Source: Candidatus Methylacidiphilum fumarolicum (GTDB lineage: Bacteria > Verrucomicrobiota > Verrucomicrobiia > Methylacidiphilales > Methylacidiphilaceae). From it: DNA of 64,000 nt. The translations under genes were made by a program, and so were the position numbers. The stretch is taken from positions 1,178,001-1,242,000 of the forward strand of contig NZ_OX458932.1 of NCBI RefSeq assembly GCF_949774925.1, read 5' to 3'. The notes under the pieces were generated by a model. It saw only the letters and a list, made by a program, of their open reading frames with translations, was not told the DNA's origin and made no database searches. Shown here piece by piece: positions 1-64,000 of this stretch (positions are counted from its first letter, which is position 1; each line of letters opens with the position of its first letter).

Positions 1-819
1 GAAAATATGGTTCTTAAAAAAACCCTTGGCCAACTTTTGGACAAACAAAAGCGGATTGAGGAGGAAAAAGAAGCTTTGGCTTTGGAATTGGAAAAAGCAA
101 ATAAATTGTTGGCTTTTATAGGAGAAAAAGAAGAAGTTCTGGCAGAGAGATTGCCACCTAAAGTTACTAAAGAATCAATGGCTGCCTTGAAGCAAAAGAC
201 GCAAATTGAGCCAGCCGCACAAAGCTTGGCTTTCAGAAAGGAATCGGTCGTCGAAGAGATTCGAAATCTTTTTGATCGAGGAGCAAGGCTCTACAGTGAG
301 AAAAGATATAAGGAAGCGTATGACGTCTATCATAAAGTTCTTAGTCTTGATCCATCAAGTGGCATTGGATGGTTGAATTTAGGCCTTGTAACTCTTGCAA
401 TGGAAAAAAATTCTGAGGCTTCCCTGTATTTAAAAAAAGCGGTTGAATTTCTTCCTAGAGATCCTATGCCATATGCTTTGTTGGGACAGCTTTATTTTCA
501 GAATGGTTCTTTAACAGCTGCGACTGAAATGGTCGAAAAAGCCGTAAAACTGGATCCTCAAAATGCTAAACTTAGAAAGGAGCTTGGAGAAATTTACAAG
601 GCAAGGGGATTAGAATTATTGGCTGCCAAAGAGCTGAATAAAGCTATTGAATTGAACCCATATGATGGAATGGCTCATTTCGATTTAGCTTTAGTCTATA
701 TCTCTTATAATCCCCCGTTGGTGGCTCAAGCTAAACGGCACTATAGAGATGCAATTTCATTGGGAGTTCCTAAAGATGAACGTCTAGAACAAAAAATCGG
801 ATACTCAACCCAAAGATAA
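1..819 (+). CDS. TPR repeat protein, probably 5'-truncated
   Basis: The reading frame is open to the left edge. The first ATG is at base 7 with no visible ribosome site, so the true start may lie outside the window. Residues of about 14-60 (from ATG 7) are rich in Lys, Glu and Leu and look like a coiled coil. From about residue 85 to 250 there are tandem tetratricopeptide-like helical pairs with the usual Gly/Ala/Tyr/Pro spacing (for example A-YDVYHKVLSLDPSS). TPR arrays bind protein partners. No enzymatic domain is visible and the specific role is unknown. It converges with pdhB, whose end lies only 12 bases away. Confidence is high for a TPR protein and low for any specific job. Confidence 0.85.
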   Translation, partial: ENMVLKKTLGQLLDKQKRIEEEKEALALELEKANKLLAFIGEKEEVLAERLPPKVTKESMAALKQKTQIEPAAQSLAFRKESVVEEIRNLFDRGARLYSEKRYKEAYDVYHKVLSLDPSSGIGWLNLGLVTLAMEKNSEASLYLKKAVEFLPRDPMPYALLGQLYFQNGSLTAATEMVEKAVKLDPQNAKLRKELGEIYKARGLELLAAKELNKAIELNPYDGMAHFDLALVYISYNPPLVAQAKRHYRDAISLGVPKDERLEQKIGYSTQR

Positions 820-831
820 TTATTTATCTTT

Positions 832-1809
832 CTATCTTAAAACATCGTGTACGGCCTGTATAACTCTTAAGGGGTTGGGTAGGATCTCTTGTTCTAGTTT
901 TCCATTGTATGGATTGGGAATGTCTAAATTTGAAACTCGATAAATGGGCGCATCGAGTTCATCAAACAAAAGCCGTTGCACATCGTAAGCAATTTGAGCT
1001 CCCCAGCCAGCAAAAGGTTTCCCTTCCTCGACAATGACAAGTCTGTTGGTTTTTTCTATGGAAGAAGCAACTAGATCAAAATCGTAAGGTTTGATTGTTC
1101 TTAGATCGATAATTTCAACGGAAATATTCTCCTTGGATAGTGTTTCTAATGCTTGAAGCACGACGTGTGTTGAAAAACCGCTAGAAAGCACTGTTACATC
1201 TTTTCCTTCTGTAACAATTTGTGCCTTTCCAATTGGTACAAGAAAATCTTTTTCTTCGGGTACCTCGCCTTGAATCCCATAAAGTCTTTCTCCTTCGAAA
1301 AAACAAACGGGGTTGTTCGACCGAATCGCACTTTTCAATAGTCCTTTGGCATCAGCAGGAAAAGCTGGATTGATGATAGTAAAGGTAGGAACATTGGCAA
1401 GCCAATTTTCCAGGGAATGAGAATGGGTAGCTCCTATTTGAGTTCCGCCACCAGAAGGACCGCGAAAGACTATAGGAAAATTAAATTGACCCCCAGACAT
1501 AAATCTGATGGAACCAGCATTGTTTATAATTTGATCAAAAGCAACCAATGCAAAGCTCCAGTTCATGAACTCAACGATCGGCCTTAGACCGTACATTACC
1601 GCGCCAACAGCTAAACCCGTGAAGGCTGCTTCTGAAATTGGCGTATCAATGATCCGTTCAGGTCCAAACTTCTTTAAGAGTCCTTGAGAAACTTTAAAAG
1701 CTCCTCCGTATTCTCCAACCTCTTCGCCAATAAGAAATACAGTGTTGTCTCTTTCAAGTTCTTCACTCAATGCTTCATTGAGCGCCTGTCGATAAGTAAG
1801 ATTAGCCAT
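832..1809 (-). CDS. pdhB: Pyruvate dehydrogenase E1 component, beta subunit
   Basis: The 325-residue protein matches the usual length of E1-beta subunits. Visible hallmarks are GEEVGEYGGAFKVSQGLL near the N-terminus, RPIVEFMNW around residue 77, the HSHSLENWL loop and the C-terminal transketolase domain with VIVEEGKPFAGWGAQIA. With the alpha subunit it forms the thiamine-diphosphate heterotetramer that decarboxylates pyruvate and acetylates lipoyl-E2. It lies 47 bases downstream of pdhA on the same strand, clearly an operon. No E2 or E3 gene is in the window. A branched-chain 2-oxoacid substrate cannot be fully excluded from sequence alone, but the motifs look like the pyruvate type. Confidence 0.95.
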   Translation of the reverse strand: MANLTYRQALNEALSEELERDNTVFLIGEEVGEYGGAFKVSQGLLKKFGPERIIDTPISEAAFTGLAVGAVMYGLRPIVEFMNWSFALVAFDQIINNAGSIRFMSGGQFNFPIVFRGPSGGGTQIGATHSHSLENWLANVPTFTIINPAFPADAKGLLKSAIRSNNPVCFFEGERLYGIQGEVPEEKDFLVPIGKAQIVTEGKDVTVLSSGFSTHVVLQALETLSKENISVEIIDLRTIKPYDFDLVASSIEKTNRLVIVEEGKPFAGWGAQIAYDVQRLLFDELDAPIYRVSNLDIPNPYNGKLEQEILPNPLRVIQAVHDVLR

Positions 1810-1856
1810 GATTCTTCCTTTTTATTAGATAGCTTAAGCTGTTTGTGCTTAATATC

Positions 1857-2930
1857 CTAGTCGACAATAAGTCCATACAAGGGCCTTTGAGGCGGCTCGA
1901 TTGAATCTTCGTCCGCAAAACAAATGTTCCTTGCCAATTCGAGATCAGGTTCAGGACTCGATTCAGCATATTGCACAGCTTCTTGAATCACTTTTTTGAT
2001 TTCTTTATCAATCTGAGCAATGAGATCTCTTGTCAAAATCCCCAGATCTAAGAGTAGTTGGCTATAAAGGGCTATTGGATCTCTTTTCTTAGCTTCAGCA
2101 ATTTCTTCTTTTGTTCGATACGTATCAGGATCCGACATCGAATGGCCCCTAAATCTATACGTCCTTGCTTCAATTAAAACAGGGCAGTTTTCGTTTCTGG
2201 CAAGATTAGCTGCTTCTAGCACTTTTTTCCTTACTTCTTCCACATTCATCCCATCGATAACCATGCCTGCCATGTCATAGGCAACAGATTTTTTTACAAG
2301 GGGTAAACCAGCAGTCGATCTGTGAATTTCGGTACCCATTGCATATTGATTATTCTCGATAATATACACGACAGGAAGTTTCCATAAGGAAACAAGATTG
2401 AGAGTTTCATGAAATACCCCTTGATTAACAGCTCCATCACCCAAAAGACACACCGTAACAGTGTTCTCTTTAAGATATCTTTGAGCAAAGGCAACGCCTG
2501 CAGCTATGGGGCATTGGGCAGCTACGATAGCATGACCACCGAAAAATTTCTTTCTCTTATCAAAAAGATGCATCGAACCACCCATGCCTTTGGATGTGCC
2601 TGTGGATTTTCCATAAAGTTCAGCCATGCAGGCTTTAGGGGAGACCCCTCGAGCTAAGGCTATGCCATGATCTCTATAGGCTGTGACAACAACATCTTCA
2701 GGTCCTATCGCTGCGCAAACGCCTACCGCTATGGCTTCTTGTCCAATGCAAAGATGACAAAAGCCTTTAATTTTTGCCTGCATAAAAGATTGGGAAGATT
2801 TTTCTTCAAATCTTCGTATCAAAACCATCATCTTGTACAACTCAAGTCTCATTTCCTTTGGCAATTCCGCTAGACCACTACTTTTAATGTCTTCATGTAC
2901 CTGTTCTGAGAAGGATATATTGTCAACCAT
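1857..2930 (-). CDS. pdhA: Pyruvate dehydrogenase E1 component, alpha subunit
   Basis: The 357-residue protein carries the thiamine-diphosphate/Mg motif starting at GDGAVNQG (around residue 162) and ending at ENNQYAMGT. It also has YRDHG and the GKGMGGSMHLF-type active-site loop (here SKGMGGSMHLF). The C-terminal phosphorylation-loop equivalent RFRGHSMSDPDTYR is intact. It is the first gene of a pdhA-pdhB operon and is divergent from an aminotransferase gene, leaving a 124-base region that should hold both promoters. It acts in the cytoplasm, feeding acetyl-CoA to the TCA cycle, whose aconitase and succinyl-CoA ligase genes are also in this window. Confidence 0.95.
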   Translation of the reverse strand: MVDNISFSEQVHEDIKSSGLAELPKEMRLELYKMMVLIRRFEEKSSQSFMQAKIKGFCHLCIGQEAIAVGVCAAIGPEDVVVTAYRDHGIALARGVSPKACMAELYGKSTGTSKGMGGSMHLFDKRKKFFGGHAIVAAQCPIAAGVAFAQRYLKENTVTVCLLGDGAVNQGVFHETLNLVSLWKLPVVYIIENNQYAMGTEIHRSTAGLPLVKKSVAYDMAGMVIDGMNVEEVRKKVLEAANLARNENCPVLIEARTYRFRGHSMSDPDTYRTKEEIAEAKKRDPIALYSQLLLDLGILTRDLIAQIDKEIKKVIQEAVQYAESSPEPDLELARNICFADEDSIEPPQRPLYGLIVD

Positions 2931-3054
2931 AATGTTTCCTTTTTTATGGATTCACTCTATATTTTACTTCAACTACAAAAAAGAAGATAGGTCAATATTG
3001 CATCTTATCTAATAAGCAGCAAATGTACCACTGAGTTTTGAAAAATAAAATCTG

Positions 3055-4419
3055 ATGGAAAAAGAGAAAAATATTCCTGGGAAAAAATCAAGGATATTAT
3101 CTGAAGAGCTTTCCAGTTATGAGTGCCATAATATCACTGCTATTTCCTCTAATGGTCCTATTTTCTGGCAGCAAGCAAAAGGGGTTCACGTATGGGATGT
3201 CGATGGGAATAAATATTTAGACCTCAGCGGAGGATTTGGAGTAGCCGCTTTAGGCTATCGCCATCCAAAAATCTATCGTTCTCTTCTAAATCAATTAGAC
3301 ACACTTTGGCATGTGATGGGTGATGTCTATCCTTCAAAAGAAAAAGTGGAGCTCTGTCGATTGCTCTCCCAAATAACCTTTGAAAAGTGGGAAAATCAAA
3401 GAGGGAAAGTCATCTTAGGTTGTACTGGGAGCGATGCTATAGAAGCTGCATTAAAAACAGCATTTTTCCATACAAAAAAAAACAAATTTATTACTTTTTA
3501 CGGTGGATATCATGGCCTTTCTTTGGGAGCGTTAGCAGTCAATGGACTAGATGATTTTCGAAAACCTTTGGAAGGCTTATATGCTCCAATTGCTTCTTTT
3601 CTTCCCTATCCTAGTTGTATTGATTGTATTGATAAATCTCAAAGTTTAACTCAAAAGGATTGTCTTTGTGAGCCACTTTTCGAAGAAAAATTAGAAAAAA
3701 TGATTCACGAGGGCTATGGAGCCATTCTTTTCGAACCGCTTCAAGGAAGGGGAGGTATTGTGGTGCCGCCGGATTGGTTTCTCCCTCTTTTGCGTAGGAT
3801 GAGCACTAAACACAATATTTTGCTCATAGCCGATGAGATTTTTACTGGCCTTTATCGGACGGGAAAAAGATTTGGCTGTGATGTAGCTGGGATTGTACCA
3901 GATATCATATGCCTTGGAAAATCTATGGCTGGTGCTTTTCCTATTTCAGCGTGTATTGGTAGAGAAAATGTAATGGATAGCTGGCCTAAAAATGACGGGG
4001 AAGCGATTCATACTTCCACATTTCTTGGTAATCCAATTGGTTGTCGTATGGCTATTGAACAGATCAAGGAATTAGAAAAAAAGCATGAACAACTTTTCAT
4101 CGAAGAAAAAGGGGAATATTTCTTGTCGCTGCTTAATAACTTGTCGAAACGTTTTAACTGTTTAAAAAATCCTCGAGGCAAAGGTTTGTTTTTGGGGGTC
4201 GATATCGTGGATGAAAAAGGCTGTCCTGCCCCAGAGATTGCCGCAAAAATTGTTATAAAGATGCTTCAAAAGGGAATTATTGTTCTCACGGAAGGACCTT
4301 TTAGGAATGTTCTCAGTTTTACTCCTCCATTGATTATCAGTTTTAAACAAATAGGCTCTGTCGTACGAATTTTGGAACAAATCATTAAAATAGTTCTCAA
4401 AGAAACCAAATGGAGCTAA
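3055..4419 (+). CDS. Class III PLP-dependent aminotransferase, substrate unknown
   Basis: The 454-residue protein has class III aminotransferase architecture: VWDVDGNKYLDLSGGFGVAALGYRHP near the N-terminus, the GGYHGLSLGAL segment, the cofactor-binding ADEIFTGLYRTGKRF and the Schiff-base lysine K289 in LGKSMAGAFP. Family members use omega-amino acids, ornithine derivatives or 4-aminobutyrate, and the sequence does not tell which. An insertion before the ADEI motif carries four cysteines (C188, C191, C203, C205) that could bind a metal. It is transcribed away from pdhA, and an IS607 relic begins about 30 bases after its stop. The start is chosen as the first ATG; the ribosome site is weak. Confidence 0.88.
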   Translation: MEKEKNIPGKKSRILSEELSSYECHNITAISSNGPIFWQQAKGVHVWDVDGNKYLDLSGGFGVAALGYRHPKIYRSLLNQLDTLWHVMGDVYPSKEKVELCRLLSQITFEKWENQRGKVILGCTGSDAIEAALKTAFFHTKKNKFITFYGGYHGLSLGALAVNGLDDFRKPLEGLYAPIASFLPYPSCIDCIDKSQSLTQKDCLCEPLFEEKLEKMIHEGYGAILFEPLQGRGGIVVPPDWFLPLLRRMSTKHNILLIADEIFTGLYRTGKRFGCDVAGIVPDIICLGKSMAGAFPISACIGRENVMDSWPKNDGEAIHTSTFLGNPIGCRMAIEQIKELEKKHEQLFIEEKGEYFLSLLNNLSKRFNCLKNPRGKGLFLGVDIVDEKGCPAPEIAAKIVIKMLQKGIIVLTEGPFRNVLSFTPPLIISFKQIGSVVRILEQIIKIVLKETKWS

Positions 4420-4501
4420 TTTGCCAGTTGTCCTAGCAATAGAATTATTAGAGTAATGAATGGTTATTGCTATTGCCATGCCAATCTAGTTATAAATTGG
4501 C

Positions 4502-5108
4502 CTGGCGAACCTATATTCGCCGAAGAAGTTTGGCATGCTGATCAATCGAAGCGTAAACAGATAATAGCGATGGGCATTGGGAAGGGGGGTTGCTTGCCAA
4601 ACGGACTCCAACGAACCAGCGGTATGACCACCATGAGGACTACCTGTGGGTGATTGGCTAAAAGGCGACAAAAGCGCTGTACAAGCTCCTACCCAAAGGT
4701 CTCCAGCGCCGGGGAGAAGGGGGATCTAAAGAATCAGCGGAAAGCTCTGGCAGCGTTTTGTTTGGCGCAAGGCAAAACGGTGGCCAAACGGCTGGGGGGG
4801 GTGAAAGCAGCGGACTAAACAACAAGAGAAAGAATTTCTTGCGTCTGATGGAGCTGGGAGAGATCTCCGAGATCGTGGTCATCCACAAGGGTCGGCTGGT
4901 CCGGTTCGGTTTCGGATGGCCCCTAGACGTTTTGTTCCTCTCTTAGGACCAAGATTTCGTGAACGGGCAAATCTCTCTCTTTTTGAAGGAAGAGATGATC
5001 AAGGAGCTCCTTTCGATCGTTCCCTGCTTTTCCAAGCCCTATTTTCAGTTTGAGCCAATACAAAAGAAAAGACCTAAGGCCATCGGGAAAGCCGATGAGA
5101 TCGTATAA
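4502..5108 (+). pseudogene. IS607-type serine recombinase (tnpA) remnant
   Basis: The N-terminus is readable as LANLYSPKKFGMLINRSVN, the MerR-like helix-turn-helix start of IS607 TnpA (the inverted copy B reads MANIHSPKKFGALIG). Stops follow, then about 4841-4917 reads ELGEISEIVVIHKGRLVRFG, matching the recombinase signature usually written V-HKDRLARFGFEW. The C-terminal part near 4989-5108 (KEEMIKELLSIVPCFSK) resembles the usual recombinase end. The first codon is now CTG and several frame breaks exist, so it is a pseudogene. Confidence 0.75.
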
Positions 5109-5111
5109 GAC

Positions 5112-6480
5112 GTGGCGGCGAACGATCCGAGTAGGGAGAGTCTTCCGCTGAACACGAAGAAGTGGGAGATACTAGAGTATCTTTGCCTTTGCTACACAGC
5201 TGGAAAAGAGCGGTTTCTTGTCTCTTTCTCAGGCTTGGACCACTTCGCGGAAAGCCTCTCGAAACGCGGGAAGCAAGCCAAACTCGTGGTGGAAGGCTAC
5301 GCTAGCCCCAGGCGGATTGCTGGCAAAAATGTGGAAGGTATTCCTCAAAGACGGCTAGGCAAAGATCGAAAAGTGTGGGTTAGTCTCCTCTACGATGATT
5401 AACCCAAAGATCTGGCACCGCTTGAGATAGACAGAAGAAGCAAAGCGGGTTGCTTTCTAGATATTCCACTCTCTGCAGTGGATGGCTTCTGTGTTAGGAA
5501 AAAGAGAGCCGCAGCATCTGAATTTCACATCACAAACGAGAGGCAAGCTGCCATCCTTACAAGGTTGAGAAAGGGCTTACAAAAAGTAATCGGAAAGTAG
5601 CCAAGAGTGAAGAAAGTTCATTCGATTGTATGCGAGGAATGAAGGTAGCAGACTTGTGAAGAGAAGGGGAGGCAGTATATCGCGCTCATAAGCCTTGAAT
5701 GTGGCAAAAGGATTGTCATTCCACTGTCAGGCAATCTGAAGATTCGGGGAATGATTCACCTTGTTTTAAAGGAAAAGAGAGTCGTTATTCACTACGCGGC
5801 GCCACTCAAAGTTTCGAAGCGATTAGAGGGGGGAAGCGGTCAGGATAGAGGCTGGACTTTCTGATGTTTTCACAGATGACCACGGAAAGAAAATAGGGAA
5901 AATGGTTTGAGGAGTAAACCAAGACGCATCCACAAGCATAACCTAGGGAAGAAAAAGCGGTTGAGTCGTTTATTCAAGGCGGAGACAGAAATAGGGAGGC
6001 GGGTAGGCTTAAGCCTGCGACAACTCCTCAAGCTACAAAGACCTTCGGTAATTGTTTCTGAATCCTTAGATTTTCGTGGGAAAGCCCTAAGCAAAGAACT
6101 TTCTAGGCGCCTCCTACAAATGCGCAGCTGTGTGCTTCAAGAGCGAATCCAATTGCTGGCGCCTGGGGGAGGTTCCCGTCGATAGCAGGTCAATCCAGCC
6201 TATAGCTCTCTGGCTTTGTCCGAAGTGCGGTTATGTCCATCCTAAGAACCGCACTGGAGACAAGTTTGTGTGCCAGCATGACGGGCATATGAGCTATGCT
6301 GATAGGGTTGACACATACAACCACAAGGAAGGATCGGAGATCCGGAGAATATTATCGTGGATGCTGCGGAACCAGCTGCATGCGATCCTCTTGGAAAGGT
6401 TTTCGACAGGAACGGGAAACCGCCAGATTAGAATCCTGATGAGTGGTGGACTGATCCTGGGAGGCAGACTCCAGGTACAG
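5112..6480 (+). pseudogene. TnpB (IS607-associated) remnant
   Basis: Fragments of TnpB are spread over different frames. 5140-5400 encodes an N-terminal piece (LPLNTKKWEILEYLCLCY...). About 5845-5900 reads EAGLSDVFTDDHGKK, the RuvC-I neighbourhood (GIDAGLSEVFTDDHG in the least-damaged reading). About 6210-6320 reads CPKCGYVHPKNRTGDKFVCQ, the zinc-ribbon segment, followed by YADRVDTYN, the RuvC-III region. TnpB proteins are RNA-guided nucleases that act with a RNA from the element's right end. This copy is non-functional because of stops and frameshifts. Confidence 0.75.
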
Positions 6481-6695
6481 ACCAACCGCAGCGGATGGAC
6501 GCAAAGCGGGAGCGATTGTTATCGCGACTTGTGGGAGCGCCGGCGGATCGTCCGCCGCGGCTCGTCAATATCTCGCCACTTCCCTGGAGAATGAAACGGC
6601 CTTGGCAATCCCTGGATCATCCCTGGCCACAACCAAGGCGAAAAGAACGAACTTGTGTCATGCGTAAGCAAATCCCTAGTATGATTCTAGGAACA
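6481..6695 (+). ncRNA. Candidate reRNA/omegaRNA scaffold at the right end of copy A
   Basis: After the zinc-ribbon part of tnpB a segment is shared with copies B and C: GGGAGCGCCGGCGGATCGTC followed exactly 100 bases later by CCAAGGCGAAAAGAACG (6633-6649). It contains a perfect hairpin, CGGCGGA-TCG-TCCGCCG, at 6541-6557. A short CCTAG...CTAGG hairpin lies near 6674-6690. Known TnpB systems produce their guide RNA from this location, so a relic guide-RNA scaffold is the natural reading. Transcription is not shown by the sequence and the protein partner is dead. Confidence 0.45.
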
Positions 6696-7394
6696 GTTTA
6701 CACCAATTGGAAAAGCAGCTCAGACATCTCAGTATCTCAATTCTTTCAATATATTTTGGGTATTGTTCTATTTTTTTATACAACGATCACTTTCTGGATA
6801 AAGGTCGAAAGCGCCTATTTACCTTGGCGCTTATATATGTATAGCTGGATACCCTCTATTGACATTCTTTCCGCCGTTTTCAAATAGTATGTCTATATTC
6901 AAAGCTGCTCTCCTTATGCCTGCCTTTTTGAGCCTGGAAAACTGCTCTAGCAGTTTCCTCGACATATCTCCTTGCAACAGGCACACGTGGTGGGCAGGCA
7001 TCCATCGGGGCAGTACGGATACAAAACACGCGGTCGATGTCCCTTTCCATGCCTAGAAGAGTCAATCCCCCTTGGTCGTAATACTCTGCGATGTTTCCGT
7101 AGGCGGCCTCGCCATAAACCCTCAGATCGGAACTATCTCTATGCCTGAAACATAGCTTTAAAGGCCAAAGGCTATAGGAATGCCTTAGGGGAGGTTGAAG
7201 CTGCACCTCATCCTTTTTATTTGTCTACCAGTATTCTCTAGCATAATAGGAGCTTAGAGATAGGCTAGCGTGATCTAGTTTTAGTCGCAGATGGCAAGCA
7301 ACACCCCAGAAAATGGTATAGATTTTTCCCCGAGAATAGTTTACAACTTATAAAGGGTGATGAGAAGCTCATCCTCTTTAGGGATAGGGGAGTA
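6696..7394. other. About 700 bases without a recognised gene
   Basis: The stretch between the IS607 relic and the Dabb-domain gene has one 108-codon open frame on the minus strand (6880-7206; contains RVFCIRTAPMDACPP and RRYVEETARAVFQAQKG). I do not recognise it. Codon use and the surrounding debris suggest a gene fragment rather than an intact gene. The rest is AT-rich with no hairpin or promoter that stands out. Confidence 0.5.
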
Positions 7395-7700
7395 TCACTT
7401 GCTCCGGGGTTCCATTTCGAAATCATATTCGGTTCTGATGGCGGAAAGTGGAGCCAATATTTGTTTTTCAAATTGATAATAATAAGGGCTTTGCTTAACA
7501 AGCTCCAGTTTTTCTATGGAATCCACATCGAAAGAAAAAAAGAAGAAATAAGAGCCATTGGGCGAAATATTTTTGCCTACTCTTAGATTCATTATTTCTG
7601 GTATTTTCAATAATCTTACTCGAGTTTCAATCATTAGATTATCGATCTGTTCAGGGTTAGAAACGTTTTGAGAGGATAAAAAACATAGATGATGAATCAT
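7395..7700 (-). CDS. Dabb (stress-responsive A/B barrel) domain protein
   Basis: The 101-residue single-domain protein begins MIHHLCFL, the first strand typical of Dabb proteins. It has the family's helix-turn IPEIMNLRVGKNI, a central run of aromatic strand residues (SYFFFFSFD) and a helix EKLELVKQSPYYYQF equivalent to the usual LEAYQ-HP-H segment. Dabb proteins are small dimeric barrels, and several are of unknown function in bacteria. It stands alone between an unannotated stretch and a divergently transcribed bactofilin gene. The fold call is fairly good; the function is unknown. Confidence 0.7.
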   Translation of the reverse strand: MIHHLCFLSSQNVSNPEQIDNLMIETRVRLLKIPEIMNLRVGKNISPNGSYFFFFSFDVDSIEKLELVKQSPYYYQFEKQILAPLSAIRTEYDFEMEPRSK

Positions 7701-7825
7701 AGAAGTAAAAATGTTATTTAATGCCGATTAGATAATAAAATCAAAAATCTCTTTTTTAAAAGGAGAAAAAAGTTGGCAAAGAGCCTTATGTTTTTTAATT
7801 TCATACATAATAAGGATATTGGTCT

Positions 7826-8392
7826 ATGATTGGAAATTTTCTTAGAAAAAGCGAACCTAATAAACCGCAGGAAACTAAAATAATCCCTCCCTCGCCTCCA
7901 GATCCATTTGGTAGTCCTCCCCCGACTACTGTTCCTTTGGAAAAATCCCTACAAGAAAAAGAAAAACAAAAGGAACAAGAAAAAATAATCGAAACCAAAA
8001 AGACGCTTACAAGTAACGAACCCAAAAAAGATTTTAGAGAAGCACAAGTTGCCGAAAAATTATTTAATGTATTGGCAACGGGAACGAAATTTTCTGGTTC
8101 AATTGCCTTTCAAAATCAATTAGTTGTAAATGGTCATTTTGAAGGTCAAATCTATTCAAATGAGGGAACACTGATTATTGGAGAAAAAGCAGTTGTACAT
8201 GCACAAGTCGAGGTAGGCAACGTATTAATTTCAGGACGATTTTCTGGTAATATTTATGCTTCTGATCTAACAGAACTGAGAAATGGATCAGAAGTTTTTG
8301 GGGATGTCAAAACCCGCCGATTAAAGGTTGAGGAAGGCTCGATTCTTAATGGAAAATGCGAATGCACCGCTAAATCGATCCGAGATACGTAG
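7826..8392 (+). CDS. Bactofilin (polymer-forming cytoskeletal protein)
   Basis: The 188-residue protein has a disordered Pro/Lys/Glu-rich N-terminus (about 1-70) and a repeated beta-helix core (about 78-180) with the regular spacing of the bactofilin/DUF583 family: FSGSIAFQNQLVVNGHFEGQ, then IGEKAVVHAQVEVGNVLISG and GSEVFGDVKTRRLKVEEGS. Bactofilins polymerise without nucleotide into filaments at the inner membrane and help with cell shape or polar localisation. The proline-rich tail may mediate membrane or partner binding. It is monocistronic; no partner peptidase gene (LmdC-like M23) is adjacent. Confidence 0.88.
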   Translation: MIGNFLRKSEPNKPQETKIIPPSPPDPFGSPPPTTVPLEKSLQEKEKQKEQEKIIETKKTLTSNEPKKDFREAQVAEKLFNVLATGTKFSGSIAFQNQLVVNGHFEGQIYSNEGTLIIGEKAVVHAQVEVGNVLISGRFSGNIYASDLTELRNGSEVFGDVKTRRLKVEEGSILNGKCECTAKSIRDT

Positions 8393-8463
8393 GGTTTTTT
8401 TGTTTGAGCTCCAATAGATAGAACTCCCTGAGAAAGGTAACGAACCAATACTTTATTGTAGGA

Positions 8464-9363
8464 TTAAACTGATACTAGCTTTTTGTTGAGCGCAGCTTCT
8501 AGAAGTTTGAGTGGGGATTTCTCGGGATGTTTCAAAGCTTCTATTTTAATATGAAATGTTTGTTCTAGGAGAAACTGTCCTTTATCTACAGCATGGAGCA
8601 CTTGATCTGTAAAAACAATCCAAGTACTTCCTGCTGGGAAATCGAAGGCTACTTGAGGAGAATTTTTTTGATATGGCAAATCGAGTTTACCTTTATCATG
8701 AAGCTCGAGCATGTAATGGTCGTATAGACTTCTATAGCCTTTAGTTATTCCAAGAACATAAAGAAGAAAGCGTTTCCCAGGGGTAGGGGATTCCAGTTGA
8801 GGAAGCAGGTGTTTGAGATATTGCGGAAAAGGCTCTCCAATTCTCCAACTTCTTGGTTTACCGCTGGGGTTTATATTAGAAAAAACTCTCAATATCCTTT
8901 CTCCTCCAGTGGGGCTAGATGGGAAGGCATCCACATGTAGCCTCGTGTCATCTTTTCTTGGTGAAGTTGGTCGACCAGAAATTTCTACGGGCCGAAAACT
9001 TGTGCGGGCTATTCTTAATGAAGAGCCATAAAATGGAAAAAGCAGATGGAGAAATTCCTTTGTCTTTTGGGCATATCGTTTGAGCATCCCACTGAGCAAC
9101 TTAAGATCCTCTGTCTTTCCTTCAGCACCTTTTAGGCTAGAATTTCTTGGATCATAGCTAATATTTTTTGCTCCACTAACCCAAGAAGGCTCAAGAAATT
9201 TCGTTTCTTCGGGTAAAAGAGAAAAATTGAGCCTGGGGAAAAAGAGGACAGAGCCATTTTCAATGGATTCTATTGCCTTTTCCTGTATCTCTTTTGAAAA
9301 TTCCGCATCCCAACGGTCAGCTTCAAATTGTATGACAGGATGCTCAAAAGAAGAAATATCCAT
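8464..9363 (-). CDS. kdoO: Kdo 3-hydroxylase (KdoO-type Fe(II)/2-oxoglutarate dioxygenase)
   Basis: The 299-residue protein is like the Kdo-hydroxylase family that converts lipid A-bound Kdo to Ko in some Gram-negatives. The segment RLHVDAFPSSPTGGERILRV holds the iron ligands H143 and D145. VFSNINPSGKPRSWRIGEPF follows, and H257 (VLHAVDKG) is the likely distal histidine. The enzyme needs Fe(II), 2-oxoglutarate and O2 and modifies the LPS inner core, so it implies an LPS-bearing, aerobic cell. It lies 30 bases after a short conserved gene in the rpsR-rpmB cluster, and probably shares its transcript. The family assignment rests on motif recall; the substrate is not proven. Confidence 0.75.
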   Translation of the reverse strand: MDISSFEHPVIQFEADRWDAEFSKEIQEKAIESIENGSVLFFPRLNFSLLPEETKFLEPSWVSGAKNISYDPRNSSLKGAEGKTEDLKLLSGMLKRYAQKTKEFLHLLFPFYGSSLRIARTSFRPVEISGRPTSPRKDDTRLHVDAFPSSPTGGERILRVFSNINPSGKPRSWRIGEPFPQYLKHLLPQLESPTPGKRFLLYVLGITKGYRSLYDHYMLELHDKGKLDLPYQKNSPQVAFDFPAGSTWIVFTDQVLHAVDKGQFLLEQTFHIKIEALKHPEKSPLKLLEAALNKKLVSV

Positions 9364-9392
9364 AAAACGTACTAAGTAGATTAAGGTTACCT

Positions 9393-9596
9393 TTATCTTT
9401 TTTTCTTTAAAATAGGAAGCCCAGTCCGTTCGCTTTCCGTGACAATATATCCATTAGGTAAGGCATCAAGAGCCCCATCTCCAATTTGGGTAGAGAAATA
9501 GTAAAGAGTAACCTTATGCCCGTTTCTAAGAACCTGTTCCCTTGAATGAAGGTAATAGGTTTTGCCTGATTTTTTGCTCACAACTTGGTATGCCAT
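9393..9596 (-). CDS. Conserved hypothetical protein, 67 residues
   Basis: A small basic protein beginning MAYQVVSKKSGKTYYLHSRE and ending with the conserved-looking DALPNGYIVTESERTGLPIL. Similar C-terminal patterns (ALP-GY-V-E--RTGLP-LKK) occur in short uncharacterised bacterial proteins. It shares a strand and short spacers with rpmB upstream (31 bases) and the Kdo hydroxylase downstream, so it looks like a real operon member. No cysteines or metal site. The function is unknown. Confidence 0.7.
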   Translation of the reverse strand: MAYQVVSKKSGKTYYLHSREQVLRNGHKVTLYYFSTQIGDGALDALPNGYIVTESERTGLPILKKKR

Positions 9597-9627
9597 AAAA
9601 GCACCTTTTTTTAAGTTTTGTTGAAAA

Positions 9628-9891
9628 TTAAATCAATCCATTTTCTTTTAGGAGAGGATAAACTCCTCTTTTCATCATGGTTTTTAACCCTTTTGCAGAG
9701 ATCCGTATTTTAACTTTTCTTCCCAACTCTGGAATGAAAATACTTTTTTTTCTTAAATTAGGAAGGAACATCCGTGGCGTATTCCCCGTGGTATGTAAGC
9801 CTATGCCTCCCTTCTTTTTTGCTTTCCCTTTTCTAATGATTCTCCTACCTTTAGAAGGTCGAATACCAAGAATTGGACAAATTCTAGACAT
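9628..9891 (-). CDS. rpmB: 50S ribosomal protein L28
   Basis: The 87-residue protein shows L28 features: start MSRICPILGIRPSKGRRI, the central TGNTPRMFLPNLRKKSIFIPE and the C-terminal VKIRISAKGLKTMMKRG. It is a basic component of the large subunit. No CxxC zinc pair is evident, so it is a zinc-independent form. It follows rpsR by 11 bases in the same operon. Confidence 0.93.
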   Translation of the reverse strand: MSRICPILGIRPSKGRRIIRKGKAKKKGGIGLHTTGNTPRMFLPNLRKKSIFIPELGRKVKIRISAKGLKTMMKRGVYPLLKENGLI

Positions 9892-9902
9892 AGAAATTCT
9901 CC

Positions 9903-10154
9903 TTATTTCATCAACAATACGTTTCGAGCCCTTTTTATCTCCCTAGTTAGTCGCCTATGAAGTTTTGCAGGCAGCCCAGTAATTCTTCTTGGAAGAATTC
10001 TTCCATTTTCGGTTACATATCTCTTAAGCAGCTCAACATTTCTAAAATCTATAGCTTCTACATCAATGTCCACTCTTTTTTTAACAACTTTGGGAGTTGC
10101 TAAAACTCTCTTTTTTCTTTTTTTTTCCTTTAAATTGCCACTGTTTCTACCCAT
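9903..10154 (-). CDS. rpsR: 30S ribosomal protein S18
   Basis: The 83-residue protein has the S18 core: [20 protein letters not shown] followed by [23 protein letters not shown]. It sits on the small-subunit platform next to S6 and S11. It lies 22 bases downstream of a DksA-like gene and 11 bases upstream of rpmB. The lysine-rich N-terminal extension is longer than in enteric S18. There is no S6 or L9 gene beside it in this window. Confidence 0.95.
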
Positions 10155-10176
10155 AATTGCCTCGCCTCTGTTTTAT

Positions 10177-10860
10177 TTAATCATTTTTTTCTTTTTTTTC
10201 TTCTTCTTCCTCTCCATGTTCCTCTTCTAAGAGCTCTTCAGTATCGGCAAATTGAGGTACAGATTCCCATCTTTTTCTAAGCTGATACATCTTTTCTTTT
10301 TCAAATTGACGTTGGCAGTCGATATCAAACCGGGCATAGGGAATAGCTTGAAGGCGAATAATAGGAATTGGTTTGCCACACATTTGGCAAATTCCATAGG
10401 TATTTTCTTCTATTCTCTTTAGACTTTCGTCAATTTCAAAAAGAGAATCATTTTCTTGAGAAAGCAAGCTAAGGGCAAAATCTCGGTCATATACGTCAGT
10501 ACCAGCATCTGCTTGGTGGACGCCAAAACCTGTAGATTCTCCACCTTCAGGCCTTGATCTTAAAACATCCGAAGAAACCCCTTCCATTTGCTCAAGGACT
10601 TGTTCTCTCAAGTCCAAAAGCCGTTCTTTTTGAAGCTGCAAAAATGCTTTTCTTTCCTCTTCAGATAAATCAGAAATTTTAAGATTAGGGTTGATATTAT
10701 CTCCTTTGTCAAAGGAGTTATTTACTTCATTAGCTACCTTGTTTAAATTCTCAAAGTTTGACATAGCATTAGACTGCAAAGTACTTTCTTTTTGCTTCTC
10801 TGCCTTTTCATTTGTGGCATGTTCGGTCTTTTCTTCTGTTTTTTTCTTTTTCTTTCTCAT
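10177..10860 (-). CDS. DksA/TraR-family zinc-finger regulator with an altered finger
   Basis: The 227-residue protein has a charged low-complexity N-terminus (1-60), a helical region (65-100) and a DksA-type C-terminal finger. The finger reads YGICQMCGKPIPIIRLQAIP, then DIDCQ. Two cysteines (C158, C161) and C182 are present, but the position of the usual third zinc Cys is D179, so the site is C-C-D-C or non-binding. The C-terminus is a very acidic Glu-rich tail. DksA-family proteins enter the RNA polymerase secondary channel and modulate rRNA and ribosomal-protein promoters. Its placement directly upstream of rpsR-rpmB fits that theme, though a direct link is inference. Confidence 0.8.
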   Translation of the reverse strand: MRKKKKKTEEKTEHATNEKAEKQKESTLQSNAMSNFENLNKVANEVNNSFDKGDNINPNLKISDLSEEERKAFLQLQKERLLDLREQVLEQMEGVSSDVLRSRPEGGESTGFGVHQADAGTDVYDRDFALSLLSQENDSLFEIDESLKRIEENTYGICQMCGKPIPIIRLQAIPYARFDIDCQRQFEKEKMYQLRKRWESVPQFADTEELLEEEHGEEEEEKKEKND

Positions 10861-10981
10861 TATTTTATGGGTATATCCACATCAAGTAGATGTTTTTTAA
10901 CATTAAAGATTAATTTCTTTTTTTTCTTCGGCAACTGCTAAATAGCTTCTTTCGATTATTTTTTAGAAAATTCCCATCTTT

Positions 10982-12625
10982 CTATTTGGAATGTTTCAGA
11001 TAAAATTCGATCAGTCCTTTTGTCGAAGCATCATGCTCGTAGAGTAAAGAACCAGCGGTTAGCTCTTCTTCAACCCTTGTAGCAAGCTGTTTACCTAGTT
11101 CCACTCCCCATTGATCAAAGGAATTAATATCCCAGAGTAATCCTTCAACAAAAACCTTGTGTTCATAAAAAGCGATCAAACTACCAAGAGTCCTTGGAGT
11201 TATTTTTTGGATAAGAAAGGAGTTTGAGGGCCGATTCCCCGGAAAAGTCCTATGTGGAAGCAGTTTTTCGATGGCTTCTGGATTCAGCTTCGCTTTTTGC
11301 ATTTCTTCTTTAGCTTCTTGCTCTGTTTTACCTTTCATTAAGGCTTCTGTTTGAGCAAAAAAATTTGAGAGAAGAATAAGATGATGATTCCCAATAGGAT
11401 TATGCGTTTGGATAGGAGCAATGAAATCTGAAGGAATGAGATGCGTGCCCTGATGAAGAAGCTGGAAAAAAGAATGTTGACCATTGGTACACGGATTTCC
11501 CCACAAAATAGGCCCTGTGGGATAGGTCACAACGGTTCCATTTCGGCGAATTCGTTTCCCGTTGCTTTCCATATCTAATTGTTGGAGATAAACTGGAAAA
11601 AGTTCTAAGTACTGATCATAGGGAAAAATACCATAAGTTTGAGCTCCAAAAAAATTGCCATACCAAAATCCAAGAAGCCCCATGATTACTGGGATGTTTT
11701 TTTCTAGGGGGCTATTTCGAAAATGCTCATCCACAAGATAAGCCCCATAAAGCAGTTCTTCAAACTGATCCATGCCTATATAAAGAACGATAGATAATCC
11801 AATGGCAGACCATAGGGAATATCTACCACCAACCCAGTCCCAAAATTCGAACATGTTTTCTGGGCTAATACCGAAATCCTTCACCGCTTTTTCATTGGTT
11901 GATATAGCTACGACATGCTTTTCAATTGCTTTTGGATCGCCAAAATAATCTATTAGCTGTTTTCTTACTGTATGTGCATTCGTTAAGGTTTCTTTGGTAG
12001 TAAATGTTTTTGAGGAGATGATAAAAAGTGTTGAGTCTAGTTCAATTGCTTTTAGTACCTCTGCTATATCTGTTCCATCCACATTCGATACGAAATGAAC
12101 ATTAAGCTCTTTATGTCCATAAGGTTTTAGAGCATGGGTGACCATTCGAGGACCTAGATCCGATCCGCCGATACCTATATTTACGATATCTTTTATCGGT
12201 TTTCCACTATATCCCTTCCATCGTTTGGATCTGACTGCTTCTGCAAAATTTTTCATTTTTTCTAGGACCCTTTTGACATCGACCATAACATCTTTTCCAT
12301 CTACATAAATTGGTCGTTCAGATCTATTCCTTAAAGCGACATGAAGCACTGGCCTATTTTCAGTAAAATTGATTCTCTTCCCTGAAAACATCTTTTCTAT
12401 ATATCCAGGAAGATCGACTTCAGTCACGGCTTGCAAAAGCAGAGAAAGAGTTTCTTCAGTAATTCTATTTTTTGAATAATCGAAAAGGAAATCATCCCAA
12501 CAAATCGAAAATTTCTCAAATCTTTGGGGATCGGAATGAAAAAGATCCCGCATATGGAGTGGAGAAACTTTTTGATAGTGTTCACTTAATGCATTCCATA
12601 GCCTTGGGGAAAGTAAGCTATTCAT
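10982..12625 (-). CDS. pgi: Glucose-6-phosphate isomerase
   Basis: The 547-residue protein is the long (bacterial/eukaryotic type) phosphoglucose isomerase. Signatures: NIGIGGSDLGPRMV, SSKTFTTKETLTNA, the active-site DWVGGRYSLWSAIGLSI, GNHHLILLSNFFAQTEALM and the C-terminal WDINSFDQWGVELGKQLA. It interconverts glucose-6-P and fructose-6-P in the cytoplasm and so connects glycolysis with the nearby trehalose/glycogen genes. It is monocistronic, with a decayed IS607 copy in the 5' intergenic region beginning about 270 bases upstream. Confidence 0.97.
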   Translation of the reverse strand: MNSLLSPRLWNALSEHYQKVSPLHMRDLFHSDPQRFEKFSICWDDFLFDYSKNRITEETLSLLLQAVTEVDLPGYIEKMFSGKRINFTENRPVLHVALRNRSERPIYVDGKDVMVDVKRVLEKMKNFAEAVRSKRWKGYSGKPIKDIVNIGIGGSDLGPRMVTHALKPYGHKELNVHFVSNVDGTDIAEVLKAIELDSTLFIISSKTFTTKETLTNAHTVRKQLIDYFGDPKAIEKHVVAISTNEKAVKDFGISPENMFEFWDWVGGRYSLWSAIGLSIVLYIGMDQFEELLYGAYLVDEHFRNSPLEKNIPVIMGLLGFWYGNFFGAQTYGIFPYDQYLELFPVYLQQLDMESNGKRIRRNGTVVTYPTGPILWGNPCTNGQHSFFQLLHQGTHLIPSDFIAPIQTHNPIGNHHLILLSNFFAQTEALMKGKTEQEAKEEMQKAKLNPEAIEKLLPHRTFPGNRPSNSFLIQKITPRTLGSLIAFYEHKVFVEGLLWDINSFDQWGVELGKQLATRVEEELTAGSLLYEHDASTKGLIEFYLKHSK

Positions 12626-12892
12626 AAGTAGTTCCTTTAAAAGTTTGTTGAATGGATAGAATGATCGTTTATCCCTATAAAGTTTGTAGACAGAAAAGAA
12701 TTAATTACTTCTACTTTCTTACAACAATGCTTTTATTTCTATAAAACTAAAAAATAAAAATGAAGTTTCTTTTAGAAAGCTGTTCTTTCTGTCTTTTGCT
12801 TTAGGCTAATTAGGCTAATAGCTCAAGACGATAATGCCACTCCTTGCACTATCTCATTAGTTGTTGCCACTGATGCTCATGGAATTTGTCTG

Positions 12893-13075
12893 TTCCTAAA
12901 AATTCCTAAAAACATCCTAGGGACTTGCTTACGCCTGATGCCCCAAGTGCGTTCTTTTCGCCTTGGTTTTGGCCGGAAGGTCCCGAGATACCCAAGACCG
13001 TTTCGTTCTCCGAGGGAGCGGTGTGATGTTGATGTGTAAGCTGCGGACGATCCACCGGTGCTCCCACGGGTCACG
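12893..13075 (-). ncRNA. Candidate reRNA/omegaRNA scaffold of copy B
   Basis: On the minus strand this end carries GGGAGCACCGGTGGATCGTC (from 13065 downward) and, 95 bases later, CCAAGGCGAAAAGAACG (12966-12950). These are the same two blocks in the same order and near-identical spacing as copies A and C. The hairpin equivalent at 13041-13057 is CGGTGGA-TCG-TCCGCAG, which keeps most pairs, one as a G-U. Function is inferred from the location only. Confidence 0.4.
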
Positions 13076-14295
13076 ATGGCAATCGTTACTGCTTCGCGTC
13101 CATCCGCTGCGGTTGGCCGACGCCTGGAGTTGTCCGCCCCAGAACAGTCCCCTTCATAGGGATTCCCGTCGAGGGGTGCCTGCTATTACAGATAAACCCC
13201 TCCAAAGGCATTGCATGCAGCCAGTTCTACGGTGTCTACAGGGATATCTCCGGATCTCTGATCCCTTTTTTTGAGGTTGCATACCCAAACACGATCCACA
13301 CAGCTTTCGTACCAGAAATGCAGACATGCAAACCTGTCTCCGGCGCGGTTCTTTGGATAGACATATTCACACTGGGGCAAAACTAAGAGCTATAGGCTGG
13401 ATAGCCCTTCTCTCTGGCCGGGAACCTCCCTAGGCGCTAGCAATTCGATTCGCTTCCGAAGGCCTCGGTCCGCATCTGGATGACGCGCCGGAAAATTCCT
13501 TTGCTCGAAGCGCGACCCAGAAAGTCGAGAATCTCCGATGGCTTCCGTAAAGCTAGGAATTAGCGCAAGCAGGAATTCACTTTGTGCTCGATTTCCGCAT
13601 GCACCATTGACAGGTCCTTGTCATTATCCCGGATCGCATGAAGCCTGCCCCGCTTCTCCCCCTTCTCCTTGTGGACCCAAGACAACCGGGCGAGCAACTC
13701 GCCGAAGCATTTCCCATACCTATTCCCATGATCGTTAGTGAAGACTTCAGAGAGACCGACGTTGATGCCGCCGGAGGGGGATTTTGGTCTCATGAAACTA
13801 GCAAAAAGTCTCGAACTATTCGAAACCGAACCGGACTAGCCTGTCCTTGTGAGTCACCTCGATCCCGGAGATCTCGACCCATTTCTCCAGCTCCATCAGA
13901 CATGAGGAAATTCTTTCTCTTGTAGTTTAGTCCGCTGCTTTCAATCCCTAAGCTGTTTGGCCAACGTTTTGCCTTGTGCCAGATAAAACCTTGCCAGAGC
14001 TTGCTACTGATCCTTCAGATCCTCCTTTTGCCCAGCGCTTGAGACTTTTGTATACAAACTGGTGCGACGTTCTCGTCGTGTCTTTTGATTGATCCCCCGC
14101 ATGTAGTCCTCATAGGGGGAATACAGCCAGTTTATTGGGGTCCATTAGACAAGAAACACCCATCTAGACGATAATCATTGCTGGCTGTTTAGGATCCAAC
14201 CAATCAGCGCACCAAATTTCTTCGGCGAATGTATGTTCGCCATTTCTTTTTATAACTAGATTGGCATCACAATAGCGATGATGATTCTTTACTCT
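12893..14295 (-). mobile_element. Decayed IS607-type element, copy B (inverted)
   Basis: Reverse-complement reading gives the same order as copy A. First comes a tnpA start (14246 downward: MANIHSPKKFGALIG), then THKDRLVRFGFE near 13835. The RuvC-I region of tnpB follows near 13760 (GGINVGLSEVFTNDHGNRYG, with Asp changed to Asn), then a zinc-ribbon piece near 13340 (QCEYVYPKNRAGDRFAC). The shared 3' tail ends at 12893. At 1.4 kb it is shorter than copy A (2.2 kb), because much of tnpB between RuvC-I and the zinc ribbon is deleted. It is G+C-richer than the neighbours and not functional. Confidence 0.8.
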
Positions 14296-14389
14296 ATTTC
14301 TTTTTGTAATCCTCTCTTTGTTGTTTCAAAACTGTTGGCTAAGTACCACTTTTGTTAAGCCTTAATGATCTGCTCTTAGACGGGAGGAG

Positions 14390-14460
14390 TTTTGAAAGCC
14401 TTTCTTTCAACACAACAATAGGCTAAAAGCAAGCTTGAAAGGAGTTGTGTTTTAGCTAAA
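14390..14460 (+). promoter_or_regulatory. Structured leader upstream of treY with competing hairpins
   Basis: Several complementary blocks overlap. TTGAAAG (14392-14398) can pair with CTTTCAA (14404-14410), which can instead pair with a second TTGAAAG (14435-14441). AACACAAC (14409-14416) can pair with GTTGTGTT (14444-14451), and GCTAAAA (14422-14428) with TTTTAGC (14450-14456). Mutually exclusive stems of this kind are typical of attenuators and riboswitch-like leaders. No known riboswitch class is recognised. It ends about 110 bases before the treY start. Confidence 0.35.
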
Positions 14461-14567
14461 TCTTTCTAAAAACTCTAAAGGAAATTCTTTGTCTCCCTCT
14501 TCATTGTAGTTGCTTTTGTCATTCAAAAATAGAAGATAGATTATGTTGAATTTCTTTATCCTAATGA

Positions 14568-17405
14568 ATGATCATTATGAGAATTCCATTATCCTCTTAT
14601 CGAGTTCAATTGAATAAGTCTTTTAATTTCGACAAACTAGCAAAGATCATCGATTATCTTTCGCAATTGGGGATATCAGATGTATATGCTTCTCCTATCA
14701 CCAAAGCTAAGCCAGGCAGTTCTCATGGGTATGATGTGGTGGATTATACAAAGATTAATTCTGATTTAGGGGATTTGCATGTCTATGAAAATATAGTTTT
14801 AAAGTTGAAAGAGAAGGGAATGGGATGGATTCAAGATTTTGTTCCTAACCACATGGCCTACAGCAAGGAAAATACCATGCTCATGGATGTTTTCGAGCAT
14901 GGACCTTATTCTCGGTACTATGAATTTTTTGACATCGAATGGAACCATCCTTATGAATCTTTGAAGGGAAGAGTGCTTGCTCCCTTTCTTGGGCCTCATT
15001 ATGGAGAAGCTTTGTCCAAGGGAGAAATAAAGTTAGTCTTTGATTTGGGTTCTTTTTACGTTCGCTATTATGATATTCAATTTCCTCTAAAAATAGAGAG
15101 CTATGCCACCATTCTGACTTCCGTCCTAAATACGATTCGAAAGCGGGTAGATACAAAAGATCCAGATTATCTCAAACTCCTCGGTGTCGTTTATACTCTT
15201 AAGAATATTGGAGCTTCCGAATCTAGACAAGAGCGTATCGAACAGGTTTCTTTCATTAAATATATATTGAATGAACTTTACACGAAGAATGCGCTGATCA
15301 GAGTGTGCGTGGATAGGACCATCGAGCTATTCAATTCGGAAGATAAGACAGAGCCAGAGCATTTTCTTCTCATGGACAAGTTGCTTACGGAACAATATTT
15401 TCGCTTTTCCCATTGGAGAGTGGCTTCGGAGGAAATTAACTACAGAAGGTTTTTTACCATTAACGATCTTATTTCTGTTCGTATGGAACGGGAAGAGGTT
15501 TTTGAAGAAGCCCATTGTCTTATTTACCGATTAATAGAGGAAGGCAAAATTACTGGACTTCGTATCGATCATATCGATGGTTTGCTCGATCCTGAAAAAT
15601 ATTTAAGTACTTTACGTAGAAGAATTCCAGGGATCTATACCATTGTTGAAAAGATTCTGCGCCCGTTAAAAGAAACACTTCCTATTGGTTGGCAGACTGA
15701 AGGAACGACAGGGTATGATTTTTTAGCTCTTCTTACTCAGCTTTTCTGCAACCCAGAAAATGGTCCCATTATGGATCGAATTTATCGAAGATACACTGGG
15801 ATAGATCAAGAATATGAAGAACTTTTAAGAGAAAAGAAAAGATTTGTTATTGGAAGAAGGCTTGCTGGCGACCTTGACCGAATTGCTTTGATCTTGCATT
15901 CTCTTTGTTCTCGTCTCTGGTTTGGCCCAGATGTCACTATCTATGGGATACGTAGAGCTCTTGTTGAGGTTCTTTCCTGTTTTCCTGTTTATAGGACGTA
16001 TATCTCAAATGGTCAAATGAGCAAACAAGATAGAATGTTTTTGGAAGAAGCTGTCAATATTGCCAAAGAAACCCTTCCAGAACTTTCAGTGGAATTGGAT
16101 TTTATCCTCAAATTTTTTCTTCGGGAAATAGAACATTCTTTTTCAGAGGAGGAAGAACGGGAAAGAGAAAATTTTATCAAACGCTTCCAGCAATTAAGTT
16201 GCCCACTTATGGCAAAAGGACTCGAAGATTGTCTTTTTTATGTCTACAACAGGTTACTTTCTCTTAACGAAGTTGGTAATGATCCATCCATCCTAGGGAT
16301 TTCGACAGAAACGTTTCATTCCTTTCTAAAAGAAAGAGCGCTATGGTGGCCTTTTACTTTCAATGCCACTTCAACACATGATACAAAAAGAGGGGAAGAC
16401 GCTCGAGCAAGGATAAATGTACTTTCAGAAATTCCACAAGATTGGGAGAAGGTGATATATCAATGGACAGAAATCAATGAATCGGAAAAGTCCAAAGTGG
16501 GAAACATTAGGGTTCCGGATTATAATGCGGAATATTTCATATATCAGTCTCTTATTGGACATCTGCCTTTTGACCTCTCGGAAATCGATTCTTTTTTGGA
16601 CAGATTTAAAAAATATTTCATAAAGGCCAGCAGGGAAGCAAAAAGCTTTTCTGGATGGCAAAATCCAAATACTGCTTATGAAGAAAAATGTTGCCAATTT
16701 ATTGAGAATCTTTTAAATCCGAAGAATTCAAAGTTTTGGGATTCCTTTTTTCCTTTTCAAAAGAAAATTGCCCATTTTGGAATTATTAATTCTCTTTCAC
16801 AACTGCTCTTAAAAATTGCCTCTCCAGGAATCCCCGATTTTTATCAGGGCTGCGAGCTGTGGGATTTTTCATTTGTTGATCCAGACAATCGCAGACCCAT
16901 TGATTTCGATTGGCGAAAAAAAATTCTAATGGAATTTATAGAGGTAAGGGATGAGAAGGCCTTTGTGGAAGAACTTGTAAAAAACAGTTCGGATGGTCGC
17001 ATAAAGTTTTGGATCACCTATAAGGGCTTACAAGCTAGAAAGAGATTCCCTGAAGTTTTCGGGTCTAAATCCTACATTCCATTGACTTTTCAAGGGTCGA
17101 AAGCAAGGAATGCTTTTGCTTTTCTTAGGCAACAAGCTAACTGCTGGATTATAGCTTTAGTGCCAAGGTTTTGCACGGAGCTTTGCAAAGAAGGCCAATT
17201 CCCTGTTGGATGTGCAACCTGGCATGATACTATCGTGACGCTGCCTGAAGAGGCACCTTTGGAATGGTCTTCTCTGCTGGTAGATGGAGAAAAAAGAAAA
17301 TGGGATCAGAAAATCAATGTTGGCGAAGCATTAGACATACTCCCTGTAGGTTTATGGTTTGGACAGACTACAAAGGGAGGGTTAACAGAATTGAGTGTTC
17401 ACTAG
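14568..17405 (+). CDS. treY: Maltooligosyl trehalose synthase
   Basis: The 945-residue protein is a GH13 enzyme that turns the reducing end of a maltooligosaccharide into an alpha,alpha-1,1 linkage. Visible elements: the N-terminal IPLSSYRVQLNKSF, the SPITKAKPGSSHGYDVVDYT start of the barrel, FVPNHMAY, the nucleophile region GLRIDHIDG (D334), the general-acid region WQTEGTTGYDF (E378) and STHDTKRGEDARAR. Length and order match TreY. Initiation could also be at the internal ATG at 14577, which gives the usual MRIPLSSYR start. Its partner treZ is convergent, 2.8 kb away, separated by an inserted IS200/IS605 element. Confidence 0.95.
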   Translation: MIIMRIPLSSYRVQLNKSFNFDKLAKIIDYLSQLGISDVYASPITKAKPGSSHGYDVVDYTKINSDLGDLHVYENIVLKLKEKGMGWIQDFVPNHMAYSKENTMLMDVFEHGPYSRYYEFFDIEWNHPYESLKGRVLAPFLGPHYGEALSKGEIKLVFDLGSFYVRYYDIQFPLKIESYATILTSVLNTIRKRVDTKDPDYLKLLGVVYTLKNIGASESRQERIEQVSFIKYILNELYTKNALIRVCVDRTIELFNSEDKTEPEHFLLMDKLLTEQYFRFSHWRVASEEINYRRFFTINDLISVRMEREEVFEEAHCLIYRLIEEGKITGLRIDHIDGLLDPEKYLSTLRRRIPGIYTIVEKILRPLKETLPIGWQTEGTTGYDFLALLTQLFCNPENGPIMDRIYRRYTGIDQEYEELLREKKRFVIGRRLAGDLDRIALILHSLCSRLWFGPDVTIYGIRRALVEVLSCFPVYRTYISNGQMSKQDRMFLEEAVNIAKETLPELSVELDFILKFFLREIEHSFSEEEERERENFIKRFQQLSCPLMAKGLEDCLFYVYNRLLSLNEVGNDPSILGISTETFHSFLKERALWWPFTFNATSTHDTKRGEDARARINVLSEIPQDWEKVIYQWTEINESEKSKVGNIRVPDYNAEYFIYQSLIGHLPFDLSEIDSFLDRFKKYFIKASREAKSFSGWQNPNTAYEEKCCQFIENLLNPKNSKFWDSFFPFQKKIAHFGIINSLSQLLLKIASPGIPDFYQGCELWDFSFVDPDNRRPIDFDWRKKILMEFIEVRDEKAFVEELVKNSSDGRIKFWITYKGLQARKRFPEVFGSKSYIPLTFQGSKARNAFAFLRQQANCWIIALVPRFCTELCKEGQFPVGCATWHDTIVTLPEEAPLEWSSLLVDGEKRKWDQKINVGEALDILPVGLWFGQTTKGGLTELSVH

Positions 17406-18129
17406 ACTTTGAACAAAAACTGGCTAACTCTGTTTATCTATCTACAGGAAGCTGCAATAAGAAAGCAGGACATCTTCTAGATAACTATATCTAGCATTGG
17501 ATTTTATTTGGAAAGGAAATATGATAATTTTTTTTTTGAACAGACATCACTGGGACATCATTGTCAAGGAACTGGCTTTTCGAAACTGCATGTGTCCGAA
17601 GCTAGATTAGCCGACGTAAGAGCAACGCGAGCCGTCACGACCGGAGAAAGTCCCCACGGCCCAATCGGTAGTGAACCCAACAGCAACCGAACTAAGCTCA
17701 TGAGTTGTTATCAGATTCAGAGATGAACCATAACGTCATGGAACCCACCGATCAATTCCTGCTGTGTAGCTTTGAGTATGTAAAAGCAGTGTTATTGGCA
17801 TAGAGCCAGTAGAGGGGGCCATTGCTGATGACTTCAACCATAATCTAATTCAAAAGGTCTTTCTGTTCTTCCGTGCTACTTCCTTCAATCTACTAAAAGC
17901 TGCCTAAACTGGTTCAAAGCTGATTGTCTGCTTTGCCAAGACTGATTTGAGGCACGCCGTACGATCTGCGCTAGATGCCTTAGAACCTCAGACATTACCT
18001 AACACAATAGAGTTCGAGCATCCACCACTACAAACCTCTTTTTGATTGTAGCTAAAAAGCAGCCGAAAGCGATCGTTCGGCGGTCTGCAGATGTCTTCGG
18101 CATCAAACCACTTTGGACTCAAGTATGTC
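17406..18129. other. Gene-poor stretch with a possible TnpB tail fragment
   Basis: No intact gene is visible between treY and the GC-rich IS. Around 17600-17700 the plus strand reads ADVRATRAVTTGESPHGPIG, resembling the end of a TnpB protein after RuvC-III (D-x-x-A-x-R-A). It could be the scrap of another IS605-type element, but support is weak. The last 140 bases overlap the run-on end of the tnpB frame described below. Confidence 0.3.
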
Positions 18130-19636
18130 AAAGCATGAACTACTCCATCCAAGCCTGACGGCTCTGGGATGGAGATTCGCGCTTCCCAGCGGGCAGTTTC
18201 ACCGGAGTATGCTCGGCTCGCGGACTTCCAGCCCGCAGCGAGGTTCCATCCGGCCAGAGCTTCCCGCTCCACGCATGGATCGGTTCCCGTCCATTCCTTT
18301 CCGTATACAACGACCTTCGGCCCCGGAAAGGCGAAGCCGTGATCCTTCTCCCATTTCGCCAAGCCCCAGTCGAGAAGCCCGAGCGCCGAGTTCTCGTCCC
18401 GATGGCAGGACGCTCCGCATGCGCACTCATGCCACCGGTCGCCGAGGGTCTTTTTCACGACGCCGCCGCATCGGTGGCATCTCTGGCTTGGCTTCAACGT
18501 CCTCGCCTGTGCTTCCAGGTATCCGATACCAGCCTCTTCCGCTTTGTATCCGACCATCGCCCCGAAAGCTCCGAACGATGCGTCCAACATCTCTCGATTC
18601 AGCCCGGCTTTTTGCCGCACACGTTTCCCGGGCTTTTTCCGGCTGCCCGGGCCGAAGCCGTCATCCTTTTCGGCTCCAGCTCCTCCGTGATCAACAGTCC
18701 GCTGCGTCTCACCATCGCGGCGCTCTGCTTGTGCAGGAAATCCTTCCTGACATTCGCCACCTTGGCGTGCATCCGGGCGAGCAGCTCGTACTGCTTGCGC
18801 AACCTCTTGGAAATGCGAAATCCCTTCCGTTTCCCGTGCTTGCGGATCGCCGCCTCCATCTTGCGGGAGATCGTCCGTCCGAGCTTCCTGAGCTTCTTAA
18901 GCGCCTTGCGTAGATTGCGCGGATTGGCGACCTCAAAAACGTCCGGCTCGCTCTTTTCCGGCTCCAACCTGGCGCTGGTCAGGAACCGCTCCGTGCCCAG
19001 GTCGAAAGCCTCGGCTCCACAGCCATGCTCCCGCGCCGGCCGGCAGCGCATCGTGACCGACGCATGCCATCGGCCGCCGGAAAGAAAGATCTCGCATGTC
19101 CTGGGTTCTCCGGGAGTACGGGCCTTGCCCCGGATCGGGATCTCCCCAATGCCGGAGAGACGAAGCTTCAGGTGAGCGCTTCGCTCTCTGGCGATCAGCC
19201 GCCAGTCACCTTCGTGCTGCTTGAAGCCGAAATCGCTGAATCGCCCTGCCTGCTTGAAACGCGAGAATCCCGGATTTTCGCCTTGCCGGACGCGGCGGAA
19301 GAACGCCTGAAAGGCGAGATCCAACCTCTTGAGCGTTACCTGGGCGAATTGAGCATTGATCGAGGAGAGAAGCGCGCTGCGGGAACGGAGCTCGGTGAGC
19401 CATCGGCACTGCTCGACGAAACCGATACGCCGCTTTTCCTCCTTCCACGCCCGCCTGCGCTCCTCCAAAGCTAGGTTCCAGAGGAAGCAATGGACCCACC
19501 GAGTCCGCAAAAGCTCATCCCGGACGGTCTTGGATGGATAGAGCCGGTAGGTGACCTTGCGCTCGACCGGGCCCAGAACGGGAAGACCAGCGGGTGATGC
19601 GATCATCATGAGGCGACGCTGGACAGTGGCCAGCAA
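17988..19636 (-). pseudogene. tnpB: TnpB, RNA-guided nuclease family, single-base frameshift
   Basis: The first frame (19636 to 18599) gives the N-terminal two thirds, including KVTYRLYPSKTVRDELLRT, the RuvC-I Asp in FDLGTERFLTSA and the RuvC-II Glu in LLITEELEPKRM. The remainder lies in another frame starting near 18620: NREMLDASFGAFGAMV, zinc ribbon CHRCGG...CACG and the RuvC-III Asp in HRDENSALGLLDW. All three catalytic acids are therefore present. The break is at a run of five A (18609-18614 area): six A would give CGKKAGLNREML in one frame. The second frame runs past the element's right-end hairpin to 17988, so the original stop may also be lost. A sequencing error in the A-run is possible. 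Confidence 0.75.
18143..18174 (-). ncRNA. Right-end hairpin, probable 3' part of the element's omegaRNA
   Basis: An 8-bp outer stem CTCCATCC/GGATGGAG encloses AGCC/GGCT. On the minus strand it follows GAAT and is followed by TAGTTCATG, the form of right ends in IS605-type TnpB elements, where the RNA scaffold ends and the guide begins. The assignment is by position and shape only. Confidence 0.45.
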
Positions 19637-19657
19637 TATGGTCTATCATTTAGTGCA

Positions 19658-20074
19658 ATGACAGGTCAAGTGCGTTTGCACGTTCTGGATCACTGCGTTT
19701 ACGCGCTGCACTACCATTTAGTTCTTATCACAAAATACCGCCGCAAGGCGCTCACCCGCCCCATGCTTGACCGGTTGCGTGCTATTGCGGAAATGCGCTG
19801 GGATGGATGGGGCGGACAGCTGCTTGAGTGCAACGGAGAATCTGACCACGTTCACTTGCTGGTTGCGTTGCCACCAAATCTTGGACTCAGCCGCTTCCTG
19901 AACAATCTCAAGACAACTTCTTCCAGACTTCTCCGCAGAGAGTTTGCCACAACGGTCGCCCATTTCTATCGTAAGCCAGTTCTTTGGAGCCGTTCCTACT
20001 GCATTATCACGTGCGGGGGTGCCCCATTAACCGTCCTCAAACAGTACATCGAACGGCAAGAAACGCCGGAATAG
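19658..20074 (+). CDS. tnpA: IS200-type Y1 transposase TnpA
   Basis: The intact 138-residue single-strand transposase has the HUH motif (HVHLLVALPP, about residue 67) and the catalytic Tyr in the C-terminal helix (KQYIERQ). LHYHLVLITKYRRKAL and KPVLWSRSY are the other family blocks. The protein makes 5'-phosphotyrosine intermediates on single-stranded DNA at the subterminal hairpins. It starts 21 bases from the divergent tnpB start. Because it is complete, the element may still move if the ends are intact. Confidence 0.9.
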   Translation: MTGQVRLHVLDHCVYALHYHLVLITKYRRKALTRPMLDRLRAIAEMRWDGWGGQLLECNGESDHVHLLVALPPNLGLSRFLNNLKTTSSRLLRREFATTVAHFYRKPVLWSRSYCIITCGGAPLTVLKQYIERQETPE

Positions 20075-20176
20075 GGCGGCCTTCACCACCAGCCAAGCCC
20101 AAGGCTCTGGCTGGAGCACTGGCCGCCAGAGGGGGTAGAATTGATGGCTATCCACCGTATTCAGTGGTAAGAAATT

Positions 20177-22027
20177 TCAACATCCATAGTAAAGAACGAT
20201 GTTTTTTGGACTGATTGGAATAGATGTGGATGAAGCAAATAATTGATCAGGAGAAATAGATCCAGGTCCACTCCATTTTTCATCCGCTAGATCAAGAATT
20301 TTTCCCAATGGATAGACTTCTTCCTCGATCAAATATCTCCTTTCTACTGAGTCGAAGTTAGTTATTCCAAGGAGGCTTTCCTGTTTGTTGTTAAATAGAA
20401 AGAAAAAGAGCTTTTCTTCTTCATTAAAATTTACAATAGGAGAGATATTTTCAGTGCATATTAAAGATTTATATTTTTTGCGTAATGCAATCGTATGCTG
20501 ATACAATTTCCATAGGATGGCGTGTGTCCCTTCAGTCCTTAATTCCCAATTAATAATAGATTTATTGAAAGCTTCTTGTTTTGTTGCATCATATCCTTCT
20601 TTGTCTCCGTGAAAATCTGCGAACTCTTTCAGTCTTCCTTTTCGAACCGCTTCTAGAAGATTGGGATCCCCATGATCGACGAAGTAGAGAAAAGGATTTT
20701 TTTCTCCATACTCTTCTCCCATGAACAAAAGAGGAATGAAGCCTGAAAGAAGAGTTAACACACAAATCATTTTGAGTTCACTAAAATCAATTAGACAAGA
20801 AAGTCTTTCTCCTAAATATCTATTTCCGATCTGATCATGATTCTGAGAAAAAACGATTAGTTGGCTTCTTTTGACATGTTGGGGTTTTCTTCCATGCTTG
20901 CGTTTTCTATACGAAGAATAGCAACCATCAATGACATATCCTTGCTTAAAAGCTTTTGCAACATGTGAAAGAGAGCCGAAATCAGAATAATATCCTTTTG
21001 TTTCCTTGGTTATAAAAGCGTGCAGAGCATGATGAAAATCATCACACCATTGTCCATGGAGATGGCAGCCACCAAGGGTTTTCGGATAAATGAATTTGGG
21101 ATCATTCCTGTCACTTTCGGCAATAAGGAAATGGGTTTTATTGAATGTGTGACAAAATTCTATTGTTTTATCGGCTAATTCCTCAAGAAAAAGATACGCG
21201 CTTTCGTCATAAATGGCATGAATGGCATCCAGCCTTAAAGCGTCTATATCATATTCAGAAAACCAGAAAAGAGCATTATATATGAAAAAATTTCTAACTT
21301 CATCAGAGAAAGCATCGTCATAATTAATGGCCTCTCCCCAGGGTGTTTTATATTTTTGGGTAAAATAAGGAGCAAATTGACTAAGATAATTCCCTTCCGG
21401 ACCTAAGTGGTTATATACAACATCAAGAACCACTGCCATGCCTATCTGATGACAACTATCCACTAATTTGCGCAATCCCCATGGCCCTCCATAACTATTC
21501 TGAACGGCAAAAGGATAAACCCCATCATATCCCCAATTTCTTTTTCCTGGAAATTGCGAAATAGGCATAAGTTCTAGAGCATTTATTCCTAATTCTTTTA
21601 AGACTGGTAGTCTGGGTATGATTGCCTCAAAAGTTCCTTGTGGAGTGAATGTTCCCACGTGCAATTCATAGATAACGTAGTCATCTAAAGCGGGTCGTTT
21701 TTCAGTGATTTCGCACTTTTTAATTGCTGAAAAATCGATAACTTCAGATCGGTCATGAACACCGTATGGCTGATATCTAGAAGCTGGATCGGGATATTCT
21801 TTTAGCTTATTGATTCTGTATTTATATCGAATTCTGTTTTTTTTCTCGTGGGTTTTTAGTAAACCCCTCCAATATCCTCGACTATCTTTTTCCATAGGGA
21901 TGGTTAGATCTTCTGGCTCGTATATGTGTATAGCGCAATCCGAAAGGAAAGGGCCCCATACAACAAAAGAGACTGCATCATCAGAACAAATTGATCCTAC
22001 TGGAATTATAGAAGACAACATGTTCAT
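20177..22027 (-). CDS. treZ: Maltooligosyl trehalose trehalohydrolase
   Basis: The 616-residue GH13 enzyme releases trehalose from the product of TreY. It has an N-terminal beta-sandwich (SFVVWGPFLSDCAIHIYEPE), the barrel entry YELHVGTFTPQGTFEAII, WGYDGVYPFAVQNSYGGP, VVYNHLGPEGNYL, the nucleophile region DALRLDAIHAIYDES, the acid LIAESDRNDP and the transition-state Asp in FSQNHDQIGNR. It is 75 bases downstream of the treS fusion, on the same strand. The start is the first ATG; a second lies two codons later. Confidence 0.95.
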   Translation of the reverse strand: MNMLSSIIPVGSICSDDAVSFVVWGPFLSDCAIHIYEPEDLTIPMEKDSRGYWRGLLKTHEKKNRIRYKYRINKLKEYPDPASRYQPYGVHDRSEVIDFSAIKKCEITEKRPALDDYVIYELHVGTFTPQGTFEAIIPRLPVLKELGINALELMPISQFPGKRNWGYDGVYPFAVQNSYGGPWGLRKLVDSCHQIGMAVVLDVVYNHLGPEGNYLSQFAPYFTQKYKTPWGEAINYDDAFSDEVRNFFIYNALFWFSEYDIDALRLDAIHAIYDESAYLFLEELADKTIEFCHTFNKTHFLIAESDRNDPKFIYPKTLGGCHLHGQWCDDFHHALHAFITKETKGYYSDFGSLSHVAKAFKQGYVIDGCYSSYRKRKHGRKPQHVKRSQLIVFSQNHDQIGNRYLGERLSCLIDFSELKMICVLTLLSGFIPLLFMGEEYGEKNPFLYFVDHGDPNLLEAVRKGRLKEFADFHGDKEGYDATKQEAFNKSIINWELRTEGTHAILWKLYQHTIALRKKYKSLICTENISPIVNFNEEEKLFFFLFNNKQESLLGITNFDSVERRYLIEEEVYPLGKILDLADEKWSGPGSISPDQLFASSTSIPISPKNIVLYYGC

Positions 22028-22102
22028 TATCTTTGAACTATGTCCTATAAAAAAAGTTATTCTTCTGTCATTGTGAGAGAAAAAAGAACGGTCCTTATTG
22101 AA

Positions 22103-25100
22103 TTACTTCTTCATTGATTCTGAGCCATTAGCATTGTTTTTTGGTTGGCTGATCAAAGTTAATGGAAAATTAAGAAAAGACAGAACTGCTTTGCATAAAA
22201 AAGATGCTTCTTTCATTAGAGACCTTTTCAAAGAATATTCTATTTCATAGAGCACCCTTTCTAGCAAGCAAAAATGGAGCAACCTTTCTTTTTCTTCTTT
22301 TGTTTGTGGAAGGATTTCAGACTTTGCTACTTCTAAGTATCGATTGACAAAAACGGCTGTAGCATACCTATGCCAGCAGAGCGAAATGTCTTCTAGCCAT
22401 GGCTTATCTTGAGAAATCAGCAGGGAGGATTCAAGAGCTGAAAATGCTGCTAAATAGAGAGAAAAGATCATACTAGCAATATCCTTTAGCGGCGTTTTTT
22501 TTAACTTTCTCTGGCTAAATGGTATCTCTGTTTCTCCTTCAAAATCGATAATTACAAAATCCTTTCCTGTATACAAAAGCTGTTGTAAGTGAAAATCCCC
22601 ATGAATCCGAATTTTTAACCCGTAATTGCCAGCAATGAGAATCTGTTGAAGTTGTTTTTCAATGACATCTATTTTTTCATAAAAGCCTAAAATTTCTTTG
22701 TCTTTTAAATCCTTGTTGTTTTTTGACAATTGTCTTTGGAGACGCAAAAGATATTCCATGGCTGATTGGAAGAGGCTACGTTGATACCATGTTGTAAACG
22801 GTTCAGGAGAGAAGTTTGGATCTTTGTTTTCAGCTGAAAGCCAATTATGCATCATGGCAGTTTTTTCAGCGATCGCCCGTAATTTTTCAACATAAGTTCC
22901 TTCCAGGATTTCCTTACATTCGGATGGCCACTGTAAAGGATCCATCTTTAGGAGATCTCTAGGAGATGAAAAAAACTGTTTTGATTCGAGGACTCTCTCA
23001 TAATATCGACTTAAAGAATCGAGGGTCAGCTGCCAGCAATCCCCTTGATTAGGAATGAATTCTTCTACCAAGCATAAAGAATGGACTGTCCCATCTGTAG
23101 ATAAAAACTCAGCATTTCCAAGGTACTTAGGGAAGAAAGGAAGGCTTTCTTTAGATTCTAGATATTCTAAAATTTCTATTTCAGGGTTGATACCCTCGTT
23201 TAGGGGCCTGTAAAACTTGCACATTATTTTATTTTCAAAGTTGATTAACAAATTTCTTTGTTTGTCAGGAAGCACTTGAGAGGAAATGGGGAGTTGTCCT
23301 TCTCTACAAGTTTCTTTAAGTTTTGAAGATGGCTTTGCCACCACCTTACCCTTTCTTAAGTCTATATGTCTACCGGAGGCAATCCAATCAAGCATCCAGG
23401 AACGAAATATCGATTCATACATCGCATCAATAAGCAGTCCCTCCTGTTCCTTCTCTTTGAATTTGCAAAACACGCACTCTGGATTTTTCTTTCCGATTTC
23501 ATCAACGTCTTTTTGCTCATTTTTTTTCAGAAAAAAGAAAAATGGTTCTGGATTTCCTACATCATAATAAAAAGCAAACAACACACACTGTATGTCTTCT
23601 CCTAAAAACCGGAGGGCGTTTAATTCAATTGCGTCCTGGATTTCTACCCTCAACAGCTTTTTGCCCAGAAGGTTAAACCACTTAAACTGAGAAAGGTATA
23701 AGGGCAGGACTTTAGAAGCAAAACGTTCCCCCTCTGAACTTAACCAAAAGGATGGCAAAGGGACCTCTTCAAGAGCAATTGTTGAAACTCTTTCCAATTG
23801 TTGATGAGAAGAGTCATAGGATGGATTGAGAGAGAACCAGAAGTAAGCATAGGGAGAAAGGACAAATAGAAGAGGGTTTTCGGTTATTTTTGGTAGAGTA
23901 GCTTTACCAAAAGTTTCTGTTGGAATATAGCCTATACAATCAGGTAGACTGATTTCCGTAACTTGAGTAAAACGGGAGAGATTTATAACAACCAATAGGA
24001 TCTCCTCTTTGTATTTTCGAATGAAAGCTAAAACCTTAGGATTGCTTTGATCGATGATTTCTATGCTTCCACGACTGAACGCTAGATACTTTTTCCGCAT
24101 GCTAATCACCCGACGGATCCACCAAAGAAAGGAAGAGAGGTTGTTTTGTTGCAATTCCACATTAACGGCCTGGTAGTGATACTCAGGATCTATGACCAGT
24201 GGCAAATAGAGTCGTTGAGGATTAGCCTTTGAAAAGCCCCCATTTTTTTCTTCAGACCATTGCATTGGGGTTCGAACTCCATTGCGATCTCCTAGATAGA
24301 TGTTATCTCCCATGCCGATCTCATCCCCATAGTAAATGATTGGTGAACCCATGAGAGAAAAGAGAATCGTAAAAATGAGTTCCATTTTTTTTCTGTTGTT
24401 GTCGAGGAGAGGAGCAAGTCTTCGCCGAATTCCTAGATTGAGTTTTGCTCGAGATTCTTTCGCATAAACCCTGTACATGTAGTCTCTTTCTTCATCGGTG
24501 ACCATTTCTAGGGTTAATTCATCATGATTGCGAAGGAAAGTGGCCCATTGGCAACAATCGGGAATAGGGGGGGTTAGTTCTAGAATATCCACTATAGGAT
24601 AGTTTTCTTCCATTCGGATCGCCATAAAAATCCGTGGCATGAGTGGGAAATGGAAGGCCATATGGCATTCGTCCCCTTGACCAAAATATGCTGCGGCGTC
24701 TTCTGGCCATTGATTAGCTTCTGCAAGAAGCATCCGATTCGCATAATGAGTGTCAACATAGCTGCGGAGTTCTTTAAGAAATTGATGAGTTTCAGGCAGA
24801 TTTTCACAACTGGTCCCATCCCTTTCGAAAAGATAAGGCACTGCGTCTAATCTCAACCCGTCGACTCCCATTCCAAGCCAAAAATCGATAATTTTAAAAA
24901 TTTCTTTTTTAACCTCAGGATTATCGAAGTTTAAATCCGGTTGGTGAGAATAAAAGCGGTGCCAGTAATAAGCTTTTGCCACAGGATCCCATGTCCAATT
25001 GGAGGATTCAAAGTCTTTAAAAATTATTCGAGCTTCTTTAAATTTTTCCGGATTATCACTCCAGACATAATAGTTTCTGTAATTGCTCCCCGCAGGAGAA

Positions 25101-25510
25101 TTCCTAGCCCTTTGAAACCATGGATGTTGATCAGATGTATGATTAATAACTAACTCGGTGATCACTCTTAAGTTTCTCTTATGAGCTTCCATTAAAAAAA
25201 TTTTGAAATCTTTTAGCTCTCCATAATCTGGATGCACAGCGCAGTAATCAGATATGTCATATCCGTCATCTTTCAAAGGAGAAGGATAAAAAGGCAATAA
25301 CCAAATGGCATTCACTCCAATCGACTTGATGTAGTCCAGTTTTTGAGTCATTCCTATGAAGTCACCAATCCCATCATCGTTGCCATCAAAAAATGATTTG
25401 ACATGGACTTCATAAATGATGGCATCCTTCCACCAAAGCGGAGGTGGAGCGTATTCCGATTTCTCTACTAGTTGCCTATGCGTTGTTCTGTTGAAAGATT
25501 GGCTGTCCAT
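22103..25510 (-). CDS. treS: Trehalose synthase - maltokinase fusion
   Basis: The 1135-residue bifunctional protein has two parts. Residues 1 to about 590 are a GH13 trehalose synthase that interconverts maltose and trehalose: WWKDAIIYEVHVKSFFDGN, VINHTSDQHPWF, nucleophile GLRLDAVPYLFE, acid LLAEANQWP and FLRNHDELTLEMV. From about 600 to 1120 is a maltokinase domain of aminoglycoside-phosphotransferase fold: MCKFYRPLNEG, EEFIPNQGDCW, the catalytic IRIHGDFHLQQLL and the metal site FVIIDFEGE. Such fusions supply maltose-1-phosphate to GlgE, and GlgB downstream branches the glucan. GlgE is not in the window. It is upstream of treZ on one strand and follows a tRNA-Leu gene. Confidence 0.94.
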   Translation of the reverse strand: MDSQSFNRTTHRQLVEKSEYAPPPLWWKDAIIYEVHVKSFFDGNDDGIGDFIGMTQKLDYIKSIGVNAIWLLPFYPSPLKDDGYDISDYCAVHPDYGELKDFKIFLMEAHKRNLRVITELVINHTSDQHPWFQRARNSPAGSNYRNYYVWSDNPEKFKEARIIFKDFESSNWTWDPVAKAYYWHRFYSHQPDLNFDNPEVKKEIFKIIDFWLGMGVDGLRLDAVPYLFERDGTSCENLPETHQFLKELRSYVDTHYANRMLLAEANQWPEDAAAYFGQGDECHMAFHFPLMPRIFMAIRMEENYPIVDILELTPPIPDCCQWATFLRNHDELTLEMVTDEERDYMYRVYAKESRAKLNLGIRRRLAPLLDNNRKKMELIFTILFSLMGSPIIYYGDEIGMGDNIYLGDRNGVRTPMQWSEEKNGGFSKANPQRLYLPLVIDPEYHYQAVNVELQQNNLSSFLWWIRRVISMRKKYLAFSRGSIEIIDQSNPKVLAFIRKYKEEILLVVINLSRFTQVTEISLPDCIGYIPTETFGKATLPKITENPLLFVLSPYAYFWFSLNPSYDSSHQQLERVSTIALEEVPLPSFWLSSEGERFASKVLPLYLSQFKWFNLLGKKLLRVEIQDAIELNALRFLGEDIQCVLFAFYYDVGNPEPFFFFLKKNEQKDVDEIGKKNPECVFCKFKEKEQEGLLIDAMYESIFRSWMLDWIASGRHIDLRKGKVVAKPSSKLKETCREGQLPISSQVLPDKQRNLLINFENKIMCKFYRPLNEGINPEIEILEYLESKESLPFFPKYLGNAEFLSTDGTVHSLCLVEEFIPNQGDCWQLTLDSLSRYYERVLESKQFFSSPRDLLKMDPLQWPSECKEILEGTYVEKLRAIAEKTAMMHNWLSAENKDPNFSPEPFTTWYQRSLFQSAMEYLLRLQRQLSKNNKDLKDKEILGFYEKIDVIEKQLQQILIAGNYGLKIRIHGDFHLQQLLYTGKDFVIIDFEGETEIPFSQRKLKKTPLKDIASMIFSLYLAAFSALESSLLISQDKPWLEDISLCWHRYATAVFVNRYLEVAKSEILPQTKEEKERLLHFCLLERVLYEIEYSLKRSLMKEASFLCKAVLSFLNFPLTLISQPKNNANGSESMKK

Positions 25511-25582
25511 ACATGCCAGCTGGACTAAAGTTTAAATGAGAAAGGAATTTGAAGGGAAGAAAAACATCTATCGTATAAAAAG

Positions 25583-25664
25583 TGCACTCGGGGAGACTCG
25601 AACTCCCACGGGTAAACCCACAAGCACCTCAAGCTTGCGCGTCTGCCGATTCCGCCACGAGTGC
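25583..25664 (-). tRNA. tRNA-Leu (anticodon GAG)
   Basis: Read on the minus strand the 82-base gene folds as a class II tRNA. The acceptor is GCACTCG/CGAGTGC with discriminator A. The D-arm region is GGCGGAATCGGCAGAC. The anticodon stem CAAGC/GCTTG encloses TTGAGGT with anticodon GAG. A variable arm (GTGGGTTTACCCGT region) and the T-arm GGGAGTTCGAGTCTCCC follow. CCA is not encoded. It decodes CUC and CUU. It sits alone between the treS fusion and the response-regulator gene. Confidence 0.95.
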
Positions 25665-26001
25665 ATAAAAGACAATCGGCTTTTTTCTATAAACTTTCAA
25701 TCATTTGTTAAAATTCCATAATCCCTATTGGAATTGAACGCTTAGCAAGCACCCGATATGGTTCTATATCAGTTATCCCTGCTAAGACAGGATGCCTACA
25801 CACTATTCCAATTTTTTTATACTAGATCTATGAATGCTCCTTTGCAAGCCAAAAAAAATAGATGGAATATAGAAGATATTTCTCCCATTCTCTGAATAGG
25901 ATGGGAATCCATAACATTCTCAAGGAAAGCATTTATTTGTCCTAGCATTCCTATATGTCTCATACTTTGCCGATATCGTAAAACTGGAGGCAAGCAGAAG
26001 T

Positions 26002-27396
26002 TCAATCAGAATCGAACATATTTTTTTCAATTCTATACCTAAGCCAGTCTCGAGTAACCCCTAAAAGGCGTGCTGCTTGAGAAAAATTCCCTTGCGTCTT
26101 TTCCAGAGCCGTTTTTATTAACTCTCCTTCAAATGCTTTCAAAGAGAATGGTTCATTCAGTAGCCACTTTATGAGTTCTTTTTTATCAATGAAAGGTTGA
26201 GGTAAGAAGCTATTGTTTTGAAACCTTTTTTTTAAGACTGCATCAATATGTCGTAAGCTAATGAGATTGTCTTCACACCATAAGACGGCCTGCTCGATTT
26301 TATGTGAAAGTTCGCGAACGTTTCCAGGCCAATTGTAGTTTTGAAAAGTCTCTATTACTTCTTTCTCAAATCCTTGAATATTTTTTCCATATTGAGCAGC
26401 GTATTTTCTAAGAAAATAGTTGGAAAGCTCGGCAATGTCCTCTCTTCTTTCTCTTAAAGGAGGTAAATAGATGGAAACAACGTTCAGTCGGTAGAGAAGG
26501 TCGGGGCGGAATGATCCTAAACTGGCTTTTTCTGTTAGATTTCTATTTGTCGCAGCAATAATCCAAAGATCAATTTCCCTGTCCCTCACGCTGCCCAAGC
26601 GACGAATTTTTTTGCTTTCTATGGCTGTTAGTAATTTCCCCTGCAGATTAATCGGAAAATCTCCGATTTCATCCAAAAAAAGCGTTCCCCTATCGGCTGC
26701 TTCCATCAAGCCAGGCTTTGCATTTCTAGCTCCCGTAAACGCACCCTGTTCATGTCCAAACAACTCGTCTTCAACGAGATTATCTGGAAGAGAAATGCAA
26801 TTGACATGAATAAAAGCTTTGTCTGATCGGGAACTTTTTCGGTGGAGTAGGCGGGCGACGACTTCTTTACCGGTTCCAGTTTCACCAGTGATTAATACGG
26901 TTGGAGGTGACTTGTCCAAAGAAAGGGCGACAAGTTTTTGAATTGTTTCCCTAACACGAGTCATAGCTAGAGAAGAGCCAATTAACTCCGTTTCTTCTCG
27001 TTTTCGGTAATAGTCAATTTCTCTTTTTAACCGAACGGTTTCCTCTATTTTTAGAATTAATTGTCCTAATCTTTGAAGATCAATCGGCTTCTGGATATAA
27101 TCAAAAGATCCTAACTTAATGGCTTCCACAGCATCTTCGATCGACCCAAAAGCCGTAAAAACAATTGAATAGAGATTTGGATTAAGGGCTTTTGCCTTTT
27201 TTAAAAGCTCAATGCCTCCCATTCCTGGCAAGCGGCAGTCAACGAGAAGCAGCTCAGGATTCATTTCTAGACATTGGCTTAAGCCTATGTCTCCATCGAA
27301 ACAAACGGTGGTCTCATGGCCTTTGTTTTCCAAAAACCGTTTTAAAGAAAGAGCCAGATTCTTTTCGTCCTCAACAACAAGAACAGTAAGCCCCAT
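26002..27396 (-). CDS. NtrC-family sigma-54 response regulator
   Basis: The 464-residue protein has three domains. The receiver (1-120) has phosphoacceptor D53 in LLLVDCRLPGMGG and the acidic pair ED at its start. The AAA+ domain (about 140-370) has Walker A GETGTGKE, the sigma-54 contact loop GAFTGA, Walker B GTLFLDEIGDFP and the arginine-finger region RPDLLYRLNVVSIYLPPLRER. The C-terminal Fis-type helix-turn-helix is GNFSQAARLLGVTRDWLRYR. It activates sigma-54 promoters when phosphorylated. It lies 11 bases downstream of its kinase gene and in the same transcript direction as glgB. I found no clear -24/-12 site near the sugar genes, so the targets are unknown. Confidence 0.93.
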   Translation of the reverse strand: MGLTVLVVEDEKNLALSLKRFLENKGHETTVCFDGDIGLSQCLEMNPELLLVDCRLPGMGGIELLKKAKALNPNLYSIVFTAFGSIEDAVEAIKLGSFDYIQKPIDLQRLGQLILKIEETVRLKREIDYYRKREETELIGSSLAMTRVRETIQKLVALSLDKSPPTVLITGETGTGKEVVARLLHRKSSRSDKAFIHVNCISLPDNLVEDELFGHEQGAFTGARNAKPGLMEAADRGTLFLDEIGDFPINLQGKLLTAIESKKIRRLGSVRDREIDLWIIAATNRNLTEKASLGSFRPDLLYRLNVVSIYLPPLRERREDIAELSNYFLRKYAAQYGKNIQGFEKEVIETFQNYNWPGNVRELSHKIEQAVLWCEDNLISLRHIDAVLKKRFQNNSFLPQPFIDKKELIKWLLNEPFSLKAFEGELIKTALEKTQGNFSQAARLLGVTRDWLRYRIEKNMFDSD

Positions 27397-27407
27397 TGGT
27401 TTTATCC

Positions 27408-28830
27408 TTAGCCATTAAAGCTTGAAAACTTAATACTTGCAATAGTCCCTTTGTCTACTTCACTTTGTATGGTCAATAGTCCGCCATTTTGTTCGGAATA
27501 TCTTTTAGCAATAGCAAGACCTAAACCAGTTCCTTCTGTAGATGTTGTGAAAAATGGTTGGAAGATTGTGTCGATGATAGCATTAGGAATGCCTTTGCCA
27601 TGATCAACAATTTCAAGAAGGACTTCTTTTTGAACGGGATCAGAGCGAGTGATTATTTGAATTAAACCGCCTTTTTCACTTGCGTTGATAGCATTAGTAA
27701 GCAGCTCTATAATTACTTGTTCAATTTGCGAGGAATCAGAGAGGATGGGTGGTAAGGAAGGATCCAGTTGCAAATCGATGGTTATAGCCTTTGGTAGGGT
27801 TCGAGCAATACTAGGAATGAGTGCCCTCAATAGATCATTCAGATTGGTTGGATGGCGATTTGGAACTGATGGTTTCGTGTAAGAAAGAAGATGATTAATC
27901 CTGTTGTTAAGGGTGTCCGTCTCTTTTATGATTTCTTTTAGAGTTTCTTTTGCGGATTCATCCAGATTGTCTTGAAGCAAAGAGACTTCTGCTAAAGCCC
28001 GTATGCTCGAAAGAGGGTTTTTAATTCCATGGGCAACAGCTGCAGCCATAGCTCCAATCGAGGCTATTTTTTCTGATTCAATAAGTTTGCTTTGAAATTT
28101 GTCAATCTTTTCAAAAAGATGAGCGAAGGCCTCTGACAGTTTTCCTATTTCTCCATGGAATGAGGGGAATATTATTTTTTTGGGCTCTGCTTTTCCATTT
28201 TCAACAACTTCGATCAATTTTTGCAAAGGAAGAGAAATGCCGAGATTTTGCCATCTATAGACTAACCATAGAATAACTCCACTGCAAAGGAAGCTGAGAG
28301 GGAAAACAGTCTGACTAAAGCGCACTAACTGTTGTTCTTTCTCTGCGATACTATTAATTGCTTGTAAATAGACCCTGTTTTGAAAGTCAGCGATTATTTT
28401 GTCAAACTTATAATATTCCCTTTTTTCTATTTCCTCTTTCTTGGCTTCCAAATGCTCTTTGCTTGTTAATTTTGTAGCCTCTTCGAGGATGCCTAAACTA
28501 CAGCTACTCAAATTCTTCCACTGCTCCTTAATAGCCTCAAAGGCAGTCTTTTCTTCCTTATCTGCAAAAAGAGACTCAATCGAAACAAGCTTTTCGTTTA
28601 TGAGAGTAGAAAAATAGAAATAGTCAGTTTTATCATAAGGGTTCTGGCCATCGATATAATCGGATATTTCTTTGATTAACTTGTATCCAAGCAATTTGAT
28701 TTCGTTTAGCAATCGAATTTTTTCAGAAAGAAGCTGAATCTGTCGGATATTTTTTAAGGATAAAGCAGAGACCCAAGCCATTTCAAATCCAAGTGTGCCG
28801 ATAATGATGAAAAGAAGGAAAGCGGCAAGT

Positions 28831-28853
<23 letters not shown>
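27408..28853 (-). CDS. Membrane sensor histidine kinase
   Basis: The protein has two membrane segments (about residues 8-30 and 183-201 from the chosen ATG) bracketing a helical periplasmic sensor of about 150 residues. A HAMP-like region follows, then the dimerisation/phosphoacceptor helix AAAVAHGIKNPLSSIRALAE (His about 275) and a HATPase domain with N-box ELLTNAINASEKGG, DHGKGIP and GTGLGLAIAKR. It is the NtrB-like partner of the adjacent sigma-54 regulator. I prefer ATG 28853 over an in-frame TTG at 28880. Even so, the start overlaps the end of glgB by 23 bases, implying translational coupling. Confidence 0.92.
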
Positions 28854-30795
<1,942 letters not shown>

Positions 30796-30877
30796 ATCGG
30801 ATTGTTTTAAATTACTCTCACTAAATAGTTATTATTTGTATGGAATGAACAGATAAAATCGTCACCGGTTTGTAATT

Positions 30878-32191
30878 TTAAAAAATTTTCGATATTGAAT
30901 CTACTAAAAGAAATATATTTAGCAGAATGATAAAGAGAGCGATGGTCCATCCTATTATAGATACTAAGGGACTTGCGCTGAATACTCCCATAATGGTCTT
31001 ATTTTGATTCACAAGGAGGAGAGGGATCAGCGCAAAGCCGATCCCAAAGCTTAGTACCACCTGAGAAAAAATCATGAGTTTGGTGCTGTCTATGCCGAGT
31101 AAAATAGAAAAGATCGCTGGTAACATGGTAAAGAGTCTTCTAAACCATATTGGAAAGGTAAAATGAACGAAGCCTTGCATAATTACTTGTCCAGCTAGCG
31201 TTCCTACAGCGGATGAAGAAATACCTGAAGCAAGCAAAGAAAGTCCAAAAATGGTCGATGCAAAAGAACCAAGGGCAGGAATGAGGGTTTGATAAGCCAT
31301 TTCCAAACCATTAGGAGCGATATTCCCTTGATAAAAAATGGCTGCAGAAACAATCAACATGGCCATATTAACACCGCCAGCAATCCCCATGGCCAAAAAA
31401 ACATCCACCAAAGAATACTGAAGTAATTTTTTTTTGCTTAAGCAATCAGTTGTAGAAATTCTGTCTTGGGTTAAGGCGGAATGAAGGTAGATAGCATGGG
31501 GCATGACAGTGGCTCCAAGAATACCGGCTGCCAAATAGATGCTTTCAGGAGATTGAAAATGTGGAATGAACAATCCATAAAGGATAGCACTTCTATCTGG
31601 GTGAGCTATAAACAATTCGAGCAAGTAACACAGGGCGACTATCCCTACGAAAGCACCAACGATTAGTTCCATCAGTCTGAAACCTCTTTTTTGTAGATAA
31701 AGAATGATGGAAGTGGTGATTGCAGTTAGACAAGCACCCCAAATGAGAGGAAAACCAAAAAGAATTTTAAAGCCGATAGCGGCACCGATAAATTCAGCAA
31801 GATCCGTGGCTATCGCCATGATTTCAGCCTGAATCCAGTAAAAATATCTAAAAAAGGGGCTTTGAATTGAATCTCTTATCCATTCAGGTAAGTTTTTCCC
31901 AGTAACCATCCCTACTTTTGCAGAAAGCCATTGGATAAATATTGCCATCAGGTTAGAAAAAAAGACCACCCACAGAAGAGTATATCCATATTTTGAGCCA
32001 CTTTCTATGTTGGTAGCATAGTTTCCAGGATCGATGTAGGCAATGGCTGCAATGAAGGCTGGTCCAATGAAAGGAAAAAACCTGTTTATTATTTTGGGTT
32101 CTTTTCCTTCAAGAATTTCTTTTGCTCTTTGTATGACCCAAGAATCAATTTGAGAACGTTTTAGCTGAAATTCTCTTTCTGTTTTTTTCAT
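30878..32191 (-). CDS. mntH: Nramp-family Mn(II)/Fe(II) transporter MntH
   Basis: The 437-residue protein has about 11 hydrophobic helices. The metal-binding motif DPGN (residues 54-57) in helix 1 and the helix-6 MPHAIYLHS motif (about 233) are the Nramp hallmarks, and together they coordinate Mn or Fe. It is a proton-coupled importer in the inner membrane. mntR lies 45 bases upstream on the same strand, so transport and its metal-responsive repressor share a transcript and an operator. The N-terminus has a cytoplasmic charged extension of about 35 residues. Confidence 0.95.
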   Translation of the reverse strand: MKKTEREFQLKRSQIDSWVIQRAKEILEGKEPKIINRFFPFIGPAFIAAIAYIDPGNYATNIESGSKYGYTLLWVVFFSNLMAIFIQWLSAKVGMVTGKNLPEWIRDSIQSPFFRYFYWIQAEIMAIATDLAEFIGAAIGFKILFGFPLIWGACLTAITTSIILYLQKRGFRLMELIVGAFVGIVALCYLLELFIAHPDRSAILYGLFIPHFQSPESIYLAAGILGATVMPHAIYLHSALTQDRISTTDCLSKKKLLQYSLVDVFLAMGIAGGVNMAMLIVSAAIFYQGNIAPNGLEMAYQTLIPALGSFASTIFGLSLLASGISSSAVGTLAGQVIMQGFVHFTFPIWFRRLFTMLPAIFSILLGIDSTKLMIFSQVVLSFGIGFALIPLLLVNQNKTIMGVFSASPLVSIIGWTIALFIILLNIFLLVDSISKIF

Positions 32192-32236
32192 TTATCTTTA
32201 ATGAAGAAGACCGCAGCAAGAAGATATGTTTAAAAG

Positions 32237-32950
32237 TTATTGGGTTTTTCCGCTTGTTAAGGAAGAAGGGACAATCATGATCTCTTCACTTATAGATAGA
32301 GGAATTTTTATTGGTTTTTGTTCTTGTCCCAAGATGGAAAGCTGCATGCAGTCTTCGAATTTGTCTAAGACTGTGATGATGGTGCCTGGCAGCAAGTTAA
32401 GGGTCTTGAAATGTTTTAAGGATTGTCTGTCTTGTAACATGATTCTTGTAATTTGAGCTCTATCTCCTTTTTTAAGAGAGTAAAGGGTTCTTTCAGTGGT
32501 GTCGGTTGGCATCACCAGGTCAAAAGTAGGAATAGGGTCGCCATGAGGATCCCTTCGAGGATGACCAAGCATCCGAGCGATCGCTTTTTCAAATTGTTCG
32601 CTTATGACATGCTCCAACCGTTCAGCTTCTCCATGTACTTCATCGAGACGGTAGCCCAATTTTTCTGCTAGGAACGTTTCCAGGAGACGGTGATGTCGAA
32701 GGATTTCTAAAGCTACGCGATTGCCTGCTTCAGTAAGATAGATGGCTTGATAGGGTTTTCTTTGAACTAATCCCAGTTCCACTAGCTTTTTGATCATATC
32801 GGTGACGGAGGCAGATTTGACCCCAATTTTTTGTGCTAGCGCTAAAGTGGTGACAGGCTCTCCTCTTTCAGAAAGGAGAAAGATTTCTTTGAGATAATCT
32901 TCTTGAGAAGTGCTAAGTTGTATAGTTGATTGTCTGTTTGTTCTCTTCAT
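32237..32950 (-). CDS. mntR: DtxR/MntR-family metal-dependent repressor
   Basis: The 237-residue protein has an N-terminal winged helix (QEDYLKEIFLLSERGEPVTT, then KIGVKSASVTDMIKKLVELG), the dimerisation/metal domain with RHHRLLETFLAEKLGYR and HGEAERLEHVISEQFEKAI, and a C-terminal FeoA/SH3-like domain (about 155-230). The residues His, Glu and His in the metal domain fit Mn/Fe sensing. It precedes mntH, and a palindrome 17 bases upstream of its start is a plausible autoregulatory operator. The name mntR is inferred from the neighbour; an iron-responsive role is also possible. Confidence 0.88.
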   Translation of the reverse strand: MKRTNRQSTIQLSTSQEDYLKEIFLLSERGEPVTTLALAQKIGVKSASVTDMIKKLVELGLVQRKPYQAIYLTEAGNRVALEILRHHRLLETFLAEKLGYRLDEVHGEAERLEHVISEQFEKAIARMLGHPRRDPHGDPIPTFDLVMPTDTTERTLYSLKKGDRAQITRIMLQDRQSLKHFKTLNLLPGTIITVLDKFEDCMQLSILGQEQKPIKIPLSISEEIMIVPSSLTSGKTQ

Positions 32951-32966
32951 GGATTATTGCTTAATA

Positions 32967-32984
32967 TTTTAGATTATCCTAAAA
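32967..32984. promoter_or_regulatory. Candidate MntR operator in the mntR-acnA intergenic region
   Basis: The 18-base interrupted palindrome TTTTAG-ATTATC-CTAAAA resembles DtxR-family boxes (TTTAGG...CCTAAA type). It is centred 26 bases upstream of the mntR start, where it could overlap the promoter. It also faces acnA, 84 bases from that start. No binding data, pattern only. Confidence 0.45.
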
Positions 32985-33067
32985 ATTTAAAAGAAAAATG
33001 ATTTTTCTTGATAAAGTTATAAAATTCATAACAAAAAAGAAAATACATTGATATATTTTATAGATCT

Positions 33068-35812
33068 ATGAATTCTTTTTTTTCTCTTACTGGAATTGTA
33101 CAATCCTTTTCTGTGGCGGGATTGGAGGGGACTTTTTCTTATTACAGCCTTCCGGAGCTTCAGCGTCAGTTTTTCCCCAAATTAGATAAACTTCCCCTGT
33201 CTTTGAGGTTCATACTGGAATCTGTTCTTCGAAACGCTTGCGAAGGTAAAGCCAAAAAAGAAGATGTTGAAAAATTCTTTGCCTGGCCGTCTCCTCCAAA
33301 GGATGAAATTCCTTTTTATGTCGGAAGGATCCTTCTCCAAGATTTCACTGGTGTCCCCTTGTTAGTCGATTTAGCAGCGATGAGAGATGTTGTGCAAAAG
33401 GTGGGAAAAGACCCACGATCAATAGAGCCACTTATACCGGTGGATCTCGTTGTGGATCATTCCATTCAGGTGGATGCTTTTGGGATCAAAGGGGCTTTTC
33501 AATATAATTTAGAAAAGGAACTAGAAAGAAATAAAGAAAGATATTCTTTTTTAAAATGGGCGCAGTCAGCTTTTTCGGGTCTTAGAATTTTTCCTCCTGG
33601 GATAGGCATCTGTCATCAAGTTAACCTAGAATATTTGGCGAAAGGAGTTTTAAGTAAAAAAGAAGGCCAGAGAACGGTTCTCTATCCCGATACTTTATTG
33701 GGAACTGATTCTCATACCACAATGATTAATGGACTTGGAATCGTTGGGTGGGGAGTGGGAGGTATCGAAGCTGAAGCAGCCATGCTTGGAGAGCCTTACT
33801 ACATCTCTCTACCTGAAGTAGTTGGGGTTAGATTAATTGGGACTCTCAAAGAAGGGGTCATTGCAACTGACCTTGTCCTTGCTCTTACTGAAAGATTGAG
33901 ACAAGAAGGGGTCGTTGGAAAAATCGTTGAATTTTTTGGTCCTGGTATTCTTTCATTGTCTGTACCAGATAGAGCGACCATTGCAAACATGGCTCCAGAA
34001 TATGGAGCAACAATGGGTTTTTTCCCAATTGATGAGCAGGTCCTTTTCTATTTCAAGCAAACTGGCAGAGAGCAGCATTGGATTGATTTGATCGAAAAGT
34101 ACTATAAAGCTCAAAATCTTTTTGGAGTGCCTACCGAAACTTCGGATATCACTTATTCTCATGTCTTTGAGTTTGATCTGGGTAATGTAAAGCCATCGGT
34201 GGCCGGACCTAGAAGACCACAAGATAGAATTTCTCTTTCAGAACTTCCACAAAAGTTTTATTCATTATTGACTCGATCAGCTCTTTCGCAGGGCTACGGC
34301 AAGACCCCTCAACAGATAGAAGAAAAATATAGAATCCATTCCTATCCTTTTAGACATGATAATGGGCAAACTGAAATTGGAGATGGTTCCATTGTCATAG
34401 CCGCTATTACTAGTTGTACAAATACTTCTAATCCTATTGCAATGATAGCAGCGGGATTGTTGGCGAAAAAAGCCGTTCTCAAAGGATTGAAGGTCCCTGG
34501 ATTTGTGAAGACCTCTCTTGCTCCTGGTTCTAGAGTTGTTGAAGATTATCTGTTAAAAAGCGGACTGCAAGAATTCTTGGATCAGCTTGGCTTCAACATT
34601 GTTGGCTTTGGATGTACAACTTGTATTGGGAATAGCGGACCTATTTCTGAGGAAATTGAGCAGACAATAAAGATGCACGATCTGGTGGTTGCCAGCGTTC
34701 TTTCTGGAAACCGAAATTTCGAGGCTAGGATTCATCCTTCAGTAAAAGCCAATTTTCTTATGTCTCCCCCGTTAGTTATTGCATATGCGCTTGCAGGTTC
34801 TATCTTCAAAAATCTTTTGGAAGACCCACTAGGTAGAGATCAAAATGACAAAGAGGTTTTTTTAAAAGATATTTGGCCTAGTTCTGAAGAAATCCGTGAA
34901 GTGATAAACAAAACTATTCAACCGGATACATGCCGTAGACTTTATGAAGAGTTTTTAGAAAAAAATGATTCTTGGTCTAAAATCGATTATCAAAAAGGAA
35001 TACTTTATTATTGGGATCCGTCAAATACCTACATTCAGTATCCTCCGTTTTTTGAGGAGGCTATCTATTCTGAAACGTCAAAGCCTGCTCCTATTATCAA
35101 CGCTAGAACATTATGCTTGCTTGGGGATTCTGTTACTACTGATCATATCTCTCCTGCCGGTACGATTCCTCTACATTCTCCTGCCGGTCATTATCTTTTA
35201 GAGAAAGGAGTAGCCTTTCAAGATTTTAACAGTTTTGGATCGCGTCGTGGAAATCACCATGTAATGGTTAGAGGAACCTTTGGGAATGTAAGACTGAAAA
35301 ATTTTATGGTTGGGGGTAAAGAAGGGGGAATCACTCGACATATGCCTGATGGGAAAGAGATGTCAATCTATGAAGCAGCTATGCTTTATAAAGAAGAGCA
35401 GGTGCCACTGATTGTGTTTGCAGGAAAAGAATATGGCTCGGGAAGCTCTCGGGATTGGGCTGCTAAAGGGGTCAAACTTTTGGGAGTCAAAGCAGTAATC
35501 GCAGAAAGTTTCGAAAGAATACACAGAAGTAATTTGATTGGAATGGGGGTTTTGCCCCTTCAGTTTGAACCCGGTCAAAGTATAAAATCGGTGGGTATAG
35601 ACGGTTCGGAACTGTTTTCTATTCCTCAATCCAGAGATATCATTCGGCCGGGACAGCGTGTACTTTTAGAAATTAAAAAGACTGACGGAACAGTAAAAAA
35701 TATCTCCTTACTCTGCCGTATTGATAACGAAGCTGAATTTAATTATTACGTTCATGGAGGGATTTTACCTTACGTTGTAAGACGTGTTTTGAAGGATCCT
35801 ACTCTTCGTTGA
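33068..35812 (+). CDS. acnA: Aconitate hydratase
   Basis: The 914-residue protein is an AcnA/IRP1-type aconitase. The 4Fe-4S cysteines are in TSCTNTSNP and GFGCTTCIGNSGP. Substrate-binding segments include YPDTLLGTDSHTTMINGLG, GVGGIEAEAAMLG, and in the swivel domain LLGDSVTTDHISPAGTIP, FGSRRGNHHVMVRGTF and GSGSSRDWAAKG. It converts citrate to isocitrate in the cytoplasm. The mntR operator candidate lies upstream, so metal control of this iron enzyme is conceivable but unproven. Its last 14 bases overlap the end of the convergent gene. Confidence 0.97.
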   Translation: MNSFFSLTGIVQSFSVAGLEGTFSYYSLPELQRQFFPKLDKLPLSLRFILESVLRNACEGKAKKEDVEKFFAWPSPPKDEIPFYVGRILLQDFTGVPLLVDLAAMRDVVQKVGKDPRSIEPLIPVDLVVDHSIQVDAFGIKGAFQYNLEKELERNKERYSFLKWAQSAFSGLRIFPPGIGICHQVNLEYLAKGVLSKKEGQRTVLYPDTLLGTDSHTTMINGLGIVGWGVGGIEAEAAMLGEPYYISLPEVVGVRLIGTLKEGVIATDLVLALTERLRQEGVVGKIVEFFGPGILSLSVPDRATIANMAPEYGATMGFFPIDEQVLFYFKQTGREQHWIDLIEKYYKAQNLFGVPTETSDITYSHVFEFDLGNVKPSVAGPRRPQDRISLSELPQKFYSLLTRSALSQGYGKTPQQIEEKYRIHSYPFRHDNGQTEIGDGSIVIAAITSCTNTSNPIAMIAAGLLAKKAVLKGLKVPGFVKTSLAPGSRVVEDYLLKSGLQEFLDQLGFNIVGFGCTTCIGNSGPISEEIEQTIKMHDLVVASVLSGNRNFEARIHPSVKANFLMSPPLVIAYALAGSIFKNLLEDPLGRDQNDKEVFLKDIWPSSEEIREVINKTIQPDTCRRLYEEFLEKNDSWSKIDYQKGILYYWDPSNTYIQYPPFFEEAIYSETSKPAPIINARTLCLLGDSVTTDHISPAGTIPLHSPAGHYLLEKGVAFQDFNSFGSRRGNHHVMVRGTFGNVRLKNFMVGGKEGGITRHMPDGKEMSIYEAAMLYKEEQVPLIVFAGKEYGSGSSRDWAAKGVKLLGVKAVIAESFERIHRSNLIGMGVLPLQFEPGQSIKSVGIDGSELFSIPQSRDIIRPGQRVLLEIKKTDGTVKNISLLCRIDNEAEFNYYVHGGILPYVVRRVLKDPTLR

Positions 35813-36377
35813 GAAGGGAGAGGAGGGTTATTTTCGCTCTGAACAAGCAATACTCAACCATGTCTTCATGCATAACTACCCTTGATGGTTCAATTTTAAA
35901 AGCTTGTTCTATCATAAAATTCTTTGTCTTTTGACCACAAAAAACATAATCCGCTATTCCCTTTCCGAAGCGGCCAAAGAGAAAGGGGGTTCTGGCTCCA
36001 TTTCTTTGATAGCAGATAAATCCCTGAATTACGTTTTCAGGAATCCTAAGACGATTGGTAAAATAGGCAATGGGATCTATAAGATAAAGGAAGTCCACTT
36101 TTTTTTGCTTAGTTAGCATCTTGCAGAGATTGATTGCTGAAATGGCTCCTCTGCTATAACCAAAGATGGTCAACGAGGAATCAGTTTTTTTGCAGGCATT
36201 TGCAATGCGCCCAAGACGCAATAATGAAGTAGGTGGGAAAATAAGAGCCAAATTTTTTTTGCCTAATTCAGCCAACTGGTAATTAACATAAGGGAAAGAG
36301 GAGGGACCAAGACCATAAAATCCAATATTTATTTTCTTGCTAATTTTTCCGAAATAGTTTTGAGAAAGGGTGTTCAT
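35799..36377 (-). CDS. Alpha/beta-hydrolase-like protein of unknown function
   Basis: About 192 residues from the chosen ATG. A frame extending to 36419 would overlap the upstream gene by 80 bases; the chosen start still overlaps it by 38. The segment SSLTIFGYSRGAISAINLCK has the nucleophile elbow G-x-S-x-G of serine hydrolases. An N-terminal strand INIGFYGLGPSS and DFLYLIDPIAYF, possibly the acid loop, are compatible with the fold. A C-terminal His (VVMHEDMVEY) could complete the triad. I cannot assign a substrate. It is coupled to a peptide-binding lipoprotein gene. Confidence 0.6.
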   Translation of the reverse strand: MNTLSQNYFGKISKKINIGFYGLGPSSFPYVNYQLAELGKKNLALIFPPTSLLRLGRIANACKKTDSSLTIFGYSRGAISAINLCKMLTKQKKVDFLYLIDPIAYFTNRLRIPENVIQGFICYQRNGARTPFLFGRFGKGIADYVFCGQKTKNFMIEQAFKIEPSRVVMHEDMVEYCLFRAKITLLSLLNEE

Positions 36378-37977
36378 CGAGAAGATTGGGTTCAATACCG
36401 CCAATTTTTTCTGGATCATAAAGCAAGATACCTGAATAAAAATAGAGGGGAATAATTGGAAGTTCTTCTTCCACCAAGATCTTTTCAGCGGATTGCAAGA
36501 TTTGGAATCTATAGGAACGATTAACTTCTTTTTGTGCCTTTGTTAGCAGCTCTTCGTATCGGTTGTTAAACCATCCTGTTTCATTGTTAGAAGAAAATTG
36601 TGTAAAAAGATTCAAAAATGTTGTGGGATCAGCATAGTCCCCGACCCAACTTGATCTAGCAATATCAAAATCAAGCTGAGAAAGTGAATTGAGATAGACT
36701 TTCCATTCTTGATTCCTCAATCCTACATGGATGCCTAAATTTTCTTGCCACATTGCTTGAATTTCGGTAGCTATCTGTTCGTTTAATTCTCCAGAGTTAT
36801 AAAGTATAGAAAGGGGAGGGAACCCCTTACCGTTCGGATATCCGGCTTCAGCCAGAAGCTTTTTGGCCATTGTTGGATTGTAGGGAAGACCGGAAGGAGA
36901 GTTATATCCTGGTATTCCAGGGGGAGTGATAGAGCCGGCTGGCAGTTCTCCTCCTCGAGTAATTATTCTAACAAGACGTGATTTATCAATGGCCATAGCT
37001 AGTGCACAACGAATCCGGCTGTCGTTCAAAGGCTTGTGTTGGGTGTTGAATCGATAGAAATAAGTCGCAAAAATTGGGGAGGAGTGGAAATAGGGCTTTT
37101 GTCGAATTTTTTCTATAAAAAAGGTAGGAACAAGTCCCTTGTCAAGAATAAGATCGGCAATTCCGCAATAGAAAAGATTAAAAGCAGTCGAAGCTTTAGT
37201 TGTTGTGAGTAAGTCAAGCTCTTTTGTTTTAATCGAGGATTGTGCCCAATAATAAGGATTTTTTTTAAGGACTATCCTATCATTGATCTTCCACTCATCC
37301 AAAATGTAAGGACCATTGGAAACGATTTTTCCTACTTTTATCCAATCCTCTCCATAGACATTGATTGTGTCAATAGGTAGAGGAAAGAATACAGGCTCAG
37401 CGACAAGCTGAAGAAAAAAAGGGATCGGATCCTCAAGTTGTACTTCCAATATAGATTGCCCAATAGCTTTGATGCCGACCAATGAGAAGTCGTTGATTTT
37501 ACCTTCATAATAAGATTTTGCATTAGTAATCCAAAAAAATAGATCTGCGTAACGAGATCCCTGATTGGGGTCGAGGGCTCTCTTCCAGGAAAGTACAAAA
37601 TCCTTTGCCTCAACCGGTTTCCCATTAGTCCAGAAAGTCTTACGTAAATAGAACCGATAACATTTACCATCGGGAGAACATTCCCATCTTTCGGCAGTTC
37701 CTGGAATAATCTCTCCTTTTGCATTCCATGTCGTCAATCCCTCGAAAAGAGCTTTGACGATTCTTCCCTCTAATTGGCCTGTTATAACGTGAGGATCTAA
37801 AGATTCAGGTTCTGGCCCATTGACGATAACAATTTGATCAGATGTCGATTTTACTTTACAACCGGATAAGAAAAAAAAGCTAAACAGGGGAAAAAGTAGG
37901 AAAAGAGTTTTGAGACTAGTAAACAACAATAGTTTCGGGTTATTTTTTCGATGGAAGCGTTTGGTGCTGCTCCACAT
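36340..37977 (-). CDS. Oligopeptide/dipeptide ABC transporter substrate-binding lipoprotein
   Basis: A solute-binding protein of family 5 (OppA/DppA type). A hydrophobic stretch ends in the lipobox LSGC, predicting a lipid-anchored protein. The mature part has GPEPESLDPHVITGQLEGRI, the LFEGLTTWNAKGEIIPGTAE segment, GFP-type binding-cleft motifs (VSNGPYILDEWKINDRIVLK) and AMAIDKSRLV. The start is uncertain: an ATG at 38031 would overlap secG by 92 bases, while the chosen ATG at 37977 overlaps by 38. No permease or ATPase genes lie nearby, so the partner transporter is elsewhere or the protein has another role. Confidence 0.88.
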   Translation of the reverse strand: MWSSTKRFHRKNNPKLLLFTSLKTLFLLFPLFSFFFLSGCKVKSTSDQIVIVNGPEPESLDPHVITGQLEGRIVKALFEGLTTWNAKGEIIPGTAERWECSPDGKCYRFYLRKTFWTNGKPVEAKDFVLSWKRALDPNQGSRYADLFFWITNAKSYYEGKINDFSLVGIKAIGQSILEVQLEDPIPFFLQLVAEPVFFPLPIDTINVYGEDWIKVGKIVSNGPYILDEWKINDRIVLKKNPYYWAQSSIKTKELDLLTTTKASTAFNLFYCGIADLILDKGLVPTFFIEKIRQKPYFHSSPIFATYFYRFNTQHKPLNDSRIRCALAMAIDKSRLVRIITRGGELPAGSITPPGIPGYNSPSGLPYNPTMAKKLLAEAGYPNGKGFPPLSILYNSGELNEQIATEIQAMWQENLGIHVGLRNQEWKVYLNSLSQLDFDIARSSWVGDYADPTTFLNLFTQFSSNNETGWFNNRYEELLTKAQKEVNRSYRFQILQSAEKILVEEELPIIPLYFYSGILLYDPEKIGGIEPNLLDEHPFSKLFRKN

Positions 37978-38260
37978 CGGCTTTATGTAGCTTTTGTTGA
38001 ATAGTTGTTTGGCTGCTAGCTCGATGAGCATAGAGAAATGCTAATAATATCGAAAGAAAAAAGAATATGCCAGAAAGCCAAACCGTTATTTTAATGAGTA
38101 TTGAAGAGGTGTGAGCTCCAAATAAAGTATCGGTGACGGAACTACCGAATGCGGCACCTAAGCCTTCCTGCTTACTCCTTTGCATCAAGATGACAAATAC
38201 AAGAAAAATGCAGGTAATAATATAGATAACCAGAAAAAAACCGATTAAAAAATCATACAT
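37940..38260 (-). CDS. secG: Protein translocase subunit SecG
   Basis: The 106-residue protein has two membrane helices (about 4-24 and 54-73) joined by the conserved cytoplasmic loop ILMQRSKQEGLGAAFGSSVT, then a polar tail. SecG stimulates SecYEG translocation. It lies 6 bases after tpiA, the usual tpiA-secG order in many bacteria. The short charged C-terminus overlaps the start of the lipoprotein gene. Confidence 0.93.
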   Translation of the reverse strand: MYDFLIGFFLVIYIITCIFLVFVILMQRSKQEGLGAAFGSSVTDTLFGAHTSSILIKITVWLSGIFFFLSILLAFLYAHRASSQTTIQQKLHKADVEQHQTLPSKK

Positions 38261-38266
38261 ATACGT

Positions 38267-39034
38267 TTATAATTTGTTGTTCAATATTATCGAGGAAAAT
38301 GAGAGAACGTCAAGGCTTGCCCCTCCTATAAGTAAGCCATCAATGTCAGAGCAAGCAAGAAGCTCTTGGGCATTATGCGGAGTCACACTTCCACCGTATT
38401 GAATCCGGATTTTTTGAGCAATTTGATCAGAAAAGAGCTTTGTCAGCTGCTCCCGAATAAAAAAATGAACTTCTTGAGCTTGTTCTGAAGTAGCATTTTT
38501 GCCTGTTCCTATGGCCCAGATCGGCTCATAAGCAATAATACAATCGACCACTTGCTTTTCTTCTATGGCCATTAAACCTAACTCTAATTGGGATCGTATT
38601 TTTTCTTTCCAAATGCCTCTTTGTCGTTCTTCAAGAGCTTCTCCGATGCAGAGGATAGGATGAAGAGAGGCTGATAAAGCGGCTTTGACCTTTTTGTTGA
38701 TGAACTCGTCGGATTCTCCTAAATGAATTCTTCTCTCTGAATGTCCAACAATGACATAGTGGCAATAAAATTCCCTAAGCATCCAAGGAGAAATTTCTCC
38801 GGTGTAAGGACCGTGAGAAGCGGGATATAAATTTTGGGCTCCAAGACGCACTTGAGAAGAATGATTCAGTAGTTCACTGACGGCTTGAAGAGCCGTAAAA
38901 GGAGGGCAGATCACTACATCAGCTGCTGAATAGTCGCCTAATTCCTTAAGAAGGGCATGGACAAAAGCTTTTGCTTCGGAAACAGTTTTATTCATTTTCC
39001 AGTTTCCGGCGATAATTTTTTTTCGGGTATTCAT
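38267..39034 (-). CDS. tpiA: Triosephosphate isomerase
   Basis: The 255-residue protein has all active-site blocks: AGNWKMN, VIVGHSERR (electrophilic His), the catalytic Glu in AYEPIWAIGTGKNAT and the phosphate-binding RIQYGGSVTPHNA and DGLLIGGASL. It interconverts dihydroxyacetone phosphate and glyceraldehyde-3-P. It is third in a gap-pgk-tpiA-secG operon, 10 bases from pgk. Confidence 0.98.
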   Translation of the reverse strand: MNTRKKIIAGNWKMNKTVSEAKAFVHALLKELGDYSAADVVICPPFTALQAVSELLNHSSQVRLGAQNLYPASHGPYTGEISPWMLREFYCHYVIVGHSERRIHLGESDEFINKKVKAALSASLHPILCIGEALEERQRGIWKEKIRSQLELGLMAIEEKQVVDCIIAYEPIWAIGTGKNATSEQAQEVHFFIREQLTKLFSDQIAQKIRIQYGGSVTPHNAQELLACSDIDGLLIGGASLDVLSFSSIILNNKL

Positions 39035-39044
39035 AGGCTTTTGA

Positions 39045-40259
39045 TTATCTATCCGGAATAGATGCTATGCCCGGAAGTACTTTTCCTTTGAGAAAATCGA
39101 GTGTAGCTCCACCTCCTGTTGATATGAAACTTACTTTATTGGATAATCCACTTTGATGCAACGCTTTGATAGAATCTCCACCTGCTACAATGCTAATAGC
39201 TGAGGGATTTTCAGAGATGCTTTTAGCTATCGAAAAAGTTCCTTTTTCACAACCAGGGATTTCAAAAACGCCCATAGGCCCGTTCCATAAAATGGTTTTT
39301 GCGCCTTTGATTTCCTGACCGTAAGACTGCATGGTTTGAAGACCAATATCTACCCCAAGCCTTCCTTCAGCAATGTCAATACCAGTAGTCCATTCAAGGG
39401 ATTTGGCTATTTTTTGTTCGAAATCGATCGAAGTGGCGACAAGATGATCGATAGGGAGCAAAAACTTTATATTTCTTTCATTAGCTTTTGCTAGAGCTTC
39501 AGTGGCCACAGAGATTTTATCGGGTTCTACAAGAGAATTGCCAACTTTATGTCCTAAAGCAAGAAGAAAAGTGTAGGCCATTGCACCGCCAATCAACAGG
39601 CTGTCAGCTTTTTCTAAAAGGCGGTTGATAACCTCTATTTTGTCTGAAACTTTGGCTCCACCTAAAACAACAACGAAAGGTCTTCTTGGAGCTTCTAGCT
39701 CTTGACCTAAGTATTTCAGTTCTTTTTCCATCAAAAATCCAATGGCTTTTTCTCTTACAAAATGACTGACGCCCTCGGTGGAGGAGTGGGCTCTATGAGC
39801 TGATCCAAAAGCGTCATTAACATAGACATCAATGAGAGAAGCAAGTGCTTTTGAAAATTCTGGATCATTTTTTTCTTCTTCAGGATGGAACCTTGTATTT
39901 TCTAAAAGCAGAATTTCTCCTTCAGCTAATTGTTCTTTTGCTTTATCTACCTCTGGCCCAATACAGTCGCCTACGAATTTGACAGGAACACCAAGTAATC
40001 TGTTTAAAAGAGGAGCAATAGGCGCAAGACTTTCTTTTGGATTCTTTTTGCCTTTAGGTCGACCAAGATGGCTGATCAGTACAATCTTGGCTTTTTGATC
40101 TATTAAGTACTTTAGTGTTTCTAGTGTTTCAAGGATTCGCGTCTGATCCGTAATCACATAACTATTGATGGTCTTGTCTAGTTCCAAGGGTACATTATAA
40201 TCAACTCTGACTAGAACTCTTTTCCCTTTTAAAGAAAGATCACGAATGGTGGTTTTCAC
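39045..40259 (-). CDS. pgk: Phosphoglycerate kinase
   Basis: The 404-residue two-lobe kinase has VLVRVDYNVPL, the substrate site SHLGRPKG, LLENTRFHPEE, GGAKVSDKI, WNGPMGVFE and the nucleotide site VAGGDSIKAL followed by STGGGATLDFL. It makes ATP from 1,3-bisphosphoglycerate. It lies between gap and tpiA, separated from gap by 76 bases that contain a perfect inverted repeat. Confidence 0.98.
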   Translation of the reverse strand: MKTTIRDLSLKGKRVLVRVDYNVPLELDKTINSYVITDQTRILETLETLKYLIDQKAKIVLISHLGRPKGKKNPKESLAPIAPLLNRLLGVPVKFVGDCIGPEVDKAKEQLAEGEILLLENTRFHPEEEKNDPEFSKALASLIDVYVNDAFGSAHRAHSSTEGVSHFVREKAIGFLMEKELKYLGQELEAPRRPFVVVLGGAKVSDKIEVINRLLEKADSLLIGGAMAYTFLLALGHKVGNSLVEPDKISVATEALAKANERNIKFLLPIDHLVATSIDFEQKIAKSLEWTTGIDIAEGRLGVDIGLQTMQSYGQEIKGAKTILWNGPMGVFEIPGCEKGTFSIAKSISENPSAISIVAGGDSIKALHQSGLSNKVSFISTGGGATLDFLKGKVLPGIASIPDR

Positions 40260-40292
40260 AATAAATCCTTTCTTGACGGGTATAAGAACCCT

Positions 40293-40312
40293 TCTTTGAT
40301 CGAGATCAAAGA
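40293..40312. repeat. Perfect inverted repeat between gap and pgk
   Basis: TCTTTGATC-GA-GATCAAAGA gives a 9-bp stem with a 2-base loop. On the plus strand it is followed within 10 bases by TTTTTT, the form of an intrinsic terminator; on the minus strand, the direction of the operon, no T-run follows. It could be an mRNA processing or stability element between the two cistrons, an operator, or an antisense terminator. Confidence 0.5.
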
Positions 40313-40335
40313 GTTGTTTTTTAAATAGTTAACGA

Positions 40336-41379
40336 TCAGATTCGACTTGCAATGTACTTAGCAAGATCAACGCAGCGGCAGGAATATCCCCATTCATTGT
40401 CATACCAAGCAATCAATTTGTAAAAGCGGCTATTCAAGGCAATTCCAGATCCCGCATCGAATATGCTGGAGTGTGAATCCTTTAAATAATCCCTGGAAAC
40501 CACTTGCTCCTCCGTATATCCAAGAATACCTTCTAAATAACTTTCACTGGCCTTTTTCATTGCCCCACAAATCTCAGCATAACTTGTTTCTTTTGTAGTT
40601 CTCACCGTGAGGTCGACTACAGAAACTGTGGGTGTTGGTACTCTAAAGGCCATTCCAGTCAGCTTTCCTTTAAGTTCAGGAATAACTAATGTAGTGGCCT
40701 TGGCAGCTCCCGTCGTTGCGGGGATAATATTGCCTTCTGCAGCTCTTCCACCCTTCCAATCCTTTTTCGAAGGACCATCTTGAAGTCTCTGAGAAGCCGT
40801 ATAGCTATGGACGGTTGTCATTAATCCTTCTTCTATACCAAAACCTTCTTTCAGGAGCACATGGACCAAGGGAGTTAGACAGTTAGTTGTGCAACTAGCA
40901 TTTGAAATGATCGTATGCTTTCCCATATCGAGCTGTTCATGATTGACTCCCATAACCACGGTAATATCTGCTTCTTTTCCAGGAGCAGTAATGATAACCT
41001 TTTTAGCTCCAGATTTGATATGACCAATGGCCTTGCTAGCTGCAGTAAATAAACCGGTCGATTCGAATACGATGTCCACACCTAATTCTTTCCAGGGCAT
41101 CGCCGCAGGACCCTCTTTTATGGAAAGACACTGAATGATATGCCCATCGACCTCAAGTAAATCGTCCTCTTCAAGGTTATCTTTTGATTTAGAGCTTTTG
41201 ACTGAAAAAGGGCTTCTCCCATAGTTTGTGTCGTATTTAAGCAGATAGGCAAGGTTGTCTGCTGAGACGATATCATTAACAGCAACAACTTCTAACTCGT
41301 TTAAAAGCTTCTGCTCAGCAATTGCCCTTAAAATCAGTCTTCCTATTCTCCCAAATCCATTGATTGCGACTTTTGGCAT
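40336..41379 (-). CDS. gap: Glyceraldehyde-3-phosphate dehydrogenase
   Basis: The 347-residue protein has NAD-binding [10 protein letters not shown] and [19 protein letters not shown], the catalytic Cys in [13 protein letters not shown], the His in VHSYTASQ, and the phosphate-binding [17 protein letters not shown]. The aspartate in VNDI favours NAD over NADP. A strong ribosome site, GGGAGGAGA (41386-41394 complement), precedes the ATG. It is the first gene of the gap-pgk-tpiA-secG run, with a clear promoter candidate upstream. Confidence 0.98.
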
Positions 41380-41427
41380 CGTATATCTCCTCCCTTTGTC
41401 TTAGTTGAAGACAAGTTAAGTTTATAT

Positions 41428-41456
41428 ATACTATAAATAGTGAATTTCATCGTCAA
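41428..41456 (-). promoter_or_regulatory. Sigma-70-type promoter candidate for gap
   Basis: On the minus strand TTGACG (41456-41451), a 17-base spacer and TAGTAT (41433-41428) fit a -35/-10 pair. An overlapping TATAGT gives a 15-base alternative. It lies about 49 bases upstream of the gap start. Pattern evidence only. Confidence 0.5.
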
Positions 41457-41554
41457 CGGAAAAAATTGAAACTGTTATTTTATCAGTTTTGACCAATAAT
41501 GGCTTAACTACTTATACACTAGCGGATGAAGAATAAAGTTAAAAATTATTAAAT

Positions 41555-42634
41555 TTGATGAATTTCAATCGACTTGGAGGCATAGGAAGCAATACGTGGA
41601 TAATTCTTATATTTCTTATTTTTGTTATAGGATCGGTTTTTGGATTTAAAGCGATCTTGAAGTCAAAGAAGGAACCTAGCATGCAATTATATTTTATCGA
41701 TATTGATGGGAAACTCGTTGGTCCAGTGTCTTCTCAAAGGATTCAGTTTGATGATTCTAAGTGGAGGTATTTGTTGGGGGCAGAAGTTTTTCGCATTACA
41801 AGAAGAGCTGGAACGGAAGCTCCCTTTTGTGGAGACTTGCTCGATATACATCAAAAAGGGATTTATAAATGTTCTTCTTGTGGACTTCCCTTGTTTTCTT
41901 CAGATTCCAAATTTCATTCAGGCACTGGCTGGCCAAGTTTTTTTTCTCCTATTGCAAAAGAAAACATCATAGAAAGAGTCGATCTATCCTTAGGCATGAT
42001 TCGAACCGAAATTCTTTGTGCACGCTGTGGGGCTCATCTTGGACATGTTTTTGAAGATGGACCTAAGCCAACGGGCCTTCGTTATTGTGTTAATTCTGCT
42101 TCGCTTGTTTTTACTCCACAGTCTTTTTATGACAAAGTTACAACTGACGGCAGGAAGCTTTCTCAAGCCGCATTTGCTGGGGGATGTTTTTGGGGAATTC
42201 AAGATTATTTCAAAAAAGTAGAAGGAGTAATTTGGACAGTTGCAGGGTATGCGGGAGGCACTGTGCCATTCCCAACATATGAACAAGTGTGTACGGGAAC
42301 GACTGGTCATGCCGAAACTGTTTACCTGCTGTTTGATCCGACTATAGTAAGCTATAAGAAACTTTTGGAGCTGTTTTGGCAAATCCATGATCCAACAACG
42401 GCTGAAAGACAAGGACCTGATGTTGGCCCTCAATATAGACCAATTATTTTTTATTATAATGAGGGACAGCGACAAGAAGCCTTTCAATCCAAAGAAAATT
42501 TAGAAAAATCGAAATATTTTGGAAAAAAAATTGCTACAGCTATTCTCCCGGCTACTCCTTTTTATCCCGCTGAAGAGTATCATCAAAACTATTTAGAAAA
42601 GCATCATTTAAGCAATGCTTGTCATAGGAGATAA
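41555..42634 (+). CDS. msrBA: Membrane-anchored MsrB-MsrA methionine sulfoxide reductase fusion
   Basis: The 359-residue protein has three parts. A single N-terminal membrane helix (about 14-33) comes first. The MsrB domain (about 65-190) has zinc cysteines C106/C109 and C155/C158 and the catalytic Cys in RYCVNSASL (C178). The MsrA domain (about 200-359) has the catalytic GCFWG (C211) and the GPDVGPQYRPIIFY and HQNYL blocks. It reduces both R- and S-methionine sulfoxide. The order MsrB-MsrA with an anchor suggests repair of envelope proteins. Topology (periplasmic or cytoplasmic) is not settled by the sequence. It is followed 8 bases later by an unknown gene. Confidence 0.94.
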   Translation: MMNFNRLGGIGSNTWIILIFLIFVIGSVFGFKAILKSKKEPSMQLYFIDIDGKLVGPVSSQRIQFDDSKWRYLLGAEVFRITRRAGTEAPFCGDLLDIHQKGIYKCSSCGLPLFSSDSKFHSGTGWPSFFSPIAKENIIERVDLSLGMIRTEILCARCGAHLGHVFEDGPKPTGLRYCVNSASLVFTPQSFYDKVTTDGRKLSQAAFAGGCFWGIQDYFKKVEGVIWTVAGYAGGTVPFPTYEQVCTGTTGHAETVYLLFDPTIVSYKKLLELFWQIHDPTTAERQGPDVGPQYRPIIFYYNEGQRQEAFQSKENLEKSKYFGKKIATAILPATPFYPAEEYHQNYLEKHHLSNACHRR

Positions 42635-42642
42635 ATGGGAAA

Positions 42643-43317
42643 ATGGCGCCATATTATCACAAAATAACTAAACCCTTATGGATCCTTTACAATTGGTTAA
42701 CAGTATTTTTTTTTCTTCTTCCTGATATAGAAGCCGTAGAAAACAAATCAGTTGAATACCTTAAAGCACCTTATGAATTTGACCCTAAAATTTGGCATTA
42801 TCTTTTCGATGACAAACCAGTGATTCTCTTGCAAAAGCATAAATCAAAAAACGGTTCGCTCTATTATATTCTAGAAAAAATAGAAACACCTGACCAAGCT
42901 CATATGGGAACTACCTATTATATCCAATCTGTTCATGGAAAGGTTTATCTCCTATACGAAGATAGAAATACGGAATCTCCCATTCCTCCTTTGACAAACA
43001 TGGGCATACCTTGGGATATCGCTGTTGATATCGAAAAGATCAACTTAATGCACAAAATAAGCTCTATAGGAATAAAAAATACTTCCAAGTGGGTGGTTGA
43101 GAGTATTACCAAACATAGAAATATTTATTTCTATACTCCAGAATTTATCGAAGCAGCTAAGAGACTGAAGATTCTTCCAAAAAATTATAAATTGCCTCCT
43201 TTGTTGCCCAAAGATGAGGCTGAGCTGGAAAAATATTTATCGACAAAGATTACTCCCACCCTCATTGATGCGCGGTTGGTTGGGGAAACTGCTCCCACAA
43301 ATTCTTTGAATAGATAG
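42643..43317 (+). CDS. Hypothetical protein with N-terminal hydrophobic segment
   Basis: A 224-residue protein I do not recognise. Residues of about 10-28 are hydrophobic (PLWILYNWLTVFFFLLPDI) and could be a signal sequence or anchor. The rest is a polar, tyrosine-rich globular region with no cysteines or evident catalytic motif. The gene starts 8 bases after msrBA on the same strand, so it is probably co-transcribed and may be an envelope protein. It has normal base composition for the region. Confidence 0.65.
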   Translation: MAPYYHKITKPLWILYNWLTVFFFLLPDIEAVENKSVEYLKAPYEFDPKIWHYLFDDKPVILLQKHKSKNGSLYYILEKIETPDQAHMGTTYYIQSVHGKVYLLYEDRNTESPIPPLTNMGIPWDIAVDIEKINLMHKISSIGIKNTSKWVVESITKHRNIYFYTPEFIEAAKRLKILPKNYKLPPLLPKDEAELEKYLSTKITPTLIDARLVGETAPTNSLNR

Positions 43318-43345
43318 GCAGATTTATTGCAGGAATTTTTTTAGT

Positions 43346-43660
43346 CTATGTTAATTCCTTTTCCCACCAACGAAAATAAGGAAGAAACACTTGAGATGGT
43401 TCAAAACTTATAATTTCTGGACATTCATAGCTGTGGTTTTCCTTAATGAACTGTATCAACTCTTCCCACTTTTCTTCTGAAGATTTGGCAATGAGCATAG
43501 CCTCTTGTGTTTCTTCCTGTTTGTTTTCCCACCAATAGAATGAATAAACGAGAGGAATAATATTAACACAACTAGCAAGTCTTTTTGTAACAATAAGTTT
43601 TGCCAATCTTTCTCCTTCCTCTTTATCTGAACAGCTCATCAAAACGACACGTGGCTTCAT
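43346..43660 (-). CDS. cutA: CutA-type divalent cation tolerance protein
   Basis: The 104-residue protein has the CutA1 pattern: an N-terminal strand PRVVLMSCSD, EEGERLAKLIVTKRLASCVN, IIPLVYSFYWWENKQEETQE, an AMLIAKSSEEKWEELIQFIK helix and the terminal YECPEIISFE. CutA1 forms very stable trimers linked to copper tolerance in E. coli. Its actual function is unclear. It is convergent with the unknown gene 28 bases away. Confidence 0.92.
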   Translation of the reverse strand: MKPRVVLMSCSDKEEGERLAKLIVTKRLASCVNIIPLVYSFYWWENKQEETQEAMLIAKSSEEKWEELIQFIKENHSYECPEIISFEPSQVFLPYFRWWEKELT

Positions 43661-43760
43661 GGTTCTTTTATAAAATGAATCTTCCCTGAATTCTATTTTT
43701 TAATAAAAAGTTTCAATAAAAAAAAAGATCTGAACAATGCTCATCACCAAGCGAAAGGTT

Positions 43761-44475
43761 TCAATAAAAAAAATCAAATTCACTCACTATAAATGATTCT
43801 TCAATGGTGTAGAGTTCTTCTTGACATCCCCCCCGGCCTGAAGGCCGGAGATTCCAACGACGCTCAGGCTGGGCATTGAGCCACTTTTGCGTCGCTTCGG
43901 TAGGTCCCTTCTGCTGGCGACCTGACTGCATCGTTTCCTTCATAAGTGAATTAGGAGTGTCAGACCGGCTTAACTGAGCTTTTCCTCTCCGCACTTGTGA
44001 CGCTCCTTCTGCAACGCCAGCGTTTCGTTGAACACGAAGGAGCACAGGACGGCAAAGCGTCACATTTGCTGCTTCTGCTGGCCATTGGCATCGATTTGTA
44101 TTGAAAGGCTTAAATGCCTTGAATACTCCAAAGCACATCTGATCAAGATGGAGGCAAAGATAATCTCGCCCACTGTTGCTAGAATACCCACCCAAGGTCG
44201 CCCTCTCCATTCTCCTAAATAGTTTTAAGGGCGTATCCTACCGTCTGCTGCCAATGATCTTCTACGCCTTCCGAAAATGTTATTGGAGAGGTCTTCTGCG
44301 CTCGCTGCCTACTTCGTCTCAAGCTACGATGGCGCACCCATTTCTATCGTGTGCCGGAACAACGAACAGCAGCAGAGATTACACCGAAACTGAAGATAGG
44401 GAAGGCTTCGTCCCCCCCCTCGCGTTATCCTTCCCCGCCATTAACGCCAAGGCTTATCGTTTCCTAAGTAAAAAA
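43761..44475 (-). mobile_element. Relic of an IS605/TnpB-type element
   Basis: The minus strand encodes a damaged TnpB-like C-terminal tail (QRNAGVAEGASQVRRGKAQ and RRWNLRPSGRG). It ends in a GAATCTCC-type right end with the perfect palindrome CCGGCCT-TC-AGGCCGG (43833-43848), then GGGGGATGTCAAG. The form GAATCTCC-hairpin-GG...GTCAA resembles the right end of the element at 18.1 kb. The other half (44220-44470) has no readable gene, although GCCATTAACGCCAAGGCTTATC could be a left end. It abuts the mnmA stop codon. All frames are short or broken. Confidence 0.5.
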
Positions 44476-45582
44476 TCAATCCTTAGGTGGATCCCTTTCT
44501 ATCCATCCGCCTCCAAGCACGGTATCTCCCTCGTAACAAACGGCTGCTTGTCCTGGAGAAATTCCAAATTGTGGGGATTCAAAATCTACTCTAAATCGAC
44601 CATTTTCCAGAGGCGTGATAAAAGCAGGAACCTCTGGATAATTATACCTTAGTTTTACTGTTACCTTTCGGGTAGTTTGAATTTCTTTTTCAATCCAATG
44701 GGCTCCCGCCACAAAACAATGAGTTTTAAGCAGACTTTCCCAACCTCCAACTTTAACTGCTTTCGCTAACGGATCTATATCAACCACATAGAGAGGACGG
44801 CCTTGTCCCCCTGGAAGCCCTTTTCTTTGGCCTACGGTATAGCGCTCAATGCCTTGATGGGAACCAATCACCCTTCCTGTTTCATCTAAAATTGGACCGG
44901 CATTCGATTCCTTGGAATCTATTTTTTCTTCGATAAAATCTTTATAATTTTTTCCAGCTACAAAGCATATGTCTCTACTTTCTTCCTTGTTCCATACAGA
45001 AAGACCCGCTTCTTTTGCAATAGCCCTTACTTCTTTCTTTTCAAGACGGCCTAACGGAGTAAGTATTCTCGAAAGCTGAAAAGGAGAAAGAGAAAAAAGA
45101 AAATAAGATTGGTCTCTTGTTTTGTCCTTTGCTTTTTTTAAGCTTGGAGAAGTAGTATCCTGATGCTCCACAATTGCATAATGACCTGTTGCAATGTATT
45201 CTGCTCCCCAAGACCTGACTTTAGACCACAGCCTTCCAAATTTTATTTTCTCGTTACATTTCACACAAGGATTAGGAGTCCTTCCCTGTCTATATTCGTC
45301 TAAAAAATAATGAATAACCTCTTTTTCGAAAAAATCCGCCTCATCAATTGTATAATGAGGAATGCCAATTTGAGCGGCTAAGTTTCTAGCATCATTGATT
45401 GCTTCAGGTCCACAACATTTCTCTAATGAACGGCTCATACAGGAATCTGTCCATACCTTGAGAGTGATTCCTATAACATCGAATCCTTCTTTTTTTAAAA
45501 GCAAAGCAGCCACAGTAGAATCAACCCCTCCGCTCATGCCAACGACAATTCGACAGCGCTTCTTAGGAAAAAGAATATTCAT
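44476..45582 (-). CDS. mnmA: tRNA-specific 2-thiouridylase MnmA
   Basis: The 368-residue protein has the ATP-pyrophosphatase PP-loop GMSGGVDSTVAALLL, the catalytic cysteines in TPNPCVKCNEKIKFG and RDICFVAG, and the TGHYA and GLPGGQGRPLYVVDID segments. It thiolates U34 of tRNA-Lys, -Glu and -Gln. The IS relic touches its 3' end without disrupting it. Length is usual. Confidence 0.97.
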   Translation of the reverse strand: MNILFPKKRCRIVVGMSGGVDSTVAALLLKKEGFDVIGITLKVWTDSCMSRSLEKCCGPEAINDARNLAAQIGIPHYTIDEADFFEKEVIHYFLDEYRQGRTPNPCVKCNEKIKFGRLWSKVRSWGAEYIATGHYAIVEHQDTTSPSLKKAKDKTRDQSYFLFSLSPFQLSRILTPLGRLEKKEVRAIAKEAGLSVWNKEESRDICFVAGKNYKDFIEEKIDSKESNAGPILDETGRVIGSHQGIERYTVGQRKGLPGGQGRPLYVVDIDPLAKAVKVGGWESLLKTHCFVAGAHWIEKEIQTTRKVTVKLRYNYPEVPAFITPLENGRFRVDFESPQFGISPGQAAVCYEGDTVLGGGWIERDPPKD

Positions 45583-45649
45583 GGGTGCAATTAAAAATAA
45601 AATTTTTCTTCCTCAGAAATCTCTTCCCCAAAAAAGGTAAAACTGCTTT

Positions 45650-46912
45650 TTAGGCGGCTTCTTTTTCCTGTCTTCGTTTTAAAATTGGAGTTTTTTTCCC
45701 TTCAGCTACTAGACGCGAAATAATAACTTCTTCAATATCTGTTCTAGAAGGAAGCTCAAACATGATATCTAGCATGATCTTTTCAATCATGTTCTTTAAA
45801 GCACGGGCTCCCGTTTTTTTCTTTTTTGCTTCTTGAGCAAAAAACCTTATGGCTTCCTTTGCAAAGGTCAACTTGATATGGTCCAAGGCAAAAAGTTTTA
45901 TATACTGTTTTATTATCGCGTTTTTGGGTTCGGTCAAGATCCTAACCAGTTCATCTTCAGTTAGTTCAGAAAGGGTAGCAATCACTGGAAATCTACCCAC
46001 AAATTCTGGGATCATGCCATAGGAGATGAGGTCTTCAGGCTCGACTTCAAGTTGTCCATTCGATTGGGAATCTTCAGTTTGCAAAGCATGTTGGAAACCA
46101 AGCACCTGTTTGCCCCGTCTTCGGGCTACTATTTTGTCCAAACCAATGAAGGCACCACCACAAATAAAAAGAATATTCTCCGTATTGATTCGAATAAACT
46201 CTTGATGGGGATGCTTTCTTCCCCCTTGAGGAGGAACATTGCAAATAGTCCCTTCAAGCATTTTAAGAAGAGCTTGTTGGACACCTTCTCCTGAAACATC
46301 TCTTGTAATCGATGGGCTGTCAGATTTTCTAGATATTTTGTCTATCTCGTCGATATAAACGATGCCCATTTCCGCTTTTTTAACATCAAAATTGGCATTT
46401 TGAAGCAGTCTTAAAAGAATGCTTTCAACATCTTCGCCAACATACCCTGCCTCTGTGAGTGAAGTGGCATCGGCTATACAGAAAGGGACATCAAGAAGTC
46501 GGGCAAAGGTTTTAGCAAGGAGAGTTTTACCTGAGCCGGTGGGGCCAACAAGAAGAATATTAGTTTTTTCAATTTCGACATCTTTTATTTGATTCAGAGA
46601 AGAAAGATCAGTCAATTCCCCACTGAAAATTCTCTTGTAATGATTGTGAACAGCCACGGAAAGAATTTTTTTTGCATTGGTTTGACCAATGACATAGTCT
46701 TCGAGTCGAGCAAAGATTTCAGTAGGCTTTGGAATTTTTGGCTTAACTTGATTTTTAGCTGGCTCTTCGCGAAGCTCCCTTTCAAGAATACTGTGGCAAA
46801 CCTCAACACAAGCATCACAGATATATACCCCTGGTCCAGAAATAAGCTTGCGCACTTCTGCTTGGGTTCTCCCGCAGAAAGAGCACATAGTTATATGCAC
46901 TGATCTTGCCAT
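45650..46912 (-). CDS. clpX: ATP-dependent Clp protease ATP-binding subunit ClpX
   Basis: The 420-residue AAA+ unfoldase has an N-terminal zinc domain (CSFCGR...CDAC, residues about 10-37), Walker [12 protein letters not shown], Walker [11 protein letters not shown], the substrate-gripping GYVGED region, and the ClpP-binding loop in its usual place. It unfolds tagged proteins for ClpP. It is the third gene in tig-clpP-clpX, a common bacterial operon order, 9 bases after clpP. Confidence 0.97.
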
Positions 46913-46921
46913 GATTACACT

Positions 46922-47572
46922 CTACTTCCCATCTCCCATAATGATTTGTGGTTGGGGGACTGGTCTGATACTGACTCTGGTTTTGACCACCTCATCAATG
47001 AGCCCATAGGCTTTTGCATCTTCAGCAGACATAAAAAAATCTCGATCCGTGTCTTTTTCCAGTCGTTCAATGGGCTGTTTAGTATGATAAGAAAGGATTT
47101 CATTCAACAACCTCTTGGTTCTTAATATTTCTTGAGCTTGAATGCTGATGTCGGAGGCTTGGCCTTGTGCACCACCAAGAGGCTGATGGATCATAATACG
47201 GGCGTTGGGTAGAGCAAACCGTTTACCTTTTGTTCCGGCAGCAAGTAATACGGCTGCCATACTGGCAGCCTGACCGATACAATAAGTATTTACATCGCAA
47301 CTTAAAAATTGCATCGTATCATAAATGGCCATACCCGCTGTCACGTACCCTCCTGGAGAATGGATATATAGGCTAATATCCTTTTTGGGATCTTCCATTT
47401 GAAGAAAAAGTAGCTGGGCAATAACCAAATTGGCTATATTGTCGTCGATCGGTGTGCCAATAAATACAATTCTATCCTTAAGCAACCTCGAAAATATATC
47501 GTAGCCTCTTTCCCCACGGCCTGTTTGTTCAACAACCATGGGAATGACTTGGGAAATAATAGGATTAGTCAT
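46922..47572 (-). CDS. clpP: ATP-dependent Clp protease proteolytic subunit ClpP
   Basis: The serine protease of 216 residues from ATG 47572 ([15 protein letters not shown]) has its catalytic Ser in [14 protein letters not shown], His in [12 protein letters not shown] and Asp in the [10 protein letters not shown] region. ATG 47572 is preferred over the in-frame TTG at 47581, which would overlap the tig stop by 4 bases. A 14-mer barrel is formed in the family. It is between tig and clpX. Confidence 0.97.
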
Positions 47573-47577
47573 AATTT

Positions 47578-48909
47578 TCAATTTTCAATCTTTGCTTTTT
47601 CCAATAAAAAATCTAAAACTTTTTGATTAAAAACCTCATTCACAATAGCGTTTAGCTCTTCAGAAGGAAGTTTCTTTAAAAATTGTTTTGGTTCCATTCT
47701 TAGTTTTATTGCCTGGTTATGAATTGCCATTGCCAAATCATCTTTCGTTACGGAAATGTTTTCTTTTTTCGCTATTTCTTCAAGAAGAAAATGTAATTTG
47801 GTTTTTCTTCTTGCCTGAATAAGAGCTTTAGAGTAAATCTCATCCTTTTTTTCTTCAAGAACGGCAAGAGGGGTTCCTTTTTGTTGCATGTCAACAACCA
47901 CTTTTCTAAAAAGCCACTCAGCTTCTTTTTCAATTTCAGACTCTGGAAGTGAGAAATCGGAAGAAGACAACAAATAATCAATGATTTTTAACTTTTGTCT
48001 GCTACGAGCCTGTGACTCTTTGCTTTGTTTTATGGATTTTTCTATTGCTTCCATAAACTCTTTTTTATTGAGCCCTGCAACCTCCTGGGTCAATTCATCT
48101 GAAAGAACAGGCAAGATTTTTGATTTTATGGCGTGAAGTTGTACGGTATAGGTTACTACCTTTCCTCGTAACGGCTCTAAAAACCAATCCTCAGGAAAAC
48201 TGATCGCAAAGGTCTTGCTCTGCCCAGCTTCCATTCCAATCAATTGATCTGTGAAACCCGGTAAAAAAACCCCTTCTTTAATCAGAATCCATTGGTTCTC
48301 ACCTTTAGCCATCACACCCGCTGTTGGAAGCAGCTTGGCAAGAGGCTGGTTGTCCAGAGTCCCCACATAGGAGACAACTACAAAATCCCCATTGGCTACT
48401 GTTCTCCCATGAACATCGACAAAAGTGGCTTTCGACTCCATTATCGACTCGATAGCTTGGTCGATCTCTTCTGGTTTGATTTCTGTATCTTCTTTGGGAA
48501 CGGGAATATCTGTATACTTAGGAAGAACAAAATCTGGCTTGGTATCAACAATAGCTGAAAAAGAAAAAGGTTCTCCTGGTTGGTATCGAACGTTTTCCAG
48601 ATCGATTAATGCAACCACTTCTATGTTATGCGCTTTAATTGCTTTTTCATAAACAAGCTTGAGTAGTTCGTTTTCAGTTTTTCTATCGATCTCTTTTTTG
48701 TATATTTTTTCAACGACTTCCTTTGGTGCCTTTCCAACCCTAAAACCAGCGACTTTAGCCTTTTTAGCAAAATCAAGAACTATCTTCTCTCTTTCTGGGA
48801 CTGTCTCTTCAAAAGGAACTTCAATATAAAGCCGTTTCCGACATCCCTTAATATCTTCGACTTTACAACCCAAAGAGGGTTTTTCCATAACGTTCTCAGT
48901 CATTCCCAT
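47578..48909 (-). CDS. tig: Trigger factor
   Basis: The 443-residue ribosome-associated chaperone has the N-terminal ribosome-binding signature [17 protein letters not shown], a central FKBP-type peptidyl-prolyl isomerase domain (about 165-255) with [15 protein letters not shown] and [19 protein letters not shown], and a long helical C-terminal domain. It is the first gene of the tig-clpP-clpX operon. An AACGGAGG-like ribosome site occurs before the start (complement of 48911-48920). Confidence 0.96.
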
Positions 48910-48953
48910 AAACCTCCGTTTTGATACTTAAAAGTAACCCTTTAAACAACTTC

Positions 48954-48987
48954 ATGGACCTTTAGAGCTTGTGTGGCTCTAGTCCAT
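48954..48987 (-). promoter_or_regulatory. Strong hairpin in the tig leader
   Basis: ATGGAC-CTT-TAGAGC, a 7-base loop, then GCTCTA-GTCCAT: 12 paired bases with a 3-base bulge, 45 bases upstream of tig. It lies within a 24-codon open frame (MAYQAKTYSLWTRATQALKV...), so it may be either a leader peptide or a structured mRNA element controlling the chaperone/protease operon. No known riboswitch fits. Confidence 0.35.
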
Positions 48988-49891
48988 AAGGAATAAGTCT
49001 TTGCTTGATAAGCCATCCTAGAACAATTAATAGTTAGGAATTTCTTAATTTCCAGGCAATAGTTCTGTCTTGCTAGAATAGAAAGATTGATCTCTATTGC
49101 TAGCCATTCAAAACACCATGGAACTATTTTTAACATTGTTTGCCTGTTTTTTTTCTTTAGAGATAATACCTAAAAAATATACACCTAAATGGAACTTATT
49201 ACCCCTATTTGCTCGTTTGTTTTCGTCAACTCAATTGATAAGTTATCCGAAGAGAGTAGACTTTTTTATAATTTATTAATAGCCTACTTTTAAAGCTATA
49301 CAATTAAATTAATTTTTGTTCCTTTTATGTAGCGTGGTGTAGCAATATCCTATCCATTGGCTGCAAGTGGGTGAAAAACTGCATCTAGTGCTGCATTGCC
49401 GACTGCTACAACCTGATGTTGTATCGGTGCATCTCTATTCGGCCAGTTGTTCTAAGCAAAAAAAAGCCTGTATTTGGTGATGCTTTATTTTAGCAAGGCC
49501 AGTGGGATATAGAAGGACTAGTGAATGTGCTTTTCGACCTTGCAATTTCTATGGATAGATGAAAATGTTCCTACAAGTCTAGCATCTGTCAAGGTTTGCG
49601 GCATCTCTGCCTACTATCAGCGAGCATTCACGTGGATTTTTCCCTATCATGCTTCTGAGTAGCCAACCAACAAAAAGTGCTTGCAATCAAGCTTGTTTTA
49701 AGATGGTCAAAGAGATTCGAAAAAATCAACTGAACTAAAAACTAATCTAAGTGAAAGGCATCAAGGATGGAAAAGACATGGGTAGGCTAATAAATGAAAC
49801 TATAAACTTTTGCTATCCTCTGAAAGCTTAGTAAGAATACAGTTCATTTCAATTACAATGAAGGCCTCCAAAACCTCTGATTGACATTATC
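48988..49891. other. About 900 bases with no recognised gene
   Basis: The spacer between the divergent tig and convergent trxB genes has only frames shorter than 70 codons. I see no protein family and no RNA with known signature. It may be a decayed gene or IS scrap; the middle (49330-49480) is less AT-rich than its flanks. Confidence 0.4.
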
Positions 49892-50824
49892 TTAGATACT
49901 TTTCTCTCTTAAATATCTTTCAGCGTCTATGGCAGCCATACAACCCATGCCAGCAGCTGTGACGGCTTGTCTATAAACACCATCTACACAATCGCCACAG
50001 GCAAATACGCCAGCCATACTTGTTCTAGTTCCTTCAGTGGTTTTAATGAGTTTTTTTTCGTCCAGTTCTATTTTCCCTTCAAAAATTTGGGTGTTCGGTA
50101 CATGCCCAATGGCTACAAAAAGGCCTCGACATTCCAATAAGTTGGTTATTTCTTCTTTCACATTCCGCAACACAACACCTGTCACTCTATCCTGTTTTGG
50201 ATCTAAAACTTTCTCAATGACGCTATTCCATATCACTTTTATTTTTGGTTCATTCAGTACGCGTTCTGCCATAATGGAAGAGGCTCTCAGGGCATTCCTT
50301 CTATGTACCAGATAAACGACCGAAGCAAATCGTGTTAGATAAAGGGCTTCCTCACAAGCTGAATCTCCTCCACCTACTACCACAAGAGGTTGGTTTCTAA
50401 AAACGGGCAATGCTCCATCACACGTTGCACAATAACTAACGCCTTTTGTTTCCAGTTCCGATTCACCAGGGACAGAAAGTTTTCTAGGTCTGGCTCCAAC
50501 AGCAATAACCACTGCTTTTGTTTCCAGCCATTCATCATCTATTTTGACTCTCTTTATTTTTCCATCACACTGAAAATCGGTTACTACGGAAAGATATTTG
50601 ACCCTGGTTCCAAATCTTTCTGCCTGCTTTCTCATCGCTTCCATTAATTCTGGTCCCTGAATTCCTAAAGGAAAGCCAGGATAATTTTCAACAAGTGTTG
50701 TTGTCGTCAAAAGTCCGCCTGGTTCACTGCCCGTGACAAGGAGAGGAGAAAGCTTAGCTCGCGCAAGATAAATGGCCGCTGTCCAACCAGCACATCCAGA
50801 ACCTATAATGATAACTTCTTCCAT
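49892..50824 (-). CDS. trxB: Thioredoxin reductase
   Basis: The 310-residue flavoprotein has the FAD-binding GSGCAGWTAAIYLARA (Cys and Trp in place of the usual Pro and Tyr), redox pair C132/C135 in SYCATCDGA, NADPH-binding GGGDSACEEALYL and the final GVFACGDCVDGVYRQAVTAAG. It passes electrons from NADPH to thioredoxin, which recharges the Msr enzymes encoded in this window. It is monocistronic and divergent from the next gene. Confidence 0.96.
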   Translation of the reverse strand: MEEVIIIGSGCAGWTAAIYLARAKLSPLLVTGSEPGGLLTTTTLVENYPGFPLGIQGPELMEAMRKQAERFGTRVKYLSVVTDFQCDGKIKRVKIDDEWLETKAVVIAVGARPRKLSVPGESELETKGVSYCATCDGALPVFRNQPLVVVGGGDSACEEALYLTRFASVVYLVHRRNALRASSIMAERVLNEPKIKVIWNSVIEKVLDPKQDRVTGVVLRNVKEEITNLLECRGLFVAIGHVPNTQIFEGKIELDEKKLIKTTEGTRTSMAGVFACGDCVDGVYRQAVTAAGMGCMAAIDAERYLREKSI

Positions 50825-51001
50825 GAAAAACCGATTTTATAGATTATTTTTAAGAATTAAATGAAGATAGTACAATGTTATTATAAACATTTTTTTTAAT
50901 AAAATGTATTTTAAGATAAATTAAAATATTGAAATTTTTAGTATTTTATTTAAAAAAAATTATTGACTTCATTTTTGTTTTGATTTGAATCTAAACTTCT
51001 A

Positions 51002-52327
51002 GTGACTTCAATACCCTTGAACGCTCTATTCCAAAAAATTCAATTTATTCGGGATCATGTCCCACGGTCAGGATTAATTAAAGACAAAGAGTGGAAAATA
51101 AGTCCTTACAGTTTCTATTTAGAAGAGCGGTATGTAGAGATTCTCAACCGATTAGGCTTTTATCTGCAAAAGTTTTATTTAGCCGCCGACCTTCTCTATA
51201 AATGGAGCGTTAAAGGAAAGTATCCTGCATTTATTGCTGAACTTTTAGATAAAGGGAAACCGGCTGATCTTATTAAAATTTCTAGAAGTGAAGAGTTAAA
51301 AAACTCTTTGCCTGTTGTCATTCGGCCTGATCTCATATTGACTGACGAAGGATTTGCACTTTGCGAACTTGACAGCGTGCCAGGAGGTATTGGGTTGACT
51401 GCTTGGCTGCAGGAGACCTATGGGCAATGGAATCATTCCTTGATTGGTGGAAGCGATGGAATGAAGCGAGGATTCAACAGTATTTTCCCGGAAGGAGTGG
51501 TCGTTGTTTCTGAAGAGGCGATGACTTATTGGCCCGAATTCGAATATCTTGTAGGAAAAGATAGAATGCGTCATGCAGAAAGCTTCCAGTTTGATTCTGA
51601 ACCAGTCTATCGGTTTTTCGAATGTTTTGATTGGGAAAAATTAAGCGAAATCCGAAGGAGTTATTCTCCAGCTAAACATTGGATTACTCCTCCTTTGAAG
51701 CCTTATTTAGAAGAAAAACTACTATTAGGACTTTTTTGGGTCAGATCCTTGGCGGACTTTTGGAAAAGATACCTTACCGAAAAAGGGATGCGGTTTTTAC
51801 AGCAGATAATTCCTTATACATGGATAGTTGATCCTTCTCCTCTTCCTTATAATGCTGTACTGCCAGGACTTGAGGTGCAAAGTTGGAAGGAAGTGGGTTC
51901 ATTTAGCCAATCGCAAAGAGAGCTTGTGTTGAAAGTTTCTGGATTCAGTCCCTTAGCGTGGGGTTCTAGGGGTGTTTATATCGGCTCCGATATGCCTGCC
52001 TCTCAGTGGCAAGAGAAAATCGCTGCAGCCCTTGCTGATTTCCCTCATCATCCCTGGATAATGCAAAAATTTATTCGTGGAAAACTTGTCAAACATCCCT
52101 ATGCTCAAGGCGAAAAAATAGAAGAAATGGAAGGAAGGGCCCGTGTTTCCCCTTATTATTTTGTCATTGACTCAAAGGTGCACCTTTGTGGGGTTCTGGT
52201 GACGATCTGCCCATCGGATAAGAAAATTATTCATGGGATGAAAGATGCGATCATAGTTCCTGCTTCTTTTGGTAGAGAGGTAGAACAACACCATGAAGAA
52301 CATAATGAGGTTTTGAAAGTTGGTTAA
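51002..52327 (+). CDS. Conserved protein of unknown function, ATP-grasp-like
   Basis: The 441-residue protein starts with GTG. Two blocks resemble ATP-grasp ligases of the glutathionylspermidine-synthase type: VVIRPDLILTDEGFALCELD followed by SVPGGIGLTAWLQETYG, and the later LVLKVSGFSPLAWGSRGVYI followed by WIMQKFIRGK. The end reads RVSPYYFVIDSKVHLCGVLV. The fold call is from pattern recognition and no substrate can be named. It precedes sucC by 12 bases on the same strand, so it shares the sucCD transcript. Its start is the only reasonable one after the AT-rich promoter region. Confidence 0.6.
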   Translation: MTSIPLNALFQKIQFIRDHVPRSGLIKDKEWKISPYSFYLEERYVEILNRLGFYLQKFYLAADLLYKWSVKGKYPAFIAELLDKGKPADLIKISRSEELKNSLPVVIRPDLILTDEGFALCELDSVPGGIGLTAWLQETYGQWNHSLIGGSDGMKRGFNSIFPEGVVVVSEEAMTYWPEFEYLVGKDRMRHAESFQFDSEPVYRFFECFDWEKLSEIRRSYSPAKHWITPPLKPYLEEKLLLGLFWVRSLADFWKRYLTEKGMRFLQQIIPYTWIVDPSPLPYNAVLPGLEVQSWKEVGSFSQSQRELVLKVSGFSPLAWGSRGVYIGSDMPASQWQEKIAAALADFPHHPWIMQKFIRGKLVKHPYAQGEKIEEMEGRARVSPYYFVIDSKVHLCGVLVTICPSDKKIIHGMKDAIIVPASFGREVEQHHEEHNEVLKVG

Positions 52328-52339
52328 TTGTTAGGCTTT

Positions 52340-53524
52340 ATGAACTTACTTGAGTATGCTGCAAAAGAGCTATTAGTAAAAGAAGGCATTCCTGTGGCTC
52401 AATATGGAGTTGCTGAGACCCCAGAGGCAGCCTTTGACATCGCTTGTAAGCTTGCTAAAAGACCTTTGGTCGTTAAAGCACAGATAGCTGCAGGGGGTAG
52501 GGGTAAAGGAAGATTTCTTAATGGACTAGAGGGAGGAGTAAAGATTTGTCAGAGTCCAGAAGAAGTCAAACAAATTGCTCAAAGGATGATTGGTTCAATT
52601 TTAGTCACTGCTCAAACGGGAGAGCAGGGACAATTAGTTAAAAAAGTGCTTGTTAGCGAATCTATCGATATTAGCTCAGAAATTTATCTCTCTATCTCCT
52701 ATAGCCATTCGACTGCTTCGTTGCTTCTCATGGGAAGCCGTGCTGGTGGAGTCGAGATCGAAAAGATTGCGGTGGAAAATCCTCAAGCGATTGTTAAAAA
52801 ATTTGTTTTGCCTGATTATTCACTTTGGGATTTTCAAGCCAGAGAGTTTGGATTAGATCTTGGATTCAGAGGTAAGGAACTCGTTGAGCTTTCCCGCATC
52901 TTAAAATCTCTTTATAAGACCTTTGTCAAACACGATGCCAGTCTCTGCGAAATCAATCCTCTAGCTATGGATAGGGAAAGGAAATTTTGGGCATTAGATG
53001 CCAAAATAACGATAGATGACAATGCTTTGTTTAGGCAGAAAGAGCTCTTAGCCTACCGTTATGAAACAATTTATGATCCACAAGAATCCGAAGCGATTCG
53101 TTCCGGGGTCAACTATGTCGGACTAGATGGCCAGATTGGTTGCATGGTCAATGGAGCCGGGTTGGCTATGGCTACTATGGATATTTTGGACCGTTTTGGA
53201 GGCAGACCGGCTAATTTCCTTGATGTCGGTGGGGGGGCGGATCAAAGCCAGGTAGAGAATGCTTTTCGTATTTTATTATCAAATCGGAACTTAAGAGTGA
53301 TTTTAATCAACATTTTCGGTGGTATCATGCGCTGCGATCTTATTGCGGAGGCAATCGTAGAGGCGACAAAAACCCATCGACCCTCTATTCCTTTGGTTAT
53401 ACGGCTGGAAGGAACACGAGTCAAAGAGGGAAAAATAATTTTGGAAAACTCTTCTCTTGAATATCTCTTCGCCGATGATCTAGAAGATGCGGCTCGAAAA
53501 GCCGTTCAATTCTTAAAAAAATAA
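52340..53524 (+). CDS. sucC: Succinyl-CoA ligase [ADP-forming] beta subunit
   Basis: The 394-residue subunit has N-terminal MNLLEYAAKELLVKEGIPV, the ATP-grasp VVKAQIAAGGRGKGRF, CEINPLAM and the subunit-interface NGAGLAMATMDILDRFGG and NIFGGIMRCDLIAEAIVEA. ATG 52340 is preferred over an in-frame TTG at 52328. It is in an operon with the unknown gene upstream and sucD 12 bases downstream. It makes ATP from succinyl-CoA in the TCA cycle. Confidence 0.97.
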   Translation: MNLLEYAAKELLVKEGIPVAQYGVAETPEAAFDIACKLAKRPLVVKAQIAAGGRGKGRFLNGLEGGVKICQSPEEVKQIAQRMIGSILVTAQTGEQGQLVKKVLVSESIDISSEIYLSISYSHSTASLLLMGSRAGGVEIEKIAVENPQAIVKKFVLPDYSLWDFQAREFGLDLGFRGKELVELSRILKSLYKTFVKHDASLCEINPLAMDRERKFWALDAKITIDDNALFRQKELLAYRYETIYDPQESEAIRSGVNYVGLDGQIGCMVNGAGLAMATMDILDRFGGRPANFLDVGGGADQSQVENAFRILLSNRNLRVILINIFGGIMRCDLIAEAIVEATKTHRPSIPLVIRLEGTRVKEGKIILENSSLEYLFADDLEDAARKAVQFLKK

Positions 53525-53536
53525 TTATAACTTCTT

Positions 53537-54427
53537 ATGGCTATTCTTCTAAGAAAAACAGATCGAGTAGTTGTTCAAGGTATTACCGGAAAATACGGAG
53601 CGTTTCATACCCGACTCTGTATGGAATATGGGACAAAGATAACCGCTGGGGTAACCCCAGGAAAAGGGGGAGAATTTTTCGAAAATAATATACCTATCTT
53701 TGACACGCTTAAGGAAGCAAAAGCAAAAACGGATTGCAATGTTTCTCTCATTTTTGTTCCAGCTCCTTTTGCGGCCGATGCAATTGTGGAAGCTGTAGAT
53801 TGTCAGATGGATCTCATTATTTGCATTACGGAGGGAATCCCAACGTTTGATATGGCAAAAGTTAAGCGTCTACTCTTTCAAGAAAACGCACGACTTGTTG
53901 GCCCTAATTGTCCTGGAATAATTACTCCGGGGGAATCAAAAGCAGGCATTATGCCTGGATACATTCATAAGCCGGGAAAGGTTGGGGTTGTTTCAAGGAG
54001 TGGTACCTTAACCTATGAAGCGGTATGGCAACTAACACGGTTAGGATTAGGACAGAGTAGTTGCGTAGGCATAGGGGGAGATCCAATTCATGGCCTGTCC
54101 ATTCGGGAAGTTGTGGAACTGTTTTGGGAAGACCCACAGACAGAAGCCGTTCTTATTATTGGAGAAATTGGAGGGGTGGAAGAACAAGAAGCCGCCCAGT
54201 GGATAAAAGAAAATCCAAAAAAACCAGTGGCAGCTTTTGTTGCTGGTCTTACCGCTCCTGTCGGTAAAAGGATGGGGCATGCCGGAGCAATTATTCTTGG
54301 ACAGTCAGGAACTGTTACGGCTAAAATTGAGGCATTTAAGGAGGCTGGAATAAAAGTTATACCTTCTGTTTCTGAAATAGGCAGAGGAGTTTATGAGGCG
54401 ATAGAGGAGTGGAAAGATAAAAAGTGA
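53537..54427 (+). CDS. sucD: Succinyl-CoA ligase alpha subunit
   Basis: The 296-residue CoA-binding subunit has [69 protein letters not shown] and the active-site phosphohistidine in [12 protein letters not shown]. It partners SucC. It is the last gene of the run, followed by about 530 bases with no gene. Confidence 0.97.
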
Positions 54428-54957
54428 TTCAATAGGAAGGGTAGAATTCTTCGCTTCTCTAATTGATAAGTGCATTGTATAATCTTAGCGTGTACTCTCA
54501 ATTCCATATTTTAACGCAATCTAACTTCTATCGCAAAATATCCCAGAGACAGTTTCGGTAGAGGGCTTGCTATATCAAGCCAACTCTATTTCCATTTCCA
54601 TCTATTGTAGTAGAACAAGAACAAGCGCTCTGAGCTAGTGGATAGCCTCAAATAGGAAGAAAACAGTGAAAGATAGTGTATCTGTTTTTGCCTGTTTTAG
54701 ACATTGTTGGTGACCAGTGGTTTTACTAGAGCTACAAACAATAGGCAGCAGAAGCCTAAAAAAAGAAAAATAGTGAGAAGAAAAGTGCATAAGGTGCTTA
54801 GCTTATAAGTGTGGATAAGGCATTGCCTTCTCTTAGAAGAAAAAGAAAAGGCTAACAGCTTCTTCTCTTATCTTTTATTGATAAATAAATTAGAATAACT
54901 ATGTATATAGAGAGCAATGCGATAAGACAAATATGAACAAGGTAGAAACTAGAAACG
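54428..54957. other. About 530 bases with no recognised gene
   Basis: The sequence between sucD and the aroA-cmk gene holds no open frame of useful length and no known RNA signature. It must contain the aroA promoter. AT-rich stretches around 54880-54910 are the likely place. Confidence 0.5.
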
Positions 54958-57030
54958 ATGGCTAACACGAATTCCTATCTCATAGTAGAGCCGGCTGCTT
55001 TTATTAAAGGTGAAGTAACGGTACCAGGCGATAAAAGCATCAGTCATAGGGCTGTGATGCTTGCCTCTTTAGCTAGAGGCAGAAGTTCAATCCGCAATTT
55101 TCTTCCTTCTGAAGACTGCTTATGCACTCTAAGAGCCTTTGAAGCAATGGGGGTGAGTGTAGAAAAACAAGGGAAAACCCATCTGATCATTGAGGGGAAG
55201 TCTGGAGTCCTTTTTCCTCCTTTTGAAGCCATTGATTGTGGTAATTCTGGAACGATGATGAGACTGCTTGCTGGCATCCTTACGGCTCAGCCTTTTTACT
55301 CTAAGCTTATAGGAGACTACTCTCTTTCTAAGAGGCCTATGAGCAGGATCATAGAACCCCTCCGAATGATGGGAGCGAAAATTCGAGCCGATGGACCTAA
55401 GGATACCCCGCCACTTATCATAGAACCATCTACTCTCAAAGGCATTGAGTACCGATTACCCATACCAAGTGCTCAAGTCAAATCTTGTATCTTACTTGCT
55501 GGCCTTTTTGCTTCAGGGGTTACTCGGATTATCGAACCGGTAGCAAGTAGGGACCATACCGAAAGACTGCTTGAGCAATTCGGAGTGCGAACAATTAGAG
55601 AAAAAGGAGAGATTATTCTGCATGGAGGAATGAAATTAGAGGCTACCGACATAGAGGTGCCTGGAGATTTTTCATCAGCCGCCTTCTGGATTGGTGCTGC
55701 TGCGGCTATCCCCCATTCCGAGCTGAGAGTGCGCTCTATTGGTTTGAATCCAACCAGAACTGGATTATTGAATATTCTTCTTAGAATGGGAGCGCAAATT
55801 GAAGAATCTATAGAATCTTATTCGAAGGGAGAGCCTATAGGCAGTCTTTGGGTACGTGGCAATAAATTGAGGGCAACGGTTATTCAAGGAGAAGAGATTG
55901 TTGGGGTAATCGATGAAATTCCCATTTTAGCAGTGGTCGGAGCTTTGGCTGATGGGGTAACGGAAATTCGAAATGCTCAGGAATTAAGGGTTAAAGAATC
56001 AGACCGAATTAAAGCAATTGTAACCAATTTAAGAGCCTTTGGAGTGGAGGTAGAAGAGTTAGTAGATGGGATGAGGATTAAAGGGAAGAATACAGTGCAA
56101 GCAGCAAGAGTAGAAAGTTTTGGAGATCATCGGATTGCCATGGCTTTTTCCATTCTTGCGTTGAGAGCAAACAAAGCTTCCAGGATAGATGACGTTGACT
56201 GTATTGCTACTTCCTATCCAGGCTTTCAGGAAGATTTACGAGCCTTGACTCAATCTTCTACAGAAGGCTGGGCGGAAGAAACAAAAAAAATCAAAAATTT
56301 CATTATGGGATCCCAAAAATTCGCCAAAGCCACAGAGCTTGAGAAAAAAGAACTCCCTTACCCTGTCATTACTATTGACGGGACAACGGCTTCCGGTAAA
56401 AGCACGGTCGCCAAAGAAATAGCCAAGGTGCTGGGATTTACCTATTTTAACACAGGGGCTCTTTACCGTGCAGTAACCTGGAAAATTCTGGCTTTGGGAT
56501 ACGATGTTCATGACGAGGAGAAGGCCGTCGAAGCTTGCCGAAAGTTAAACTTACGATGTGTTATTCGAAAAGAGGACTCTTTTTCCCAGGCTTCTATACT
56601 TGTAGATGACCAACAACCCTTGGAGAAAGAGCTTCGGAGTCCAGAAGTAAATGAAGCGGTTTCGATTGTTGCTTCTTATAGGAAAATCAGAGAATGGCTA
56701 TTGCCTTTTCAAAGAGAACTTGCTTATAAGGAGCCATTGGTGGTAGAGGGCAGGGATATTGGTACGGTAGTTTTCCCTGAGAGCCCTTATAAGTTTTTCC
56801 TCGATGCTAATTTGGAAGAAAGAGAAAAGAGGAGAGAAGAACAAGGTGAAAGAGATAACGTGGCTCAAAGAGATAGATTGGATATATTAAGAAGTTCTGC
56901 TCCATTACTCTGCCCTGTGGATGCTGTAAAATTAGATACTACAAAGCCTTCTGCTCAGAAAGTGGTCGAAAAGATTCTCGATATTCTTTGGAAAAAAGGA
57001 TTGACTATTTCCAGAGGGAAAATGGATTGA
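54958..57030 (+). CDS. aroA-cmk: EPSP synthase - cytidylate kinase fusion
   Basis: A 690-residue continuous frame. AroA (about 1-440) shows GDKSISHRAVMLASLARGRS, DCGNSGTMMRLLAGI, SKRPMSRIIEPLRMMGA, ELRVKESDRIKAI and FGDHRIAMAFS. It transfers enolpyruvyl to shikimate-3-P. A 30-residue charged linker leads to a P-loop kinase (about 470-690): TIDGTTASGKSTVAKEIA, FNTGALYRAVTW, VVEGRDIGTVVFP and RREEQGERDNVAQRDRLDIL. It phosphorylates CMP/dCMP. In related bacteria these are separate neighbouring genes. An internal ATG at 56305 lacks a ribosome site. A 93-residue gene follows after 15 bases. Confidence 0.93.
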   Translation: MANTNSYLIVEPAAFIKGEVTVPGDKSISHRAVMLASLARGRSSIRNFLPSEDCLCTLRAFEAMGVSVEKQGKTHLIIEGKSGVLFPPFEAIDCGNSGTMMRLLAGILTAQPFYSKLIGDYSLSKRPMSRIIEPLRMMGAKIRADGPKDTPPLIIEPSTLKGIEYRLPIPSAQVKSCILLAGLFASGVTRIIEPVASRDHTERLLEQFGVRTIREKGEIILHGGMKLEATDIEVPGDFSSAAFWIGAAAAIPHSELRVRSIGLNPTRTGLLNILLRMGAQIEESIESYSKGEPIGSLWVRGNKLRATVIQGEEIVGVIDEIPILAVVGALADGVTEIRNAQELRVKESDRIKAIVTNLRAFGVEVEELVDGMRIKGKNTVQAARVESFGDHRIAMAFSILALRANKASRIDDVDCIATSYPGFQEDLRALTQSSTEGWAEETKKIKNFIMGSQKFAKATELEKKELPYPVITIDGTTASGKSTVAKEIAKVLGFTYFNTGALYRAVTWKILALGYDVHDEEKAVEACRKLNLRCVIRKEDSFSQASILVDDQQPLEKELRSPEVNEAVSIVASYRKIREWLLPFQRELAYKEPLVVEGRDIGTVVFPESPYKFFLDANLEEREKRREEQGERDNVAQRDRLDILRSSAPLLCPVDAVKLDTTKPSAQKVVEKILDILWKKGLTISRGKMD

Positions 57031-57045
57031 AAGAATATAGGAATA

Positions 57046-57327
57046 ATGACTTTGAAAAAATGGAAAAGCGAATTTAAACTACTCACCATGGAAGTACTGA
57101 TATTATTAAATAAATTACTTATTCGCCGTGCTATCAAACGGCTTATCTTTTGCCTATCATTAGGCATCTTTTGGTTATTCGAGGCTATCTATCATTATAC
57201 CAATGCGAATCGCGAAAAAGCCCTTTGCACTTTAGCTGCGTCTGCCCTTGTTGGTGGTAGTTCGCTCCTGTCTTTGGGAATCCTGTATGGTGATCAAATT
57301 TTAAAATGGTTATCCAAGGTGCTTTGA
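57046..57327 (+). CDS. Hypothetical small membrane protein
   Basis: The 93-residue frame starts 15 bases after aroA-cmk, so co-transcription is likely. It has two hydrophobic segments (about 32-50 and 63-83, the latter with an SALVGGSSLLSLGILYG run) and a basic N-terminus. No family is recognised. The frame ends where the IS607 relic starts, so the C-terminus may be a truncation product of the insertion. Confidence 0.5.
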   Translation: MTLKKWKSEFKLLTMEVLILLNKLLIRRAIKRLIFCLSLGIFWLFEAIYHYTNANREKALCTLAASALVGGSSLLSLGILYGDQILKWLSKVL

Positions 57328-57849
57328 TCTCCATTTTGATACGACCCCCCATAAATAAACAAGTAATACTATACCCCAATATCTGCGAGGGGTCAATCAA
57401 AAGGCAACGAGAGCTCCGCACAAAAGGCTTGAGCGCCAGATAAAAGGGGGATCATTAGTGAGGAGCTCTGGAATGGTTTTGTCTAGCTCAAGGCAAAATG
57501 GTGGCTGAACGGCTAGGGGGACTGAAAGGAGCCGACTAGACTACAAAAGAAAAGAGATTCTTTACCTTTGATAGAGCTGGGAGAACAGGGGGAGATCTCC
57601 TCCCAAGTCGTAATGGCCACAAGGACCAGCGGGTCTGATTTGGCTTCGAATGGTTTGAGAAGTTGTGCTTCTCTAGTGGAACCAAAATCCACCTCATAAA
57701 TGAACAATTCTCTCTCCGAAGGGATATGTCCAAGGAGCTCCTTTCTATCATCTCTGATTTCCTAAGCCACATTTATGGGTTATGCAAATACAGAAGGAAA
57801 GACCAGAGGTCATGAGGAAAGCCGATGCAGTTGGATAAGACGATGGGTC

Positions 57850-59330
57850 AATCGATCTCGAACAGAGAGCCTTTGCCGCTCAACGGGAAGAAGCGAGAGT
57901 TTCTTGCGGGTTTTTGCCCACGCTACTCAGCTAAGAAAGAGCGTTTTCTTCACTCTTTTCTGGCTTGAGCCACTTTGCAAAAAGCCTCTGCGAACATGGG
58001 GAGCAAGGCTATCCCTTGGCGGAAGACTTCGCTTGTCTGAACGGGTTTCAGACTAGATGTGAAAATAGACACTTAAGGATGCCTTCGTGACAGTTAAGAA
58101 GAGGTTGCTTGCCTACTCAGCATGAATTGGTCCGAAGGCCCGCTGCAGAGGAGGAAGGAAAGAAACAGAAAAGAGACTTGCCTTTTGGACGCTTCGTTTC
58201 ATCGGGCAGATCTTCTTATTTCTGCGGGGAGAAACCCTCAATTATCCCTCTGTGCCTTTCCATTCTCATAGGAGAGGAAGGATGCTATATTCCTGCAGTT
58301 GCGAAAGGACCTGCAGAAGGCCAGTGGAAAGCCGCCGAGAACACAATCAAGCCATTTGGCGAGCTTCGAGGCCAGCATCTACTAGAACTGCCTCTACTGG
58401 ACCTTCGAGGAGAAGGGAGGGGGATATATCACCCTCATGAGTCTTTAATTCAGCAAGGAGATTCTAGTGCCTTTGTCCTGCAAAATGGGAATCTCGGGCG
58501 ACATCCGCCTTGTTCTGAACGAGAGGGGGGATGGAGATCCATTATTTAGCGGCGGTAAAAATTCCGAAGCGGCTTGAAGGCGAAGCCGGTGGCATCGATG
58601 CAGGTCTTTCTGAGGTCTTCCCTAAGGATCATGGGATGTGGTATAGGAAAGGCTTTAGTGAGATGCTCTCCTGGTTGACATGCATCCACAAAAAGAGAGG
58701 GGAGAACCGGGGTGGGCTTCATGAGATCCAGCGGGACACTAAGTACCTATTCAAGGCCAGGCGGATCCGTAGGAAGAAGCTGGGAGGCGAATATCACCGA
58801 AAGCGGCTGCGAAAAATCACAGGTGGAAATCAAACAGCAGCCGAACACAAGCCTGAGCTTATTTATTGCTTCGCAAAAGCTCTCAGCGTCCTCATCAGAG
58901 CTCCTTTGCTTTTGGGATCATGCGCCGAGCAAGAAGCTTGCTCTATACATCATCCTGATTCGGACCGAGTCGCTTCGGAACCGAATCGAATTGCTGGTGC
59001 CTCTGGGAGGTTCCCATCGAGAGAGGGCCAACCTGGCCTATAGCTCTCTGTCTTTATCCGAATTGCAGGTATGTTCATCCAAAGAACCGTGCCAAAGACA
59101 GCTTTGCGTGCCGAGAGGGTGGATAGGAAAGTCATGCGGATTGGATTGGTGCATGCAACCTAAAAGAAATGATTGGACATCCGGAGAATATTGTAGTGGA
59201 TTCCGAAGAGCCGGCTGCCTGCGATTCTTTCGGAGAAGTTTTCCCATAGGAAGGAAAAACCGCTCGATTGGAAACTCGAGGTGGAGGGCTATTCTAGAGT
59301 GGCAGACCCCAGCTATAGACATACACTATC
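57850..59330 (+). pseudogene. TnpB remnant of copy C
   Basis: The N-terminal part near 57865-57990 reads LPLNGKKREFLAGFCPRYSA, collinear with LPLNTKKWEILEYLCLCY of copy A. RuvC-I is GIDAGLSEVF with its Asp, and a zinc-ribbon remnant lies near 59050. Several frameshifts separate the blocks. The first zinc Cys is Tyr (YPNC). Not functional. Confidence 0.7.
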
Positions 59331-59370
59331 GGATAAGCGCGAAGAAGGAGCAATTGTCATCGTGATTAAT

Positions 59371-59530
59371 GGGAGCATCGACGGATTGTACGCAGCCGGC
59401 TCTTCAATCCCATCTCTTTCTCCTAGAGAAAGAAATAGTATTGACAATTCTGTGATCTCCCGGCACAAAACCTAGGCGAAAAGAATAAACTTGGGTAAGG
59501 AGCAAGCAAGTTCTGAGTATGTTTTATAGT
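59371..59530 (+). ncRNA. Candidate reRNA/omegaRNA scaffold of copy C
   Basis: GGGAGCATCGACGGATTGTA (59371-59390) and, 100 bases later, CCTAGGCGAAAAGAATAAAC (59471-59490), as in copies A and B. The hairpin of copy A is weakened here by base changes. Evidence is conservation and position only. Confidence 0.4.
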
Positions 59531-59589
59531 AATAGATCAAAAGTGTTTTTATTAAATAATTTTTTAAAAAGCGAATTTAGGACAAATCT

Positions 59590-60237
59590 GTGAAAAAAGG
59601 CTATGCTCTTGCTCGTCTTCTGACTTTAGGTTTTTTAAAACTCTTTTTTGATTTTAAAGTCTATGGACAAGAAAATATTCCTTCTTTTCCAGTATTGATT
59701 GTAGCAAATCATTGTAGCTATCTTGACCCACCCATTGTGGGCTGTGCGTTTCAAAAAGAAATTTATTTTGTTGCCAGGAAAACTTTGTTTGACAGCTTCT
59801 TACTTGGAAAACTTATTGGCTATTTGAACACAATACCTCTGGATCGAGATAAACCTGAAGTTGGTTCGTTTCGGCTCATTCTAGATCTTTTTGAAAAAGA
59901 AAAGTCCATCCTTATTTTTCCAGAAGGAACGAGGAGCCCTTCAGGAACTTTGCAAAAAGCTGCTCCAGGGGTAGGATATATTGCCGCAAAAGCAAAAGTG
60001 GCTGTGTTGCCCATAAGGATATTTGGTTCTTTTGAGGCCTTTCCAAGGACAGCTAAAATTCCAAAGCCTCATCCGATCAGGGTAGTCATAGGTAAGCCTT
60101 ATTGGCCTATGCCGTGTCCTCCTGGACTTTCTAAAAAATCGTACTACCAGAATGTCGCTGATGAAATGATGGAAAAAATAGCATCACTCCGCTTCGATGT
60201 TAAAATGGATTCTGTACAAAAGGATTTGCTTGTCTAA
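59590..60237 (+). CDS. plsC: 1-acyl-sn-glycerol-3-phosphate acyltransferase (PlsC)
   Basis: The 215-residue protein starts with GTG. It has the acyltransferase motifs NHCSYLDPP (H-x4-D) and FPEGTRSPSG and an N-terminal hydrophobic helix. It adds the second acyl chain to lysophosphatidate in the inner membrane. Many bacteria have cmk-plsC-rpsA in this order. Here the IS607 relic and feoAB have been added around it. Confidence 0.9.
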   Translation: MKKGYALARLLTLGFLKLFFDFKVYGQENIPSFPVLIVANHCSYLDPPIVGCAFQKEIYFVARKTLFDSFLLGKLIGYLNTIPLDRDKPEVGSFRLILDLFEKEKSILIFPEGTRSPSGTLQKAAPGVGYIAAKAKVAVLPIRIFGSFEAFPRTAKIPKPHPIRVVIGKPYWPMPCPPGLSKKSYYQNVADEMMEKIASLRFDVKMDSVQKDLLV

Positions 60238-60243
60238 GGGAAA

Positions 60244-60262
60244 TTTTACAATATTAGTAAAA
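60244..60262. promoter_or_regulatory. Palindrome in front of feoA
   Basis: TTTTACAATATTAGTAAAA is a 19-base near-palindrome with 6-base arms, ending 10 bases before the feoA ATG. It resembles the arms of the candidate operator upstream of mntR (TTTTAG...CTAAAA). A Fur- or DtxR-type site is possible. It could also be an AT-rich coincidence. Confidence 0.35.
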
Positions 60263-60272
60263 CTATACTTAG

Positions 60273-60551
60273 ATGATTGAAAAAGAAAGGAAAGCTAACA
60301 GCAATAGGAAAAATACTATTTCTCTAGCCGAAGCGGATATTGGCTCTATCTTTTATATCCATTCGATAGAGGGAAACGCCGTCGAATGTCATCGGCTTAG
60401 GGAGTTGGGATTTTGCGAAAAGGCAGAAGTGGTGAAGATTGCTCATGGAGCGATGACGGTTTGTTTGGTCTGTGGCTCGAAGATAGGACTAAACAAGTTG
60501 TTAGCAAAAAGAATTTTTGTTACTTCTGCCAAAAAAGATTCGGCCATTTAA
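60273..60551 (+). CDS. feoA: Ferrous iron transport protein FeoA
   Basis: The 92-residue SH3-like protein has the pattern of FeoA: SLAEADIGSIFYIHSIEGN, ECHRLRELGFCEKAEVVKI and GAMTVCLVCGSKIGLNKLLA. It is thought to bind FeoB and modulate its activity. The N-terminal 17 residues are basic and probably not part of the fold. FeoB follows 80 bases later. Confidence 0.93.
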   Translation: MIEKERKANSNRKNTISLAEADIGSIFYIHSIEGNAVECHRLRELGFCEKAEVVKIAHGAMTVCLVCGSKIGLNKLLAKRIFVTSAKKDSAI

Positions 60552-60631
60552 TAGCATACAGCTTGTCTATTTTTTTTGTTTAAGTGAAGTAGTTTTTAAA
60601 GCGTTCTTTTTGTTTTTATTAGCTTGTTATT

Positions 60632-62749
60632 ATGGCATTGTTAAAGAAAGATGAGCGGGTTTTCAAATCAGAATCAGCCAGTAAGCTTTTCACTTTTGCT
60701 CTTGTAGGCAATCCAAATAGTGGAAAAACCACTTTATTTAACGCCCTGACCGGCTTAAGGCAGAAGATTGCAAATTATCCGGGAGTCACCATTGAAAAAA
60801 AAGTGGGGATTTTTTACACACTTTATGGAGAAAAATGCCAACTGATCGATCTGCCTGGAACTTATAGCCTTCTACCTAATTCTCCTGACGAAAAAATCAC
60901 GACTGAAGTGCTATTGGGATTGAGAGAAGACACTCCTAAACCTGACGGCATTATCTGTATTGTTGATGCTTCAAATTTGGAAAGGAGTTTGTATCTTGTT
61001 AGCCAGATTCTGGAATTGGACAGACCTGTGGTAATCGTTCTCAATATGATCGATGAACTTGCGGCCAAAGGATGGGAAGTGGATTGTCGGATCCTTTCCC
61101 AAAAGTTTAACTGCCCTGTGGTTCCCTGCCAGGCAAATAAAAAGAGTGGTGTAGTTCAGTTAAAAACGGTGTTGAGTAAAGAAATCGCTCGATCGAAACC
61201 TTTTGTTCTGAATTATCCAGATTTTATAGAAGAAGAAATTACGACTCTTGAAAATCAGAGTGAAATTCAGGGAATAGGCCCAATTAGTAGAATAATGCTT
61301 CTTCTTCTTTTGCTTTCTCCAGATCCAGAAACAACAGCAAAGTTGTTTCGCATGGATTTTCTCATTCAGTCAGTAAAACGGGCTCAGGAAAAAATCGGGA
61401 AACTAAAGCCCGACTGGAGGGATGCCGTGGTTAGAGAAAGATTCCTAACTTTGCAACATCTTGTGAAAGGCGCCGTAAAAAAAGGGGTGCATCTTTCTAG
61501 AGGCTTAAGTGATATGATCGACCGTTATGTGGCACACCCCTTTTGGGGATGGTTGATTTTTTCTATGGCGATGGCATTGATGTTCCTAGCGGTTTTTGGG
61601 ATGGGATCTTATCCAAAAGACTTAATAGATGAAGGAATGAGAGCTATTTCAGAAAAGTTTCAAACGGTTTTTCCTCCTGGAGATCTAAGGGATCTTATAT
61701 GTCAGGGAATCATTGGAGGAGCTGGCAATGTAGTTGTCTTTTTGCCTCAGATCCTTGTGCTTTTTTTCTTCATTGGCTTATTAGAAGATACGGGCTATAT
61801 GGCTAGAGCGGCCTTTTTAATGGATAAACTCATGAATGCGGTAGGTCTTCATGGAAAATCTTTTTTACCTTTACTTAGCAGTCATGCCTGTGCGATTCCA
61901 GGGATCCTAGCCGCTAGGACAATAGATAATCCTAAAGATAGGCTTTTGACTATCCTCATAGCTCCTTTTGCTAGTTGTTCAGCTCGCCTTCCCGTTTATG
62001 TTCTTATGTGTGGCGTGCTCTTTTCTCAACATTCCCATCCAGTTTTATGGAGTTCCTTTACTATTTTCTTTCTGTATATTTTGGGGATAGGAGGTGCTTT
62101 TTTCTTTGCCTGGATCTTTAAAAAGACTCTTTTTAAAGGCAAACAATCCTTTTTACTTTTGGAATTGCCCCCCTATCGTCGCCCATCGATAAAGTCGATT
62201 AGCTTGCAAATGTACGAAAGAGCTTTAGCCTTTCTCAAAAGGGCTGGAACGATCATTGTTTCGGTTTCTATTCTATTGTGGTTTTTAACTTCTCATCCAA
62301 AATTTCCTGGAGAATCTAATTCTCAAGCACTTTCTCATAGCTTTGCTGGAAGAATAGGGCATTTTATTGAGCCGGTCATTAAACCTTTAGGTTTTAATTG
62401 GAAAATCGGCGTAGGGCTCTTAAGTGCTCAAGCTGCCAGGGAAATGTTCGTCAGCACCATGGGGGTAATTTATACAGGAGAAGAAACCAAGGAGAATATT
62501 CTTCCTTTGGCTCAAGCTATGCGCAAGGATAAATGGCCAGATGGAAAAGAAGTGTTCAGTCCCTTAAGCTGTTTTTCGTTGATGATCTATTTTGCTTTTT
62601 CTTTGCAATGTTTAAGTACTGTTGCTGTTGTGAGACGAGAAACCGGCTCATGGAAATGGGCGCTTTTTCAGTTTGCCTATATGACTTCCTTTGCTTATTT
62701 TTGTGCTTTCCTATTTTATCAAATAGGTTTATTATTAGGTTTTAGTTAA
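60632..62749 (+). CDS. feoB: Ferrous iron transporter FeoB
   Basis: The 705-residue protein has an N-terminal G domain (G1 GNPNSGKTTLFNALTG, G2 NYPGVT, G3 DLPGTYSL, G4 NMID), a helical GDI region, and about eight membrane helices with the conserved PFASCSARLPVYVLM gate motif and a second GAGNVVVFLPQI Gate. It imports Fe(II), powered or gated by GTP. The adjacent feoA and the tiny Cys-rich protein downstream complete the locus. Confidence 0.97.
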   Translation: MALLKKDERVFKSESASKLFTFALVGNPNSGKTTLFNALTGLRQKIANYPGVTIEKKVGIFYTLYGEKCQLIDLPGTYSLLPNSPDEKITTEVLLGLREDTPKPDGIICIVDASNLERSLYLVSQILELDRPVVIVLNMIDELAAKGWEVDCRILSQKFNCPVVPCQANKKSGVVQLKTVLSKEIARSKPFVLNYPDFIEEEITTLENQSEIQGIGPISRIMLLLLLLSPDPETTAKLFRMDFLIQSVKRAQEKIGKLKPDWRDAVVRERFLTLQHLVKGAVKKGVHLSRGLSDMIDRYVAHPFWGWLIFSMAMALMFLAVFGMGSYPKDLIDEGMRAISEKFQTVFPPGDLRDLICQGIIGGAGNVVVFLPQILVLFFFIGLLEDTGYMARAAFLMDKLMNAVGLHGKSFLPLLSSHACAIPGILAARTIDNPKDRLLTILIAPFASCSARLPVYVLMCGVLFSQHSHPVLWSSFTIFFLYILGIGGAFFFAWIFKKTLFKGKQSFLLLELPPYRRPSIKSISLQMYERALAFLKRAGTIIVSVSILLWFLTSHPKFPGESNSQALSHSFAGRIGHFIEPVIKPLGFNWKIGVGLLSAQAAREMFVSTMGVIYTGEETKENILPLAQAMRKDKWPDGKEVFSPLSCFSLMIYFAFSLQCLSTVAVVRRETGSWKWALFQFAYMTSFAYFCAFLFYQIGLLLGFS

Positions 62750-62774
62750 TTAGATGAATTTAGAGAACTATTAA

Positions 62775-62915
62775 ATGAAATGGCAGAGTGTTATTAGTGG
62801 TATCCTTGTATGCATGGCCTTGATTTATCTAATATGGATATACAGGAGAAAGGGCAGTGGTTCATGTGGCTGTGACAAATGTATAAAAGAAAAAAAGGTA
62901 GATCCATTCTCTTGA
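62775..62915 (+). CDS. FeoB-associated Cys-rich membrane protein, 46 residues
   Basis: This very short gene starts 25 bases after feoB. It encodes one membrane helix (SVISGILVCMALIYLIWIY, about 5-23) and then a basic stretch and the Cys cluster GSCGCDKC (residues 29-36). Small Cys-rich membrane proteins of this kind accompany feoB in many bacteria and may help load or sense iron. It was read by hand from the sequence, with ATG at 62775 and TGA at 62913. Confidence 0.8.
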   Translation: MKWQSVISGILVCMALIYLIWIYRRKGSGSCGCDKCIKEKKVDPFS

Positions 62916-63041
62916 GATCTAGCCTAACCGTGACAGCTCTTGATTTTTTCTTTATTCCTAATTTTTTCTAATAAGAGGCATTTTTTTAAGGAGCATTGAA
63001 AAAAGGATAAGTTATAAAAGTTATAATAAGAGAGGATAAAA

Positions 63042-64000
63042 ATGGTAGAAATGACTTTAGCGTCGATTCCTGATTTTGTAGAAGGAAGCATTGTCAAGGG
63101 AAAAGTTGTAGACAAAAATTCTAAGGAAGTGGTTGTAGACATTGGCTACAAATCCGAAGGTATCATTCCCCTAAGTGAATTTGAAGAGCCCGAATCGATA
63201 CAGGTTGGACAAGAAATAGAAGTTTTATTGGAGAGCTTGGAAAATGAAGAGGGAATGGTCGTTCTTTCTAGGCAAAAAGCCGCGCAAAAACAGAATTGGG
63301 ATAAGATCTTAAAAACATTTGAAGAAGGCGGGACGATCACTGGGAAAGTTAAGCAGGTTGTTAAGGGAGGATTAATGTTAAACATTGGAGTGGAGGCCTT
63401 TTTGCCTGCCTCTCAGATCGATGTAGTCCCACCCAAAAATTTGAAGGAATATGAAGGAGCCACGCTAACCTGCAAAATCGTCAAAATTAGTGAAGAAAGA
63501 AAAAATGTTGTTTTATCAAGAAGGGAAATTGTAGAAGCAGAAAGAAATCAAAAAAGACTTCAATTTTTGGAAAAAGTTCATGTTGGGGATCTTGTAAAAG
63601 GAGTAGTCAAAAACGTTACGGATTTTGGAGCTTTTATCGATTTGGATGGCATTGATGGGCTTATTCATATTACGGATATGAGCTGGGGTCGAATCAATCA
63701 CCCTTCTGAAATTCTTAAAGTGGGTCAAGAAATCGAGGTGGTTGTCATCGATGTGGATAGGGAAAAAGAAAGGGTTTCTCTTGGACTAAAACAGAAAACG
63801 CCAAATCCCTGGGAAAATATTGAGGAAAAATATCCTGTAGGCACAAAGGTCAAAGGGAAAGTAGTCAATCTTGCTCCTTATGGAGCGTTTATAGAACTTG
63901 AACCTGGAATTGAAGGATTGGTACATATTTCAGAAATATCATGGACGCAAAAGATAACAAAACCAAGTGAAGTCCTTTCTATGGGGCAGGAAGTAGAAGC
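63042..64000 (+). CDS. rpsA: 30S ribosomal protein S1, 5' part, runs off the window
   Basis: The frame opens at ATG 63042 after the ribosome site AGAGG (63031-63035) and has no stop before 64000 (319 codons visible). It holds successive S1 (OB-fold) repeats: EGSIVKGKVVDKNSKEVVVD, GGTITGKVKQVVKGGLMLNI, VGDLVKGVVKNVTDFGAFID and VGTKVKGKVVNLAPYGAFIE, each about 75-85 residues. GLIHITDMSWGRINHPSEIL is typical of S1 repeat 3. S1 binds mRNA at the small subunit. The cmk-plsC-rpsA neighbourhood supports the call. Confidence 0.95.
   Translation, partial: MVEMTLASIPDFVEGSIVKGKVVDKNSKEVVVDIGYKSEGIIPLSEFEEPESIQVGQEIEVLLESLENEEGMVVLSRQKAAQKQNWDKILKTFEEGGTITGKVKQVVKGGLMLNIGVEAFLPASQIDVVPPKNLKEYEGATLTCKIVKISEERKNVVLSRREIVEAERNQKRLQFLEKVHVGDLVKGVVKNVTDFGAFIDLDGIDGLIHITDMSWGRINHPSEILKVGQEIEVVVIDVDREKERVSLGLKQKTPNPWENIEEKYPVGTKVKGKVVNLAPYGAFIELEPGIEGLVHISEISWTQKITKPSEVLSMGQEVE

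Follow-up and report, generated by a model that had tools for sequence, protein, structure and literature searches.

A repeated tail in a Methylacidiphilum genome is the right end of a dead IS607 transposon and very probably a fossil TnpB guide-RNA scaffold

Three dead copies of a TnpB-encoding IS607-type element in Candidatus Methylacidiphilum fumarolicum raise the question of why the sequence at their 3' ends appears better preserved than their broken genes, and whether it still yields a working guide RNA. The window, i.e., the whole stretch of 64,000 nucleotides that was analysed, lies within the complete SolV genome (2,476,671 bp) and contains these three copies (named A, B, and C). As the preliminary description had it, block 1 is located at 6533 (A), 13065 on the minus strand (B), and 59371 (C), and block 2 at 6633, 12966 on the minus strand, and 59471, respectively. 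The order of the two blocks is the same in the three copies with a spacing of 99–100 bases, and tnpB is broken in a different way in each of them.

Results

The repeated tail is an IS607 right end

About 55 broken copies of a long-dead IS607 transposon are present in this Methylacidiphilum genome, and the repeated tail forms their right end. A sequence search of SolV with the 3' region of copy A gave 59 matches genome-wide, tails alone matched down to 1e-26, and a covariance model of the tail identified 55 tails; the recurrence of the blocks is therefore not due to chance. Forty copies were first extracted with their surroundings, and further copies were added later. Full copies are around 2.0–2.3 kb in length, with a broken IS607 TnpA in the 5' half and a broken TnpB in the 3' half. 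When searched with the proteins of an intact relative (L136, see below), the tnpA and tnpB relics were interrupted, frameshifted, or truncated in all examined SolV copies, and broken tnpA of the same IS607 kind is present in SolV copies, A and B included.

The relic element of copy A occupies 4451–6696 on the plus strand, as delimited by the left-end and right-end patterns; its site is empty in two relatives (G001 and Kam1), where the element is replaced by GAG and AAG, respectively. The left end starts in the target GAG (4451–4453), and the right end, ...GGAACAG, lies at 6690–6696. A tnpA relic identified by tblastn with the intact L136 TnpA spans 4505–5115 (limits approximate) and contains four stops in three frames; the Pfam and NCBIfam domains of the L136 protein assign it a MerR-type helix-turn-helix and a serine recombinase. 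It is followed by a tnpB relic at 5110–6667 (start approximate) with 14 stops in two frames. Copy B is a relic element at 12890–14294 on the minus strand, at a site empty in both relatives; its tail module spans 12900–13015, and a short duplication extends the right end to 12890. Copy C (57375–59535, plus strand) has lost its left end and carries its tail module at 59421–59535; homology to G001 and Kam1 resumes at 59534. The adjoining segment at 57031–57375 is absent from the orthologous site in both relatives, as is copy C.

At the sites tested, G001 and/or Kam1 have the empty site, and in most cases the joined flanks align to it without interruption. Most empty sites hold GAG once, and occupied sites show GAG on the left and AG on the right; there is no target-site duplication, and the junctions share only this short core, which is the pattern that an IS607 serine recombinase would leave. 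These junctions show that the tail and the transposon stop at the same point, so that host DNA follows directly, in the position expected for a TnpB guide. For copy A, the host flank at 6697–6712 on the plus strand would be the guide, by analogy with described TnpB systems (PMC8612924, PMC10711439). The flanks are about 6–20% divergent from Kam1 and G001 at most sites, enough to accommodate a burst early on and decay afterwards; an apparent paradox of young insertions and old decay was considered and set aside on this ground.

An intact relative and the distribution of the family

One intact relative (L136, in the same record as L173) was found in Candidatus Methylacidiphilaceae bacterium STB_62, a metagenome-assembled genome (MAG). 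Its tnpA (614–1228) and tnpB (about 1218–2879) are both open and overlapping, with tnpB downstream of tnpA as the IS607 family requires, and are followed by the same tail, ending in ...GGAACAG at the right end. The tnpB frame extends to 21 bases short of that end. The L136 TnpA matches the NCBIfam model transpos_IS607 with 214 bits (cut-off 110) and has MerR_1 and Resolvase domains, i.e., the N-terminal MerR-type helix-turn-helix and the serine recombinase of an IS607 TnpA. In the L136 TnpB, the TNB zinc domain (PF07282) scores 42.8 bits (cut-off 26.3), and the D/E/D residues of the RuvC nuclease domain were assigned by eye (P0001). The protein stays below the cut-offs of the NCBIfam TnpB models guided_TnpB (68 vs 100) and IS607_TnpB (23 vs 350). 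This MAG element is a testable representative of the family.

Elsewhere, the covariance model of the tail found a few matches in G001, G002, G007, G008, and G009 and weak ones in G003 and G004, all of the same family. Across a sample of 288 genomes of the phylum, tail matches were confined to the genus of the window, and a closer search added one sister genus of the same family. A comparison with another TnpB family of G007 and G008 yielded nothing useful.

The conserved unit is the last 115 bases

Block 2 is present in all 40 copies first collected. Block 1 was found in 16 of the 40 copies compared, all of the A/B/C subfamily, and is missing from the other 24. The perfect 7-bp hairpin that had been reported in copy A is there (6541–6547/6551–6557), within the block 1 segment at 6533–6557 on the plus strand. 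It is not conserved as such, because block 1 belongs to one subfamily only and lies in the most variable stretch, which copy comparison identifies as a hypervariable, subfamily-specific insert. The strongly conserved unit is instead the last 114–115 bases up to the transposon end, and in copy A this segment (6582–6696, plus strand) is the right end together with the 3' part of a candidate omegaRNA/reRNA scaffold, as delimited by two alignments (A1 and A2), covariation, and a covariance model (R1). Further conservation at the nucleotide level is found upstream of this module, at about 6380–6500 in A.

The tail had been called non-coding, which is wrong for A, B, and C and holds for subfamily 2 only, where the tnpB stop precedes the tail. 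In the A/B/C subfamily consensus, as in L136, the tnpB frame crosses both blocks. In this consensus, block 1 reads as a Gly/Ser/Ala-rich segment and block 2 as KTKAKRTN, and the frame ends with the TAA of GCGTAAGC (6665–6667 in copy A).

Protein coding does not explain the conservation of the tail

The open frame in L136 and in the subfamily 1 consensus would be expected if the tail were conserved solely as the C-terminal coding end of TnpB, with no RNA function. Several observations stand against this. Within the genome, the three codon positions of the tnpB body have diversities of 0.304/0.280/0.410 and those of the tail 0.277/0.255/0.262, so that the body has a codon-phase signal and the tail has none, a comparison confounded by the exchange of tails between copies. 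Within-genome conservation profiles were dropped as evidence of constraint since the tail and body genealogies differ, and a comparison between genomes was used instead. Between L136 and the SolV consensus, third-position identity is 0.80 in the tail (24/30; p=0.001) and 0.49 in the tnpB body (219/444), and the better conservation noted in the tail than in the dead gene is borne out at this level. It is again high (0.84) upstream, at L136 2568–2717, and a variable stretch separates this upstream part from the tail. Furthermore, L136 and SolV use different reading frames over a portion of the conserved stretch (the MAG may contain an indel error there), subfamily 2 retains the tail despite its earlier stop, and the stems covary (see below). 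Coding alone is thus very improbable as the reason for the conservation; on these sequence comparisons, the tail is conserved as nucleic acid.

The genealogies of tails and bodies differ in both directions, with bodies 4–6% apart carrying tails 25–27% apart and bodies 12–13% apart carrying nearly identical tails (L075 vs L088, L089 vs L098, L098 vs L101, and L086 vs L088). The pattern looks as if copies had swapped 3' modules.

The tail forms a covarying RNA structure

Default RNAalifold on alignment A1 gave almost no consensus structure (-0.25 kcal/mol), and a named structure was therefore counted against controls. The structure comprises 28 pairs; it was obtained with RIBOSUM scoring on a gap-filtered alignment and therefore leans to that sequence set. 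It consists of helix D (GTCTTGG/CCAAGGC) with an inner hairpin and helix E (AAGAACGAACTTGGG/CCCGAGTATGTTTTT) capped by GCGTAAGC. In copy A, helix D (6599–6639, plus strand) pairs GCCTTGG (6599–6605) with CCAAGGC (6633–6639) of block 2 around an inner CCCGG/CCGGG hairpin, and helix E (6643–6688, plus strand) pairs AAGAACG(A)ACTTGTG with CCCTAGT(A)TGATTCT beneath the cap, a GNRA-type loop.

Pairs were counted on a separate MAFFT alignment with added lineages. Cells in which both sides had changed numbered 42, compared with 22.4 ± 4.2 in shuffles (0/500), and the covariation score was 0.219, compared with 0.188 ± 0.008 for shuffled alignments and 0.04–0.10 for slid structures; an earlier count on 50 sequences agrees. 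Covariation supports the fold: helix D has UA to AU double changes in six sequences, helix E has them in L231/L232 and, independently, in L136, and by genome the double changes fall in the separate lineages G007/G008 and G009. A structured RNA therefore extends up to the transposon boundary at the right end, with the null result of default RNAalifold as a caveat. An Rfam scan of the window and of L136 2300–3000 matched no guide-RNA family; the RAGATH-18 model had no match in the window at the gathering threshold or in L136 2300–3000 at E<=1, where the sole hit of the scan is unrelated and due to chance.

The terminal GGAACAG is complementary to an upstream motif with the consensus CTGTTCC (CTGATCC at 6451–6457 on the plus strand in copy A). 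As a covarying stem this helix was rejected: it is paired in 86% over 43 sequences compared with 85% in row shuffles, with no covariation. CTGATCC/GGAACAG is retained as a candidate guide-adjacent pairing or pseudoknot.

These results support a structured, covarying RNA at the place where IS607 and IS605 TnpBs make their guide RNA. A plain DNA end bound by the TnpA recombinase, with incidental structure, would likewise stop exactly at the transposon end; the IS1535 TnpA binds about 70 bp of its own left end (PMC6188088), and two copies at different sites (L186 and L190) keep just about 60 tail bases. However, conservation runs well past 60 bases, a DNA recognition site would not require compensatory changes in pairs, and known IS607 and IS605 elements produce guide RNA here (PMC8612924, PMC10711439, PMC11061315), which together make the DNA-only explanation quite unlikely.

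The tail RNA is very probably a fossil

The tail RNA shows no sign of being kept working. Changes private to single copies are as dense in the tail (0.0200) and the right end (0.0196) as in tnpB (0.0152–0.0166), and among private changes in stems the pair is kept in 9 cases, compared with 9.7 expected by chance. An intact TnpB of this family, which the preliminary description had raised as a possible partner, is absent from the SolV genome. The best SolV candidate (L079, G000 310.7–312.0 kb) has an open TnpB frame of 386 codons and was ruled out as a living TnpB: it lacks the N-terminus, and the RuvC-I and RuvC-III aspartates are replaced by N and E, respectively. Neither an intact TnpB of the family nor a current constraint on the RNA, as a guide RNA acting in trans would imply, was found in SolV.

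L081 and L082 are 99% identical, have their stops in common, and occupy different sites; therefore, broken copies moved after breaking. This movement, and a second TnpB family with long open frames in SolV, could be taken to mean that transcription of the RNAs continues and that they serve, in trans, a TnpB encoded elsewhere in the genome. However, TnpA in trans explains the movement with no RNA function, the 3' end of the second TnpB family differs by eye, and the substitution and pairing counts and the defective L079 also stand against it; such use is very improbable. The suggestion that the RNA part outlived the protein through current use is therefore not supported, while a structured, covarying RNA just inside the right end, at the guide-RNA position, is supported.

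Shortened forms also occur at different sites. L180 and L181 (G000 1685667–1685966 and 1697699–1697999) are miniatures of around 300 bp, 84% identical, which share an internal deletion and keep the left end and the tail. L186 and L190 (G000 609564–610332 and 539208–539923) share a deletion form in which the start of tnpB is fused to the last 60 or so bases of the tail, suggesting that about 60 bases may be enough as a right end.

Discussion

The tail is very probably the terminal 3' part, right end included, of a degenerate IS607 element that carried a TnpB omegaRNA/reRNA scaffold, now a fossil. In the living element, the last 115 or so bases would have been transcribed as the scaffold, which probably extended upstream into tnpB by over 100 bases more; the guide would have been the host DNA directly past the right end, and the probable TAM is the GAG-type motif found at the left junction. 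Processing of this RNA, its binding by TnpB, and the use of TAM and guide would have followed as in known systems. Within the A/B/C subfamily, the last part of tnpB would belong to the scaffold as well; in the other subfamily, the gene ends before it. The element probably multiplied within the lineage of SolV, the simplest timing being after the split from the sequenced relatives, and then decayed; all copies are now broken.

The difference in preservation between tail and protein dates to the lifetime of the element. In dead transposons, RNA can appear better preserved than protein though unused, because constraint acted before the element died. There is also an outside chance that, in the recent past, the broken copies were dispersed non-autonomous guide-RNA units, each with its own guide, which TnpA and TnpB supplied in trans from one or a few living copies moved and protected; selection would then have acted on ends and RNA and not on proteins. 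Copies moved after breaking, miniatures with the tail, and swapped tails fit such units without requiring them.

The fossil element adds a divergent IS607 TnpB lineage of about 550 amino acids that current TnpB models match weakly. It has its own guide-RNA scaffold, which lacks an Rfam match and was found in this analysis only in the Methylacidiphilaceae.

Within SolV, the IS200/IS605-like family L033–L046 also consists of many copies with a TnpB nuclease; it differs from the tail family in that its 3' end looks unrelated by eye, its frames are long or have a single stop, and its copies are near-identical. Several of its members share the same TAG, and the final codons of the family overlap an apparent TCCATCC/GGATGGA hairpin. 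Loci with a Resolvase domain of another type (L061, L063, L064, and L065) have one TGA and one TAG each.

Three described systems are comparable. In ISDra2 (IS200/IS605), the reRNA consists of the tnpB 3' end, the right end, and around 16 nt of flank as guide (PMC8612924), an arrangement that the tail would share, since it combines the end of tnpB with the right end and has the guide position beyond; ISDra2 differs in its Y1 transposase, its ends and target, and its distant TnpB. The IS607 element ISXfa1 has a reRNA of about 150 nt across the transposon boundary (PMC10711439), and the nucleotides flanking its guide are assumed to pair with a stem-loop, much as GGAACAG and CTGTTCC may do in the tail; ISXfa1, compared here by its published description, is active, whereas the SolV copies are dead. 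ISFba1-type IS607 TnpBs use a RAGATH-18-derived reRNA with a 187-nt scaffold containing a pseudoknot and cut beside their TAM, AGGAG (PMC11061315). Here too, an IS607 element carries a structured RNA at its right end, and AGGAG is close to the GAG target. The ISFba1 pseudoknot joins distant parts of the scaffold, for which CTGTTCC/GGAACAG, complementary without covariation, is a candidate counterpart. Unlike in ISFba1, the RNA has no Rfam match, it overlaps the frame in one subfamily instead of starting downstream of tnpB, the TnpB has about 550 amino acids compared with about 390, and the system is known from its sequence. By its place and its conserved fold, the tail fits the known kind of TnpB guide RNA, and for the living ancestor it is well supported as an additional member of that class.

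Follow-up and report, generated by a model that had tools for sequence, protein, structure and literature searches.

A conserved palindrome upstream of mntR as a predicted MntR operator in Methylacidiphilaceae

INTRODUCTION

Several operators and regulators that have been described previously resemble the palindrome analyzed in this study. In the available portion of a report on Saccharopolyspora IdeR, the sequence TTAGGNNNNCCTAA is proposed as the one-dimer consensus, or half-site, of IdeR/DtxR (PMC8464063). A second source, likewise available in part, describes the IdeR boxes of repressed genes as overlapping the -10 region or the start site (PMC10317159). As far as the accessible text of a third report goes, DR2539 of Deinococcus radiodurans is a regulator that responds to Mn and Fe, with an inverted repeat in the mntH promoter, and it carries Lys in place of Glu11 whereas His98 is conserved (PMC3327659). 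Finally, excerpts of a study on S. maltophilia place MntR boxes before mntH and before the gene for a TonB-dependent receptor (PMC13217887).

Here we describe a palindrome within a 64,000-nucleotide stretch of DNA from Candidatus Methylacidiphilum fumarolicum (the “window”). Comparison of sequences indicates that this palindrome is very probably the operator of MntR, which would thereby repress mntR-mntH together with an uptake route formed by a TonB receptor and TonB. We infer that binding and repression take place at this box, and that the metal sensed is Mn, perhaps Fe.

RESULTS

The palindrome and its neighboring genes

The palindrome TTTTAGATTATCCTAAAA is an 18-bp inverted repeat housed in the 117-bp gap between mntR and acnA (Table 1), and both its position and its letters are exactly those given in the original prediction. 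It had also been placed 17 bases before the mntR start. The upstream placement is correct, but we count 16 bases between the palindrome and the mntR ATG, with the box located in the part of the gap that adjoins mntR.

Table 1. Features at the mntR locus, in window coordinates
Feature	Start	End	Strand	Basis
MntR operator, predicted (inverted repeat of 18 bp with its TTAG-N6-CTAA core at 32969-32982)	32967	32984	.	Sequence and conservation
mntR: regulator of the DtxR family (HTH, metal/dimer, and FeoA domains); nearest solved sequence, 8pvt	32237	32950	-	Domain and structure-sequence matches
mntH: Mn(2+) transporter of the NRAMP type, downstream of mntR and co-oriented with it	30878	32191	-	Domain matches
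acnA: aconitase, divergent neighbor, probably outside the regulon	33068	35812	+	Domain matches and neighborhood comparison

The window MntR matches Fe_dep_repress with 57.6 bits and Fe_dep_repr_C with 104.1 bits, both above the Pfam cut-offs, and its FeoA domain likewise exceeds the cut-off. The best NCBIfam match is NF047407 MntR, whose score of 241.6 bits is under the curated cut-off of 350. The nearest solved sequences are 8pvt (152 bits), which we take to be the structure of DR2539, and 5zr4 (150.6 bits). Residues D18, K21, H87, H106, E110, E113, and H114 are invariant in an alignment of 7 of the 12 family sequences, and we presume that these are the metal-site positions by DtxR/MntR numbering. 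By the same assumption, K21 corresponds to the Lys that replaces Glu11 in DR2539, and H106 to its His98. The mntH gene is found behind mntR in all six family loci searched for it, and each of 12 family genomes encodes a single PF01325 protein.

There are 33 perfect inverted repeats with 6-bp arms and a 6-bp spacer in the window, including the palindrome itself. Bare symmetry is therefore at chance level and carries little weight, whereas the core TTAG-N6-CTAA occurs only once in the whole window. We scanned the genome for the motif, as the original prediction had suggested. The exact 18-mer occurs nowhere else in the 2.48 Mb (2,476,671 bases), but sequences with up to three mismatches (7 forward and 8 reverse) are fewer than those matching a backwards control (10 and 13), and thus show no enrichment. 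Because the loose matches do not exceed the control, we rejected the relaxed 18-mer as a genome-wide motif and consider the TTAG-N6-CTAA core alone to be informative. A plasmid search with the intergenic region returned no matches.

The arms do conform to the DtxR/MntR half-site type, as had been proposed, since the box read on the mntR strand (TTAGGATAATCTAA) has one mismatch to TTAGGNNNNCCTAA. The 19-bp double DtxR/IdeR box with four CCTAA repeats is not matched in a by-eye comparison, in which two arms only are seen.

A perfect 19-bp palindrome, AAGAAAAATGATTTTTCTT, is located beside the predicted operator at 32991-33009. Within it, on the mntR strand, is AAAATCATTTTT, the longest block of the non-coding gap that is invariant among five Methylacidiphilum genomes. 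This second palindrome is possibly the site of another regulator or a promoter element.

Conservation within the Methylacidiphilaceae

We examined 13 genomes of the family and found close MntR orthologues (51-100% identical) in 12 of them, comprising five from Methylacidiphilum (source genome included) and seven from Methylacidimicrobium according to inferred genus assignments. The remaining genome, G005, has only a distant relative of MntR. Exactly one TTAG-N6-CTAA is present just upstream of mntR at each of the 12 loci, and the motif is thus kept in relatives, a check that accompanied the original prediction. The distance from this core to the mntR ATG is 18-20 bases in all five Methylacidiphilum genomes and 13 bases in all seven Methylacidimicrobium genomes. 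At the distant DtxR-family loci L021 and L035, the core is absent. Overall, the core is found before mntR far more consistently than chance would allow.

The box also overlaps promoter-like sequences. Upstream of mntR in Methylacidimicrobium, these read TTGACG-17-CTAACT (six genomes) or TTGACG-17-CTAAAT (one genome), and in all seven the right arm of the box starts 17 bp after TTGACG, which is the expected -10 position. A consensus promoter scan of the window found none on the mntR strand.

It had been suggested that the site might also affect aconitase, in which case the palindrome would be a shared switch through which MntR controls both mntR and acnA. The two genes are divergent in all five Methylacidiphilum genomes, the acnA ATG of the window is 83 bases from the site, and the gap contains one promoter-like match, which has the orientation of acnA, though such matches are no more frequent than in shuffled sequences. 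However, the box lies nearer to mntR, and in Methylacidimicrobium it stays with mntR even though acnA is absent within 3 kb upstream at the four loci with full flanks (and within the 747 bp upstream at L122). The Methylacidimicrobium gene upstream of mntR instead appears by eye to be phosphopantetheinyl-transferase-like. Control of aconitase is therefore not supported, and we judge a shared switch to be unlikely; at most, acnA may be affected locally in Methylacidiphilum.

Predicted regulon

If the palindrome is an operator of MntR, its targets would be the DtxR-family and metal-uptake genes that the box adjoins, namely mntR-mntH, a TonB receptor gene, and tonB. We scanned all 13 family genomes with the pattern TTAGGN5CTAA. 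The seven Methylacidimicrobium genomes have 19 distinct sites, of which seven are at mntR, seven are at the TonB receptor gene, one is at tonB, and four (L111-L114) are elsewhere and fit no regulon gene. Two sites are present in G005. The background is higher in the AT-rich Methylacidiphilum genomes, as exemplified by G000, in which 3 of 14 distinct sites belong to the regulon (mntR, the receptor gene, and tonB) and 11 are background. Eight of the latter are inside open reading frames (ORFs) of at least 70 aa, and the other three (L052, L054, and L061), which we rejected, are between ORFs with no recognized metal gene nearby.

An orthologous TonB-dependent receptor gene is preceded by the box in all 12 genomes of both genera, where orthology was assigned without a tree from plug-domain coordinates and shared N-terminal sequence, and where start codons are uncertain. 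Two exact tandem TTAG-N6-CTAA boxes are present upstream of this gene in four Methylacidiphilum genomes, and the fifth (G002) has a degenerate first box followed by an exact one. The first box overlaps a promoter-like sequence, TTGACT-16-CTAATA in three Methylacidiphilum genomes and TTGACA-15-CTAAAT in two. The box-bearing receptor (L119:324-2768) is 815 aa in length, and yielded weak, generic TonB-receptor family matches only, with no solved relative among the structure-sequence matches.

A third box is located before tonB in all five Methylacidiphilum genomes; the boxed tonB of G000 is followed by two plug-domain receptor genes. The closest tonB matches in Methylacidimicrobium, which were found in six of the seven genomes, all lack this box (0 of 6). 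The single Methylacidimicrobium tonB box (G006) belongs to a different tonB from that of Methylacidiphilum.

In the five Methylacidiphilum genomes, we also considered sites whose fifth position is A, C, or T; 10 contexts were read, 7 of which overlap an ORF of at least 90 aa. In G001 (L210 near 1509), TTAG-N6-CTAA adjoins the start of a citrate synthase gene. No such hit beside citrate synthase is listed for the other Methylacidiphilum genomes, for which gene contexts were partly read. In G003 (L208 near 1509), TTAGATTAATCTAA is upstream of a gene for an HMA-domain disulphide oxidoreductase, presumably mercuric-reductase-like, and comes directly after TTGACC-N11-GGTCAA, an arrangement reminiscent of a MerR-type promoter. 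Orthologues in the other four genomes have no listed match to the pattern, and we therefore took the G003 site as a chance occurrence.

TonB receptor genes are classical targets of Fur, and each of the same 12 family genomes has one Fur-family gene. These facts would fit a box recognized chiefly by the lone Fur-family protein, with MntR acting elsewhere, but the arms are of the CCTAA type of DtxR/IdeR and presumably not of the Fur-box type, and the box accompanies mntR across phyla (see below). We consider binding mainly by Fur to be very unlikely.

Occurrence in other phyla

The proposal that the palindrome is an MntR operator is strengthened by the presence of the core before mntR not only in the 12 family genomes but also in other phyla. 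Genome contigs were scanned with the MntR alignment, and the best 80 of 192 loci were kept. Among these 80, 36 loci have the core at most 250 bp ahead of the segment that matches MntR. When the six family loci are removed, the core is still found at 30 of 74 loci, and these represent several phyla; many of the hosts are metagenome-assembled genomes, and closely related ones do not count as independent cases. Six core sites occur elsewhere in 455,851 bases; five are 270-460 bases ahead of MntR, and the sixth is at -1023.

TTAG at spacing 6 (36 of 80 loci) ranked first of 3584 combinations of 256 arms and 14 spacings, and the runner-up, TTTA at spacing 8 (19 of 80 loci), overlaps the same box. 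TTAG arms at spacings 5 and 7 were found at none of the 80 loci. Hosts with the core include Rhodothermus, Balneolales, Thermoanaerobaculales, other Acidobacteria, Meiothermus, Spirochaetales, Ignavibacteria, Chloroflexi, and Dormiibacter, and the core is missing within 250 bp at 44 of the 80 related MntR loci, including every one from Arthrobacter and Mycobacterium. In 13 of the 36 core-bearing loci, of which 6 belong to the family, mntR is followed by a match to the window MntH. That the palindrome is a functionless, AT-rich product of chance, as the 33 similar repeats in the window and the unenriched loose matches might suggest, is scarcely credible and already contradicted by its recurrence with one exact spacing in 12 of 12 family genomes and 30 of 74 outside loci.

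For the flanks of the predicted MntR operator, we used 40 of the 74 non-family loci, as the 34 omitted loci had no site in the 250-bp scan. Within 470 bases upstream, these 40 loci have 43 sites. When the two arms are tallied together, TTAG/CTAA is flanked directly by T/A in 71% of cases, and the next base outward is A or T in 82%. The general form is thus TTTAG-N6-CTAAA in an A/T setting, and the TTTTAG/CTAAAA arms of the window are one version of it.

A separate search of 61 Deinococci genomes gave a match in 60, and 30 loci were fetched in a set that overlaps the 80 loci above. The box is nearby in 8 of these 30 loci; of the 22 where it is not, two have it at about -351. Seven of the eight loci (L262, L270, L271, L273, L274, L279, and L287) have two or three copies, in each case including a pair 32 bp apart. 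Such paired boxes are suggestive of cooperative binding.

DISCUSSION

The simplest mechanism for the predicted operator would be repression by a single metal-loaded MntR dimer. When Mn(II), and possibly also Fe(II), is plentiful, this dimer would occupy the TTAG/CTAA arms and block RNA polymerase at the mntR-mntH promoter. Through the same box, MntR would also turn off the gene for one TonB-dependent receptor, and it would additionally silence tonB and the two receptor genes behind it in Methylacidiphilum. More tentatively, the single-dimer box of this MntR subfamily may predate the split of several phyla, and the acidophilic methanotrophic Verrucomicrobiota may have placed a TonB-dependent receptor, along with a dedicated TonB, under this box, a history that we find plausible but somewhat short of probable.

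If this regulon is real, these acidophilic methanotrophs would have a manganese-controlled, and possibly manganese-importing, outer-membrane route. The group would also acquire a testable Mn (or Mn/Fe) regulon, and a TonB-dependent receptor without an assigned substrate would become a candidate receptor for Mn or Fe. Furthermore, the simple box could guide the prediction of genes controlled by this MntR subfamily in several phyla. Our literature search, with subscription papers mostly and motif databases entirely outside its coverage, found no title or abstract opening that describes the box or the regulon in these bacteria. The site is of a known regulatory type, and for the receptor/TonB regulon and the cross-phylum box we found no description, although an earlier one is possible.

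To the extent described in the available part of the Saccharopolyspora report, the window box shares with the IdeR/DtxR half-site its two CCTAA-type arms, their equal spacing, and its fit to one dimer (PMC8464063). In the material at hand, however, IdeR is an actinobacterial iron regulator that usually has a 19-bp double site, whereas the window has an MntR-type protein and a single box. DR2539, as characterized in the accessible text, and the window MntR appear to share His98 and a Lys in place of Glu11, but the two proteins come from different phyla. In S. maltophilia, judging from the excerpts available, the boxes precede a TonB-dependent receptor gene as they do in the Methylacidiphilaceae, but the box is 25 bp, an extra box is present at mntP, and the receptor is of the CQNC type with a thioredoxin-fold partner (PMC13217887). 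The G000 receptor differs from this type, as its only cysteines are Cys16, Cys579, and Cys772. Among the printed accounts that we found, in the portions available, the MntR-linked TonB receptor of S. maltophilia is the closest precedent for the system predicted here.
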